Source: Candidatus Stahliibacteriota bacterium (lineage in GTDB: Bacteria; Hydrothermota; Tepidihabitantia; SM23-42). Taken from it: DNA of 41,500 bases. The notes under the pieces were generated by a model. That model was not told where the DNA came from. It saw only the letters and a program-made list of their open reading frames with translations, and did no database searches. Below are positions 1-41,500 of the stretch, in pieces (the stretch's first letter is position 1; every line of letters begins with the position of its first letter). The position numbers and the translations under genes were made by a program. The stretch spans positions 1 through 41,500 of the forward strand of contig JAUVZL010000019.1 of NCBI GenBank assembly GCA_030602565.1, in the 5' to 3' direction.

Positions 1-1
1 C

Positions 2-154
2 TCGTTCAAGAATGTAAAAGAGCTGATTATGGCTATTAAACAATACATAGCATCTCATAATCAAAACCCAAAAGTTTTCGTTTGGACAGCTTCAGTTGAA
101 AGTATTATGAGAAAAATATCCAAATGTAAAGATCTGTTAGATGCACCACACTAG
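2..154 (+). pseudogene. C-terminal fragment of an IS630-family transposase (truncated by window edge)
   Basis: The frame is open from base 2 to the TAG at 152-154 and encodes about 50 residues. It contains the segment NPKVFVWTASVESIMRKI, typical of the extreme C-terminus of IS630/Tc1-type DDE transposases, where a phrase like NPKPFVWT precedes the last helix. The DDE catalytic core would lie upstream, outside the window, so I cannot tell whether the gene is intact. No terminal inverted repeat is obvious in the 100 bases after the stop; hairpin repeats begin at about 175. The family call is from motif recognition. Confidence 0.72.
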
Positions 155-174
155 ATACTTGATGATAGTAAAAG

Positions 175-207
175 AACTGGATTACCCGATCAAGTCGGGT
201 AATGACA
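175..207. repeat. ATGACA-family palindrome (REP-like), copy 1
   Basis: Stem ATTACCCGA / TCGGGTAAT around a loop of tcaag-type sequence, preceded by actgg and followed by gaca. It belongs to a dispersed family in this window with the plan actGGAT-stem-loop-stem'-ATGACA. Confidence 0.8.
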
Positions 208-291
208 GAACGGAGGGATAACGAGGGCAGGCTTAGAGACATAAGAATCACCAAAGTATAGGATGTAAGTCGTAGGGCCTAAGAACGAAAA

Positions 292-324
292 GACTGGATC
301 GTCCGATCTGGTCGGACGATGACC
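292..324. repeat. ATGACA-family palindrome, copy 2
   Basis: Stem ATCGTCCGA / TCGGACGAT, flanked by actgg and gacc. The arms differ from copy 1 at several positions, and each change is matched on the other arm. Confidence 0.8.
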
Positions 325-378
325 CCGATATAATAGCTTTGCCATTATACGGGACAGGCGGGATAAATAAAGCGAAAA

Positions 379-411
379 GACTGGATGCCCTGGTCAAGCC
401 AGGGCATAACA
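379..411. repeat. ATGACA-family palindrome, copy 3
   Basis: Stem ATGCCCTGG / CCAGGGCAT around tcaag, followed by aacaaa rather than gaca. Arm changes are again compensatory relative to the other copies. Confidence 0.78.
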
Positions 412-690
412 AAGGTGGAATGGGGTCAAATCATCTCGGGATACTCCCCTCGATATTACTCGGGACAGGCGATACTTTCAGCTTCACAATTCAGAGATTG
501 CCTTCTTCGGTATCTCCCTCGACCTCTCAACAGGCTCATCTCTCTTCGTTCGATATTCTCAACCTTTCAATACCTCAAGACTTCCAACATCTCGTTACCC
601 TCGATATCTTCGACGAGACTTTCGGCAGACTCGGGATCGCAACGACAAAAGCTTTGTTGACAGATGATTCATAGTAATTATAATAATGAA

Positions 691-725
691 CCCTCCCCTT
701 TATCCCCTCCCTGAAAGGGAGGGGC
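691..725. repeat. CCTCCC-type palindrome
   Basis: Contains CCCCTCCCT-gaa-AGGGAGGGG, a strong hairpin. A near copy lies at 1167-1202 on the other side of the tRNA gene. Confidence 0.75.
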
Positions 726-761
726 TACTCGGGAATAGGGATCAGGAAACAGGGAACAGTA

Positions 762-797
762 ACCCCTCACCCTAACCCTCTCCCCAAAGGGGAGAGG
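762..797. repeat. CCTCACCCTAACCC palindrome family, short copy
   Basis: Reads CCCCTCACCCTAACC followed by the hairpin CTCTCCCC-aaa-GGGGAGAG. This is the short form of the family that is expanded at 22124-22269, 36656-36979 and 37331-37543, where it surrounds a DUF559 gene. Confidence 0.75.
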
Positions 798-857
798 AAA
801 TATGAAAAGAAAGGGCATGTGGGGTCAACCCCCGAAATTAGAAACTATCGTCCAATA

Positions 858-885
858 TTGACTACATTCCATTATCATCTATAAT
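858..885 (+). promoter_or_regulatory. Promoter for the interrupted tRNA
   Basis: TTGACT (858-863), 16-bp spacer, TATAAT (880-885). Predicted transcription start near 892, about 60 bases before the mature tRNA 5' end. A strong promoter here argues that the interrupted tRNA gene is transcribed. Confidence 0.6.
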
Positions 886-954
886 AACCTACTAGGTATT
901 CTTTATTATATTCTTTTAGTGTATAGTGCTTAGTGCCTAGTGTTTACTAAAAGA

Positions 955-1067
955 GCGCCTGTAGCTCAATTGGATAGAGCGACGGACTTCCATCTCATCT
1001 CGCTATTCGCGAGCTTCGATATCTAATGAGAATCCGTAGGTTGGGGGTTCAAATCCCTTCAGGCGCG
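955..1067 (+). tRNA. tRNA-Arg with a 39-nt insertion in the anticodon loop
   Basis: Acceptor arms GCGCCTG (955-961) and CAGGCGC (1060-1066), discriminator G (1067), an Arg-like D-arm with GGATAGAG (972-979), anticodon stem ACGGA (982-986) / TCCGT (1033-1037) and T-loop TTCAAAT all fold normally. CCA is not encoded. The anticodon loop has 46 bases instead of 7, so 39 extra bases are present. The extra piece contains nested stems TCTCAT / ATGAGA and CTCGC / GCGAG. If it is cut after position 35 the anticodon is TCG (Arg). If cut at the usual intron position 37/38 it would be TCC, which does not fit the Arg-like body. Either this is an intron-bearing tRNA, or the gene was inactivated by a small palindrome. 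Confidence 0.85.
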
Positions 1068-1070
1068 TCC

Positions 1071-1107
1071 CAATTCCGCTCAAATTTGACATTTGATTGC
1101 GGAATTG
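1071..1107. repeat. Long hairpin just after the tRNA
   Basis: CAATTCCGC (1071-1079) pairs with GCGGAATTG (1099-1107), and inside it TCAAAT (1080-1085) pairs with ATTTGA (1091-1096). It starts 4 bases after the tRNA end and could stop transcription or aid processing, but there is no following T-run. Confidence 0.6.
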
Positions 1108-1166
1108 AGGACCCCGAGTTTATCGAGGGGTTTCATTGTGATAAAAGCAAGATTACGGTGATATTC

Positions 1167-1202
1167 ACCCTCCCCTTTATCCCCTCCCTAAAAGGGAGGG
1201 GG
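1167..1202. repeat. CCTCCC-type palindrome, second copy
   Basis: Near-identical to 691-725, with hairpin CCCCTCCCT-aaa-AGGGAGGGG. The two copies bracket the tRNA gene at similar distances. Confidence 0.72.
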
Positions 1203-1233
1203 AATTGTTGGAGGACAGGTCGGGACATAAAAG

Positions 1234-1267
1234 GACTGGATTCCCCGGTCAAGCCGGGGAATGACAT
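1234..1267. repeat. ATGACA-family palindrome, copy 4
   Basis: Stem ATTCCCCGG / CCGGGGAAT around tcaag, preceded by actgg and followed by gacatg. The rest of 1268-1580 has no gene. It holds GTGCATAAATG repeats in both orientations (about 1384-1428) and a gattgccgcgctc...gcaatgac palindrome (about 1487-1518). Confidence 0.8.
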
Positions 1268-1581
1268 GTGGGGCAGCGAGGGAATAAGGGAGCGGAGAGT
1301 AGAGAGTAGGGCGTATTGCGTAAGGCGTTCAATAATCTAATTACTCAATTACTTACTAACTAGTATCAAGAATGTTTATGGCTGTGCATAAATGTGTGTA
1401 ATATGCACAATTAGGAGTGCATAAATGCTAAATAGAGAAATTAAGCCCTATATGTACAATCAGACCCCCTGGTGGGTTAAATGAGATTGCCGCGCTCCCT
1501 ATGGTCGCTCGCAATGACCCCGTATGATTGACATCTTACGGGGCAGGCATGGAATATATGTAAATAAAGCTTTTGGAAGTA

Positions 1582-1609
1582 TTGACTTTACTCGCATTTT
1601 CGGTACAAT
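1582..1609 (+). promoter_or_regulatory. Promoter of the Crp/Fnr-type regulator and downstream operon
   Basis: TTGACT (1582-1587), 16-bp spacer, TACAAT (1604-1609). The predicted start near 1616 leaves a leader of about 23 bases that contains the AAAAGGAGG ribosome binding site. Confidence 0.7.
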
Positions 1610-1638
1610 TATTAGAAAATTAGAAAAAAGGAGGATGT

Positions 1639-2268
1639 ATGGTTGAAGGAATGGAAAAGAAACTCGAACCAGGTGAAGTTTTGTTTGACGAAGGCGACAA
1701 GGGCGAGGTCATGTATCTTATTCGTGAAGGTAAAATTAAAATCACCAAAGGTAGTGGTAGTGATGAAAAGGTTCTTGCCGTATTGAAAGAGGGCGACTTT
1801 TTTGGAGAAATGGCAATCATTGATGGCTCACCACGCTCTGCTGGTGCTAGTGCCGCTTCTTCGGTATCTCTTCTGGTAATCGATAAGGAGACCTTCAAGT
1901 CTAAAATCAGGGAAAACCCTTTGATTGAATATGTTCTGGAAACCCTTTCGCGCCGACTAAGAACGACTGATGAGCAGATCAGATTACTAACCATTAAGAG
2001 TGAGGAACGCAGGATTGTTGCATACATCATCACCAAGGCAAAGGAAACCGGTAAAAGAACTGAGAGCGGTATTGAGATTGCTGATTTCTCCTATGAAAAT
2101 CTCACTCACATCACGGGGATTGAACAAGAGAAGATCCAGCATTATATTAAAAACCTTGAACAGGCAAAACTTATGACTTTGAAGGACAATATTTTGACAA
2201 TCAAAGCCGTTGAAGATCTGGATGAATATCTAAGATACATAGCGTTGAAGGAGAAATTCGGTAGATAG
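1639..2268 (+). CDS. Crp/Fnr-family transcriptional regulator
   Basis: 209 residues. Residues about 8-110 form a cyclic-nucleotide-binding-type beta-roll; the phosphate-binding-cassette-like segment is FGEMAIIDGSPRSAGASA. A long dimer helix follows (about 110-140), then a winged helix-turn-helix (about 145-195, core YENLTHITGIEQEKIQHYI). There is no Fnr-type N-terminal cysteine cluster, so it is not an iron-sulphur sensor; the ligand is unknown. The start is chosen from the excellent upstream AAAAGGAGG. It is first in a run with prfA (72-base gap), so it may be co-transcribed with translation-termination genes. Family call is confident; regulon and effector are unknown. Confidence 0.88.
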   Translation: MVEGMEKKLEPGEVLFDEGDKGEVMYLIREGKIKITKGSGSDEKVLAVLKEGDFFGEMAIIDGSPRSAGASAASSVSLLVIDKETFKSKIRENPLIEYVLETLSRRLRTTDEQIRLLTIKSEERRIVAYIITKAKETGKRTESGIEIADFSYENLTHITGIEQEKIQHYIKNLEQAKLMTLKDNILTIKAVEDLDEYLRYIALKEKFGR

Positions 2269-2340
2269 ATAAATAAGGAACCTATAATATCCAAAGACGT
2301 TCTATGGAATAACACATCTTTTATTTTCAGGAGTACATTT

Positions 2341-3396
2341 TTGAAAAACCGCCAGGAACAGGAAAATAGGCTTAAACAACTAAATGACCTTCTGGTCTCA
2401 CCAGAGATCATAAATAATCACAAAAAATGCGCAGTTATCTCCAAGGAATATAAGAAACTGGAACAACTGATGCGAAAATATAAAAGACTCGACAAGACCA
2501 GAAAAGAAATAGCCGAGGCAAAGAAAATCCTGGCTAGTAATGATGAAGAGATGAAAGAAATTGCCCGGCATGAGATCAATGACCTGGAAAAACGTCTAAC
2601 ATCCATAGAAAACGAAATCGATGAAATGTTAAACCCGCAATATGAAGAGTATCAGAAGAATTGCATTGTTGAAATCAGAGCTGGCACTGGTGGTGATGAA
2701 GCGTCTCTTTTTGCCGCTGACCTTTTTAGAATGTACGCCAAATACGCTGAGAAAAAGGGAATGAAATATGAAGTCCTGTCCTCGCATTCAAGTGATATCG
2801 GTGGTTTCAAGGAAATAATCTTCCTCGCCTCTGGTGAAAATGCATTTGGGTTATTGCACTTTGAAAAGGGTGCCCACCGAGTACAGCGTGTACCGGTTAC
2901 TGAAACGGGTGGCAGAATACACACTTCCGCAGTAACTGTAGCGGTGCTTCCTGAAATCGAAGAAGCCCAGTTCGAAATTAATCCAGATGACCTAAAGGTC
3001 GATACTTTTCGGGCTGGCGGGCATGGCGGTCAGAACGTGAACAAGGTTTCATCAGCAGTACGGATTACGCACTTACCTTCGGGTATGGTTGTCAGTTGTC
3101 AAGACGAACGCTCCCAGCACAAAAACCGTGCAAAGGCAATGAAAATACTGCGTGCCAGACTTGCCGCGAGTCAACGCGAAAAGCAACAAGCTGAAATCGA
3201 TCGGGAAAGACGCCAGCAGGTCGGCTCGGGTGAGCGGAGCGAGAAAATTCGCACGTATAATTATCCTCAGAATCGGGTTACTGACCACCGAATTGGACTG
3301 AGTTTGTACAAGTTAGACACAATCCTTGAGGGTGACCTTGATGAAATCATAGATGGTCTCAAAGAAAATGAGAGAAATCGTCGAGCAGGCAGTTAA
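2341..3396 (+). CDS. prfA: Peptide chain release factor 1 (RF1)
   Basis: 351 residues, normal length. Recognises UAA/UAG stop codons on the ribosome and triggers peptide release. Visible hallmarks are the PVT codon-recognition tripeptide (185-187, the RF1-type PxT, not RF2's SPF), the following [12 protein letters not shown] block, and the GGQ peptidyl-hydrolysis motif (229-231, in [11 protein letters not shown]). The Gln is the target of PrmC, which is encoded next. The start codon is TTG at 2341, supported by CAGGAG 7 bases upstream. The end overlaps prmC by 44 bases, implying translational coupling. Confidence 0.97.
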
Positions 3397-4207
3397 AGAA
3401 CTGGCAGTCTCAAGAGGCGAAGCTGAATTGATCGTGGCTTCATTATTGGAAAAGCCTCGCTTCGAGATTTACCTGAACGATTCCATAGACCAGGAGTCGC
3501 GGCAGTTTCTGCGCGCTAAACTAATGCAGCTAAAGAACGGGATGCCCCTTGAATATGTAACGAAAAGGATGCAATTCATGAATTATTCATTGCGCATCTT
3601 GCCTGGGGTTTTTATTCCACGTTTTGAAACAGAATATTTTATTGAATTAATCGAAAAGCTCATAGATTTTGTTCCTGAACAAATTCTTGATATCGGCACT
3701 GGTACCGGTGCAATATCCATAGCCCTGGCTCATCTTTATCCTGACGTTCATATCGTTGCTACTGATATATCTGATAAAGCAATTCGCTGCGCGCGGGAAA
3801 ACATTAAAGAGTATGGCTTAACCGACAGGATTCAGCTGCTGCAATGCAGTATTTGTAATGGCGTGAACACCAGGTTTGATTTGATAATATCAAATCCACC
3901 ATACATCCCCAGTTCACGCCTGCACTCCTTGCCTAAGAGTGTACGAGATTTTGAACCTATGCTGGCAATCGACGGCGGACAAGACGGCATACAGTTCATA
4001 AAACTGATAATAGAACAAACTGCACCATACTTGAACCCTGGGGGTATCGTGGCGCTCGAAATAGATGAGGATACGGTCGTCACAATCAAGGAATTCCTGC
4101 AGACTAACGGCTGTGACCAATTTTCTTTTAGACGAGACCAATTTGGAAAATATCGTTATCTTTTTATCGGGGAATTAAAAAATGAAAAAAGTAGAAATAT
4201 TAATTAA
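3353..4207 (+). CDS. prmC: Release factor glutamine N5-methyltransferase
   Basis: 284 residues. Methylates the GGQ glutamine of release factors using SAM. The N-terminal helical domain (1-85) is followed by a Rossmann methyltransferase fold with SAM loop [12 protein letters not shown] (113-124), acidic residue in ATDIS (136-140), and the diagnostic catalytic NPPY (181-184). Two in-frame starts, 3353 and 3368, lie inside prfA; neither has a strong ribosome binding site, so the first residues are uncertain. The prfA-prmC pair is a classic conserved neighbourhood. The 3' end overlaps nadK by 26 bases. Confidence 0.95.
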
Positions 4208-4964
4208 TGCGCGGAAACGCGGCGCAACAGCAATCCTGAACCAGGCTAAGAAATTGCTTGCAAGCCACGGTTTTTCAACCTCAAAAAAACCTGATTTTGT
4301 CATCGCACTGGGTGGTGACGGCACCATGCTCAACGCGGCTTACATATACGGAAAAAAGGGGATACCAATCCTCGGTGTGAATTCGGGCGGCCTGGGCTTC
4401 CTTACCGACGTGACGTTTGCGCAGTTATCCGACACATTAATTGAAATAAAAAACGGCAAATATGTGTTTGAGAATAGAATGGTCATCCAGGCGCTGTTTA
4501 ACCGCAGTTCTCTTTTTGGTCTTAACGACATCACGATAATCACGCGCATCCCTGGTCGAGCTGTAGAGTTCTCAGTAACGATCAATAAAGAACATATCTG
4601 CAGACTCATTGCTGATGGTGTAGTAATCGCAACGCCTACTGGTTCGACGGCGTACTCGCTCGCCACCGGTGGACCTATGCTCCTGCCTCATACTGAATCA
4701 ATCATTGTAACGACCGTTGCGGCGCATACATTTTCAGTAAGACCTATTGTCTTACCACCAGATAGTCTCGTTGAAATAAAAGTCGGCAAAAAAGGCAGCG
4801 CAGCCCTGGTCGCTGATGGACAACGCAGCAAGAACATTCGTCAGTTGCAGACCATAAAGTTCCGAAAGGCAAATTACCATGTAAAGTTGATTAAACCACT
4901 ACACACAACATTTTTCAGCACGCTCCGCGAAAAGATGAAGTGGGGAGGTCGTGCGGATGCTTAA
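4182..4964 (+). CDS. nadK: NAD kinase
   Basis: 260 residues. Phosphorylates NAD to NADP with ATP or polyphosphate. The GGDGT motif (44-48) with the catalytic Asp, GVNSGGLGFLTD, and DGVVIATPTGSTAYSLATGGP-type blocks identify the family. Slightly shorter than the E. coli enzyme but normal for many bacteria. Overlaps prmC at the 5' end and recN at the 3' end, so it sits in a tightly coupled operon. nadK followed by recN is a widely conserved arrangement. Confidence 0.95.
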   Translation: MKKVEILINARKRGATAILNQAKKLLASHGFSTSKKPDFVIALGGDGTMLNAAYIYGKKGIPILGVNSGGLGFLTDVTFAQLSDTLIEIKNGKYVFENRMVIQALFNRSSLFGLNDITIITRIPGRAVEFSVTINKEHICRLIADGVVIATPTGSTAYSLATGGPMLLPHTESIIVTTVAAHTFSVRPIVLPPDSLVEIKVGKKGSAALVADGQRSKNIRQLQTIKFRKANYHVKLIKPLHTTFFSTLREKMKWGGRADA

Positions 4965-6615
4965 GCTGTTAAAGGTTAGAAACTTCGCTTTAATGGAAGA
5001 GCTAACAATAGAATTTGACAAAGGGTTAACCGTTGTAACCGGAGAAACCGGTGCCGGAAAAAGTATGATTGTCGAGGCGATTGCGACGTTATGCGGCAGC
5101 AGGATGGAGCAAGTACTTATCCGCAGCGGCAAGGACTATACTGAAGTCACTGGCGTGTTCGGTATCCAACCGGCAATAACTGAAAGGCTGAAACAATCGG
5201 GTATTAGTGTAGAAAATGATTTAATTATCCGGAGAAAAATCGAAAAAGGCAAACGACAGAATTCCTATATCAATGATCAGATAGTCAGCGTGAATCTATT
5301 AAAGGAAATCGCGCGTGAAATGGTCGATCTTATCGGGCAATATGAGAATCAGTCCCTGTTTTTTGCAAAGAACCATCTCTTGCTGCTTGATTCGTTTGCT
5401 GATATCGGGGATGTAAAGAGCGAATACGCAAACAATTTTCACAGATACCGACAAGCGCACAAGCAACTCCAGAATCTGCTTGAGAAAATTCGACAAAAGG
5501 ATGATAAGATCGACTATTTGAAATATCAAATCGACGAAATCGAAAAAGCCGATCTCCAGCCTGGTGAAGAAGAGGAATTGAATGCTGAGAAAGATTTGCT
5601 CACGAGCAGTGAGAAACGCTCTCTGCTTTCCGGTGAGATCATATCAAACCTCTACGAGGAGGAAAATTCATTATTAGAACGTACAGCTCAAGCAAAAAAG
5701 TCATTTGATGAACTGTGTAACTATGATAAGAAACTGCTTAAACTGAATGAAAAATTGGAGACAATTGTTTTCTCTATCGATGATATTTACCGCGAATTGA
5801 GCAGCTATCACAGTCAAATTGAATTCTCTCAGGAACGCCTGGATTTTGTCCAGGATAGGTTGGAAACAATAAATAAAATTAGGAAAAAGTACGGCAAAAC
5901 ACTCCAGGAAATAAATCATTATCTTGGAAATTTGAGGAAGGATTTGACGACAATCGAAACTCAAGATGAGACGATAAAAAAATTACAGGAACGCATCAAG
6001 AATACTGAAACCATCCTGAATAAACAGGCACAGCAACTTACCGAACGACGGCGCAGCGCGGCGGTCACGCTCCAAAAGAAAATCCTCGAATTGTTATTTC
6101 AGTTAGGTATGAAAAAAGCCCGTTTTGAAATTCAGATTGCGGATAAGGAGATGGATGAAACTGGCAAGGATGACGTAGAGTTTTTCATTTCAACTAACCC
6201 TGGTGAAGACCTGAAGCCCTTGAGGAAAATCGCTTCAGGTGGTGAGATATCACGCATAAGCTTGAGTTTAAAAGCCGTACTATCTGAAGCAGATAAGATT
6301 CCAACAATTATCTTTGATGAAGTCGATACAGGTATCGGCGGCAGAATTGCTGAAGCAGTAGGTTCTTTGCTTGTTAAAATAAGCAAAAAGCACCAGATTG
6401 TATGCATAACACATCTGCCGCAAATATCTGTTTTTGCTGACAACCATATTCTCGTCACAAAAGAAATCAAGGGAAAACAAACCTTTGCAAAAGTAGCGCA
6501 AATAGATGGTGAAACGCGAAAATTGGAGATCGCCAGAATGTTAGGTGGCAAGGACATTACCAAGAAAACAATGGAGCACGCAGCTGAATTTTTAGAGAAA
6601 AGACAGCAAAAATGA
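4957..6615 (+). CDS. recN: DNA repair protein RecN
   Basis: About 552 residues. An SMC-like ATPase acting in double-strand break repair. The N-terminal Walker A GETGAGKS is near residue 30. A long coiled coil spans roughly 160-370, followed by the ABC signature region (LRKIASGGEISRISLS) and Walker B (PTIIFDEVDTGIGG). I choose ATG 4957 over the GTG at 4951: TGGGGAGG sits 8-9 bases before 4957 but only 3 before the GTG, and family members begin MLxxLxIxNFALxxEL. It overlaps the end of nadK. Confidence 0.95.
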   Translation: MLKLLKVRNFALMEELTIEFDKGLTVVTGETGAGKSMIVEAIATLCGSRMEQVLIRSGKDYTEVTGVFGIQPAITERLKQSGISVENDLIIRRKIEKGKRQNSYINDQIVSVNLLKEIAREMVDLIGQYENQSLFFAKNHLLLLDSFADIGDVKSEYANNFHRYRQAHKQLQNLLEKIRQKDDKIDYLKYQIDEIEKADLQPGEEEELNAEKDLLTSSEKRSLLSGEIISNLYEEENSLLERTAQAKKSFDELCNYDKKLLKLNEKLETIVFSIDDIYRELSSYHSQIEFSQERLDFVQDRLETINKIRKKYGKTLQEINHYLGNLRKDLTTIETQDETIKKLQERIKNTETILNKQAQQLTERRRSAAVTLQKKILELLFQLGMKKARFEIQIADKEMDETGKDDVEFFISTNPGEDLKPLRKIASGGEISRISLSLKAVLSEADKIPTIIFDEVDTGIGGRIAEAVGSLLVKISKKHQIVCITHLPQISVFADNHILVTKEIKGKQTFAKVAQIDGETRKLEIARMLGGKDITKKTMEHAAEFLEKRQQK

Positions 6616-6660
6616 ACCGTGTGTTTTGCTGTATACTCATAAAATCAGGGAATAGGGATC

Positions 6661-7197
6661 GTGAAATACAATAATCGCTTATTAACAATCTCCAATGTGA
6701 TAACATTATCGCGACTTATCCTGCTGCCGTTTATTGTGTATTTCCTCATCACTGATCAACGGTATACTGCTTTCGTAGTTATGCTGGTATCTCTGTGCTC
6801 AGATGCGGTTGATGGTTTCCTGGCGCGGAAACTCCATCAGGAATCTGAAGTTGGCAAAGTCCTGGATCCAATATGCGATAAAATATCATTAATCACTATT
6901 GTTATAACTCTGCTTCTGCTTGGATTAATCCCCCTGTGGAGCGTGGTCATCATAGTACTTAGAGATATCTTGATTCTCATTGGCAGCTTTGTCATGATCA
7001 CCCACAAATCGATAGTTGTCAAATCCAACGTGGTGGGCAAGATTACCGGGGCTATCTTAGGGGCGGTTGTCCTTGCATTCACCATAGATCTCCGGCAACT
7101 CGGGGAGATATTGCTGTATTTTTCCATCCCGGCAATAGCAGGATCTTTTGGGATCTATTTTGGGAGGTATATTAAGATAATGAAAGGAGAAAAATGA
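6661..7197 (+). CDS. pgsA: CDP-alcohol phosphatidyltransferase, probably phosphatidylglycerophosphate synthase
   Basis: 178 residues with about five hydrophobic segments. It carries a perfect CDP-alcohol phosphotransferase signature D-x2-DG-x2-AR-x8-G-x3-D-x3-D (DAVDGFLARK...GKVLDPICDK, about 48-73), which binds the metal and the CDP group. It makes a phospholipid head group from a CDP-lipid and an alcohol; glycerol-3-phosphate is the likeliest acceptor from size and context, but cardiolipin-type or inositol-type substrates cannot be excluded. Start GTG at 6661. It ends in an ATGA overlap with dapF. Confidence 0.85.
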   Translation: MKYNNRLLTISNVITLSRLILLPFIVYFLITDQRYTAFVVMLVSLCSDAVDGFLARKLHQESEVGKVLDPICDKISLITIVITLLLLGLIPLWSVVIIVLRDILILIGSFVMITHKSIVVKSNVVGKITGAILGAVVLAFTIDLRQLGEILLYFSIPAIAGSFGIYFGRYIKIMKGEK

Positions 7198-7997
7198 AAC
7201 CTGTTTTCTTCACAAAAATGGAGGGTTCGGGCAATGATTTTCTATTGATCAACAATTATAATAGGTTGATAAACGAAGTGGTCGCTGATGAGGATATACC
7301 GGAATTCGTAAAGAAAATGACGGATCGCCATTTGGGTGCCGGTTCAGATGGTGTTCTTCTTGTAGAACAATCTAACGATTTTCCTTTTGCCATGAGGTAT
7401 TATAACAAGGATGGCACCAAAGCAGCAATATGTCTTAACGGTGCACGCTGCATAGTGAGTTACGCCTTTCGTCTTGGGTTGATAAAAGACAAGGGTAAGT
7501 TCTTATCCGATTCTGGACCACTTGGTTTTTATTACAAGAATGGTAATGTCAGTATTGAGGTACAGCTTCCAGTTGACATTAAGTTGAATTTCAGTTTCAC
7601 ACTCAAACGTAAGAAGTATCGAGCAAATTTCCTGAGAATAGGTGTGCCCCATTGTGTTATATTTGTTGATACATTCGAAGGATTGGATATTTTGGAACTT
7701 GGCAGAGAAATCCGTAATCACCGGGCATTCAAACCCGATGGTGCAAATATCAACTTTGTCAAAGTCGAAAATAACGAGCTCTTTGTTAGAACCTATGAAC
7801 GTGGCGTTGAAAACGAGACGTTATCCTGCGGCAGCGGTGTTCTGTCCTCAGCTTATATCGCCACGAAATTATTTATTACACAATCACCTATTACGTGTAA
7901 AACCAGAGGTGGCGAATTGACGGTTACGATAAAGGACAAACTGTACTTGGAAGGACCTGCTCAATATATATATGACGGAGTGTATTACGTAAAATAA
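7194..7997 (+). CDS. dapF: Diaminopimelate epimerase
   Basis: 267 residues. Interconverts LL- and meso-diaminopimelate for lysine and peptidoglycan. The N-terminus KMEGSGNDF (8-15) is typical, and both catalytic cysteines are present: C80 in ICLNGARC and C212 in SCGSGV. Oddity: the first motif is normally CGNG, and here the Gly after the catalytic Cys is Leu. A neighbouring Gly normally helps form the oxyanion-like substrate pocket, so activity should be checked. Last gene of the overlapping plus-strand operon. Confidence 0.9.
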   Translation: MKPVFFTKMEGSGNDFLLINNYNRLINEVVADEDIPEFVKKMTDRHLGAGSDGVLLVEQSNDFPFAMRYYNKDGTKAAICLNGARCIVSYAFRLGLIKDKGKFLSDSGPLGFYYKNGNVSIEVQLPVDIKLNFSFTLKRKKYRANFLRIGVPHCVIFVDTFEGLDILELGREIRNHRAFKPDGANINFVKVENNELFVRTYERGVENETLSCGSGVLSSAYIATKLFITQSPITCKTRGGELTVTIKDKLYLEGPAQYIYDGVYYVK

Positions 7998-8000
7998 CCC

Positions 8001-8055
8001 GCCTTTGGCTGGAGCAAATAGAGAAATGGAGAATGGGAGAAACGGTGAAAGGGAG
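8001..8055. repeat. Dispersed repeat shared with the 40.9-kb hairpin array
   Basis: Bases 8009-8055 are identical to 40943-40989. The preceding GCCTTTGGCTGG matches a unit of the connector-hairpin array at 41089-41100, so this is an isolated piece of the same element. Confidence 0.85.
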
Positions 8056-8090
8056 AGAAATATACAAAATACTTGGAACTAAGAACCACC

Positions 8091-8290
8091 TGTTTTCTCT
8101 TCGAGCGAGCCTGTCTCGAGTTTATCGAGAGACGAAGCGAGTCGAGAAGTACCTCAATGTATGTTCTCGACAAGCTCGAACCATAATATTTTATCCTTCG
8201 AGTAAGTCCTGAGTTTATCAAAGGACGCATCGAGAAGAACCTCAATGTATGTTCTCGACAAGCTCTAACGGGCAAGCTCGAACAGTAAGA
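8091..8290. repeat. TTCTCGACAAGCTCGAA palindrome cluster
   Basis: Two overlapping units carry tcgag...ctcga arms and the phrase aCCTCAATGTATGTTCTCGACAAGCT-type. Related copies occur at 9190-9256, 24050-24082 and 36078-36170. Between dapF and the convergent lipoprotein gene, 8000-8381 contains only repeats. Confidence 0.75.
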
Positions 8291-8324
8291 ATAGCAATTA
8301 ATAAACGAGTCTCGGAGTAACGGA

Positions 8325-8376
8325 GTATTCGTTATAATTCAATATTACGAGCACGAAAAACGAACTACGAATACGG
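8325..8376. repeat. GTATTCGT/ACGAATAC palindromic element, copy 1
   Basis: A 52-bp imperfect palindrome with arms gtattcgt and acgaatac and centre ATTACGAGCACGAAAAACG. Copies 2 and 3 are at 24131-24196 and, inverted, 26141-26206. Confidence 0.85.
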
Positions 8377-8381
8377 ATTAA

Positions 8382-9116
8382 TCATTTCATTCGTCTGAAA
8401 AAGCCAAAAGTTAGATAATGAACTGAGCCGGCAATGGATTCCAGTTCATCTAGAATGATGAGCGGTGATATGGGAGGCTTTCTTAAATAACTATATTCTA
8501 CTCTCAAAAACATATTGGTTGTAAATGAATACTCACCGCCACCCACAAACCCCGCAGCTCCTGAACTCATCCGACCTCCTGCCCACCATGTGGGATTGGA
8601 TAATGGATTACTGTGTATGAGTAGACTGATTTGATATATAGTATATCTTGTCGGACCTCCGGCAATACCCCATTCACCATCACCATAGCCAGCAATAAAG
8701 CTCAATGGTGAAAGATTGAGCCTACCTGTAAAATGAGACGTAGCGTATTGGCCACCCATGAATGGCTTGAACCATATGAAAAAACCAGAAGCATCAGGAA
8801 ACCACCATTGTACCGGTAGACTGATAAGTTCGATACCACCAATTCCTCCAAATTTACCCCAACCAGAATATATATTATGATAGAGACTCAAACTTGCCGA
8901 CGGATATGTTCTAAAATATACTGTATCGATTCCTTGATGAATCATCCATTTATTAAAGGCAAATGCACCGCCAATCTCGTGTATTTCACCCATGCGATTG
9001 TATGGGGTTATCATTTCGTTTTGTGCATGCGGTGAATAGACAATTGGAGTGCAACACAGAAACAATAGTATAGCGGCAAAAGAGATTGAAGATAATACTA
9101 ACCGGTAATTTGACAT
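8382..9116 (-). CDS. Hypothetical lipoprotein, probably a surface beta-rich protein
   Basis: 244 residues. The N-terminal hydrophobic stretch (about 8-21) ends in the lipobox-like LFLCC, so it is probably a lipidated envelope protein. The rest is rich in Gly, Trp, Tyr and Phe with alternating hydrophobic strands and ends in VHYLTFGFFRR, which suggests an outer-membrane or surface beta structure. I do not recognise a family. No clear ribosome binding site precedes ATG 9116. It stands alone between repeat clusters; confidence is good for a real gene, low for function. Confidence 0.7.
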   Translation of the reverse strand: MSNYRLVLSSISFAAILLFLCCTPIVYSPHAQNEMITPYNRMGEIHEIGGAFAFNKWMIHQGIDTVYFRTYPSASLSLYHNIYSGWGKFGGIGGIELISLPVQWWFPDASGFFIWFKPFMGGQYATSHFTGRLNLSPLSFIAGYGDGEWGIAGGPTRYTIYQISLLIHSNPLSNPTWWAGGRMSSGAAGFVGGGEYSFTTNMFLRVEYSYLRKPPISPLIILDELESIAGSVHYLTFGFFRRMK

Positions 9117-9121
9117 CCGAA

Positions 9122-9300
9122 GTTTTAAACGTTATTAACGCTCTAAACGATGAATGTAGTTGCCTCTACCTGAGGCAGACAGGTGATTTATCTTCGAGCG
9201 AGCAGAGCGAGTCGAGAAGTACCTTAATGTATGGTTCTCGACTGCGCTCGAACAGGAAGAAAGAATGGGGAATCGGGGATTATCAGGCGGTTCAATAAAC
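9122..9300. repeat. Repeat cluster (TTAACG-type plus TTCTCGA-type)
   Basis: A partial copy of the tttTAAACGYTATTAACG repeat is at about 9122-9152 (better copies near 24025 and 41272). A cttCGAGCGAG...GTTCTCGACTGCGCTCGAAC palindrome follows at 9190-9253. No gene is supported in 9117-9351. Confidence 0.65.
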
Positions 9301-9351
9301 CTATCCTGAACGCAGTTGAAGGATTGGACGACTACAACAAAGAAAGTAATT

Positions 9352-10545
9352 TCAGACATGTAAGACCTTCTTGATTCTTACCAATGCCCACTGGAGTTCT
9401 TTTTTCTTTATGACTAAAGGTGGGGCAAAACGCACGACCATCTCATGGGTCTCTTTAGCAAGAATCCCCAGGTTCATCAATTTTTCACAGTATTTTCTCG
9501 CCTTCTCTTTTAATTCCACACCAACGAGTAAACCTTTACCTCTTACTTCTTTAATAACCGGGTTTTTGATTTTTCGAAGCTCTTTTCTGAACCAGTCACC
9601 TAATGTATATGCCCTTTGACTAAGTTTTTCTTTAATAATTACATCGAGTGCTGCAATGCCAATTACTGATGCCAGGGGATTGCCGCCAAATGTTGAACCG
9701 TGGTCACCCGGGTGCAGAACATTCATAATACGGTTATCACACAGAATCGCGGATACTGGATAATAGCCGCCGCTCAGCGCTTTTCCAATAATCACAATAT
9801 CAGGTCTGACTTTTTCATAATCGCAAGCGAATAGTCTACCAGCACGGCCCAGGCCCGTTTGAATTTCATCGGCAATAAATAGAACTTTATTCTTTTTACA
9901 GATATTATAACATTCCTTAAGATAACCTTTGTCCGGAATGATAACACCGCCTTCACCCTGGATCGGTTCTACAAGGAAGCCAACAGTATTTTCATTTATT
10001 GCCCTTTTTAATGCCTGAGGACTATTATATGGGATCATTTTAAAACCCGGGGTAAAAGGACCAAAACCGTCCTGATATTGAGATTCCGATGAAAAACCTA
10101 CTATAGTTGTTGTCCTGCCGTGAAAATTATTTTCACAGACAATGATTTCAGCCCGATTCTTTTTTACTTTCTTTTTATAATATCCCCATTTTCGTACCAC
10201 CTTGATTGCAGTCTCCACAGCCTCTGCACCTGAGTTCATTGGAAGTGCTTTTTCATAACCAGTTAGCGTGCACAATTTCTTTAAGAATAAACCCAGCTGT
10301 TCATTATGAAAAGCCCTTGATGTCAAGGTAATTTTTTTTACCTGAATGTTCAATGCCTTTACTATTCTCGGATGGCAATGTCCCTGGTTCAATGCCGAAT
10401 ACGCACTCAACATATCCAGATATTTCTTGCCCTCGACATCCCACACCCAGACACCCTTGCCTTTGGTTAAAACTACGGGCAAGGGATGATAATTGCGGGC
10501 ACTGAATTTCTCAGTTAGCTTAACATATGATTCATTTGTTTTCAT
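9352..10545 (-). CDS. rocD: Ornithine aminotransferase
   Basis: 397 residues. A class III PLP enzyme that converts ornithine and 2-oxoglutarate to glutamate semialdehyde and glutamate. The N-terminal phrase NYHPLPVVLTKGKGVWVWD and AYSALNQGHCHP are hallmarks of ornithine-oxo-acid transaminases. The cofactor Asp is in ADEIQTG (about 225-231), and the Schiff-base Lys is K255 in IGKALSGG. A GGAGG site lies just upstream of ATG 10545, and a promoter is readable at 10656-10683 with a leader hairpin. Single-gene unit; links to arginine/proline metabolism. Confidence 0.92.
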   Translation of the reverse strand: MKTNESYVKLTEKFSARNYHPLPVVLTKGKGVWVWDVEGKKYLDMLSAYSALNQGHCHPRIVKALNIQVKKITLTSRAFHNEQLGLFLKKLCTLTGYEKALPMNSGAEAVETAIKVVRKWGYYKKKVKKNRAEIIVCENNFHGRTTTIVGFSSESQYQDGFGPFTPGFKMIPYNSPQALKRAINENTVGFLVEPIQGEGGVIIPDKGYLKECYNICKKNKVLFIADEIQTGLGRAGRLFACDYEKVRPDIVIIGKALSGGYYPVSAILCDNRIMNVLHPGDHGSTFGGNPLASVIGIAALDVIIKEKLSQRAYTLGDWFRKELRKIKNPVIKEVRGKGLLVGVELKEKARKYCEKLMNLGILAKETHEMVVRFAPPLVIKKKELQWALVRIKKVLHV

Positions 10546-10582
10546 AATATCGCCTCCGTAAGGATAAATGCCTAAAATACCT

Positions 10583-10617
10583 AAACCCCGTTAGATGTTT
10601 ACTATCTAAACGGGGTA
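10583..10617 (-). promoter_or_regulatory. Leader hairpin in the rocD 5' untranslated region
   Basis: CCCCGTT-AGAT (from 10586) pairs with ATCT-AAACGGGG (ending about 10614) around gtttact. It lies between the rocD promoter and its ribosome binding site and is flanked on both sides by ttTAGG-type repeats. It could be a regulatory leader or simply another inserted palindrome. Confidence 0.5.
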
Positions 10618-10655
10618 AACACCTAAATCCCTAAAGAATAGAATTTGTGGTAACT

Positions 10656-10683
10656 ATTATACAGAGATTTATTGCTTTTTCAA
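10656..10683 (-). promoter_or_regulatory. rocD promoter
   Basis: On the minus strand TTGAAA (10683-10678), 16-bp spacer, TATAAT (10661-10656). The leader would be about 105 bases. Confidence 0.65.
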
Positions 10684-10707
10684 GAATCTGTTAAATACAG
10701 ATTCTTA
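10682..10707 (-). terminator. Possible terminator hairpin after the YfhO-like gene
   Basis: AAGAATCTG (10682-10690) pairs with CAGATTCTT (10699-10707), overlapping the stop of the 10705-13152 gene. No T-run follows on the minus strand, so termination strength is doubtful; it also overlaps the rocD -35. Confidence 0.4.
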
Positions 10708-13152
10708 GATTTTAAATTTTACAGCAATGACGCAAAGTGCAATTGACAGGATAAAAGCGATTATTGAAATGATCTTACCGATATTGAAATAGTCTGAGAT
10801 ATAAGCAAACATAACTTCGTGATTACCTGGTTCTAAAAGCACTGCCCTGAATGTGTAGTTTGCGCGATATAGCTTTTTCTGTTCACCATCTACAAAGACT
10901 TTCCAATCTGGATGCCAGTTGTCTGTCAACACCAAGAACCCCGCATACGGAGACGCTGCTGTACAGACGATCTTATTGGCTTTATAACTGGTGATTTCTG
11001 CTGTAGCAAATGGCAACTTCACTTCAGGGTGCGGCAAATGGGGATCTTGCTCTAGAATGACTCTTTGTCTTGGGTCAAAATCTGACGACTTCAGTCTATT
11101 CAGAATTTCCAGTCCAGACAAAACTTCATAGTCAGGCACAATATATGCTCTGGGTAATCTATTATTATTTAAAAATACAGAATATCTCTGACCCCTGAAA
11201 GCGAGCGTGAAATTGAAAAAGTACTTGTTTATCTCTCTTATAGCCTGCTGGGTCTGTGCGTCATATTGCGAAATATCTGCAGGTAAGGTTGGACCAATGA
11301 GGTATTTTATGTTAAGCATATCCAAGAACTGTGGATACTTCATGAAATTAGCTGGACTAAACATGACGCTTGTGCCTGCGCCAATATATTCCTGATACCG
11401 CTGTATCGGGTTCGGGATATAACCGCCCGCACTCTGGATATTATGGTATAAAAGGTGCAAATCCCGACTGTGTTCATACCATGGTGTTGGAAATACGCGG
11501 AATATACTTTTATCTTTTGCAATGAACCTTATCGCCTCATCCGCAGCATAATATTTTTGCGGTGCTGGACCAGCAGGTAGGTACTTGCTAACAAGAGGCA
11601 GCTGGTCAGCCATTGTGATAATCATCGCTCCAAGAGCAAGAATCCACAATTTAATCTTGCGCTTTATTGAAATAAAAATCATTGCTATTATGATCAGTAA
11701 AAAAATGAAACTGCGCCAGATGCCACCAATAAAATCCGAGAAATTTGATTCAAGCTTTGCTAATTTGTATTCAGCAACCTGTGGACCCCATGCAGCCTTG
11801 AGTTGCGGGCCTAATGAGCGCTGCATGGACTGCACAATCGAGCCTTCACCCGTGGCACAAATAATCCCCGTTATCAGCATAATCCCGAGTAGTATACCAG
11901 CGATTATGTAGAACTTCTTTACAAAAGCTTTTCTATCTTCAGTCTTTTGTTTCATTGCAAAGATATTATCAAATGAAATCGCACTGAGTACGACGAAACC
12001 AAAACTGATAAGATAAAAAATCAATGCTGGTGCACGGGTCAATTTAAATCCCGGTATAACTGTATAGAAAACTCTGAAAACCGGAGTATGTCCGCCAATT
12101 GCTACCAAGAAAACTGGTATCAGGGCAAAGAAAAAGAACTTCACATAAGGCTTTTTCCAATACATTATTATTGTGAAGACAGCAAATACAAGAGCCAGCA
12201 AGCCGAAATACTCAAGATGGAGCTTCATGCTATTCATTCCCCAATAATTATCCAATATACCTGAATAAGCAGGGATAACCAGATCAATGACTTCGCGAGG
12301 AGGCATTGCCCAGGATGTGGCGTACTCATAACCGCGCTCAACACCGCGCGCAGCAGTACCCAATCCGCCTAATACAGGTAACCAGATTGCTGCCATTATC
12401 AAACAAAGAAGTGCCACTGCTGCTAACCCATAGCCGAGGATTTTTAATAATTGCTTTTTCGAATACTCCTTTCGGTAGGCAATTAAATAATAGATAACAT
12501 ATGCAAGGATAAAAAGTAATGCATAATAGGTGATCTGAAAATGACCTTCGAAAAAAGCAAAAGCAGTAGCAAGAGCAAATAGAATAAAGTAGAGGAGCCG
12601 CTTTTTCTGCAAACCACTATGGATGAGAAATAACATCAAGGGGAACATTGCAATACTTGCTGCCCGGCCTGCGTGACCGGCATTAGGAGCTGTTGCCAGA
12701 TTGCCAATGAACTGATAGATCACCGCCCCCACAAATGCGGTGTATTTTGTCAGGCCAATTGCCTTCAAGTACAAATACGTACCGATACCTGCCAGAAAGA
12801 AAAATATGATAAATGTCAGGGTTAAAACAACATGGGGAGGAATAATCTCTCTCAGCTGAGCAAGCGGCGCCAAAGGACCACCAACTGGTGCACCAAGTAC
12901 TGGAATACCAGCAAATACGTGTGGATACCACAATGGTAGTTCATCTTGTTCTAATATCCATTTCTCAAATGGATAGCCACCAATCAAATAGTCTGACCCG
13001 CCAATCATTTTATCGGCACTGAGAAAGGATGCAAAATATAGCAAAGGCAGTACAAGAAGGAGTACTATTACAATTTTATCCCAATGAACCTCAATGAAAT
13101 TTGGTTTAATTGATTTATGTGTTTCTGTATTCTTCTTATGTTTCTTGCTCAT
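10705..13152 (-). CDS. YfhO-family integral membrane protein (GT-C-like)
   Basis: 815 residues. About 12-13 membrane segments fill residues 30-560, followed by a soluble periplasmic domain and a last membrane helix (about 790-812). The early extracytoplasmic phrase GGYPFEKWILEQDELPLWYPHVFAGIPVLG and the AGHAGR segment are typical of YfhO-like proteins, a GT-C glycosyltransferase-related family thought to transfer sugars from polyprenyl carriers to lipids or teichoic acids. It is the last of three minus-strand genes with a methyltransferase and an LPG-synthase-TM protein, which suggests envelope glycan or lipid modification. Exact substrate unknown. Confidence 0.82.
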   Translation of the reverse strand: MSKKHKKNTETHKSIKPNFIEVHWDKIVIVLLLVLPLLYFASFLSADKMIGGSDYLIGGYPFEKWILEQDELPLWYPHVFAGIPVLGAPVGGPLAPLAQLREIIPPHVVLTLTFIIFFFLAGIGTYLYLKAIGLTKYTAFVGAVIYQFIGNLATAPNAGHAGRAASIAMFPLMLFLIHSGLQKKRLLYFILFALATAFAFFEGHFQITYYALLFILAYVIYYLIAYRKEYSKKQLLKILGYGLAAVALLCLIMAAIWLPVLGGLGTAARGVERGYEYATSWAMPPREVIDLVIPAYSGILDNYWGMNSMKLHLEYFGLLALVFAVFTIIMYWKKPYVKFFFFALIPVFLVAIGGHTPVFRVFYTVIPGFKLTRAPALIFYLISFGFVVLSAISFDNIFAMKQKTEDRKAFVKKFYIIAGILLGIMLITGIICATGEGSIVQSMQRSLGPQLKAAWGPQVAEYKLAKLESNFSDFIGGIWRSFIFLLIIIAMIFISIKRKIKLWILALGAMIITMADQLPLVSKYLPAGPAPQKYYAADEAIRFIAKDKSIFRVFPTPWYEHSRDLHLLYHNIQSAGGYIPNPIQRYQEYIGAGTSVMFSPANFMKYPQFLDMLNIKYLIGPTLPADISQYDAQTQQAIREINKYFFNFTLAFRGQRYSVFLNNNRLPRAYIVPDYEVLSGLEILNRLKSSDFDPRQRVILEQDPHLPHPEVKLPFATAEITSYKANKIVCTAASPYAGFLVLTDNWHPDWKVFVDGEQKKLYRANYTFRAVLLEPGNHEVMFAYISDYFNIGKIISIIAFILSIALCVIAVKFKI

Positions 13153-13202
13153 CCTTTGAATTTAAGTATAGATAAATCTAAGGATTAGTCAAGTAAACAT
13201 GC

Positions 13203-14123
13203 TCAAGCAGCTTTATCCTTTTTGCCAACCACTTTCATTATTATTAATCCGATGAAAAACACTAATACTTCAAACAGAGTAATCCAAATTCTTGTAATGA
13301 AGCTAATGACAATGGCCAAAGGGGTAGGGAGAACTGACGACAAAAGGAATGTCATGGTACCTTCGCGAACACCTAAACCACCAGGTGCAAAAATTACAAT
13401 AAAACCAATCAACCACGATAGCGCGTAAGCTGCCGCTAAGTTGGGTACTTTGGAAAAGGGGATATAGTAAATAGCATTAATTAAAAAGTAAAATCCAATT
13501 ATTTGTGCAAACCACAGTATAAAAAACCAAAATGATAGTCTAAGATTCTTCAAATATGTTAATTTAAGGTCTTTCCGAGGTTTCTTTAGAATTCCCAAGC
13601 CAATATTGATAATCCATTGTAGTATTCGAGGAACTAGGATAACAAGCGCAACAATAAGTGGAATCGAATAAACTAGAAGACTAGTAAAATCGAAATTACC
13701 TGCAATAAAAGCAGAAATCAAAAAGATACTACCAATACTTGCTATTAATAAACACGTCTCCAGAATCATACTGACAGCCAAACTTTGTTCGTCGAGCTCT
13801 TCTTTCTTACCGACATAGACCCTACCAACCATATACCATACACGTCCTGGTAAATACTTAGCTATTTGCGTAGTTGCAATCATCCAAAAAGATTGCCAGA
13901 AAGAGATCGGATGACCCAATGTGCGCATAATTACCTGCCAGCTTTTACTATAACTAAGGAAATGAGGTATTAGAAAAAGAAATGAAAGGATTAGGAGCCA
14001 AACATTGAAATGGAGTTCACTAAATGGAATACTAGACCAATTCTCTACAAGATTTTTCCCAAGGAACAAAAATATTACTGCAATAATTACTACTGGCAGA
14101 ATTCTCTTTAGAAACTTCGGCAT
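13203..14123 (-). CDS. Lysylphosphatidylglycerol synthase-TM (UPF0104/AglD-like) membrane protein
   Basis: 306 residues with about eight membrane helices. The region TTQIAKYLPGRVWYMVGR and the GGLGVREG motif near residue 250 are characteristic of the LPG_synthase_TM/UPF0104 family, which lacks the aminoacyl-transferase domain and is often found with glycosyltransferases. It probably acts as a flippase or lipid-linked sugar accessory (inference). The start is 9 bases after the methyltransferase stop, so the two are co-transcribed; YfhO follows 50 bases later. Confidence 0.85.
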   Translation of the reverse strand: MPKFLKRILPVVIIAVIFLFLGKNLVENWSSIPFSELHFNVWLLILSFLFLIPHFLSYSKSWQVIMRTLGHPISFWQSFWMIATTQIAKYLPGRVWYMVGRVYVGKKEELDEQSLAVSMILETCLLIASIGSIFLISAFIAGNFDFTSLLVYSIPLIVALVILVPRILQWIINIGLGILKKPRKDLKLTYLKNLRLSFWFFILWFAQIIGFYFLINAIYYIPFSKVPNLAAAYALSWLIGFIVIFAPGGLGVREGTMTFLLSSVLPTPLAIVISFITRIWITLFEVLVFFIGLIIMKVVGKKDKAA

Positions 14124-14132
14124 GAGTATGTG

Positions 14133-14804
14133 CTATTCCCTTATGCATACGAGAATAAACTGATACGAAAACGACAAAGGCAGAGCCAGAGTAAATTTGA
14201 GCAGAGCTCTTTTTATGATACCGATGGGATTCCTATTTTTAAGTATCGTCGGCCCGATGTCTTTTCCAATATTGACAACTCTGATCTGGTGTATTCTGAT
14301 GAATCTAACCCACTCACCGAGGGTTGCCAGCATCTCCTGTGGCTGTTCCGTACCCTTGTATAATCTAAGCTTATTCAATATCCAATATGAGTTCGGGACT
14401 ACTAGTAGAATCTGCCCTCCCCTTTTCGTAACCCTTCTTATTTCTGCCAAACCTGCATCCGGTGAAGAGAAATGCTCAATCGAACCTAAAGAAAATACAA
14501 AATCAAAGCGGTCACTGATAAATGGCAACTTTTCACCATCTGCAACTACGGTTTTCACCTCTGGATTCAGGACTTTTCTGGACAAATCTAAAGCCTTCTT
14601 AGAAATATCAGAACCAATACACCTAAGACCTTTGCTAAAACAATACTTTAAAGCCCAACCTACACCACAGCCTACATCAAGGGATATGCGAATTCTGCTA
14701 AAATCAACATGTTTGAAAAATCGCTGCAGCCGTTTCTGGTCAATTACTTCGACGTCTTCATCAAAGTGGTATTCTTTCTCGTAAAATTCACGGTCAGTAT
14801 TCAT
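14133..14804 (-). CDS. Class I SAM-dependent methyltransferase
   Basis: 223 residues. SAM-binding loop DVGCGVGWALKYC (about 43-55), acidic residue in GSDISKKAL, motif VVADGEKLPF, and FSLGSIEHF identify a Methyltransf_11-type enzyme. These often modify quinones, sugars or lipids; with two membrane glycan/lipid proteins downstream, a cell-envelope substrate is plausible but not shown. ATG 14804 has no Shine-Dalgarno; the -10 box ends 9 bases before it, so the transcript is probably leaderless or nearly so. Confidence 0.85.
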   Translation of the reverse strand: MNTDREFYEKEYHFDEDVEVIDQKRLQRFFKHVDFSRIRISLDVGCGVGWALKYCFSKGLRCIGSDISKKALDLSRKVLNPEVKTVVADGEKLPFISDRFDFVFSLGSIEHFSSPDAGLAEIRRVTKRGGQILLVVPNSYWILNKLRLYKGTEQPQEMLATLGEWVRFIRIHQIRVVNIGKDIGPTILKNRNPIGIIKRALLKFTLALPLSFSYQFILVCIRE

Positions 14805-14813
14805 GTCAGTTTG

Positions 14814-14841
14814 ATTATAGGTTAAAAATGCACATTGTCAA
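14814..14841 (-). promoter_or_regulatory. Promoter for the methyltransferase/LPG-TM/YfhO operon
   Basis: Minus strand TTGACA (14841-14836), 16-bp spacer, TATAAT (14819-14814). The expected transcription start, about 14807, lies only about 3 bases before the ATG. It is divergent from the promoter at 14874. Confidence 0.72.
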
Positions 14842-14873
14842 CACAGTCAACTTAACACATAATCTTGAGCAGG

Positions 14874-14901
14874 TTGACATTTTTATGTAGATGGATAGAA
14901 T
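14874..14901 (+). promoter_or_regulatory. Promoter for the TPR-LamG gene
   Basis: TTGACA (14874-14879), 16-bp spacer, TAGAAT (14896-14901). GGAGGT follows at 14915-14920, just before the start codon. Confidence 0.68.
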
Positions 14902-14924
14902 TATTATAACTTTTGGAGGTAAAA

Positions 14925-16160
14925 ATGATGAGAAAAAATACCTGTTGTATAATCGCAGTCCTGGTATTTATTCTACCGATTGCGGTATGTGGCGCGAAGC
15001 GAGAAGTTGATTTATTATCTCGTGAATATGCAAAATTCATTCAAGGATATCCAGGCGGTGCAGAGGATTTTCCCCATGAAACCCGGCAGCTTCACATTTC
15101 TATTGCCCTTAAGTTGGCAGAGGTAGGTAATCTTTATTCAAAGATAGATAGAGATCAAGATGCGGTCGTTAAATACGAAGAAGCTCTTGCGCATTATGCT
15201 ACTGGCGACATTTACTATGGGTATGCGAATAGTCTCTATGAAGTTATGCATTTGGATAGCGCTCTTTTATCTTATAAAATTGCTGGAGCTCTGGGTTACG
15301 AAATAAATGAGCATGTATATTACCAGATTGCAAGAATATATAGCAGATTGCAGAAAAAACAACTTGCCTTTGAGTATTTAGATATTGCGATTATGAATGG
15401 TTTTAGGGATGAAAATCAGCTTCAACAGGATCCTGACCTTGAATTCGTTCATTCACAACAGGAATGGCATGAATGGTTTAAACAAAGAAAAGCACTTTTT
15501 CGTCCTCCAATATCCAATCTCAGGAGTTGGTTGGTTGCAGAATATCCTTTTGACGGAAATGCCCACGATAATAGTGGAAATGGGCATCATGGTACAGTAT
15601 ATGGTGCTATTTTAACGAATGATCGATTTGGCGCTTTGAATAATGCCTATTATTTTGATGGAAAAAACGATTTTATTGAAATCGGTCGCTTGCCCACTAT
15701 TAAAGAATCTAATGAAGTAACAATTTGCTACTGGTTTTCATTAACCGATCACAGTGGTTTTGATGTTTGCGGTTACATCTCAGGATATAGGAAAAAAGCA
15801 CTTAGGCTCGGACTGGATCCTCAGAGACGTATCTTCATTGATCCTGGGACGCATACTGATATTCATTCCAGTAATGTAACTTTCAATTTGCAGAGGTGGT
15901 ATCATTATGCAATGACCGTTAAAGGTGGTGAATCTGTGCGCGTATATGTGAATGGGAAAATGGTTTTTCAGACGTCTAGTGGAGTTCCAGATATACTTGA
16001 AGATCCACCTTGTTTTTCTATTGGTGCAAGCAATGAATTTCTTATAGGTAGAAGTAGGGCTCATTATACAAATGGAATTATTGATGAATTCCAGATCTAC
16101 AATCGTGTATTATCAGAAGATGAAATGGAACATCTCTATAATTTAACAAAAGCCAAATAG
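14925..16160 (+). CDS. Secreted TPR protein with C-terminal LamG/concanavalin-like domain
   Basis: About 411 residues. A signal peptide (about 1-22, ending VCGA) is followed by several TPR-like helical repeats (about 35-165) with phrases such as DQDAVVKYEEAL and KKQLAFEYLDIAI. A LamG/pentraxin-like jelly roll (about 190-405) then carries VAEYPFDGNAHDNSGNGHHG, NAYYFDGKNDFIEIG and GIIDEFQIYNRVLSEDE, all diagnostic. ATG 14925 or 14928 is the start because GGAGGT ends at 14920; a TTG further upstream is unlikely. Probably an extracellular or periplasmic glycan- or protein-binding protein. Combining TPRs with LamG in one chain is unusual. Single-gene transcription unit. Confidence 0.82.
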   Translation: MMRKNTCCIIAVLVFILPIAVCGAKREVDLLSREYAKFIQGYPGGAEDFPHETRQLHISIALKLAEVGNLYSKIDRDQDAVVKYEEALAHYATGDIYYGYANSLYEVMHLDSALLSYKIAGALGYEINEHVYYQIARIYSRLQKKQLAFEYLDIAIMNGFRDENQLQQDPDLEFVHSQQEWHEWFKQRKALFRPPISNLRSWLVAEYPFDGNAHDNSGNGHHGTVYGAILTNDRFGALNNAYYFDGKNDFIEIGRLPTIKESNEVTICYWFSLTDHSGFDVCGYISGYRKKALRLGLDPQRRIFIDPGTHTDIHSSNVTFNLQRWYHYAMTVKGGESVRVYVNGKMVFQTSSGVPDILEDPPCFSIGASNEFLIGRSRAHYTNGIIDEFQIYNRVLSEDEMEHLYNLTKAK

Positions 16161-16192
16161 CTCGTTAGAGGAGAAATAGGGTCAAATCTACA

Positions 16193-16431
16193 CAGGCTGA
16201 TCGAGAATAAGGAGTAGGGGCTTTAGGCTCGCCCCCTTAAATAAAGCTATAGAAAAATGTTTTTGGTATACTGGAATTAGAATTTAAACGGAGCTCGTTA
16301 AATATGGAGTGCAACGAGTCCCCTCGTTGCATGCAATGTCAGGAGACATTGCACTCCCAAAACACGGGCGTAAACGCCTGCCTGTGCGTTCGCACGCAGA
16401 CAGGCCCTACTCCTAATTCTCGGTCAGCCTG
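16193..16431. mobile_element. MITE-like element with CAGGCTG terminal inverted repeats
   Basis: 239 bp. The left end CAGGCTGATCGAGAATAAGG (from 16193) and right end (to 16431) are inverted repeats over about 27 bases with a few mismatches. The interior is almost all hairpins: GGGGC...GCCCC (16217-), then an outer stem GGAGTG/CACTCC (about 16303-16355) enclosing two hairpins, GCAACGAG-tccc-CTCGTTGC and CAATGTC-agga-GACATTG, giving a cruciform or cloverleaf, then GGCGT/ACGCC and GCCTGTCTG-type stems. No coding capacity. Related to 41324-41440, which shares CAGGCTG and GGAGTAGGGGCTTTAG. Confidence 0.75.
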
Positions 16432-16513
16432 TTGAAATGTGAAACGAAAAAAGCGGAGTCAGTGCTCAATATTCTGACATTTTCGTTGTGCAATGACACA
16501 TCCATTTCGCCCC

Positions 16514-16541
16514 TTGACAATCTGACAAAATTTACTATAAT
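16514..16541 (+). promoter_or_regulatory. Promoter of the FG-GAP protein gene
   Basis: TTGACA (16514-16519), 16-bp spacer, TATAAT (16536-16541): a near-consensus sigma-70 promoter about 60 bases before the start codon. Confidence 0.75.
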
Positions 16542-16608
16542 TTAATCAAGAGGTTTAAGCCTTTCTTAACATTTAGGAATATGGTCATTTGTATGATGAG
16601 GAGGTTTT

Positions 16609-18714
16609 ATGTTCAAAAAATCATTTTTACTTACTCTCAGTATAGCATTAACAGTTTTTGCAGGTAATACATGGATAGAAACCACTCAGGAAGATTTCGC
16701 GGATGGTACGCATGAGAATACTATCTATGCATCCCATCGGAGTGGCGGCACAGTAGAGTTTGTGCCGCGGTATGATCTTAATAATGACGGCTACATCGAT
16801 CTTGTAACGTGTGATGGCGGTGGACCATATGTAACAATCCATTGGGGCAGCGAATCAGGTTATTCGAGCAATAACCAAACACATTTTGCCACCACTGGAG
16901 CTGGTGATTGCGATATTGCAGATTTGAATACAGATGGCTTTCCAGAATTCCTTGTCAGTCATGCTAATTCAGTTTCACGATTATCAATATATTGGGGGTC
17001 TTCTATTGGTCCATCCCAAAATAATGCATACCATATCCCAAACTCACCGTCAGTCCCCAACGAGGTGTGTTATACTGCAGACCTAAATAAGGATGGCTAT
17101 CTTGATATAATTATTGGGGCATATTACAGCCTTTATACGGGTTCAATCTTCTGGGGAAGTGCAAACGGTTATTCTCCTTCAAATAGAACTGATCTCCCAA
17201 CTGCTTTCGGTGCACATAATACAGAAGTGGCAGACTTGAATAATGATGGCTGGTTTGATATAGTGTTTGTGAACAATAATAGCTCAATGAACTATATATA
17301 TTGGGGTAGTGAAAATGGATATTCCTCAAGTAATATGCTTTCGCTGACAGCACCCACATCAACGCCTCACGGTTCATCGATTGCAGACCTTAATAATGAT
17401 GGATACCTGGATCTTATCTTCACTTCAGTTTATGGCTCTCAAAGTTTTATTTACTACGGCAGTATCAATGGTTTTCAGAATTATCAAGCACTAAATACAG
17501 GTTCGACATATGGAGGTTCTGCAGTTTGTTATATGAACGATGATCAGTACCTCGATATCATATTTTTTAGAGGATGGCCAAGTGCACTTAGGCCCATTAT
17601 ATATTGGGGGTCTTCAACTGGCTATTCTGATAATTACACCACAGAAATAGGTAGTCCAACAAATGCTAGCGGCGGCTATGTCGGTGATTTCAATCTTGAT
17701 GGACATATTGACGTATTCGTAAATAGCCGCAGCAGCTATAGCCCAATCTTTTGGGGACCAGATTACTTGACGTCCACAAATATCGCAGTATCTCGTGACC
17801 ATCACGCCCTGTTTCGCGAAATTGGTAATGTGTACAATCGTAAGTATTATGAGGATTATATTTCATCGGTGTTTGATGCCGGTGCGATTACAGAGTGGAG
17901 CACGGTTGAATGGAATGCATATCAACCTTCAGGAACAGCTATTCTCGTCTGGGTGCGAACAGGAAATACACCAACGCCTAATCAGTCATGGTCAGAATGG
18001 CAATCAGTCAGTAACGGCGGTTCGATACCGGCAAACCTCAACGCGCGTTATATCCAGTATCAAACACGCCTTTGCTTTGCTAACCCTTGCTTCCTGCCAA
18101 TGCTTGAACAAATGACCATTGGATATGGTTGTGCTGGCCCTATTCAAGCCGAGGTAAGAATCGAACCCGAGGTTATCAACCTCAATAGCCAAGGTAAGTT
18201 CGTAGCGTTCATAACCTTCAACAACGCATCTGCCATTGATATATCAACCGTGGAGTGTGAAGGAGCCCCTGCGGTATCCGGGAACGCTCTTCCAACAAGA
18301 CCGAAATACATCGCCAGATTCAATGTAGACGATCTCATTGGAGTTACGCCTGGTCCGGCAGTACTATTTACCGTCACTGGTCAGTTATTCGATGGAACGA
18401 ACTTTGTTGGCTATGATACGGTATGTGTTATAGTCCATGACAATGTCGTTCTCAATATAACACCAAACCCCTTCAGAGACAGAATAGAAATTATATTCAG
18501 CACGGGGCAAAGTGCAAAGAGCATAGCGCTAGAAATCTACGATGCTACAGGTCGGTTGGTTAAACAATGGGACTATCCGACTATTAAACTATCTGACCAT
18601 GTCATCTGGGATAGAAAAGATAATTTGGGTAGAATAATGCCTGCCGGAGTTTATCTGTTCAAGATTCAAAGTGAAAATACATCGGTTACTAAAAAGGTGA
18701 TAATTCTGAAATAG
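16609..18714 (+). CDS. Secreted FG-GAP/VCBS-repeat protein with T9SS-type C-terminal sorting domain
   Basis: 701 residues. A signal peptide (about 1-19, ending FAG) is followed by at least seven calcium-binding FG-GAP/VCBS-type repeats (about 50-385) with loops such as DLNNDGYIDLV, DLNTDGFPEFL, DLNKDGYLDII, DLNNDGWFDIV, DLNNDGYLDLI and DFNLDGHIDVF. These build an integrin-like seven-bladed propeller, and each blade carries a WGS/YWGS turn. A middle beta domain (about 400-600) precedes a C-terminal sorting-like domain (about 620-701: NPFRDRIEI, IYDATGRLVK, WDRKDNLGRIMPAGVYLFKI). GAGGAGG precedes ATG 16609. Likely exported and displayed at the cell surface; ligand unknown. Confidence 0.9.
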   Translation: MFKKSFLLTLSIALTVFAGNTWIETTQEDFADGTHENTIYASHRSGGTVEFVPRYDLNNDGYIDLVTCDGGGPYVTIHWGSESGYSSNNQTHFATTGAGDCDIADLNTDGFPEFLVSHANSVSRLSIYWGSSIGPSQNNAYHIPNSPSVPNEVCYTADLNKDGYLDIIIGAYYSLYTGSIFWGSANGYSPSNRTDLPTAFGAHNTEVADLNNDGWFDIVFVNNNSSMNYIYWGSENGYSSSNMLSLTAPTSTPHGSSIADLNNDGYLDLIFTSVYGSQSFIYYGSINGFQNYQALNTGSTYGGSAVCYMNDDQYLDIIFFRGWPSALRPIIYWGSSTGYSDNYTTEIGSPTNASGGYVGDFNLDGHIDVFVNSRSSYSPIFWGPDYLTSTNIAVSRDHHALFREIGNVYNRKYYEDYISSVFDAGAITEWSTVEWNAYQPSGTAILVWVRTGNTPTPNQSWSEWQSVSNGGSIPANLNARYIQYQTRLCFANPCFLPMLEQMTIGYGCAGPIQAEVRIEPEVINLNSQGKFVAFITFNNASAIDISTVECEGAPAVSGNALPTRPKYIARFNVDDLIGVTPGPAVLFTVTGQLFDGTNFVGYDTVCVIVHDNVVLNITPNPFRDRIEIIFSTGQSAKSIALEIYDATGRLVKQWDYPTIKLSDHVIWDRKDNLGRIMPAGVYLFKIQSENTSVTKKVIILK

Positions 18715-18750
18715 TCAAAACAAAAATCCATTCACACCGAACTGTTTCAT

Positions 18751-18780
18751 CAGAGAAAGCAGCGAATCTGCTTTCTCTGT
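18751..18780 (+). terminator. Hairpin terminator after the FG-GAP gene
   Basis: Perfect 12-bp stem CAGAGAAAGCAG (18751-18762) / CTGCTTTCTCTG (18768-18779) with a 5-base loop. The T-run that follows is weak (TTAT). Confidence 0.65.
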
Positions 18781-18854
18781 TATCAAACCCCGGTCTGCTC
18801 ACGCAGAGCGGGGCTTGATCGGGCAATCCAGAAATAAAATCTTCCATTTTCTAT

Positions 18855-18907
18855 GGATCATCCGGTTAAACCGGATGATGACATGAAAGTAAACCGGACG
18901 ATGACAC
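18855..18907. repeat. ATGACA-family palindrome, tandem copies
   Basis: Stem ATCATCCGG / CCGGATGAT around ttaaa, then gacatgaaagtaa and a second half-unit ACCGGACGATGACACC. Confidence 0.78.
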
Positions 18908-18938
18908 CTTGAACTTATGACGTTCATTGTTCGGCTCT

Positions 18939-19166
18939 CCCTTATGCCTGCCCCGCTTGTCCCGTAGTGACAAACAGCGGGGTAAAACGAAGTTGTACGG
19001 GGTCATTGCCCGACTTACCCTTATGCCTGCCCCGCTTGTCCCGTAGTGACAAACAGCGGGGTAAAACGAAGTTGTACGGGGTCATTGCCCACTCCCCTTA
19101 TGCCTGCCCCGCTTGTCCCGTAGTGACAAACAGCGGGGTAAAACGAAGTTGTACGGGGTCATTCCC
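18939..19166. repeat. Triplicated 77-79 bp tandem repeat
   Basis: Three head-to-tail copies start at 18939, 19018 and 19095, each beginning CCCTTATGCCTGCC. Each holds the hairpin CCCCGCTTGTC...GACAAACAGCGGGG and ends in GTACGGGGTCATT. A long open frame crosses the copies because the period is near a multiple of three, but it is only translated repeat. A truncated piece recurs at about 31777-31800. Confidence 0.88.
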
Positions 19167-19269
19167 TGGCTTGACCAGGGAATCCAAATTCCTGGATCAT
19201 CCGGTTAAACCGGATGATGACATGAAAGTAAACCGGATGATGACACGAAAGTAAACTGGATGATGACAA
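19161..19269. repeat. ATGACA-family palindromes, mixed tandem block
   Basis: ATTCCCTGG-cttga-CCAGGGAAT (about 19161-19185) is followed by ATCATCCGG-ttaaa-CCGGATGAT-gaca and two further half units separated by gaaagtaaa. An almost identical block occurs at 31676-31872. Confidence 0.78.
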
Positions 19270-19325
19270 AATGAAGGGGTTATTGCCTGACTCACCACTT
19301 GTCATTGCCCGATTCCGGATTTTTA

Positions 19326-19353
19326 TTGACACGTGGTATGAAATCTATATAAT
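19326..19353 (+). promoter_or_regulatory. Promoter of the aminotransferase-phosphohexomutase operon
   Basis: TTGACA (19326-19331), 16-bp spacer, TATAAT (19348-19353). AAGGAG is 15 bases downstream, so the leader is very short. Confidence 0.75.
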
Positions 19354-19368
19354 ATCCTAAGGAGAAAG

Positions 19369-20781
19369 ATGAGAAAATTCGATTATACTTCACCGGAAAT
19401 AGGACCAAAAGTAAAAAAATTGATTGAGCGGGATAAAAAAATCATGTTTGGCGCTCACACCAGAACCCAAGAAATACCTTTGGGAGTTGATTATGCAAAA
19501 GGCGCACGCATAACTGACCTTGACGGCAAAACATACCTGGATTTTGGTGCTGGTTTTGCGGTAGTCGGCACTGGCCACTGTCATCCCGAGGTGATCAAAG
19601 CAGCAACTGAGCAAATGCAGAAATTGATTCATATTTCAGGTTGCGACTTTTATTATGAATCCCAGGTTGAACTCGCGGAAAAGCTCTTTGAAATATGCCC
19701 GGGAGACTTTGAGAAAAGAGTGTATTTTGGCAATTCCGGCGTTGAAGGTATTGCAGCAACTTTGAAGATCGCACGTCACTACACACGACGACCCCGTCTG
19801 ATCAGTTTTCTGGGCGCGTTTCACGGCAGAACCTTTGCCGGCATGACGATGTCAGGCAGCAAGAAGATCCAACGCGCCCATTTCTCGCCTTTAATACCCG
19901 AAGTAACCCACATACCTTATCCCTACTGCTTTCACTGCATATTCAACGAAACATATCCCAAATGCGTGAGAAAAGAATTCGATGGTTTACCAATGCCCTA
20001 CTGTCTCTCATACTTGACCGAGGTCATGTTTGAACGTCTTGTTGACCCAGAAGACGTTGCCCTGATTCTCGTTGAACCTATCCAGGGTGAAGGCGGCTAC
20101 ATTATACCACCCAAAGAGTTCTTGCCAGCACTGCGCAAGATCGCAGACAAATTCAATATCTTGCTTGCCTTTGATGAAATTCAGTGCGGCATGGGCAGAA
20201 CAGGCAAGTGGTTTGCCTGTGACCACGTTAATGTGATCCCGGATATCATTATCATTGCCAAGGCAATTGCCTCGGGCTTTCCGATGAGTGCCACGGTGAG
20301 CCGCGCTGAGCTCCAGGACCCTGAAATCGATGAACGTGCCTGGCAACCTGGTGCGCACGGTTCAACTTTTGGTGGTAACCCGGTCATCGCAGCAGCCGCT
20401 GTAGCTTCTTTAAAAATCATTGAAAATGGCTTGATTGAAAATGCCGCAGAGGTTGGTGCTTTTCTCAAAGCGGGGTTTATTGAAATTATGGATCGCCACC
20501 AGATAATCGGTGAAGTACGCGGTCAGGGTTTAATGATTGGTTTTGAATTGGTAAAAGATAAGAAGACGCGCGGAGCCTTGCCGAGGGTAATTACGAATAA
20601 CGGCAAGAATATTAAAGAAGTCATTACTGGTGAGTGTTTCAAGCGTGGGTTGATCGTCTATGGCGCTGGATTCAATTCAATTCGCATATCACCGCCCCTT
20701 ATTATAACCAAAGATGATGCAGCAGAAGCTTTGAAAATAATTGACCAGGTTATTACGTTTGTGGAGAGTCAGTTATTATGA
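19369..20781 (+). CDS. Class III aminotransferase (GABA aminotransferase / amino-acid racemase-like)
   Basis: 470 residues, longer than typical acetylornithine aminotransferases. The PLP-binding Asp is D269 in AFDEIQCG, and the Schiff-base Lys is K298 in IAKAIASGF. The insert PYPYCFHCIFNETYPKC (about 183-199), with three cysteines, and the N-terminal extension resemble the thermophile/archaeal GABA-aminotransferase-like group, whose studied Pyrococcus/Thermococcus members include broad-range amino-acid racemases and ornithine or omega-aminotransferases. Substrate is therefore open. AAGGAG precedes ATG 19369. It overlaps the next gene by 4 bases (ATGA). Confidence 0.85.
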   Translation: MRKFDYTSPEIGPKVKKLIERDKKIMFGAHTRTQEIPLGVDYAKGARITDLDGKTYLDFGAGFAVVGTGHCHPEVIKAATEQMQKLIHISGCDFYYESQVELAEKLFEICPGDFEKRVYFGNSGVEGIAATLKIARHYTRRPRLISFLGAFHGRTFAGMTMSGSKKIQRAHFSPLIPEVTHIPYPYCFHCIFNETYPKCVRKEFDGLPMPYCLSYLTEVMFERLVDPEDVALILVEPIQGEGGYIIPPKEFLPALRKIADKFNILLAFDEIQCGMGRTGKWFACDHVNVIPDIIIIAKAIASGFPMSATVSRAELQDPEIDERAWQPGAHGSTFGGNPVIAAAAVASLKIIENGLIENAAEVGAFLKAGFIEIMDRHQIIGEVRGQGLMIGFELVKDKKTRGALPRVITNNGKNIKEVITGECFKRGLIVYGAGFNSIRISPPLIITKDDAAEALKIIDQVITFVESQLL

Positions 20782-22118
20782 TAAATCCGGGTATTTTCCG
20801 CGAATACGATATAAGAGGCATTGCTGATACTGACCTTACTGATGAGAATGTTTATGAGTTTGCCCGTGGTGTCGGGACTTATTATCGAAACCTCGGTGAG
20901 ACAAAAGTCATTGTGGGCCGCGATGTCAGGATATCTTCACCGAGAATTTCTGAAACAATCCAAAAAGGCCTCATGGAATCAGGCTGCAGTGTAATAGATA
21001 TCGGTGAAGTACCAACACCATTGCTATATTTTTCATTGTTTCACTATAATATCGGCAACGGCGTAGTGATAACGGCCAGTCACAACCCAAAGGAATTCAA
21101 TGGCTTTAAAGTGTGCCGAAACAAGACTACCATATACGGCGCCGAAATACAAAAAATTAAATACATTATCGAAAAAGGAGAGTATACATCAGGTAACGGC
21201 GATAGCGAACAACTCGACGTCATACCTACGTATATCGATTACGTAACTGACCACCTGAAGATACAACCTGGTTTGAAGATAATCATCGACACAGGTAATG
21301 GTACATGCGGTCCAATCATTGACCAAATCATGACCAGGATAAAAGCAAGCTATGAAATATTGTTTAAGGAACCTGACGGCAACTTCCCAAACCACTTAGC
21401 TGACCCGACCGTAGTGGAACATATCTCAACTTTAATTAATAAGGTCAAGGATAATGACGTTGCGTGCGGCATTGGTTTTGACGGCGATGGCGATAGGATT
21501 GGTGTAATCGATGAAAATGCTGGAGTTATCTGGGGCGATGTGCTGCTTGCAATATATGCCGAAGATGTTTTGAAGCGCATGCCTGGCGCCAAGATAATAT
21601 TCGAGGTAAAATGCTCTAAAGGATTGATTGAGCGCATCGAAGAATTGGGTGGTATACCCCTCATGTACAAAACAGGTCACTCTTTGATCAAAGCCAAAAT
21701 GAAGGCTGAAAACTCGCCACTTGCTGGTGAGATGTCAGGACACGTATTTTTTGCCGACCGCTACTATGGATTTGACGACGCAATATACGCAAGTCTGCGC
21801 CTTTTAGAAATAATAAGCAACGGCAATAAACTGTCCGAGCTTGCTGCAAGAGTACCTAAGTATTTTGCAACACCTGAGATCCGTATTGAAACGACCGATG
21901 AGAAAAAATTCAAAATCGTTGAAAAATTAAAGGCAGAGCTCAGTGGGTCGTATAAAATAATAGACATCGATGGAGTTAGAGTGGATTTTCCAGACGGTTG
22001 GGGTTTAATAAGAGCATCAAATACCCAACCGGTTCTCGTCTTAAGATTTGAAGCAAAAACAAAACAAAGACTTGAGGAAATCAGAAATCTGTTTTTTGAT
22101 AAATTGGATGAGCTATGA
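20778..22118 (+). CDS. Phosphomannomutase/phosphoglucomutase
   Basis: 446 residues. Alpha-D-phosphohexomutase that moves phosphate between C1 and C6 of hexoses. The phosphoserine loop is TASHNP (99-104, active Ser 101), the metal site DGDGDR (235-240), and the sugar loop GEMSGHVFF (about 315-323). The C-terminal phosphate-binding domain ends with RASNTQPVLVLRFEA. This is the PMM/PGM (AlgC/ManB-like) subgroup rather than GlmM, which carries a different sugar loop. Translationally coupled to the aminotransferase gene, with no obvious metabolic reason. A palindromic repeat begins 6 bases after the stop. Confidence 0.92.
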   Translation: MINPGIFREYDIRGIADTDLTDENVYEFARGVGTYYRNLGETKVIVGRDVRISSPRISETIQKGLMESGCSVIDIGEVPTPLLYFSLFHYNIGNGVVITASHNPKEFNGFKVCRNKTTIYGAEIQKIKYIIEKGEYTSGNGDSEQLDVIPTYIDYVTDHLKIQPGLKIIIDTGNGTCGPIIDQIMTRIKASYEILFKEPDGNFPNHLADPTVVEHISTLINKVKDNDVACGIGFDGDGDRIGVIDENAGVIWGDVLLAIYAEDVLKRMPGAKIIFEVKCSKGLIERIEELGGIPLMYKTGHSLIKAKMKAENSPLAGEMSGHVFFADRYYGFDDAIYASLRLLEIISNGNKLSELAARVPKYFATPEIRIETTDEKKFKIVEKLKAELSGSYKIIDIDGVRVDFPDGWGLIRASNTQPVLVLRFEAKTKQRLEEIRNLFFDKLDEL

Positions 22119-22123
22119 CTCCT

Positions 22124-22269
22124 CACCCCTGAAACAATACTGAAATGATATTCAGCACAAGGTTCAGGGCAGGCTCTAACCCTCTCCTCAGAGAGGAGAG
22201 GGGATTTAAGTGAAGTACTCTCCTCCATTTCCTCTCCCTTTTCAAGGGAGAGGATGAAGGTGAGGGTTG
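22124..22269. repeat. CCTCACCC...GGTGAGGGTT palindrome, copy A
   Basis: Bounded by CTCCTCACCCCTG and ATGAAGGTGAGGGTT. Inside are CTCTCCTC-aga-GAGGAGAG and CCTCTCCCTT-ttc-AAGGGAGAGG hairpins, joined by ggatttaagtgaagt. This long form recurs, expanded, on both sides of the DUF559 gene at 36656-37543. Confidence 0.8.
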
Positions 22270-22287
22270 AAAAAGTAAGGAGGTTTT

Positions 22288-23991
22288 ATGATTATTGCTT
22301 TATGTGCAACATTACTATTTGCCCAAGCTGGTGATGTTTTCCTGCCAAAATGGATGACTCCGGAAGAGAGTCTGCGCGTCAATGAGATCGGCAAGGGACA
22401 CATCATTACTGTTCCACCCGATGGCTGGGTTGAAACACCGGGTGAATTCGAGGTATTAAAAGGTGTATTTATCACCTGGATATATGGTCAATACAACTCA
22501 GTTTTCCGTGAGATCGTACGCGAATCCGGCGAAGTCTCAAAGGTGTACATAATCGTAGGGTCGAGTATTGAACAACAGAATATTACTGATTATTTGAATG
22601 GCAACGGCATACCGCTCGATTCAGTGACTTTCTATATATGGCCGAGAAACTCCATATGGATTCGCGATTATGGACCGTGGTTTATGCGTAAACAAGATAA
22701 TACCGAAGGCATCGTGGATTTCCAATATAATAGACCGCGACCATCTGATGATACAATACCCTGGCGCATTGGTCAGCAATGGGGTATCCCAGTCTATGGC
22801 TCGCCACTTGAGCATGCCGGTGGTAATTTCATGACCGATGGCTTGGGTACTGGTTTTGCAAGCACGTTAATCCATGAGGAAAACTCTGGGTATACGCACG
22901 CAGAAATAGATTCCTTGATGCTTGAGTACAGCGGGCTTGAACAATTTATCGTATTACAAAAAATCAATATTGAATATACCGGGCATATTGATCTATGGAC
23001 TAAAATCCTCAATGACACACTTGTCATGGTAGGTGAATATGCTGCAGGTCATCCTAACCATGATCTGCTCAATGATAATGCTGACTCAATCAGTCGCTGC
23101 ACTAACCGAGAAGGTAAACCGTATCGGATAGTCCGGATACCCATGCCCTGGTCAATGTCAAACGCCCCGCCCTCTTATCTGAATTCCCTGTTTGTCAATA
23201 ACAAAGTTCTCGTGCCCCTATGGAATGAACCTGAGGATGATACCGCACTTTTCATTTACGAACAGGCTCTACCCGGTTATGATATCGTAGGCATTAACTG
23301 CTCATCCATGTCCGGGTCTGGAGGAGCGATTCACTGCATTACCATGCAGGCACCAAGCCCCTATTTCATTCATGTCCAACACTATCCTTTGAATGATACT
23401 GAGGATACCCTAAACCCCTATCGTGTCCGGGCACGACTTACTACTTCTCATAGTCTGCTTGCAGAATCCACCTTAGTTTTCTACAAAATTAACAGTGGCT
23501 CATACAATACAACCCCCTTAGCCACCGTAGTAGATACGCCGGGCGTCTATGCAGGCTATATACCAGCACAATCAGGCGGTGATACTGTCCACTATTACTT
23601 ACTGGTTAAAAATAATGACGGTATCCGACGAACTTCACCAGTTCATGTTCCACCACAGATCTATACATTCTTAGTTACCGGCATTCCTTATGTTGCTGAA
23701 CAGCTTAATGCGAGCCCTATATCAATCACATTATTGTCCTCTAATCCAGTACGTTCATCATTGAGTTTTTCCATCATGCTCGAAGAATTAACAAATGTAA
23801 AAATTGAAATCTATAATGTCCTTGGTCAAAAAATACACGTTGTGACTGATAAGCTCATGCATGCCGGCAATCATGAAATACATTGGAACTTTTGTGATGA
23901 AACGAACCGTGAATTAGCCCAGGGTGCTTATTTCTATCGTATAATAACTGAGGGAGAAACAGAAACAGGGAAGGTGCTGTTTATAAAATAG
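22288..23991 (+). CDS. Secreted agmatine-deiminase-like (PAD_porph) enzyme with C-terminal sorting domain
   Basis: 567 residues. A short signal peptide (about 1-13) precedes a guanidino-hydrolase domain (about 30-355) with IRDYGPW (125-131), HAGGN (176-180), GHIDLW (232-237) and the nucleophile C350 in SGGAIHC. These match the peptidyl-arginine/agmatine deiminase superfamily (hydrolysis of a guanidinium to ureido plus ammonia). A beta domain (about 360-460) and a T9SS-type sorting domain (about 475-567: IEIYNVLGQKIHVV, LAQGAYFYRI) follow. Cytosolic agmatine deiminases lack the last two parts, so a secreted peptidyl-arginine or agmatine substrate is likely. AAGGAGG precedes the start. Confidence 0.9.
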   Translation: MIIALCATLLFAQAGDVFLPKWMTPEESLRVNEIGKGHIITVPPDGWVETPGEFEVLKGVFITWIYGQYNSVFREIVRESGEVSKVYIIVGSSIEQQNITDYLNGNGIPLDSVTFYIWPRNSIWIRDYGPWFMRKQDNTEGIVDFQYNRPRPSDDTIPWRIGQQWGIPVYGSPLEHAGGNFMTDGLGTGFASTLIHEENSGYTHAEIDSLMLEYSGLEQFIVLQKINIEYTGHIDLWTKILNDTLVMVGEYAAGHPNHDLLNDNADSISRCTNREGKPYRIVRIPMPWSMSNAPPSYLNSLFVNNKVLVPLWNEPEDDTALFIYEQALPGYDIVGINCSSMSGSGGAIHCITMQAPSPYFIHVQHYPLNDTEDTLNPYRVRARLTTSHSLLAESTLVFYKINSGSYNTTPLATVVDTPGVYAGYIPAQSGGDTVHYYLLVKNNDGIRRTSPVHVPPQIYTFLVTGIPYVAEQLNASPISITLLSSNPVRSSLSFSIMLEELTNVKIEIYNVLGQKIHVVTDKLMHAGNHEIHWNFCDETNRELAQGAYFYRIITEGETETGKVLFIK

Positions 23992-24019
23992 ACACGCTGC
24001 GCACGGTTTCTAAATTTCT

Positions 24020-24085
24020 AATGCTTTAAACGCGATTAACGATCGAAATGTCCTTAATGTGTGTTCTCGACAGGCTCGAACAGTA
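24020..24085. repeat. TTTAAACG-ATTAACGATCG repeat joined to a TTCTCGACAGGCTCGAA palindrome
   Basis: CTTTAAACGCGATTAACGAT through TCCTTAAT matches 41272-41308 closely and 9122-9152 partly. The TTCTCGACAGGCTCGAACAG half of the second family follows directly. Confidence 0.75.
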
Positions 24086-24106
24086 AAAATAGTAAGCAAT
24101 AAGTAC

Positions 24107-24196
24107 TTTTCGTACTCGTAGATCGTAAGTCGTATTCGTTATAATTTAATATTACGAGCACGAAAAACGAATTACGAATACGGTTCCAATCTTTGG
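24107..24196. repeat. GTATTCGT/ACGAATAC element, copy 2 (left arm of an inverted pair)
   Basis: 24131-24196 is the near-perfect reverse complement of 26141-26206, including the flank GGTTCCAATCTTTGG; weaker identity continues left to about 24107 (TTTCGTACTCGT). The pair encloses exactly ebfC and dnaX. Confidence 0.85.
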
Positions 24197-24197
24197 C

Positions 24198-24214
24198 GCC
24201 AGGTTACATACCTG
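24198..24214 (-). terminator. Weak hairpin overlapping the ebfC stop codon
   Basis: CCAGGT-atgta-ACCTGG spans the last codons of ebfC. There is no T-run, so it may not terminate. Confidence 0.3.
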
Positions 24215-24491
24215 GCAATGGAAACCCGGTGATTGACTGAAAACTCTCTTTAGTCTTGTCCGCTACTTTCTTTTTGGCATCGCTTAAGGCGGCAAGTATG
24301 AGGTCTTCAACCATTGAGACATCTTTGTCTTCGAAGACCTCTGGTTCAATCTTGACGCTAAGCACATTTTGTTCACCATCCATCTCAATCCTAACCATGC
24401 CGCCGCCCGCACTTCCCTCAACCTTAACCTTTCTCAGCTCCTCCATTAGCTTTGCCTGCAACTTCTGGGCTTCCCGCAACATGTTCTTCAC
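24204..24491 (-). CDS. ebfC: YbaB/EbfC nucleoid-associated protein
   Basis: 95 residues. Small dimeric DNA-binding protein. The N-terminal helix MKNMLREAQKLQAKL, the central GGGMVRIEMDGEQNVLSVKI sheet and the SDAKKKVADKTKE helix followed by a short Gly/Pro-rich tail are typical. Start is GTG at 24491 with an in-frame ATG three codons later. It follows dnaX on the same strand, the classical dnaX-ebfC order; recR, the usual third member, is absent here. The 20 bases before its start repeat the sequence around the dnaX stop. Confidence 0.93.
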   Translation of the reverse strand: MKNMLREAQKLQAKLMEELRKVKVEGSAGGGMVRIEMDGEQNVLSVKIEPEVFEDKDVSMVEDLILAALSDAKKKVADKTKESFQSITGFPLPGM

Positions 24492-24606
24492 CCCGTAGCT
24501 CCTATCTTTCTATTCAAGATCTGCAACCTATCATTTAATCCTGTAACCACCAGCATCTCTCAACTTACCTCTCTCCTCATGAGCGACGGGGTAAACCCCG
24601 TAGCTC
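24492..24606. repeat. dnaX-ebfC spacer with a direct repeat
   Basis: ACCCCGTAGCTCCTATCTT occurs at about 24494 and again at about 24594, so the spacer appears to have arisen by a roughly 100-bp duplication. ACGGGGTttACCCCGT forms a hairpin just after the dnaX stop (24585-24601). Confidence 0.6.
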
Positions 24607-26094
24607 CTATCTTACTTCCTCACCATCAAACAGATCCTTAATGGCTTCAGCGAGGTTGTTTTTCTTTTCTTTCTGTTCGGTCATATCAATAGTAAGTGTG
24701 AACTCCCCAGGCAATAAGTTTTTCAGGGCGGATTCAAGTGCTTTCTTGTTTTCCTCTAATTGTCTTCTGGAAAAATCACTTTTAGCAGAAATAATGACAT
24801 CCTTGCCACTTTTGTTGAAGTCAGCATCGCAGACAATCCCCGCGAGCTTAGGGCTAAAGCTCTGCACTCTTTCAAACAACTTCTCCTTCAGGTTAACTTT
24901 GCCTTCTGGGTTTGTTGTACTCTTTTCATTACTCGTTTCGCGCGCCGACCCTGCCGAACTGCTGAGACCGAATACTAATCTGCTGAAAAGCAGTTCCATC
25001 ACAACCCTCACATTAATCGACATTTTAACCATTTCCTCAAATCTGAGACATATTTCAAGCATTGCGGTTAATTTTTTACGTCCCAATTCTATCTTTTCTA
25101 AACCGGCGATCTCATCATCGCTCAACTCAACGAATTCATCAGGCAATCCAGTCTTAACAAGAAAAACGGCGCGCAGATAACTGGTGAATCCCCGGTATAT
25201 CTCAACCGGATCGGCACCATCTTCAATGCCTTTGTTGAGCAGTAATATTACCTGTCTCAGGTCTCCTGCCAATACTTGCTCAAGGATTTTGAGATAGAAA
25301 CTACTTCCCAAGAAGCCGATCAATTTAAATACATCATTCTCTGTAATCTCGCCCTCGACAAATGATGATAGCTGCTCAAGGATACTCTCTCCATCACGAA
25401 TGCTGCCATCTGCTCTTACTGCGAGATAATGCAATGCATTTGATGTTATCTTAATGTTTTCCTGATTAGCAATTGATTTGAGGCGTGCTGATATTTCTTT
25501 TAACGAAAGCCGCTTAAATACAAAACGCTGACATCGTGATAGGATTGTACTCGGTATTTTCATTGGATTGGTCGTGGCGAATATGAAAACGACCTTGGCT
25601 GGAGGTTCTTCCAGTGTTTTGAGCAGGGCATTAAACGCCGCCTCGGTCAACATGTGCACTTCATCGATAATATAAATCTTGTAACGACCGTGTAAGGGGG
25701 AGTATCTGACACCCTCCCTTAAGCTGCGTATCTCATCAATACCTCTGTTCGATGCACCATCGATCTCGATAACATCAATGTTTCTGCTGAGCGTTATTTC
25801 CTTACAAGACTGGCATTCTTGACAGGGATGAATAGTTGAACCCTCTCTGCAATTTAGACTCTTAGCAAGGATGCGTGCGGTGGTGGTTTTGCCAACGCCG
25901 CGTGGTCCTGCGAAAAGAAAGGCATGCCCAATACGACCACTTTTGATTGCTCCTTTTAGAGAACGTAGAATATGACTCTGCCCGGTCAACTCATCAAAAT
26001 CTTGGGGGCGATACTTCAATGAAATTACGCGATGAGAAATAATAACCTCACTATGTTCGGTAAGAACCAAATCCTCCCGCTTTGCGGGATCCAC
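24607..26094 (-). CDS. dnaX: DNA polymerase III subunit gamma/tau
   Basis: 495 residues. Clamp-loader ATPase of the replisome. Walker A GPRGVGKT (63-70), a four-cysteine zinc module (about 79-95), Walker B IIDEVHML, and sensor SRC in TILSRCQRF are all visible. The C-terminal tau-like part is short. The start is uncertain: GTG 26094 has AGGA 6 bases upstream, but homologues usually begin at VISLKYRPQDF (about residue 23), so the first 20 residues may be an extension. A hairpin ATCCCGC-aaa-GCGGGAGGAT covers the early codons. Preceded by the SRP RNA gene, as in many bacteria. Confidence 0.95.
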   Translation of the reverse strand: MDPAKREDLVLTEHSEVIISHRVISLKYRPQDFDELTGQSHILRSLKGAIKSGRIGHAFLFAGPRGVGKTTTARILAKSLNCREGSTIHPCQECQSCKEITLSRNIDVIEIDGASNRGIDEIRSLREGVRYSPLHGRYKIYIIDEVHMLTEAAFNALLKTLEEPPAKVVFIFATTNPMKIPSTILSRCQRFVFKRLSLKEISARLKSIANQENIKITSNALHYLAVRADGSIRDGESILEQLSSFVEGEITENDVFKLIGFLGSSFYLKILEQVLAGDLRQVILLLNKGIEDGADPVEIYRGFTSYLRAVFLVKTGLPDEFVELSDDEIAGLEKIELGRKKLTAMLEICLRFEEMVKMSINVRVVMELLFSRLVFGLSSSAGSARETSNEKSTTNPEGKVNLKEKLFERVQSFSPKLAGIVCDADFNKSGKDVIISAKSDFSRRQLEENKKALESALKNLLPGEFTLTIDMTEQKEKKNNLAEAIKDLFDGEEVR

Positions 26095-26140
26095 GATTTT
26101 CCTGTATATTATAATCCAAAATGATAAATCGGGACAATAT

Positions 26141-26230
26141 CCAAAGATTGGAACCGTATTCGTAATTCGTTTTTCGTGCTCGTAATATTGGATTATAACG
26201 AATACGATCTATGAGACACGAGTACGAAAT
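26141..26230. repeat. GTATTCGT/ACGAATAC element, copy 3 (right arm of an inverted pair)
   Basis: Reverse complement of copy 2. The remaining part of 26095-26379 shows no gene; a TATAAT on the minus strand at 26113-26108 may serve dnaX, but no matching -35 at 16-17 bp was seen. Confidence 0.82.
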
Positions 26231-26379
26231 GTATTTGGTGCTTGGATTTCGATATTCAAATTTGTTTAGCATTTAGGATTTCGAATTTAGTATTTGCATA
26301 CATGACTATAATATTACTGTCCTAATAACATTAGCATTACTTTTATACACCCGGTCTTCTTTTATTGCAGAGTAAGTTC

Positions 26380-26667
26380 GGTCGTGCACTCCCTTTGCCA
26401 ACCCGCTCAGGAACAGCAAGGCGAAGAACTCAAACCAGGCGCCCTCATGACCAGCCCTTGCCTGCTTACCGCTGCTTCTTTCCAGACCTGACGGAGTTTG
26501 TAGGTGGAACCATCACAAGACCCGATCCTCAACATCCCTCAACTCCTGACTGTCACCCCTGAAAGGCTTGACTCAAATGGAGTCTTCGACCCCGCATAAG
26601 CGGATTTCGGGTCACTCCACCAGAAGGCGGATTTCAAGGCACCGCTAACTCCCCGCCTAGCACGACC
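26380..26667 (-). ncRNA. ffs: Large bacterial signal recognition particle RNA
   Basis: 288 nt, minus strand. The closing helix is GGTCGTGC (5', 26667-26660) / GCACGACC (3', 26387-26380). The 5' Alu-type domain reads GTGCTAGGCGGGGAGTTAGC. The S-domain apex carries GTCAGGTCTGGAAAGAAGCA followed by GCGGTAAGCAGG, the universal Ffh-binding GGNA tetraloop and asymmetric loop region. This matches the large (Alu plus S) bacterial SRP RNA class rather than the E. coli 4.5S form. It starts 5 bases after the upstream gene's stop and has no clear promoter of its own, so it may be processed from a longer transcript. Confidence 0.93.
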
Positions 26668-26671
26668 GTTA

Positions 26672-27667
26672 TTAACGTACAAAATCGGTTCTTTCGAAAA
26701 GAAATTCGCTCGGCTTGATTCCACAAGTACCAATGCCACGCCTTACCAATACCGTCTGGAAGTTCTCAACATTTTGCAGATTAACTTCTGCCAATCTCTG
26801 ATAGTCTGGTGTTCTCATGGTCATGCTGAGTTTATCATCAGCAGACCATCCATTCATTTTGATAACCATATCTCCTGCGACCTTGGGATTTCTTGCGAGA
26901 TAGCTGAGCGTCGCCTCAACCGCGGTTTTGATTCGTATTGCTGCAAGCTTATTCTCTTTCTTAACATAATTCTTGCGCATTACAATTGCCGCATAGGGCA
27001 TAGATGGAACAACATAGAAAGAAATCACACCTTCCATCAAAACTTGACTGCCATTAACTACAAGGTAACTACGATAGGGGTCAATAAGATAAAGCGCATC
27101 TGCTTTATTATCGGCAAACGCGGTCGCAAGCTCTTCAGGCTGCAAGAGAACTGGCGTGACTTTGGTTATCTTATCTTCAGCCATTTTTGCTAAGATAAGG
27201 TTCACTATATATTCATCACTTGCCAGGTACCCTAAACGTTTGCCCTTAAGCTCCTTCAATCTTTTGACTTTAGTCTTCGCCGGCACAACTATTGCATCCA
27301 AAGCCTTACCTGATTTAATCTCTATGGAACCGCATGCTTTAATCGTATCACCATTACTCGCCGGTGATATCATAAGCCAGTACCAAGGAACAGCAACAAT
27401 ATCGTATAGACCATCTTTTAAACCCTGTAAAGGGTTTCCTTCAATCTCAACAAATACCGGCTCAACCTTCTCCAGAGTAAAGTATTTCCTCGTAGTATCT
27501 TCTCTGGCTACATAAAACGGCACCGAGGTGTAGGTTTTATCAACACCTATCCTGATCTCTGAAGGCAGGGATTCTTTATACTGTGGGTAGCCAACAACAA
27601 ATAAAAGAGCTAAAGCTCCGATAAGGATAAGTACGTTTAGTAGTCTTTCCTTTGTCTTGATACCCAT
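26672..27667 (-). CDS. ABC-transporter-type substrate-binding protein (NMT1/SsuA-like), membrane-anchored
   Basis: 331 residues. One N-terminal hydrophobic segment (about 10-28) without lipobox, then a periplasmic-binding type II fold: IRIGVDKTYTSVPFYVA, LKDGLYDIVAVPWYW, LKELKGKRLGYLASDEYIVNLILAKM, and AFADNKADALYLIDPY are typical of NitT/TauT-family binding proteins. No permease or ATPase gene lies nearby, so it is an orphan receptor or scaffold. It overlaps the upstream TPR lipoprotein by one base (TAATG), which suggests the two work together. Ligand unknown. Confidence 0.82.
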   Translation of the reverse strand: MGIKTKERLLNVLILIGALALLFVVGYPQYKESLPSEIRIGVDKTYTSVPFYVAREDTTRKYFTLEKVEPVFVEIEGNPLQGLKDGLYDIVAVPWYWLMISPASNGDTIKACGSIEIKSGKALDAIVVPAKTKVKRLKELKGKRLGYLASDEYIVNLILAKMAEDKITKVTPVLLQPEELATAFADNKADALYLIDPYRSYLVVNGSQVLMEGVISFYVVPSMPYAAIVMRKNYVKKENKLAAIRIKTAVEATLSYLARNPKVAGDMVIKMNGWSADDKLSMTMRTPDYQRLAEVNLQNVENFQTVLVRRGIGTCGIKPSEFLFERTDFVR

Positions 27668-28881
27668 TACTGCTCCTTTTGTAATTTCTCTACTTTTTGC
27701 AGATATTCCAGCGCCTTCTTTGTATTACCTATCTCTCGATAGCAAAATGCAAGGTTTTTCATGGCATCTATGAACTTGGGGTTGCGAACTAAGACTTTAC
27801 CTTCAAGCAGGTCAATTGCTTTCCGGTAGTCCTTTAGTTGGGAATGGATTACGGCGATATAGAACCATGCATAAAGATCATCTGGTTTTAGCTCGGTGAT
27901 TTTCTCAAAGTAACCGAGCGCCTCTTCATACTTGGCTGCTCTAATGAATAACTCGCCGGCATAGAAGAGCGCATCAAGGTCTTCGGGCAATAGGTCAAGA
28001 CTCTTCAGTATATAATTCAAAGCACTCTCGTTATTCTCGAGATTGTAGTGAGACATCCCACCTAAATAATAAGCCCTGGATAGACCTTGTGATAGCCTGT
28101 AGAATTTATCGATAGTCATGCGATGCGCTGTTAACCCGGCATCGAAGCCGAGTTTTACCTTGACTAATTGATCCAGTTCTTCGTTATTTTTATCCACCCA
28201 TAATTTTATTATTTTCTGTGCAAGGAGCTTATCGATTTCAGGAAGATTCTGGAAGACGATTTTTGCTATCCCTTTGTATTTCTTGTTAAAATGCTTAATT
28301 GCATCGTCGAACTTCACAATTGCTGAATCGTATAGTTTCCTGTCAAAGAAAGACTTACCAATAAGAAAATACGCCTGGGGGTTTTCAGGATCCCGTGCCA
28401 GCGCCTTTGTGTACGCCTGACTGGCAAGATCTTTCTTGCCCTCGGCAGCATAAATCCCCCCTCTAAGGATGTAAATATCTACTTTATTCGGATCTAATAG
28501 CTCACATAATCTCAAATCGCTAAGTGCTGCTCCGTACTTCTGTTCTATCTCGAGCGCCACCGCTGAATTGTAAAATGCTTGCCAATAAACTGTAAGGTTA
28601 TTCTTATCTTTAAATATCCAGTTAAGCGTATTCAACGAATCGATACTGATAGCATCATGAAATGCCTTGCTTGCGTCGGTCCAATGGGTAAGACCAATCT
28701 CTGTTTTTGCCAACAGGCAATATAATTCATAATTATTGGGGTCATTTTTAAGACCGATCAAAACTTGTTCTTTTGCCTTTTGATACTCACCACGTTGGAT
28801 ATAGATGTTCGCTGAATTAATCGCAGTTGACGGGCAGCCCACAAACAAAAGCAGTAAGCCCAGCAAGAGTAATTTTTTCAT
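27667..28881 (-). CDS. TPR-repeat lipoprotein
   Basis: 404 residues. Lipoprotein signal peptide with lipobox LFVGC (Cys 16). At least seven TPR motifs follow, for example YQKAKEQVLIGLKNDPNN (about 33-50), ALARDPENPQAYFLIGKSF (about 160-178) and YEEALGYFEKITELKPDD (about 318-335). It probably scaffolds proteins at the outer or inner membrane. Translationally coupled to an orphan substrate-binding protein. TTAGCTAAGGAGG-like site and a promoter at 28900-28927 precede it. Confidence 0.85.
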   Translation of the reverse strand: MKKLLLLGLLLLFVGCPSTAINSANIYIQRGEYQKAKEQVLIGLKNDPNNYELYCLLAKTEIGLTHWTDASKAFHDAISIDSLNTLNWIFKDKNNLTVYWQAFYNSAVALEIEQKYGAALSDLRLCELLDPNKVDIYILRGGIYAAEGKKDLASQAYTKALARDPENPQAYFLIGKSFFDRKLYDSAIVKFDDAIKHFNKKYKGIAKIVFQNLPEIDKLLAQKIIKLWVDKNNEELDQLVKVKLGFDAGLTAHRMTIDKFYRLSQGLSRAYYLGGMSHYNLENNESALNYILKSLDLLPEDLDALFYAGELFIRAAKYEEALGYFEKITELKPDDLYAWFYIAVIHSQLKDYRKAIDLLEGKVLVRNPKFIDAMKNLAFCYREIGNTKKALEYLQKVEKLQKEQ

Positions 28882-28899
28882 CTTACCTCCTTAGCAGTT

Positions 28900-28927
28900 A
28901 TTCTAATGATATTTTAAAGAAAGTCAA
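28900..28927 (-). promoter_or_regulatory. Promoter of the TPR lipoprotein gene
   Basis: Minus strand TTGACT (28927-28922), 16-bp spacer, TAGAAT (28905-28900), about 20 bases before the start codon. Confidence 0.68.
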
Positions 28928-28975
28928 TACCTAAATACAGAAACTTGGACAGATTGTTTAATAGACATTTTAGGA

Positions 28976-29178
28976 AACCCTCACCCTTTCCCTCTCCCTT
29001 AAAAAGGGAGAGGGTGTATTAATTGGTCACTTTCCTCTCCTCTCTGAAGAGAGGATTCACCCTGTGTAATAAAAGAATGATTTTATGCAAAAAGAAATAG
29101 AAATAACCGAGCTACCTTAAATATTGTGAAACGATATTCATAAATTGTATTACACGGGGTAAAGGTGAGGAGTTCATT
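28976..29178. repeat. CCTCACCC...GGTGAGG palindrome, copy D (diverged)
   Basis: Starts AACCCTCACCCTTTCCCTCT, contains CCCTCTCCCTT-aaa-AAGGGAGAGGG (about 28988-29016) and CTCTCCTCTC-tga-AGAGAGGA, and closes with GTAAAGGTGAGGAG near 29158-29173. TGTGTAATA (29074) and TGTATTACACGG (29145) add further inverted matches. Separates two divergent genes. Confidence 0.65.
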
Positions 29179-29233
29179 TGATAAATTCAAAATTAAGGGA
29201 TAAAGATGTGTCCAAGTTTCTACTAAATAATGC

Positions 29234-29261
29234 TTGATTTTTCGGCGATTTGGCATATCAT
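29234..29261 (+). promoter_or_regulatory. Promoter of the SPOR-protein/ridA/rnc operon
   Basis: TTGATT (29234-29239), 16-bp spacer, TATCAT (29256-29261). ATG 29269 follows after 7 bases, so the mRNA would be leaderless. Confidence 0.55.
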
Positions 29262-29268
29262 TATCCAT

Positions 29269-30570
29269 ATGTCACTTATCATTATCACCAGTCTCTTTCT
29301 TGCAGCAATGACCAAACCACTAATCATTGACTCGATCATATATGCTGTCGACCTGCGCACTATGGAAGTCAGAGAACAGATAATAACCGGGTCGATCATT
29401 GACTACAGCATAAATGACTATTTATATGTATTGACAACGCGCTATCTTTATAAGATAGACCCTGATTACTTATCAATAAGGGACCGAATTCCTTTACCTC
29501 AACGTTTCAATTATATCGCCACAAACATAGACGATATTATTTTGATAACCAGCGGCGAAATCATTCTCCTGGACAAAAAAAATCTGGCTTTCAAAACCGG
29601 CATCGGTATTGAATACGGTGACTATCGACCCATGATTACTTGCAACAACACAATTGCGCGCGGACATAATAACATACTCCATCTATTCACTGATTCGGAA
29701 AGGAAAACAATAATCAAGATATTCGACTTAGCCACAGGTCGCCTCTTAAAGAAAAGAACCGTATCCAGACTACTTGATTATCGATACTACGCAGATGATA
29801 ATCTTATTGTCACTTTTGATATTCATAATAGAATGACCATGTATGATTTTCTGCTAAATGAGCAAAGTAAATTCAGCTTGAAAGTCCCTGGAAAAACGTT
29901 TGAACGGTACGGAGATGGTTATCTAATTTACAGCGCAGAAGCAGTTTTTTCTATCACAAAGTACGGAAAATTAATAGATTATCAACCCGTTCCTATTGAA
30001 AAACAGGAAGTAGTAGAGAGATTCTTGTTCGTCACTGACCGTGGAGTTGTCTACCTGGATTCATTAACCTTAAGACCTAAGGCGATATTCAAAGGTGCGG
30101 TAGAGTTCTCTAAGCTATTACGAATACAATCAGACAAATCTGACTATGCATTCACCCTGGACCAAAATGGCAGTTTCCATTTACTCAATTTAAGCACCCT
30201 CGCTATGATATCAATGACCGCAGTAGAAAATAGAATGCAGGAAAAAATCGCTGGGGTGTCTACTGTTGTTAGTGATTCACTGTGGTATTTCCAGGTTGGG
30301 GCATTTTCCAGTTACCACAATGCACGGCAAATGTATGATGAAATAAGACAACAGAACATTCCAGTGTTTATTGACTCTGCTGATCTTTACCGCATTAAAC
30401 TCGGTGGTTTCCAAGACAAGCTCAAGGCAATCGAGATTGTCGAGAAAGCAAACCTTGATGGATGGTTTGTTTTCCAAGAAAGAATCGAACAGAAAGATTT
30501 TGCGGAGTTCATTATCGAACTGCAGAAATATGTATTGAAGAATGGGATCATAACAAGGAGTAACCCATGA
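29269..30570 (+). CDS. Secreted beta-propeller-like protein with C-terminal SPOR domain
   Basis: 433 residues from ATG 29269. MSLIIITSLFLAAM is a plausible signal peptide; starting at ATG 29230 would put 13 extra residues in front of it and lie inside the promoter. Residues about 20-340 form repeated beta-strand units (IIDYSINDYLYVLTTRYLYKID, IATNIDDIILITSGEIILLD) that look like a seven- or eight-bladed propeller without a known family. The last about 75 residues (LWYFQVGAFSSYHNARQMYDEI...YRIKLGGFQDKLKAIEI) are a SPOR domain, which binds denuded peptidoglycan at division sites. ATGA overlap with ridA. Confidence 0.8.
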   Translation: MSLIIITSLFLAAMTKPLIIDSIIYAVDLRTMEVREQIITGSIIDYSINDYLYVLTTRYLYKIDPDYLSIRDRIPLPQRFNYIATNIDDIILITSGEIILLDKKNLAFKTGIGIEYGDYRPMITCNNTIARGHNNILHLFTDSERKTIIKIFDLATGRLLKKRTVSRLLDYRYYADDNLIVTFDIHNRMTMYDFLLNEQSKFSLKVPGKTFERYGDGYLIYSAEAVFSITKYGKLIDYQPVPIEKQEVVERFLFVTDRGVVYLDSLTLRPKAIFKGAVEFSKLLRIQSDKSDYAFTLDQNGSFHLLNLSTLAMISMTAVENRMQEKIAGVSTVVSDSLWYFQVGAFSSYHNARQMYDEIRQQNIPVFIDSADLYRIKLGGFQDKLKAIEIVEKANLDGWFVFQERIEQKDFAEFIIELQKYVLKNGIITRSNP

Positions 30571-30944
30571 AGAAAATCATAAAAACCTCTCAGGCACCAG
30601 AAGCAATCGGTCCTTATTCTCAGGCTGTATCAACTGGTGATTTTGTATTCACCGCCGGGCAAATCGCACTCAGACCAGGGACCAATGAGATGACCGAAGG
30701 CGATGTGGCGAAGCAAACGAAACAAGTCCTCGAGAATCTGAAAGCGGTGCTTGAGGCAGCCGGCGCTGATATGTCAATGGTCGTAAAAACAACTGTGTAT
30801 CTGACAGCACCAGAGCATTTTGCCCCAATGAACCAAGTTTATCAACACTATTTTATTAAAGAACCACCTGCCCGTGTCGCAGTTTTTGTCAAATCCCTGC
30901 CCAAAGGTGCGCTCGTTGAAATCGATGCCATTGCTCGACTATAA
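30567..30944 (+). CDS. ridA: RidA family enamine/imine deaminase
   Basis: 125 residues, standard length. Hydrolyses reactive 2-aminoacrylate-type imines from PLP enzymes. The signature phrases AIGPYSQAV, FTAGQIAL, QVLENLKAVLEAAGADMSMVVKTTVYL and the active Arg in PPARVAVFV (about 105) and GALVEIDAIA (117-122) are all present. Overlaps the SPOR gene by 4 bases and rnc by 20. Confidence 0.95.
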   Translation: MKKIIKTSQAPEAIGPYSQAVSTGDFVFTAGQIALRPGTNEMTEGDVAKQTKQVLENLKAVLEAAGADMSMVVKTTVYLTAPEHFAPMNQVYQHYFIKEPPARVAVFVKSLPKGALVEIDAIARL

Positions 30945-31602
30945 AGCGATTCAGGGATATCTGGGCATTAGATTCAAAAAGAGGAGTCTGTTAAACTTAG
31001 CCCTTACGCATTCATCGTACAGGCATACACCGAGCAATAAGAAGAAGAAATCCAATGAAACACTGGAATTCCTCGGTGATGCCGTGTTAGAGCTAATCGT
31101 ACGCGAATTCCTCTACAATAAATATCCTGACGCCCAAGAAGGAAAACTGAGCGAATTAAAGAAAAAATATACCTGTACTGAAACGTTGTATAAAAGCGGT
31201 AAGAGATTGCACTTAGGAAAATTCTTGATAATGGATAAAGGCGAGGAACGCACCGGTGGGAGAAACCGACCATCAAACATAGCTGGTTGTCTCGAAGCAA
31301 TTATCGGGGCACTTTATCTTGATCGCGGGTTGGGTTATGTCGGAAAGTTCGTGAAATGCATACTTCTTGAAACAAGGATCGTGATGTACAAAGATTACAA
31401 ATCAGTGCTAAACCGCTGGGCAATGCAGCACCGGAAATCAATTAGCTATCGTATCCAAAAAGAAGAAGGCGCACCGCACAAGAAGAAATTTCATGTTAGC
31501 CTTTATATCGGCAAGAAAAAAGTGAGCCAGGGGTCAGGAACGACAAAGAAAAAAGCTGAGCAGGAAGCGGCTAAGGACTTCTTGCGGACAAATGTCAAAT
31601 GA
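30925..31602 (+). CDS. rnc: Ribonuclease III
   Basis: 225 residues. Cleaves double-stranded RNA. The RNase III signature NETLEFLGDAVL (44-55) has the usual acidic residues. A C-terminal double-stranded RNA-binding domain is clear (about 150-220: GAPHKKKFHVSLYIG, GTTKKKAEQEAAKDFL). ATG 30925 inside ridA is chosen because upstream residues would merely re-read the conserved ridA end. Oddity: the second metal-binding motif, normally ADxxEAxIGA, reads AGCLEAIIGA, so the catalytic Asp is Gly at residue 121 while Glu 124 remains. Confidence 0.93.
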   Translation: MPLLDYKAIQGYLGIRFKKRSLLNLALTHSSYRHTPSNKKKKSNETLEFLGDAVLELIVREFLYNKYPDAQEGKLSELKKKYTCTETLYKSGKRLHLGKFLIMDKGEERTGGRNRPSNIAGCLEAIIGALYLDRGLGYVGKFVKCILLETRIVMYKDYKSVLNRWAMQHRKSISYRIQKEEGAPHKKKFHVSLYIGKKKVSQGSGTTKKKAEQEAAKDFLRTNVK

Positions 31603-31971
31603 CAAATGAATCCCGCTCATCTGCGATGGGCGTGGATGAATTCAAATGCTTAATTTCAAATTGGGATTTCTCTGCATCATCCGGTTAAACCGGATGATGA
31701 CACGAAAGTAAACCGGATGATGACACGAAAGTCAAGCTGGATAATGACACTGTCATTCTTATCCAATCTACCCGACTCCCCTTATGCCTGCCCCGCTTGC
31801 CACTTCTGTCATTCCCTGGCTTGACCAGGGAATCCAAATTCCTGGATTATCCAATCAAGTTGGATAATGACAAAACGAAGGGGTCATTGCCCGACAAGCC
31901 TGTCCTCTGACTTGATCAGGGGAATCGGGCAATCCAGAAATAAACTCTTTCCTTTTCCCTGGATCATCCGG
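31603..31971. other. Gene-free block of ATGACA-family repeats
   Basis: Tandem palindromes at 31676-31750 (ATCATCCGG/CCGGATGAT units separated by cacgaaagt) and 31811-31872 (CATTCCCTGG/CCAGGGAATC then ATTATCCAA-tcaag-TTGGATAAT) with a fragment of the 18.9-kb tandem repeat (about 31777-31800). No gene supported. Confidence 0.75.
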
Positions 31972-31990
31972 TTAAACCGGATGATGACAC
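31961..31990. repeat. ATGACA-family palindrome forming the 3' end of the ABC-F gene
   Basis: ATCATCCGG-ttaaa-CCGGATGAT-gaca. Read on the minus strand it encodes the last residues CHHPV and the stop codon (31974-31972) of the ABC-F gene. Confidence 0.82.
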
Positions 31991-33807
31991 AAGGACTTTT
32001 CCAGCTCCTCTATTTCTTCAGCCAGACGCTGGTATTCTTCAAACACTTTTTTTGCCTTGCGCGGATTATCGAGTACTCCAGGACGAGAAAACGATTCACG
32101 CAAATGCCTTCGGCGCACCTCTTTCTGTGCAATCAGACGTCGCAGTTTGTCCTGTGGCGACTCTTTAATCCTACCTTTCGACTTCTTGCTCACTAATCGT
32201 GGCTGGTTTTTCCCTTTGTTCCACAGATAGTACGAATAATCACCAGGATAATCATATAAGCAGCCATCTTTTAATTCAATGACCCGGGTGGCAAATGATT
32301 CTATCAAATCGCGGTTATGAGAAACCAATATAATAGTTCCTTGATAAGTTAGTATTGCCTGCTTAACGGCAGCTACTGAATCGCGGTCAAGATGATAGGT
32401 CGGTTCATCGAGGATAAGCAAATTTGACGGCTCAATCATTGCCTTCAATATCACAAGGCGCGTTTTTTCACCGCCACTCAGGACGTCTATTCTCTTATTA
32501 ACATCGTCGCCCGAAAAAAGAAACAGACCCAGAAAACCGCGTATATTTATGTTCACCGCTGAAGGAGCATCTTGAGCAACTTCTTCAAGAACAATATTTG
32601 ACGGGTTAAGCTTGAGCAGAATTTCGTGTGAAAATGCACCGATCTTCAGTTTCTCACTGGACTTTCTTATACCACACGTTGGCTCTTCATAACCTGCGAT
32701 GATACGACACAAGGTTGATTTACCTGCGCCATTCTTGCCGATAAGGGCAGTTCTATCTCCCCTTTCAATTACAATATTGACATTGTTTAAGACTGTTTTG
32801 GTGTCGTATTTCATGCCAATGCCCTTTAGTTCAACAATGCGACGACTATGAATCGTTTGGATCGGGAAACAAACTTTCATTTTTTTTCTTTCTGACTCTA
32901 CCTGAATGCGCGCCATGCGTGCTAAATATTTTTCTCGGCTTTTGACTAACCTGGCTTTCTTTTTATTCGCCCGGTTGCGCGCAATGAATTCCTTTATCTC
33001 CTTAATTCTTCTTTGTTGTATCTTGGCAAGGTGTACGATGCGTTGCTTACGTATCTGTGATTCTTTCAGATACCCACTGTAATTCGTGCGATAGCGACGC
33101 ATCTCTCCAGAGTCTATTTCATAGACGCCGATCTTCCCTTTTGGTGTCTTCAAAATCCGGTCAAGAAAGTAGCGGTCATGCGATACAATGATTATTGCAC
33201 CCTCAAAATTCTCCAGATAATTCTCAAGCCACTCAATAGATTCAATATCAAGGTGATTTGTTGGCTCATCGAGCAAGAGTAAGTCAGGTTTGTTAAGAAG
33301 CAACCTCGCCAGGACAATACGCATCTGCCAGCCGCTTGAAAACTCCTGCACAAGCTTGTTGTAATCGTCTTTAACAAAACCTAAACCGTGCACTACCTTA
33401 TAGCCTTTAGCTTCGTAGTCGTAACCGCCAAAGCTATGAAATTCATCCTCAGCACGAGTATACTCCTTTAGTCTTTCTTTGGAGTGCGGGTTCTTTTCAA
33501 GGGATTTCCCGATCTCAGACAACGCTTTAAGGTGCTTATGAAAATCCTGCAGGACTTCATCAATCAATTTATTGCCGTGCAAGACTATTTCTTCCTGAGG
33601 CAGATAACCAATCCTGAGGCTCTTAGGCATGTCAACGTGACCCTTGGTGCCTGAAATCTCGCCGGATATGATGCGGAGCAACGTAGTCTTACCCGTGCCA
33701 TTGGCGCCGACCAAGCCAAATCGGTCGAATTTGTTAACATTAAAGTCAACCTGCGAAAACAGTGTTCGCTCACCTATGCGGTATTCAATATCAACAAGCT
33801 TGAGCAC
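31972..33807 (-). CDS. ABC-F family ATPase (Uup/EttA-like ribosome-associated)
   Basis: 611 residues, soluble. Two ABC cassettes: Walker A GANGTGKTT (about 34-42) with Walker B LLLLDEPTNHLD, and a second GKNGAGKST with LSGGEKTRLV and LLILDEPTYHLD, where Tyr replaces the usual Asn. A basic linker (about 240-310, KKARLVKSREKYLARMARIQ) separates them and a C-terminal charged coiled coil (about 545-605) follows. ABC-F proteins act on stalled or initiating ribosomes. GTG 33807 has no Shine-Dalgarno and lies 5 bases after the -10, so the message is probably leaderless. The stop codon is inside a palindromic repeat. Confidence 0.92.
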   Translation of the reverse strand: MLKLVDIEYRIGERTLFSQVDFNVNKFDRFGLVGANGTGKTTLLRIISGEISGTKGHVDMPKSLRIGYLPQEEIVLHGNKLIDEVLQDFHKHLKALSEIGKSLEKNPHSKERLKEYTRAEDEFHSFGGYDYEAKGYKVVHGLGFVKDDYNKLVQEFSSGWQMRIVLARLLLNKPDLLLLDEPTNHLDIESIEWLENYLENFEGAIIIVSHDRYFLDRILKTPKGKIGVYEIDSGEMRRYRTNYSGYLKESQIRKQRIVHLAKIQQRRIKEIKEFIARNRANKKKARLVKSREKYLARMARIQVESERKKMKVCFPIQTIHSRRIVELKGIGMKYDTKTVLNNVNIVIERGDRTALIGKNGAGKSTLCRIIAGYEEPTCGIRKSSEKLKIGAFSHEILLKLNPSNIVLEEVAQDAPSAVNINIRGFLGLFLFSGDDVNKRIDVLSGGEKTRLVILKAMIEPSNLLILDEPTYHLDRDSVAAVKQAILTYQGTIILVSHNRDLIESFATRVIELKDGCLYDYPGDYSYYLWNKGKNQPRLVSKKSKGRIKESPQDKLRRLIAQKEVRRRHLRESFSRPGVLDNPRKAKKVFEEYQRLAEEIEELEKSLCHHPV

Positions 33808-33812
33808 TGGCT

Positions 33813-33840
33813 ATTTTAATGCAATCCCGGCTTAAGTCAA
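33813..33840 (-). promoter_or_regulatory. Promoter of the ABC-F gene
   Basis: Minus strand TTGACT (33840-33835), 16-bp spacer, TAAAAT (33818-33813). The predicted start coincides with the GTG start codon. Confidence 0.65.
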
Positions 33841-33858
33841 TTAAAATAAAATTAATTC

Positions 33859-33886
33859 TTGACATTTTTATAATTATATGTATAAT
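33859..33886 (+). promoter_or_regulatory. Promoter of the outer-membrane protein gene
   Basis: TTGACA (33859-33864), 16-bp spacer, TATAAT (33881-33886). A leader of about 145 bases follows, with a GTGCATAA-tta-cGTGCAT repeat (33904-33922). Confidence 0.75.
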
Positions 33887-33976
33887 GTCTCAATATGTGC
33901 GGCAGTGCATAATTACGTGCATTTACTCACATAGATAGTGAATATTGTACTTATCCTAATAGATTAAGGAAAGGAG

Positions 33977-34042
33977 GTGGTACAATCAATAATACAAGGT
34001 TTTCGTATTGGAAAGTGGCATTACAAAAAGGAGGCAAAATGA
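33977..34042 (+). CDS. Possible 21-codon leader peptide
   Basis: GTG at 33977 opens a 21-codon frame whose TGA (34040-34042) overlaps the ATG (34039) of the next gene. AAGGA at 33966-33970 lies 6 bases upstream. The tail reads WHYKKEAK. The AAAAAGGAGG ribosome binding site of the big gene is inside the small frame, so translation of the leader would pass over it. Short length makes this tentative. Confidence 0.3.
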   Translation: MVQSIIQGFRIGKWHYKKEAK

Positions 34043-35688
34043 AATATGCCATAACAATAGCGTTAATGCTATCGCTATCGTTTGGACTGATAACTGAATC
34101 ATTCAGATATCAATCAACTGCTAATTTATGGGAGGACGATTATGATCTCCTCTTTGACCCGGCAAGGATTCCGGAAATCGAAGGCTCCAGACTCTGGACA
34201 AGCCTTTCGAACTTTGTTACGGGCAGTGAGGAGTTGTTCTCCAATGGTAGTGTCCCGTTCTTTCTAATCGGGGGCACAAAGAATTTTGGAAAATACTATC
34301 CAGGTCTTGTGTATGACAGAACTTCAGCCAATACTCCGCTTAATACAGGTCTTGTTGATCCATATCTAAATCCAATTTATGGTGAAGGCTCAGTTACGAC
34401 AATAGACTGGACGCTCGATAGTCTTGGGAATAGAACTGATCGGGACGTTACAGTTGAATCAGTAACTGCTTTTGATAAGACTGCTGGAAGTGATTATTAT
34501 GTTGCAGTAGGTACAAGAATGAACAGTTTCCGTTTTGGCCTTGGCTACCTGCATAATGATTCAAAAACCACAATGACTGACCCGGCTAATAACTACACGA
34601 GCTATTATTATGAGGAAGACTATGAAGAGGATACGCTTAAATACAGCGACTCTATTACGTTTGTTGGTGATGATATTACTAAATCAAGCGAAAATGAAAT
34701 CATCCTGAGCGCCTGGCTTGACAAAGAAGTTATGTCTTTTGGCGGTGATGTTCGCTATGAGATGCTGAGTGATAATTCTGAAGCAGTTATTTCTGGATAC
34801 GAAGCAGAATATGCTTTTACAGAGCATCCTGACCATTACTATGTATTGACCTCAGATTTGGATTCAATGCTGCTTCCTGAGTCGGGCAATAGGATTTCTA
34901 TTAACATGAAGATGTTCTATGACTATAACGATTATGCTCAAGGACGTTTTTATGCAGGATTCTTCACTAAATCAACAAGTTATGGTGACGATGCGACATC
35001 CTTTGTAACTCAAACAATCGAGGACGAAAATGATCCTGAGCTCACCCTGGACACAACAACCACGATAAGCGATTATGATGGTGACTTTAGCTCCAACGGA
35101 TTCAGGGCTGGCACCAAACAACTGTTTGAAATCAGTGACCGGTTCAGATTTGCATTCGGATTCTTCTGGAGTATGGCATCAATCAATGATTCAATCACTA
35201 GGATGGACTCAACCTATACATCAACAGTTTATGACGATGGTGATCCTGATACTTTGGTGCAGTTTAGTTACAATGAGTATTCCTATTCAACTGAAACATG
35301 GGCTAAGGTAACTGAAGGTAGCCAGATGACCTTTACGATTCCTATCGGCGTTGAATTTAACCTTTTTGACCCATTTGTTCTGAGAATGGGCGCGCAACAC
35401 TCGATTACAAAGAACGATCTAACAACCGACAATATTCTTGATGCATGGCAACCAGAATACTACTACTATCGCAACACTGATACAGATTCAACCTATGAAG
35501 AGTACCAGTCACCGGTTTCACGCCCTGAAAACTCATATGAGAATGATAATCAGACAATTCCAGCGACCAGTTACTACTACGGTTTTGGTTGGCGCGTTAC
35601 TGATAATTTCCAGCTTGATGTGATGAACTTCAGTGAAATCACCGATTGGGGTAGCTGGAGGCTCTCAGCGACATTTCACTTCGATTAA
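34039..35688 (+). CDS. Hypothetical outer-membrane beta-barrel protein
   Basis: 549 residues from ATG 34039, preceded by AAAAAGGAGG. The signal peptide is about 1-16 (MKYAITIALMLSLSFG). The chain is acidic and rich in Tyr, Thr, Ser and Asp, has alternating strands (FRFGLGYLHNDSKTT, FRFAFGFFWSMASINDS, FVLRMGAQHSITKND) and ends in WRLSATFHFD, an aromatic-rich last strand typical of barrel proteins. I do not recognise a family. It has its own strong promoter and a strong terminator, so it is probably an abundant single-gene product. Confidence 0.75.
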   Translation: MKYAITIALMLSLSFGLITESFRYQSTANLWEDDYDLLFDPARIPEIEGSRLWTSLSNFVTGSEELFSNGSVPFFLIGGTKNFGKYYPGLVYDRTSANTPLNTGLVDPYLNPIYGEGSVTTIDWTLDSLGNRTDRDVTVESVTAFDKTAGSDYYVAVGTRMNSFRFGLGYLHNDSKTTMTDPANNYTSYYYEEDYEEDTLKYSDSITFVGDDITKSSENEIILSAWLDKEVMSFGGDVRYEMLSDNSEAVISGYEAEYAFTEHPDHYYVLTSDLDSMLLPESGNRISINMKMFYDYNDYAQGRFYAGFFTKSTSYGDDATSFVTQTIEDENDPELTLDTTTTISDYDGDFSSNGFRAGTKQLFEISDRFRFAFGFFWSMASINDSITRMDSTYTSTVYDDGDPDTLVQFSYNEYSYSTETWAKVTEGSQMTFTIPIGVEFNLFDPFVLRMGAQHSITKNDLTTDNILDAWQPEYYYYRNTDTDSTYEEYQSPVSRPENSYENDNQTIPATSYYYGFGWRVTDNFQLDVMNFSEITDWGSWRLSATFHFD

Positions 35689-35698
35689 ATCGAATATT

Positions 35699-35734
35699 AA
35701 AAAAGGGAAGGGCTATGCCCTTCCCTTTTTTGTT
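35699..35734 (+). terminator. Rho-independent terminator
   Basis: Stem AAAAGGGAAGGGC (35701-35713) / GCCCTTCCCTTTT (35717-35729), loop TAT, followed by TT-G-TTT. Canonical for the gene ending at 35688. Confidence 0.9.
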
Positions 35735-35736
35735 TA

Positions 35737-36010
35737 GCTCAATGAATTGCCTGCCTGTGCCGGAACCACGGCAGACAGGAGCAACTACAAAGGGAGCGGT
35801 TCAATAAATTGAACAACTACAAGGGGAACACCGTCAATAAATTGCCTGCCTGTGCCGGAACCACGGCAGACAGGAGCAACTACAAAGGGAGCGACTCAAT
35901 AAATTGAGCAACTACAAGGGGAGTGTTCTCAATGAATTGCCTGCCTGTGCCGGAACCACGGCAGACAGGAACAACTACACAAGAGAAAAGAGCCAATAAA
36001 TTGGCAGACT
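35737..36010. repeat. Connector-hairpin array (CAACTACAA family)
   Basis: Head-to-tail small hairpins, each followed by the connector CAACTACAA(A/G)GG. Short units carry NNCAAT-aa-ATTGN'N' stems that co-vary: TTCAAT/ATTGAA (35800-35813), CTCAAT/ATTGAG (35895-35908), GCCAAT/ATTGGC (35991-36005). Long units contain an inserted CCTGCCTGTGCC...GGCAGACAGG hairpin and occur three times (about 35737, 35834, 35928). A further GTGCGGGG hairpin lies at about 36033-36058. Confidence 0.85.
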
Positions 36011-36077
36011 ACAAAAAGGTACTTCTCGATGCCCCCGCACTTTTGCAAAAGTGCGGGGTTACTCGAAGGATAAAATA

Positions 36078-36170
36078 TTACTGTTCGAGCTTGCCCCGTG
36101 AAATACGATACTACAAATACGTTACTATTATTTCACAGGGCTTGTCGAGAACATACATTAAGGAAACTTA
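36078..36170. repeat. TTCTCGACAAG-type palindrome with long loop
   Basis: CTGTTCGAGCTTGCCCCGTG (36081-36100) pairs imperfectly with CACAGGGCTTGTCGAGAACA (36142-36161); ATACATTAAGG follows, as in the other copies. The rest of 36171-36282 shows nothing else. Confidence 0.65.
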
Positions 36171-36282
36171 TCCCGATAAATCCAGCAATTGCAGAAAGAG
36201 GCAATTGAGTGATCAACTGCACTAACTACAACATCCCACCATATCCAGCGTCTATACCCAAACCCATAACCCATTTTTCAAC

Positions 36283-36585
36283 ATGGACCTAAAACAATAC
36301 CAAGTACTAATAAAACAAATATATTTTAAAAAAGATTCTTCAAGGGGGATTAGTAAAACCTTTAACTGGCTGGTCGAGGAGATCGGTGAACTTGCGCGCG
36401 CCATAAGAAAAGGCGAACGCAAGAAAATCAAGGAGGAATTTGCTGACTGTCTCGCCTGGCTCCTTTCAGTCGGTTCAATCCTAAAAATCGACGCTGAAGA
36501 GACAATGGAAAAATACTCGAACGGATGCCCGAAATGCGGGAAAAGTCCGTGTGAGTGTGAGGAAAATCGTATTCGTGATGCGTAA
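36283..36585 (+). CDS. MazG-like nucleotide pyrophosphohydrolase with C-terminal zinc knuckle
   Basis: 100 residues. An all-alpha NTP pyrophosphohydrolase: EEIGELARAI (31-40) and EEFADCLAW (50-58) give the paired acidic metal-binding motifs (ExxE and ExxD). A CPKCGKSPCEC cysteine cluster (about 81-91) probably binds zinc. Such single-domain proteins remove non-canonical NTPs or act in stress responses. No good ribosome binding site is visible; a weak TTGAGT-16-TACAAC pair lies at 36205-36232. It sits between two large repeat clusters, and remnants of another gene begin 20 bases after its stop. Confidence 0.82.
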   Translation: MDLKQYQVLIKQIYFKKDSSRGISKTFNWLVEEIGELARAIRKGERKKIKEEFADCLAWLLSVGSILKIDAEETMEKYSNGCPKCGKSPCECEENRIRDA

Positions 36586-36604
36586 AAGAATAAAGAGCTT
36601 TACA

Positions 36605-36655
36605 GATCTTGATAGTGTACTAAAGGACATTTTGAACACAGTGGAGAAACTATGA
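36605..36655 (+). pseudogene. Truncated 3' end of a DUF559 endonuclease gene
   Basis: Encodes DLDSVLKDILNTVEKL followed by TGA, nearly identical at DNA level to the last 16 codons of the DUF559 gene at 37280-37330. In both places the stop is followed at the same distance by CTCCTCACCCTAACCC. Only the tail of the gene is left. Confidence 0.8.
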
Positions 36656-36979
36656 CTCCTCACCCTAACCCTCTCCTCAGAGAGGAGAGGGGATTTAAGT
36701 GAAGTGCTCTCCTCCATTTCCTCTCCCTTTTCAAAACAGAGGATTCTCTACTCTATTTCCTCTCCCTTTTCAAGGGAAACGCACATACTCCATTTTCTCT
36801 TCCTTTTCAAAACAGAGGATTCTCCACTCTATTTCCCTTCCCAAGGAAGAGTTACCATACTCCATTTCCTCTCCCTTCTCAAAACAGAGGATTCTCCACT
36901 CTATTTCCCTTCCCAAGGAAGAGTTACCATACTCCATTTCCTCTCCCTTTTCAAGGGAGAGGATAAAGGTGAGGGTTAA
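36656..36979. repeat. CCTCACCC...GGTGAGGGTT palindrome, copy B (expanded)
   Basis: Begins CTCCTCACCCTAACCCTCTC and ends AAAGGTGAGGGTTAAA. The middle is expanded by a 72-bp tandem duplication (AAAACAGAGG at 36809 and 36881) alternating CCTCTCCCTTTTC with partner-less or matching arms. Open frames across it are repeat translations. Confidence 0.85.
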
Positions 36980-37330
36980 ATCAATAAAAGACTAAAAATT
37001 CACAGAGCACGCCAATTACGCAAAGATATAACAGATGCCGAAAGAAAATTATGGAGTAAATTAAGGAATAGACAATTAGCAAATCTTAAATTTAGACGAC
37101 AAGTCGCAAAAGGCCCATATTTCCTCGATTTCTGTTGTCCTGAGAAAAATTTAGTCATTGAAGTAGACGGCGGTCAACATTATGCAGAGGAAAGACAATC
37201 GTGTGATAGAACTCGCGATAAGTACCTTAAGCAACTCGGTTTGAAGGTAGTTCGATATTCAAATAGAGATGTTCTGTTGGATCTTGACAGTGTATTAAAA
37301 GATATTTTGAATAAAGTGGAGAAATTATAA
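36980..37330 (+). CDS. DUF559-family endonuclease-like protein without a canonical start codon
   Basis: 116 codons, complete by family length (about 115-125). The frame runs from just after an in-frame TAA (36977-36979) to TAA 37328-37330. Residues LRKDITDAERKLWSKLRNRQL, FRRQVAKGPYFLDFCCPE, LVIEVDGGQH and LGLKVVRYSNRDVL are the hallmarks of DUF559 (PD-(D/E)xK, related to very-short-patch repair nucleases), with the acidic Asp, Glu and Asp plus His in place. There is no ATG, GTG or TTG before the domain; ATC 36980 or ATT 36998 would have to start it, or it has lost its start. GTGAGGG, part of the repeat, lies 5-8 bases before ATC. It is directly flanked by copies B and C of a palindromic repeat. 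Confidence 0.8.
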   Translation: MNKRLKIHRARQLRKDITDAERKLWSKLRNRQLANLKFRRQVAKGPYFLDFCCPEKNLVIEVDGGQHYAEERQSCDRTRDKYLKQLGLKVVRYSNRDVLLDLDSVLKDILNKVEKL

Positions 37331-37543
37331 CTCCTCACCCTAACCCTCTCCTCAGAGAGGAGAGGGAACTATGATGGAGTAATCTCCTCAGAGAGGAGAG
37401 GGAACTATGATGGAGTAATCTCCTCAGAGAGGAGAGGGAACTATGATGGAGTAATCTCCTCAGAGAGGAGAGGGGATTTAAGTGAAGTGCTCTCCTCCAT
37501 TTCCTCTCCCTTTTCAAGGGAGAGGATGAAGGTGAGGGTTAAC
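37331..37543. repeat. CCTCACCC...GGTGAGGGTT palindrome, copy C (expanded)
   Basis: Begins CTCCTCACCCTAACCCTCTC and ends GAAGGTGAGGGTT. It is expanded by a 36-bp tandem unit, CTCCTC-aga-GAGGAG plus GGGAACTATGATGGAGTAAT, starting at 37348, 37384, 37420 and 37456. The last copy continues into the standard ggatttaagtgaagtg sequence. Confidence 0.87.
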
Positions 37544-37564
37544 GAAAGAAAGAAAGGAGACGGT

Positions 37565-38650
37565 ATGACCTTAATTTTACTAGCCGCGATTTTTGCCCTG
37601 GCACCGCCTGGTCAGGTACGCGCCTATGATACACCCAGTGACGGCGGTGAAGCGATAATCATTGAGTGGCAATTATCGCAAGATGATGCAGCTCTTACTG
37701 GCTATGAAATCTACCGCAGCGAAGACGGCGTAGATTTCCAAAAAGTTGGGTTTCTCGGTAGAGGTCGCACAAGTTATGAGGACGAAACAGAGGATGATAA
37801 AACATACTTTTACAAGGTTGCTGCAGTATCTGATACTGCAAGAACATTGTCCGAACCAACCCCGCAAGTAATGAGTAGTCCCCAATGGCTAAATCGTGAA
37901 AAAATCAATATTTTTATAGCAATGTTCCTTTTTGGTGGTCTTATTCTGTACTTTATTTATCATGCACGTAAAGGCAAAGAGCTCTTCATAAGAAAGATCG
38001 CAGGATTGCAAGCGGTTGATGACGCGGTTGGCCGCGCCACTGAAATGGGAAAACCGATACTCTATTCGCTCGGCCTCGGGTTTGTTGAAGACATTGCAAC
38101 CATCGCCTCACTAAACATCCTCAGCGAAGTTGCTAAAAAGTGTGCCAAGTATGACACACAGCTCATATGTCCAAATAACCGACCGATTGTCTATACTGTA
38201 GCAAGGGAAATTGTCAAAGAAGCATACACTGAAGTTGGCAGACCTGATGCATTTGACCCAGACAGTGTTTATTTTTTAACTGATTCGCAATTCGCCTATG
38301 CTGCCGGTGTTAGTGGAATCATGGTTAGAGAAAAACCAGCAACGAACTTTTTTATTGGTTATTTCTATGCAGAATCACTCATTCTCGCAGAAACCGGTGC
38401 TTCAACCGGTGCCATTCAAATCGCCGGCACTGATGCCCTTGCACAGTTACCGTTTTTCATTACTGCTTGTGACTATACACTCATCGGTGAAGAGCTGTAC
38501 GCTGCTTCAGCCTACATCTCAAGAGAACCGCTTCTTCTTGGTGCAATCAAAGGTGAAGATTGGGGGAAACTGATAATCGGCACAGTACTCATTGTTGCAT
38601 CGATATTAGGCCTTCTAACAAAATTTCCAATCCTTGGTTTGTTTAGATAG
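37565..38650 (+). CDS. Membrane protein: signal peptide, fibronectin type III, DUF6754-like domain
   Basis: 361 residues from ATG 37565, with AAAGGAG 10 bases upstream; a start further upstream would encode repeat sequence. Signal peptide about 1-20 (ending VRAYD), a fibronectin III domain (about 22-105: AIIIEWQLSQDD, GYEIYRSEDGVDF, YFYKVAAVSD), a membrane helix (about 115-135), then a large domain (about 140-330: AVGRATEMGKPILYSLGLG, LICPNNRPIVYTVAREIV, AAGVSGIMVREKPATNFFIG, AETGASTGAIQIAGTD) and a final helix. The large domain resembles DUF6754 from memory. First gene of a four-gene operon. Confidence 0.8.
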   Translation: MTLILLAAIFALAPPGQVRAYDTPSDGGEAIIIEWQLSQDDAALTGYEIYRSEDGVDFQKVGFLGRGRTSYEDETEDDKTYFYKVAAVSDTARTLSEPTPQVMSSPQWLNREKINIFIAMFLFGGLILYFIYHARKGKELFIRKIAGLQAVDDAVGRATEMGKPILYSLGLGFVEDIATIASLNILSEVAKKCAKYDTQLICPNNRPIVYTVAREIVKEAYTEVGRPDAFDPDSVYFLTDSQFAYAAGVSGIMVREKPATNFFIGYFYAESLILAETGASTGAIQIAGTDALAQLPFFITACDYTLIGEELYAASAYISREPLLLGAIKGEDWGKLIIGTVLIVASILGLLTKFPILGLFR

Positions 38651-38659
38651 GAGAATAAG

Positions 38660-39319
38660 ATGAAGAAGAAATTTCCTTTATTTCTTGTTTTCGCATTTGG
38701 CATTCTCGGTATCATCCCGTTTATTGTCCCTCACCCAATTGTGCAGAACATTGACGAATCAATACGTAATGACATTCTCAAAATCCTTGTGGCATTCGCC
38801 CTTGTTTTGGGACTCGGCAGTCTACTAAAAGTACACATGGACAAGATCAAACGCAAGCGAGAAAGTTGGCAGTACTCCTGGATTCTGATTATTTCGTTTC
38901 TTGTCAGTTCTATCATTGGTCTTTTTGGCGGCGTCGAAGGTGCTGGACCACTACGGACTTTTATCGGTTCATTTCACTTTGATATTCAAACCCTCTATGA
39001 AAATATCTTCATGCCGCTTGGTGCTACGATGTTTGCACTACTTGCATTCTATATGGCATCAGCATCATACCGTGCATTCCGCGCCCGTTCATTTGAAGCA
39101 ACTTTGCTCTTAATTACAGCATTCATCATAATGATAGGTATAATACCACTCGGCGAGAAGATCTCACCGCACTTACCTTCATTTGCTCAATGGATAATGA
39201 CGGTTCCGAATGTTGCGGGACAAAGGGGGATATTATTAGGTGTTGCCCTTGGAATAATTGCCACTTCACTCAAGATAATCTTAGGTATAGAACGCAACTG
39301 GCTTGGGGGTGGTGAATGA
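38660..39319 (+). CDS. Six-helix membrane protein of the DUF6754 operon
   Basis: 219 residues. AGGAG precedes ATG 38660, 9 bases after the previous stop. Six predicted membrane helices (about 5-25, 38-56, 72-93, 113-135, 150-168, 188-208) with a charged loop MDKIKRKRES between helices 2 and 3. No family recognised. ATGA overlap with the next gene. Presumably part of a complex with its neighbours. Confidence 0.72.
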   Translation: MKKKFPLFLVFAFGILGIIPFIVPHPIVQNIDESIRNDILKILVAFALVLGLGSLLKVHMDKIKRKRESWQYSWILIISFLVSSIIGLFGGVEGAGPLRTFIGSFHFDIQTLYENIFMPLGATMFALLAFYMASASYRAFRARSFEATLLLITAFIIMIGIIPLGEKISPHLPSFAQWIMTVPNVAGQRGILLGVALGIIATSLKIILGIERNWLGGGE

Positions 39320-40182
39320 AATTCATTGAAAGATTAACGACAATTGACCGACGTATTATTTACATCATTCTCGCAATTGTAGTCCTAATCCCTTTGATCT
39401 CCCGTTCTCCAGAAAGAGTTAGAGTAATGCTGCCGGTTGAGAAACTGTACAATGCAGTAGATACAATCCCTGAAGACAAGGTATTGATTATTGACTTTGG
39501 ATATGCTCCTCAAGACATGCCTGAGCTCGAACCAATGGGATTTGCGCTCCTGCGCCATGCCTTTGAAAAAAGAATAAAGGTCCTTGCTTTGTGTCTCTAT
39601 GTCCAACCCCTTGGTCTTGCACAAAAAGCCTTAACTGAGGTAACTGAAGAATTCAATTCTGTAGCGCAGACTAATGCTGATAGCATTATCTATGGAAGAG
39701 ACTATGTGTTTCTTGGTTGGCAGCCTCCGCCGCTCATTCCCATGCTCGGTATGGGGATCAGTATCACCAATGTCTATACAGCTGACTATTATGGCAATAA
39801 AACCGATACTCTACCATTAATGAGAGATGTAAAAAACTATAATGACGTCGCATTGCTTGTCTCACTGAGTGCTGGTTCTATCCCAAGACATTGGATTGCC
39901 TATGCGCAGAACAGATTCGGGGTAGCAGTGGCAGCTGGTGTTACTGCAGTCTCAGCTGCAGATTTTTACCAGTACTATCAGACCGGTCAGTTCACAGGAT
40001 TGATGGCTGGGATGAAAGGCGCAGCAGAATATGAAGAGCTGGTTGAAACCCGTTTGAATATTAAGGAAAGCAGAAAAGCAAGTGAGGCTTTACCTTCACT
40101 GACCTATGGGCATCTTGTCATGATCGCCTTCATTATTGTCGGTAATATCGGATATTTCATGCAAAGAAGGAGGCGAAAATGA
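39316..40182 (+). CDS. Bitopic protein with extracytoplasmic domain, DUF6754 operon
   Basis: 288 residues. An N-terminal helix (about 14-29) and a C-terminal helix (about 262-280) ending in the basic tail QRRRRK enclose an alpha/beta domain with alternating strands and helices (KVLIIDFGYAPQDM, RIKVLALCLYVQPLG, DYVFLGWQPPPLIPMLGMG, DVALLVSLSAGSIPRHW, AVAAGVTAVSAADFYQYY). No known family. ATGA overlaps on both sides imply strict coupling and fixed stoichiometry with its neighbours. Confidence 0.72.
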   Translation: MKFIERLTTIDRRIIYIILAIVVLIPLISRSPERVRVMLPVEKLYNAVDTIPEDKVLIIDFGYAPQDMPELEPMGFALLRHAFEKRIKVLALCLYVQPLGLAQKALTEVTEEFNSVAQTNADSIIYGRDYVFLGWQPPPLIPMLGMGISITNVYTADYYGNKTDTLPLMRDVKNYNDVALLVSLSAGSIPRHWIAYAQNRFGVAVAAGVTAVSAADFYQYYQTGQFTGLMAGMKGAAEYEELVETRLNIKESRKASEALPSLTYGHLVMIAFIIVGNIGYFMQRRRRK

Positions 40183-40820
40183 ATATCTCTTCTGACCCCT
40201 GGGTTTGGATTGCAGCTCTTTTAAGTCTTGCAATCTTTTCTTTCCTCTATAAAGAAAACCCGTTCTACAGGATTGCCGAACATCTGTTTATAGGTGTCGC
40301 GAACGGATATGCAGTAACATTCTACTACCATAATATCCTGGTGCCGACTCTCTTTGATCCCCTATTTCGACAGGGCAGGCTTTTGTACATTATCCCATTT
40401 ATTATTGGAATCCTGTATTTCACACGATTTATACCAAGAATCTCCTGGCTTGTGCGGATTCCAATCGGCATAACAATAGGATATTATGTAGGCGCGTCCA
40501 TACCAGCCACAACACAGGCATTTATTATAAAACAGATACAGGGAACGGTTTTGACCTCAACAAACTTCCAGGCATGGAATGCCGGCTCATGGGGAATCGT
40601 TTGGTCCGTAATAGTCTTCATAGGAGTATTTTGTTCCCTATCTTATTTCTACTTCTCAAAGGAACACAAGGGCGTATTAGGCGTGAGCTCTCGCATAGGA
40701 ATTCTATTTGTGATGATCGGGTTTGGTGCGGCATTTGGTTATACGGTCATGGCACGTATCAGCCTTTTGATTGGCAGACTACAGTTCTTATTAGGAGATT
40801 GGTTGGGGATAATACAGTAG
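40179..40820 (+). CDS. Multi-helix membrane protein, last gene of the DUF6754 operon
   Basis: 213 residues with about six hydrophobic helices (about 8-22, 32-50, 66-82, 88-106, 132-152, 163-205 in two parts). It contains LYKENPFYRIAEHLFIGVANGYAVTFYYHN, which looks conserved in character, and ends in FLLGDWLGIIQ. No family recognised. ATGA overlap with the previous gene. A repeat array starts 5 bases after the stop. Confidence 0.72.
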   Translation: MNISSDPWVWIAALLSLAIFSFLYKENPFYRIAEHLFIGVANGYAVTFYYHNILVPTLFDPLFRQGRLLYIIPFIIGILYFTRFIPRISWLVRIPIGITIGYYVGASIPATTQAFIIKQIQGTVLTSTNFQAWNAGSWGIVWSVIVFIGVFCSLSYFYFSKEHKGVLGVSSRIGILFVMIGFGAAFGYTVMARISLLIGRLQFLLGDWLGIIQ

Positions 40821-40824
40821 AGTA

Positions 40825-41150
40825 GACACGCTCTGCTGGAGACACATCCGCATGAAGCGGATTGAAGACATGTTTCACTGAAGACACGCCCGCCACGCAG
40901 CATGGCGGGCTGAAAACACGCTAACGCTGCAGACACGCTGCGCTGGAGCAAATAGAGAAATGGAGAATGGGAGAAACGGTGAAAGGGAGTATCGGCGACA
41001 AGAGGTATAGCTGCTTCGCAGCGGTAGAGAGCCCTACGCTGGAATCATGTTCGCATTCGCGAACTGAAGACACACTTCGTTGAAGACACGCCTTTGGCTG
41101 AAGACACATCCGCCACGCAGCATGGCGGACTGGAGAAGCGCTGCGCACGG
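40825..41150. repeat. Connector-hairpin array (GAAGACACR family)
   Basis: About eleven head-to-tail units of 16-32 bases, each opening with GACACG, GACACA or a close variant, carrying a different palindrome and closing with CTGAA or CTGGA. Palindromes include ATCCGC/GCGGAT (40846-40862), GCCCGCC/GGCGGGC (about 40888-40910), GCTGC-ttc-GCAGC (41010-41022), GTTCGC/GCGAAC (about 41049-41064), CTTC/GAAG, GCC-ttt-GGC and TCCGCC/GGCGGA (41109-41129). It is interrupted at 40948-40989 by the 47-base repeat also found at 8009-8055. Confidence 0.87.
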
Positions 41151-41175
41151 GACAAGATTTAAAATGTAGTCGTCT

Positions 41176-41320
41176 CTGCCTGTGCGTCGCACGCAGACAG
41201 GTGATTTATCAGACTGCTCGATGAATCCAGCTCTTTTGTAAAAGGGCGGGATGAATCGAGCAACTACTAACCTTTTAAACGCTATTAACGATCGAAATGT
41301 CCTTAATAACTTAATTACTT
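41176..41320. repeat. Mixed hairpin repeats
   Basis: CCTGTGCG-tcg-CACGCAGACAGG-type hairpin (41178-41202), CTCGATGAATCC...GGATGAATCGAG with CAACTAC connector (41217-41266, the 35.7-kb family), and a TTTTAAACGCTATTAACGAT-type repeat (41272-41308). No gene supported from 40821 to the window end. Confidence 0.75.
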
Positions 41321-41323
41321 AAT

Positions 41324-41440
41324 CAGGCTGTTGAAAAAGTCATTTTTCACTGGAGTAGAGCATTTATGCTCGTGAAAACTGATGAAATTTCATTGCTTTT
41401 GACGGGGCTAAAGCCCCTACTCCACTAAATCAACAGCCTG
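41324..41440. mobile_element. MITE-like element with CAGGCTGTTGA terminal inverted repeats
   Basis: 117 bp. Termini CAGGCTGTTGA (41324-41334) and TCAACAGCCTG (41430-41440) are perfect inverted repeats, flanked by AAT on both sides (possible 3-bp target duplication). Inside, GGAGTAG/CTACTCC, GAGCAT-tt-ATGCTC, ATGAAATTTCAT and GGGGCT-aa-AGCCCC make nested hairpins. No coding capacity. Confidence 0.8.
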
Positions 41441-41500
41441 AATTACTCAGTTACTGTTTTATGCCTTACCGTATGATCACTAATGAACGCGAAACCTTCT

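Follow-up and report, generated by a model that had tools for sequence, protein, structure and literature searches.

Standalone DUF559 nuclease genes and their flanking BoxC-type palindromes as a probable mobile system in many bacterial phyla

Standalone genes of the DUF559 family and BoxC-type palindromic repeats probably constitute one mobile system (we place this reading at roughly 0.7), in which the DUF559 protein, a nuclease of the PD-(D/E)XK type, is most likely the dedicated mobility enzyme of the repeats. Knowledge of BoxC or triplex repeats in E. coli dates back to the 1990s; they are present in hundreds of genomes and are tied to genome rearrangement, and we know of no origin established for them hitherto. 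The DUF559/YcjD family is widespread and has a solved structure, and to our knowledge no function has been established for it. The locus under study lies in a 41,500-nucleotide stretch of a Candidatus Stahliibacteriota genome (the window), of which a preliminary description had proposed that the nuclease gene and its palindromes form one unit, a counterpart to the RAYT-REP system. This proposal is supported by the enrichment of the repeat at the flanks of the gene in many phyla and by its greater abundance in genomes that carry a standalone DUF559. Because the gene is bracketed in many phyla by a repeat that is also scattered through the genome, DUF559 is so far the strongest candidate for the enzyme that spreads it.

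The window locus exhibits the order given in the preliminary description, namely a remnant DUF559 tail (36602-36655), repeat block B (36657-36979), a full standalone DUF559 frame (36980-37330, plus strand, 116 codons from stop to stop) and repeat block C (37332-37542). The reading frame of the remnant spans 36575-36655 on the plus strand, where DNA alignment and translation place the residues (V)MRKRIKSF in fusion with the tail TDLDSVLKDILNTVEKL and its stop, and it is 85% identical over 110 nt to the DNA at 37280-37332. Its 3' part is clearly DUF559, as had been stated, yet the piece is perhaps not a simple 5' truncation: judging from the sequence, its eight N-terminal residues are possibly the original start, which would make it the product of an internal deletion. 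Block B begins with the right-hand repeat of the remnant (36657-36690, head CCTCACCC and hairpin) and ends with the repeat on the left of the full gene (36940-36977, with the motif on the minus strand at 36955-36975 and the head GGTGAGGG towards the gene), and degenerate 72-nt tandem units lie between these two end repeats. Block C opens at 37332 with the right-hand repeat of the full gene (head CCTCACCC and hairpin), continues from 37347 with three identical 36-nt tandem units and finishes with a closing copy on the minus strand (37518-37538). The copies that flank the full frame are C-rich palindromes facing inward. Each of the two DUF559 stops is immediately followed by the same repeat start, CTCCTCACCCTAACCC, and the full frame opens right behind GGTGAGGGTTAA, at the very end of block B; both details had been described correctly. 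The stretch CTATGACTCCTCACCC is common to 22113-22128, at the end of the ORF 20778-22118, and to 36650-36665, at the end of the remnant; either these bases belong to the repeat unit or the insertion of a repeat replaced the stop codon of the gene. Farther upstream, at 35739-36023, three tandem units of ~95 nt (TCAATGAATTGCCTGCCTGTGCCGGAACCACGGCAGACAGG...) are located closely 5' of a MazG-like ORF (36283-36585).

The window frame matches Pfam family PF04480 with E=1.5e-34 and 118.6 bits, against a curated cut-off of 20.6, and its conserved E..D..ExD..H residues are all intact; in the alignment of the family, the E and the ExD are invariant and the D and H nearly so. Its AlphaFold model (pLDDT 89) has a Vsr-like nuclease fold, and the best PDB matches obtained with Foldseek are 3HRL (E=2e-9) and the homing endonuclease 3R3P (1.6e-3), the latter being the EDxHD enzyme I-Bth0305I, which is also related to DUF559 by profile (E=5e-5). 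No ATG, GTG or TTG is found at the 5' end of the frame, the first being a TTG at 37241, past the catalytic core; the codon at 36980 is ATC, as it is at that place in a copy from the same genus (L254). For want of a canonical start codon the window gene may be poorly expressed or dead. The dN/dS of 0.28 between the frame and L254 indicates, despite the uncertain translation start, that it has experienced selection, and purifying selection on the gene is seen in dN/dS values of 0.12-0.36 where defined. The relationship of DUF559/YcjD to the mismatch endonuclease Vsr and the PD-(D/E)XK nature of the family were already known (PMC1189080), a DUF559 domain is carried by VsrA of Caulobacter (PMC12907096), and an intein with a DUF559/EDxHD nuclease has been reported (PMC9403480). 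The fold and the invariant acidic residues are common to DUF559, YcjD, 3HRL, Vsr and I-Bth0305I, but Vsr acts in mismatch repair and is linked to methyltransferases, and I-Bth0305I is a mobile-intron protein, unlike the repeat-bracketed DUF559. Among the papers retrieved, none ties a standalone member of the family to a repeat. In Neisseria gonorrhoeae, a DUF559 gene related to 3HRL (L144) has similar GTCC(C/T)CTCTCCCTGTGGGA hairpins upstream and ~190 bp downstream.

The repeat also occurs by itself. The motif searched for comprises a 9-nt head, 3 nt, a left stem arm of 9 nt, a loop and the right arm, for example CCCTCACCC TAA CCCTCTCCC; its sites in the window are at 691, 764, 1168 and 28978 and, on the minus strand, at 22246, 36955 and 37518, and the gene-adjacent copies at 36657 and 37332 are two-mismatch variants of it. 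The lone palindromes previously seen at 762, 22124 and 28976 are real, and two extra copies of another variant were found. On the plus strand, 764-797 combines CCCTCACCCTAACCCTCTCCC with a hairpin, which is the BoxC/TM core, 28978-29013 combines CCCTCACCCTTTCCCTCTCCC with a hairpin, and the extra copies (691-724 and 1168-1201) carry the variant CCCTCCCCTTTATCCCCTCCC with a hairpin; a comparison of variants shows that in relatives the form at 691 makes up the right end of DUF559 elements. The copy at 22120-22268 is a REPIN-like pair, two inverted repeats at short distance, which sits at the stop codon of the ORF 20778-22118 and is made up of the head CCTCACCC, two hairpins and the closing head GGTGAGGG. 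In the whole genome of the organism, 58 copies of the degenerate motif contrast with none of the reversed pattern. The genome contains one standalone DUF559 gene, together with one DUF559 domain within a frame of 1229 aa, and the position of this sole standalone gene between two copies, along with the 58 versus 0 count, argues against chance. The solo pairs of this genome comprise five with heads out, three with heads in and one tandem, which are small numbers. No Rfam family matches the repeat.

Other features of the window are of a different kind. At 18853-18916, 19192-19278, 31672-31735 and 31924-31989, copies of another palindrome family (CATCATCCGGTTAAACCGGATGATGACA) adjoin TGCCTGCCCCGCTTGTCCC repeats; this second family is not related to the repeat of DUF559. 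An inverted repeat of 103 nt (88%; 24094-24196 and 26141-26243) surrounds a minus-strand ORF of 495 aa (24607-26094), which is possibly a further mobile unit. Rfam also yields a tRNA match of 113 nt on the plus strand (955-1067) that ARAGORN does not call; an insertion of ~36 nt (CATCTCATCTCGCTATTCGCGAGCTTCGATATCTAATGAG) is visible by eye in the region of the anticodon loop, and the match is possibly an intron-containing or broken bacterial tRNA.

The arrangement seen in the window is repeated across bacteria. By inspection of the standalone DUF559 genes in 30 relatives, the order in most is hairpin, 3-5 nt, GGTGAGGG-like head, gene, CCCTCACC-like head and hairpin. Several of the ORFs extend into the repeat, giving C-termini such as ...ISPSPLSPPIKGGE; the preliminary description was thus right that DUF559 ORFs contain translated repeat, which lies mostly at their C-terminal end. 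Eighty further DUF559 loci were taken from GTDB genomes with the organisms named. For 77 loci from more than 10 phyla, the upstream flank was aligned to the reverse complement of the downstream flank and compared with 200 random intervals of the same locus; the flanks are inverted repeats at p<=0.01 in 60 and at p<=0.05 in 66 of them. An inward-facing motif lies within 200 bp downstream in 40/77 and upstream in 36/77 (degenerate motif, one mismatch, hairpin required), compared to 0.0086 copies per 200 bp farther away, although many of the loci come from metagenome-assembled genomes and the counts rest on a single degenerate pattern. The exact motif is found downstream of 23/76 DUF559 genes and 9/1407 other ORFs, and on both sides of 16/76 and 0/1407, respectively, so that the enrichment of palindromes around DUF559 genes over other genes, which the preliminary description had named as the check on its proposal, is strong and extends over many phyla. 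The random-interval and other-ORF controls rule out chance or an intergenic bias as the cause of the flanks.

The association is a property of the standalone genes. In the genomes of relatives, 30 of 47 standalone DUF559 genes have the motif at their flanks when one mismatch is tolerated, as does only 1 of 20 long DUF559 proteins of other architecture, and the view that the repeats accompany any DUF559 domain is rejected on this ground. Genes for Y1 transposases of the RAYT/TIRYT type in the same genomes are flanked by the motif in 0/43 cases when it is exact and in 1/43 with one mismatch, yet 25 of the 43 have inverted repeats of their own, which indicates that the flank test is able to detect such repeats. 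The number of repeats also follows the gene. Where a strong standalone DUF559 is present, 21 of 44 genomes have at least five copies of the motif, compared with 12 of 155 where it is absent (Fisher p=1e-8; phylogenetically confounded), with means of 13.9 and 1.2 copies; the repeats are therefore not equally common in genomes that lack the gene, an outcome that would have spoken against the proposal. About half of the sampled DUF559 genomes contain fewer than five copies. Conversely, six genomes (G101, G186, G098, G051, G013 and G002) have 12-31 copies and no standalone DUF559 that could be found, among them G101, which is 100% complete and has 25 copies; in repeat-rich genomes of this sort (G101, G186, G098) the enzyme was lost or something else is used. 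The solo repeats match the end variant of the resident gene in the genome of the window, in G197 and in G086, but this correspondence fails in G023, G009 and G021, where most solos are of another variant.

The unit of ~430 bp moves. In a genome from the order of the window (G023), the interval between atpG and atpD is 487 bp long and encloses a complete unit, whereas in two genomes that share a genus with it (G024 and G026) the interval measures 15 and 48 bp and is without any repeat, the atpD fragment being 97 and 95% identical. The gene and both repeats must consequently have come or gone together. Units at unrelated sites (L043/L060, L046/L051, L080/L090 and others) share DNA homology that covers the gene and both hairpins and stops at the outer hairpin base, and one genome (G151) harbors two copies that share 90% identity along 573 bp and whose surroundings are unrelated. 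The empty site and the similar copies in unrelated flanks support the mobility implied by the preliminary description. Transfer across phyla is also apparent, in that a supported clade unites DUF559 copies of Thiobacillus, Gallionella and a myxococcote. No target-site duplication is found at the outer ends, where direct repeats average 2.14 in length compared to 2.13 after permutation, and the unit does not conform in this respect to a classical DDE insertion sequence.

The ends of the unit have an architecture of their own. The head of the repeat mirrors the sequence of the left stem arm, and all nine of nine possible purine-motif triads (G*GC, A*AT, T*AT) can be formed in 77 of 140 flank hairpins (55%), as opposed to 5.7% when heads are swapped between loci. 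This covariation of head and stem across phyla points to selection for folding into an intrastrand triplex, or at the minimum for mirror symmetry. Three G/C-rich blocks, short loops and the possibility of purine-motif triads are precisely the features of the BoxC/PIT/intrastrand triplex motif TM, with which the repeat is identical and whose class II purine-motif triplex fits the covariation (Holder et al. 2015, PMC4666352). In vitro, the E. coli motif is known to form a triplex, and triplex motifs have been linked to genomic instability (PMC4666352). Many units have ends of different variants, for example CCCCCACCTTTATCCTCCCCC on the left and CCCTCCCCTTTATCCCCTCCC on the right, which recalls the pairing of type A and type B among the triplex motifs of E. 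coli (PMC4666352).

The most likely mechanism can be outlined as follows. The unit of ~430 bp, taken as autonomous, consists of a hairpin, 3 nt, a GGTGAGGG-like head, DUF559, a CCCTCACC-like head, 3 nt and a hairpin, and the scattered solo repeats and REPIN-like pairs would be its non-autonomous derivatives. Each end of the unit may fold on one strand into a hairpin with the head laid back on the stem, forming an intrastrand triplex. The Vsr-like PD-(D/E)XK nuclease would recognise the folded end and nick beside it near the foot of the hairpin, for example while replication forks expose the end as a single strand; through repair or strand transfer, the unit or a solo repeat would then enter a new intergenic site with no target duplication. 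We infer that the triplex or hairpin is the substrate of DUF559 and that the enzyme acts in trans on solo repeats. We know of no lone PD-(D/E)XK nuclease that suffices as a transposase.

Alternative explanations assign the enzyme a different part. DUF559 could be a homing-type selfish nuclease gene that cuts repeat-related sites and is copied into them by recombination between the flanking repeats, these being landing pads that were spread by other means. The homology to I-Bth0305I and the existence of an intein with such a nuclease (PMC9403480) fit this idea, and the inverted repeats around the gene could act as recombination arms. We nevertheless consider it unlikely, mainly because the empty atpG-atpD sites of the same genus have no repeats at all, so that gene and repeats arrived or were lost jointly; in addition, the number of repeats per genome tracks the presence of DUF559, and homology between units ends at the outer rather than the inner end of the repeat.

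A rather smaller likelihood is given to DUF559 as a housekeeping nuclease of repair or structure processing that cleaves the triplexes of the repeats, in which case co-occurrence would reflect need and the flanking repeats would regulate expression of the gene. The tie between triplex motifs and genomic instability (PMC4666352), the kinship of YcjD with Vsr (PMC1189080) and the DUF559 domain of Caulobacter VsrA (PMC12907096) are in line with such a role, which is possible yet leaves the mobility of the unit unexplained: it does not call for a ~430-bp unit that passes between phyla, turns up in a new gap within an operon and has the outer hairpin base as its limit, and the fewer than five copies in about half of the sampled DUF559 genomes also weigh against it. 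It is least probable of all, and indeed highly improbable, that the repeats owe their movement to RAYT/IS200-like tyrosine (HUH) transposases encoded in these genomes, with DUF559 as a passenger. There are 13 Y1_Tnp genes in the genome of the window, and TIRYT elements possess TIRs, some palindromic and some with a GGGGWSAS motif (PMC3733652), but mobilisation by RAYT/TIRYT enzymes is rejected on the flanks of the 43 Y1_Tnp loci, with their near absence of the motif and their own inverted repeats in 25, and bracketing as regular as that observed across phyla is not expected of a passenger.

A mobile DUF559-repeat unit would resemble the REP/RAYT REPtrons in several respects: a small enzyme gene, of which a genome usually has one or a few, is placed between inverted palindromes, many solo copies and REPIN-like pairs are intergenic, and an unpaired head motif adjoins one hairpin foot. 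The differences lie in the components. DUF559 lacks HUH/Tyr and is a nuclease of the Vsr-like PD-(D/E)XK type, as its model indicates, and a HUH/Y1 transposase flanked by this repeat, which would define a REPtron, was not encountered with the exact motif among the 43 Y1 loci. At its foot the hairpin carries a GGTGAGGG-like head (GGTGGGGG, GGGGAGGG), mirror-symmetric to the stem, in place of the GTAG head of REPs or a GTAC tag. The system is thus most likely akin to REP-RAYT in logic and unrelated to it in both enzyme and repeat. CGTC-tagged REPs are likewise tagged palindromes with no known dedicated transposase, but differ in tag and stem (PMC3733652). Both the repeat, as BoxC/PIT/TM, and the protein family are known; what is new, in the literature searched, is the link between DUF559/ycjD and the repeat. 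Holder et al. found no mobility genes near the BoxC/triplex repeat (PMC4666352), and the full-text searches, whose coverage leaves out most subscription papers and all preprints, brought up no association of DUF559 or ycjD with repeats.

The connection extends to E. coli, in which ycjD is a DUF559 gene. Its 3' side bears a degenerate copy and a BoxC copy, and no repeat is found on its 5' side, which is the sap terminator. In a rank-spread sample of complete E. coli genomes, BoxC copies number 11-27 where ycjD is present (median 19, n=37) and 1-19 where it is absent (median 4.5, n=22), a contrast that runs in the expected direction and is confounded by phylogeny, since phylogroups differ in ycjD. 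Phylogroups A, B1 and C have the gene, as do ST69 and ST182, and in B2, D, E, F and G the eef operon takes its place (PMC12817139). A simple empty site at ycjD is therefore rejected, because strains without the gene have eefRABCD there (PMC12817139), and a clean insertion is not readable at this position. Real presence/absence of BoxC between strains is seen at gldA-yijF and wzxC-wcaK (L145 and L149 of E. coli KE47 versus L165, L166 and L167), but the alternative alleles are REP/BIME or diverged sequence, so that junctions cannot be defined to the base. At these two intervals some strains have BoxC and others REP/BIME or neither, as if BoxC and REP/BIME used the same intergenic slots. The BoxC copies of KE47 are of the CCCTCACCCTAACCCTCTCCC-hairpin form, with a core identical to that of the window copy at 764.

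A wider formulation, to which we give even odds, is that these units represent a pan-bacterial class of mobile elements whose sole enzyme is a Vsr-like PD-(D/E)XK nuclease of ~115 aa recognising a hairpin or intrastrand triplex, that a large proportion of bacterial genomes received their BoxC-type repeats from this class, and that ycjD of E. coli is its living or fossil representative. The link between DUF559 and BoxC offers both the repeat and the protein family a role that can be tested in E. coli K-12. It would add an enzyme class, the lone PD-(D/E)XK nuclease, to the ways in which small DNA elements spread, and possibly also a class of substrate, namely folded triplex ends.

Follow-up and report, generated by a model that had tools for sequence, protein, structure and literature searches.

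Arrays of short palindromes with variable arms on a constant linker in a family of Candidatus Stahlbacteria

Palindromic units behind the DUF6754 operon

The window, by which we mean the whole 41,500-nt stretch of DNA analysed here, belongs to a 2.74-Mb genome in 104 contigs from the WOR-3/Ca. Stahlbacteria group. It carries a DUF6754 operon (37487-40820) whose last gene, present as several paralogues per genome in the family, has its stop codon at 40818-40820. After a single base, and not five as given in a preliminary description, there follow ten palindromic units on a linker TGNAGACAY (40822-41130), the far end of the array being near the contig end. About eleven units in a single array had been proposed; ten could be confirmed, the eleventh is only possible (GCGCTGCGC, 41138-41146), and the units stand in two blocks (40822-40943 and 41040-41130) with about 100 bp of other repeat DNA between them. 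The features are as follows:

40179-40820, + strand: upstream gene, 213-aa membrane protein without a Pfam family of its own, last gene of the DUF6754 operon
40822-40829, + strand: first linker GTAGACAC, one base past the upstream gene's stop codon
40830-40836, + strand: unit GCTCTGC, 2-bp arms, loop TCT
40837-40845, + strand: linker TGGAGACAC
40846-40862, + strand: unit ATCCGC-ATGAA-GCGGAT, 6 bp
40863-40871, + strand: linker TGAAGACAT
40872-40878, + strand: unit GT-TTC-AC
40879-40887, + strand: linker TGAAGACAC
40888-40910, + strand: unit GCCCGCCA-CGCAGCA-TGGCGGGC, 8 bp
40911-40919, + strand: linker TGAAAACAC
40920-40927, + strand: unit GC-TAAC-GC, complement loop GTTA
40928-40936, + strand: linker TGCAGACAC
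40937-40943, + strand: unit GC-TGC-GC, complement loop GCA; closes the first block
40944-41039, + strand: interruption, a purine-rich period-8 repeat and a hairpin GCTGC-TTC-GCAGC (41010-41022)
41040-41048, + strand: linker TGGAATCAT, opens the second block
41049-41064, + strand: unit GTTCGC-ATTC-GCGAAC, 6 bp; also in congener G003 at the same locus
41065-41073, + strand: linker TGAAGACAC
41074-41080, + strand: unit AC-TTC-GT
41081-41089, + strand: linker TGAAGACAC
41090-41098, + strand: unit GCC-TTT-GGC
41099-41107, + strand: linker TGAAGACAC
41108-41130, + strand: unit ATCCGCCA-CGCAGCA-TGGCGGAC, 7 bp, outer A.C mismatch
41138-41146, + strand: palindrome GCGCTGCGC after a degenerate linker TGGAGAA, possible last unit

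Each of the ten units is preceded by a linker close to TGAAGACAC. The connector had been called constant, and the linkers are indeed similar, but the exact GAAGACAC occurs in only four of them and the remaining ones are off by one or two bases. Arms are matched from the first base in nine of the ten units, with stem lengths summing to 33, while shuffling letters within the units gave a mean of 0.8 such units and none of 100,000 shuffles reached the observed value; the comparison with shuffled sequence that had been suggested as a check thus went in favour of the arms. The TG after and the CA before each unit are able to extend the stem, with one bulged Y, and part of the linker may thus be paired; since these bases hardly vary, covariation cannot test the extension. 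As a whole, the window array folds modestly better than its shuffles on either strand (z of -2.4 and -1.8).

Several other repeats lie in the window. A 48-bp stretch of the period-8 repeat (40942-40989) is identical to window positions 8008-8055, and tandem repeats are found at 18939-19163 (79-bp units), 35738-35979 (95-bp units) and 37347-37474 (perfect 36-bp units). Beyond the array, an element at 41324-41440 has terminal inverted repeats CAGGCTGTTGA/TCAACAGCCTG that enclose two GTAG-tagged palindromes in opposite orientation (GTAGAGCATTTATGCTC on the + strand, GTAGGGGCTTTAGCCCC on the - strand), like a REP pair; copies of it also adjoin the L003 and L373 arrays. At the other end of the window, a tRNA gene (955-1067; 60 bits with Rfam, none called by ARAGORN) has its anticodon loop interrupted by 39 bases (about 991-1029), the uninterrupted loop probably reading as anticodon TCG (Arg). 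Uninterrupted copies of it are present in G003 and G001, while G021, G006, G020 and G017 have a comparable insert, its hairpin arms different, behind a 5' tRNA part with a differing 3' half. Such inserts may be attachment sites of integrated elements.

Recurrence, arm pairing and loop bases

A search for further arrays in the genome and its relatives had also been proposed, and it found them. CTGAAGACACR gave 24 matches in the window's own genome versus 2 for a reversed control. Across genomes, the linker-pair pattern GRAGACAYN{7,32}TGRAGACA matched 31, 36, 24 and 23 times in the four genomes of the window's genus (controls 0-1) and was also found in several other genera of the family. The earlier statement that structure is conserved while sequence varies holds and extends well beyond the window, to judge from pattern matches: 18 of the 23 family genomes have at least one, a few of these being chance matches inside genes. 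Some single matches in the poor genomes G005, G006 and G019 are likewise chance, since the surrounding sequence is without palindromes. In 42 genomes outside the family we saw 7 scattered matches, compared with 5 in controls, and detected no arrays. Exact matches in named genomes all fell in Candidatus Stahlbacteria or WOR-3 MAGs, and the plasmids and phages searched gave zero. Among viral contigs, the specific unit pattern matched one; a scan with a loose gapped pattern returned at least the matches listed, which were taken as chance. Within its partial coverage, our literature search found nothing on repeats in this phylum.

The arrays are intergenic, multi-copy and clustered. When linkers were strictly defined and the flanks left free, TGNAGACAY appeared both before and after each unit; its positions are the most constant letters of the arrays (information content up to 1.56 bits), and the spacing between linkers ranges from 16 to 32 bases. 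An ORF of at least 90 aa overlaps 19 of 70 arrays, overlaps that we judged spurious, and a coding repeat was rejected because the unit steps (16, 17, 18, 26 and 32) are not multiples of three throughout. By simple ORF calls, the left neighbour of the 70 arrays lies on the same strand in 37 cases and on the opposite strand in 28 (30 and 30 for the right neighbour), an about random orientation that disfavours a transcribed element of fixed strand; usually the gene to the left has its end or start near the array. Among single-contig genomes the picture is mixed. In G018, three arrays are on the + strand in the first half and four on the - strand in the second, which fits an orientation set by replication; nearby arrays lie in opposite orientation in G008 and G022, which would speak against insertion on the lagging strand only, as in IS608.

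Unit statistics were taken from the matches listed, which come chiefly from the window's genus. Among these, 157 units reduce to 80 distinct ones with lengths of 7, 8, 9, 13-18, 21 and 23; nearly all begin with a purine and end with a pyrimidine, and most of the distinct units are perfect palindromes with differing arms. For the 28 distinct 7-mers listed, 89% of cells are paired versus 63% after shuffling, and the covariation score of 0.845 (0.361 shuffled) was reached in 0 of 500 permutations, a count that is not a probability and overstates independence because the units share ancestry. Slid controls keep that relatedness and are therefore the safer comparison; they do not exceed 0.271. The 24 distinct 17-mers among the matches listed score 0.605 (0.319 shuffled, slid controls at most 0.219), and separate permutation within length classes agrees with both results. 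Single-arm intermediates exist as well, with GTTCGTC/GACAAAC found beside GTTCGTC/GACGAAC and GTTTGTC/GACAAAC.

The loops of short units follow a rule. Among the matches listed, position 1 of three-base loops is T in 25 of 26, position 2 can be any of the four bases and position 3 is C in 17 of 26, while the four-base loops read T..C in 4/4. Loops of TNC and TNNC on the linker strand mean GNA and GNNA loops on the complementary strand. The same hairpin rules apply to a second linker family, GGTWWTG: of its 27 distinct hairpins, 16 have T..C loops and none G..A, and 24 are closed by C..G. Mismatches point to the same strand, with 16 A.C versus 4 G.T on the linker strand (roughly 10:4 once obvious relatives are grouped); A.C there is G.T on the complement, which, with that caveat of relatedness, fits folding of the complement. 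The tetraloops d(cGNNAg) are unusually stable in DNA. The same is true of d(GNA) loops with a C-G closing pair (PMC5815330), and an extraordinarily stable DNA hairpin of only 2 bp has a Tm of 76.5 °C (PMC10527192). Going by their letters, most short units and most linker-2 hairpins are predicted to fall in this stability class on the complementary strand, where they have a GNA loop with C-G closing; AT-closed units fail, and the standard DNA energy model predicts no folding for the weakest units, two-bp AT-rich ones such as ATTTCAT.

Turnover of units at fixed sites

Comparison of orthologous sites shows units changing within stable surroundings. In G007 and G022 the flanks on both sides of an array are near-identical and the units differ; at locus C68, G000 and G001 both carry three units, all of them different, ahead of a 62-bp element that is near-identical. 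At locus C23, an orthologous unit adjoining a 29-bp palindromic insertion reads ATTTCAT in one and GTTTCAC in the other of G000 and G002, a compensatory change. In two neighbouring gaps at C48, the place of a linker-1 array in one congener is taken by a linker-2 array in another. Behind the window gene, the arrays of G000, G002, G003 and G016 differ, with some units in common; the G007 array was rejected as an orthologue of this locus, as it follows a 58%-identical paralogue.

The arrays of G007 and G004 contain tandemly repeated multi-unit blocks, and duplication is one route of array growth. The earlier suggestion of an element that grows by copying its hairpins survives in that limited sense. 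Amplification also took in units whose arms do not match (ACCTGCGGC in G007, AATGAGT in G004), which indicates that folding is not needed for tandem growth.

Two further elements accompany the arrays. One, of 62-64 bp, sits in array linkers (L358, L363, L369, L360 and others) at 2-7 copies per genome in five genomes; its copies are mostly 94-100% identical, even between two genera (G000-G003 and G016), and more distant versions (L368, L383) have different stems on the same bulged-hairpin plan. Folded as RNA or as DNA, the conserved 62-bp element did no better than shuffles, and the idea of such a fold was dropped. The other, CCCCGTACAACTTCGTTTAACGGGGCAGG, is palindromic, 29 bp long and found as an insertion within mini-hairpin units (L229 3560-4200, also L220, L225 and L227).

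Interpretation and comparison with known systems

We tentatively favour, at somewhat less than an even chance, the reading that the arrays consist of REP-like hairpin modules under structural constraint at the DNA level, shuffled by way of their linkers. The window array would then be one member of a family-specific intergenic repeat system, its module being the constant linker TGNAGACAY and a short palindrome that would be free in sequence and obliged to match its arms. The property conserved would be that the complement of the linker strand folds back into DNA mini-hairpins with GNA or GNNA loops. Modules may spread and be exchanged by duplication and by recombination at linkers, and copies that do not fold would be lost or not propagated, because some factor would recognise the hairpin by shape, as TnpA-REP does with REP hairpins. 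E. coli TnpA-REP tolerates a swapped upper stem and loop, which shows that the sequence of these parts can matter little for the recognition of such hairpins (PMC8266576). Y1 transposases occur throughout the family (0-13 copies), yet as a candidate for the factor they find little backing: the 37 loci covered (113 kb, part of the Y1 loci) hold 2 units, about background, the Y1 search had no match in G012, where arrays are present, and array and Y1 copy numbers correlate weakly (Spearman 0.41, p 0.05, phylogeny not corrected for). Linkage of the arrays to RAYT genes was not supported at the loci covered, the Y1 genes there not being near arrays.

A broader claim, which we consider rather unlikely as it stands, is that the arrays represent a class of DNA repeat whose heritable information lies in the fold instead of the sequence, made of shape-recognised single-strand mini-hairpin modules on constant linkers that are exchanged between arrays at fixed chromosomal sites by a hairpin-recognising machinery serving at least two linker families. 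The usual definition of a palindromic repeat in bacteria is by its sequence. Here, covariation between the copies in a genome shows the sequence changing and the pairing staying, and on one strand the loop rule is that of known stable DNA mini-hairpins. If confirmed, this would offer evidence from nature that selection acts on the structure of single-stranded DNA, and would explain the fast turnover of intergenic DNA in the lineage.

A mutational origin without function is an unlikely competitor: template switching at replication would correct quasi-palindromes, copying a mutation in one arm to the other, and repeats with palindromes could drift as perfect ones. The single-arm intermediate GTTCGTC/GACAAAC would agree with such a process, as would a hairpin density in intergenic DNA that is about twice that of coding DNA. 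Against this, the arms of most units are 2 bp long, shorter than template switching in its usual sense would need; mismatches are kept in all copies of the amplified blocks of G007 and G004; and the process does not predict fixed first and last loop bases around a free middle in both linker families. Alternatively, the linker could be the functional part, with a protein such as a nucleoid organiser or regulator binding GAAGACAC-like double-stranded sites and the palindromes serving as spacers or accessory cruciforms. The constancy of the linker letters and the placement of arrays between genes, close to gene ends and in either orientation, suit this idea, which we nevertheless regard as quite improbable, as it leaves unexplained the arm covariation, the loop rule and the return of the hairpin rule in a second, unrelated linker family, and has to accommodate the variable linker spacing.

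One guess of the preliminary description was a folded RNA, transcribed as the operon's 3'-UTR, and RNA hairpins acting in stability, processing or termination would agree with the start of the window array directly after the operon and with a left gene that is usually close; transcription is common in REPs, too, which are believed to function as RNA (PMC3733652). We now find this guess weakened and very unlikely: array strand is about random relative to genes, the loops and the rarity of G.T on the linker strand point to the complementary strand, and neither an Rfam match for the arrays nor a terminator-like site was found. That the arrays are ordinary decayed insertion-sequence or REP remnants in chance clusters, sharing no mechanism, is hardly credible, even though other palindromic repeats occur in the genome, a GTAG-tagged element of REP-like form among them, and its RAYT genes have flanking repeats of their own; the consistent register of linker and hairpin in several genera, the covariation and the loop rule speak against it, and the controls strongly disfavour it.

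Among known systems, CRISPR arrays likewise alternate constant and variable parts, but in the present arrays the linker is the constant part, the variable part is self-complementary and varies in length, and the spacing of 16-32 bases differs from near-constant spacers. Curated Rfam covariance models, the mark of a structured RNA, gave no match. Organelle palindromes (Volvox repeats, HyLIMP of Lobosphaera, sponge RHEs and the double-hairpin elements of Allomyces) are similar in sharing secondary structure with differing sequence, and HyLIMP stems vary with complementary changes (PMC4524435, PMC2670323); they belong to organelle genomes, are not joined into arrays by a constant linker and, in the literature consulted, carry no reported GNA/GNNA loop rule. 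The d(GCGAAGC)-type mini-hairpins are known as an in vitro motif, and our literature search found no natural arrays of them; the complement of unit GCTTCGC is exactly GCGAAGC, and other units keep the GNA loop.

The closest parallels are palindromic repeats of bacteria. GTAG-/CGTC-tagged families (Di Nocera 2013) also join a tag to a palindrome, and their sequence-type subfamilies differ in expansion from strain to strain and form tandem clusters (PMC3733652), but there the stem defines the family, whereas in the arrays stems are nearly free and the linker defines it. REP/BIME elements with TnpA-REP are, like the arrays, short intergenic palindromes in high copy number, clustered and thought to be handled as folded single-stranded DNA. 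The arrays differ in having no GTAG/CGTC tag at the stem foot (in the linker logo, ACAY stands between the unit and the nearest GRAG), in the absence of a conserved stem within a 20-40 bp palindrome (the matches listed comprise 80 distinct units of 7-23 bases), in units as small as 7 bases set in tandem in one orientation, and in standing away from transposase genes, which REPtron copies flank (2 units near the 37 Y1_Tnp loci, part of all). By this analogy, the array may work like a REP-type hairpin repeat, even though REP membership itself fails on tag, stem and RAYT proximity; if so, recognition of REP-like hairpins by shape would be testable with many natural variants.
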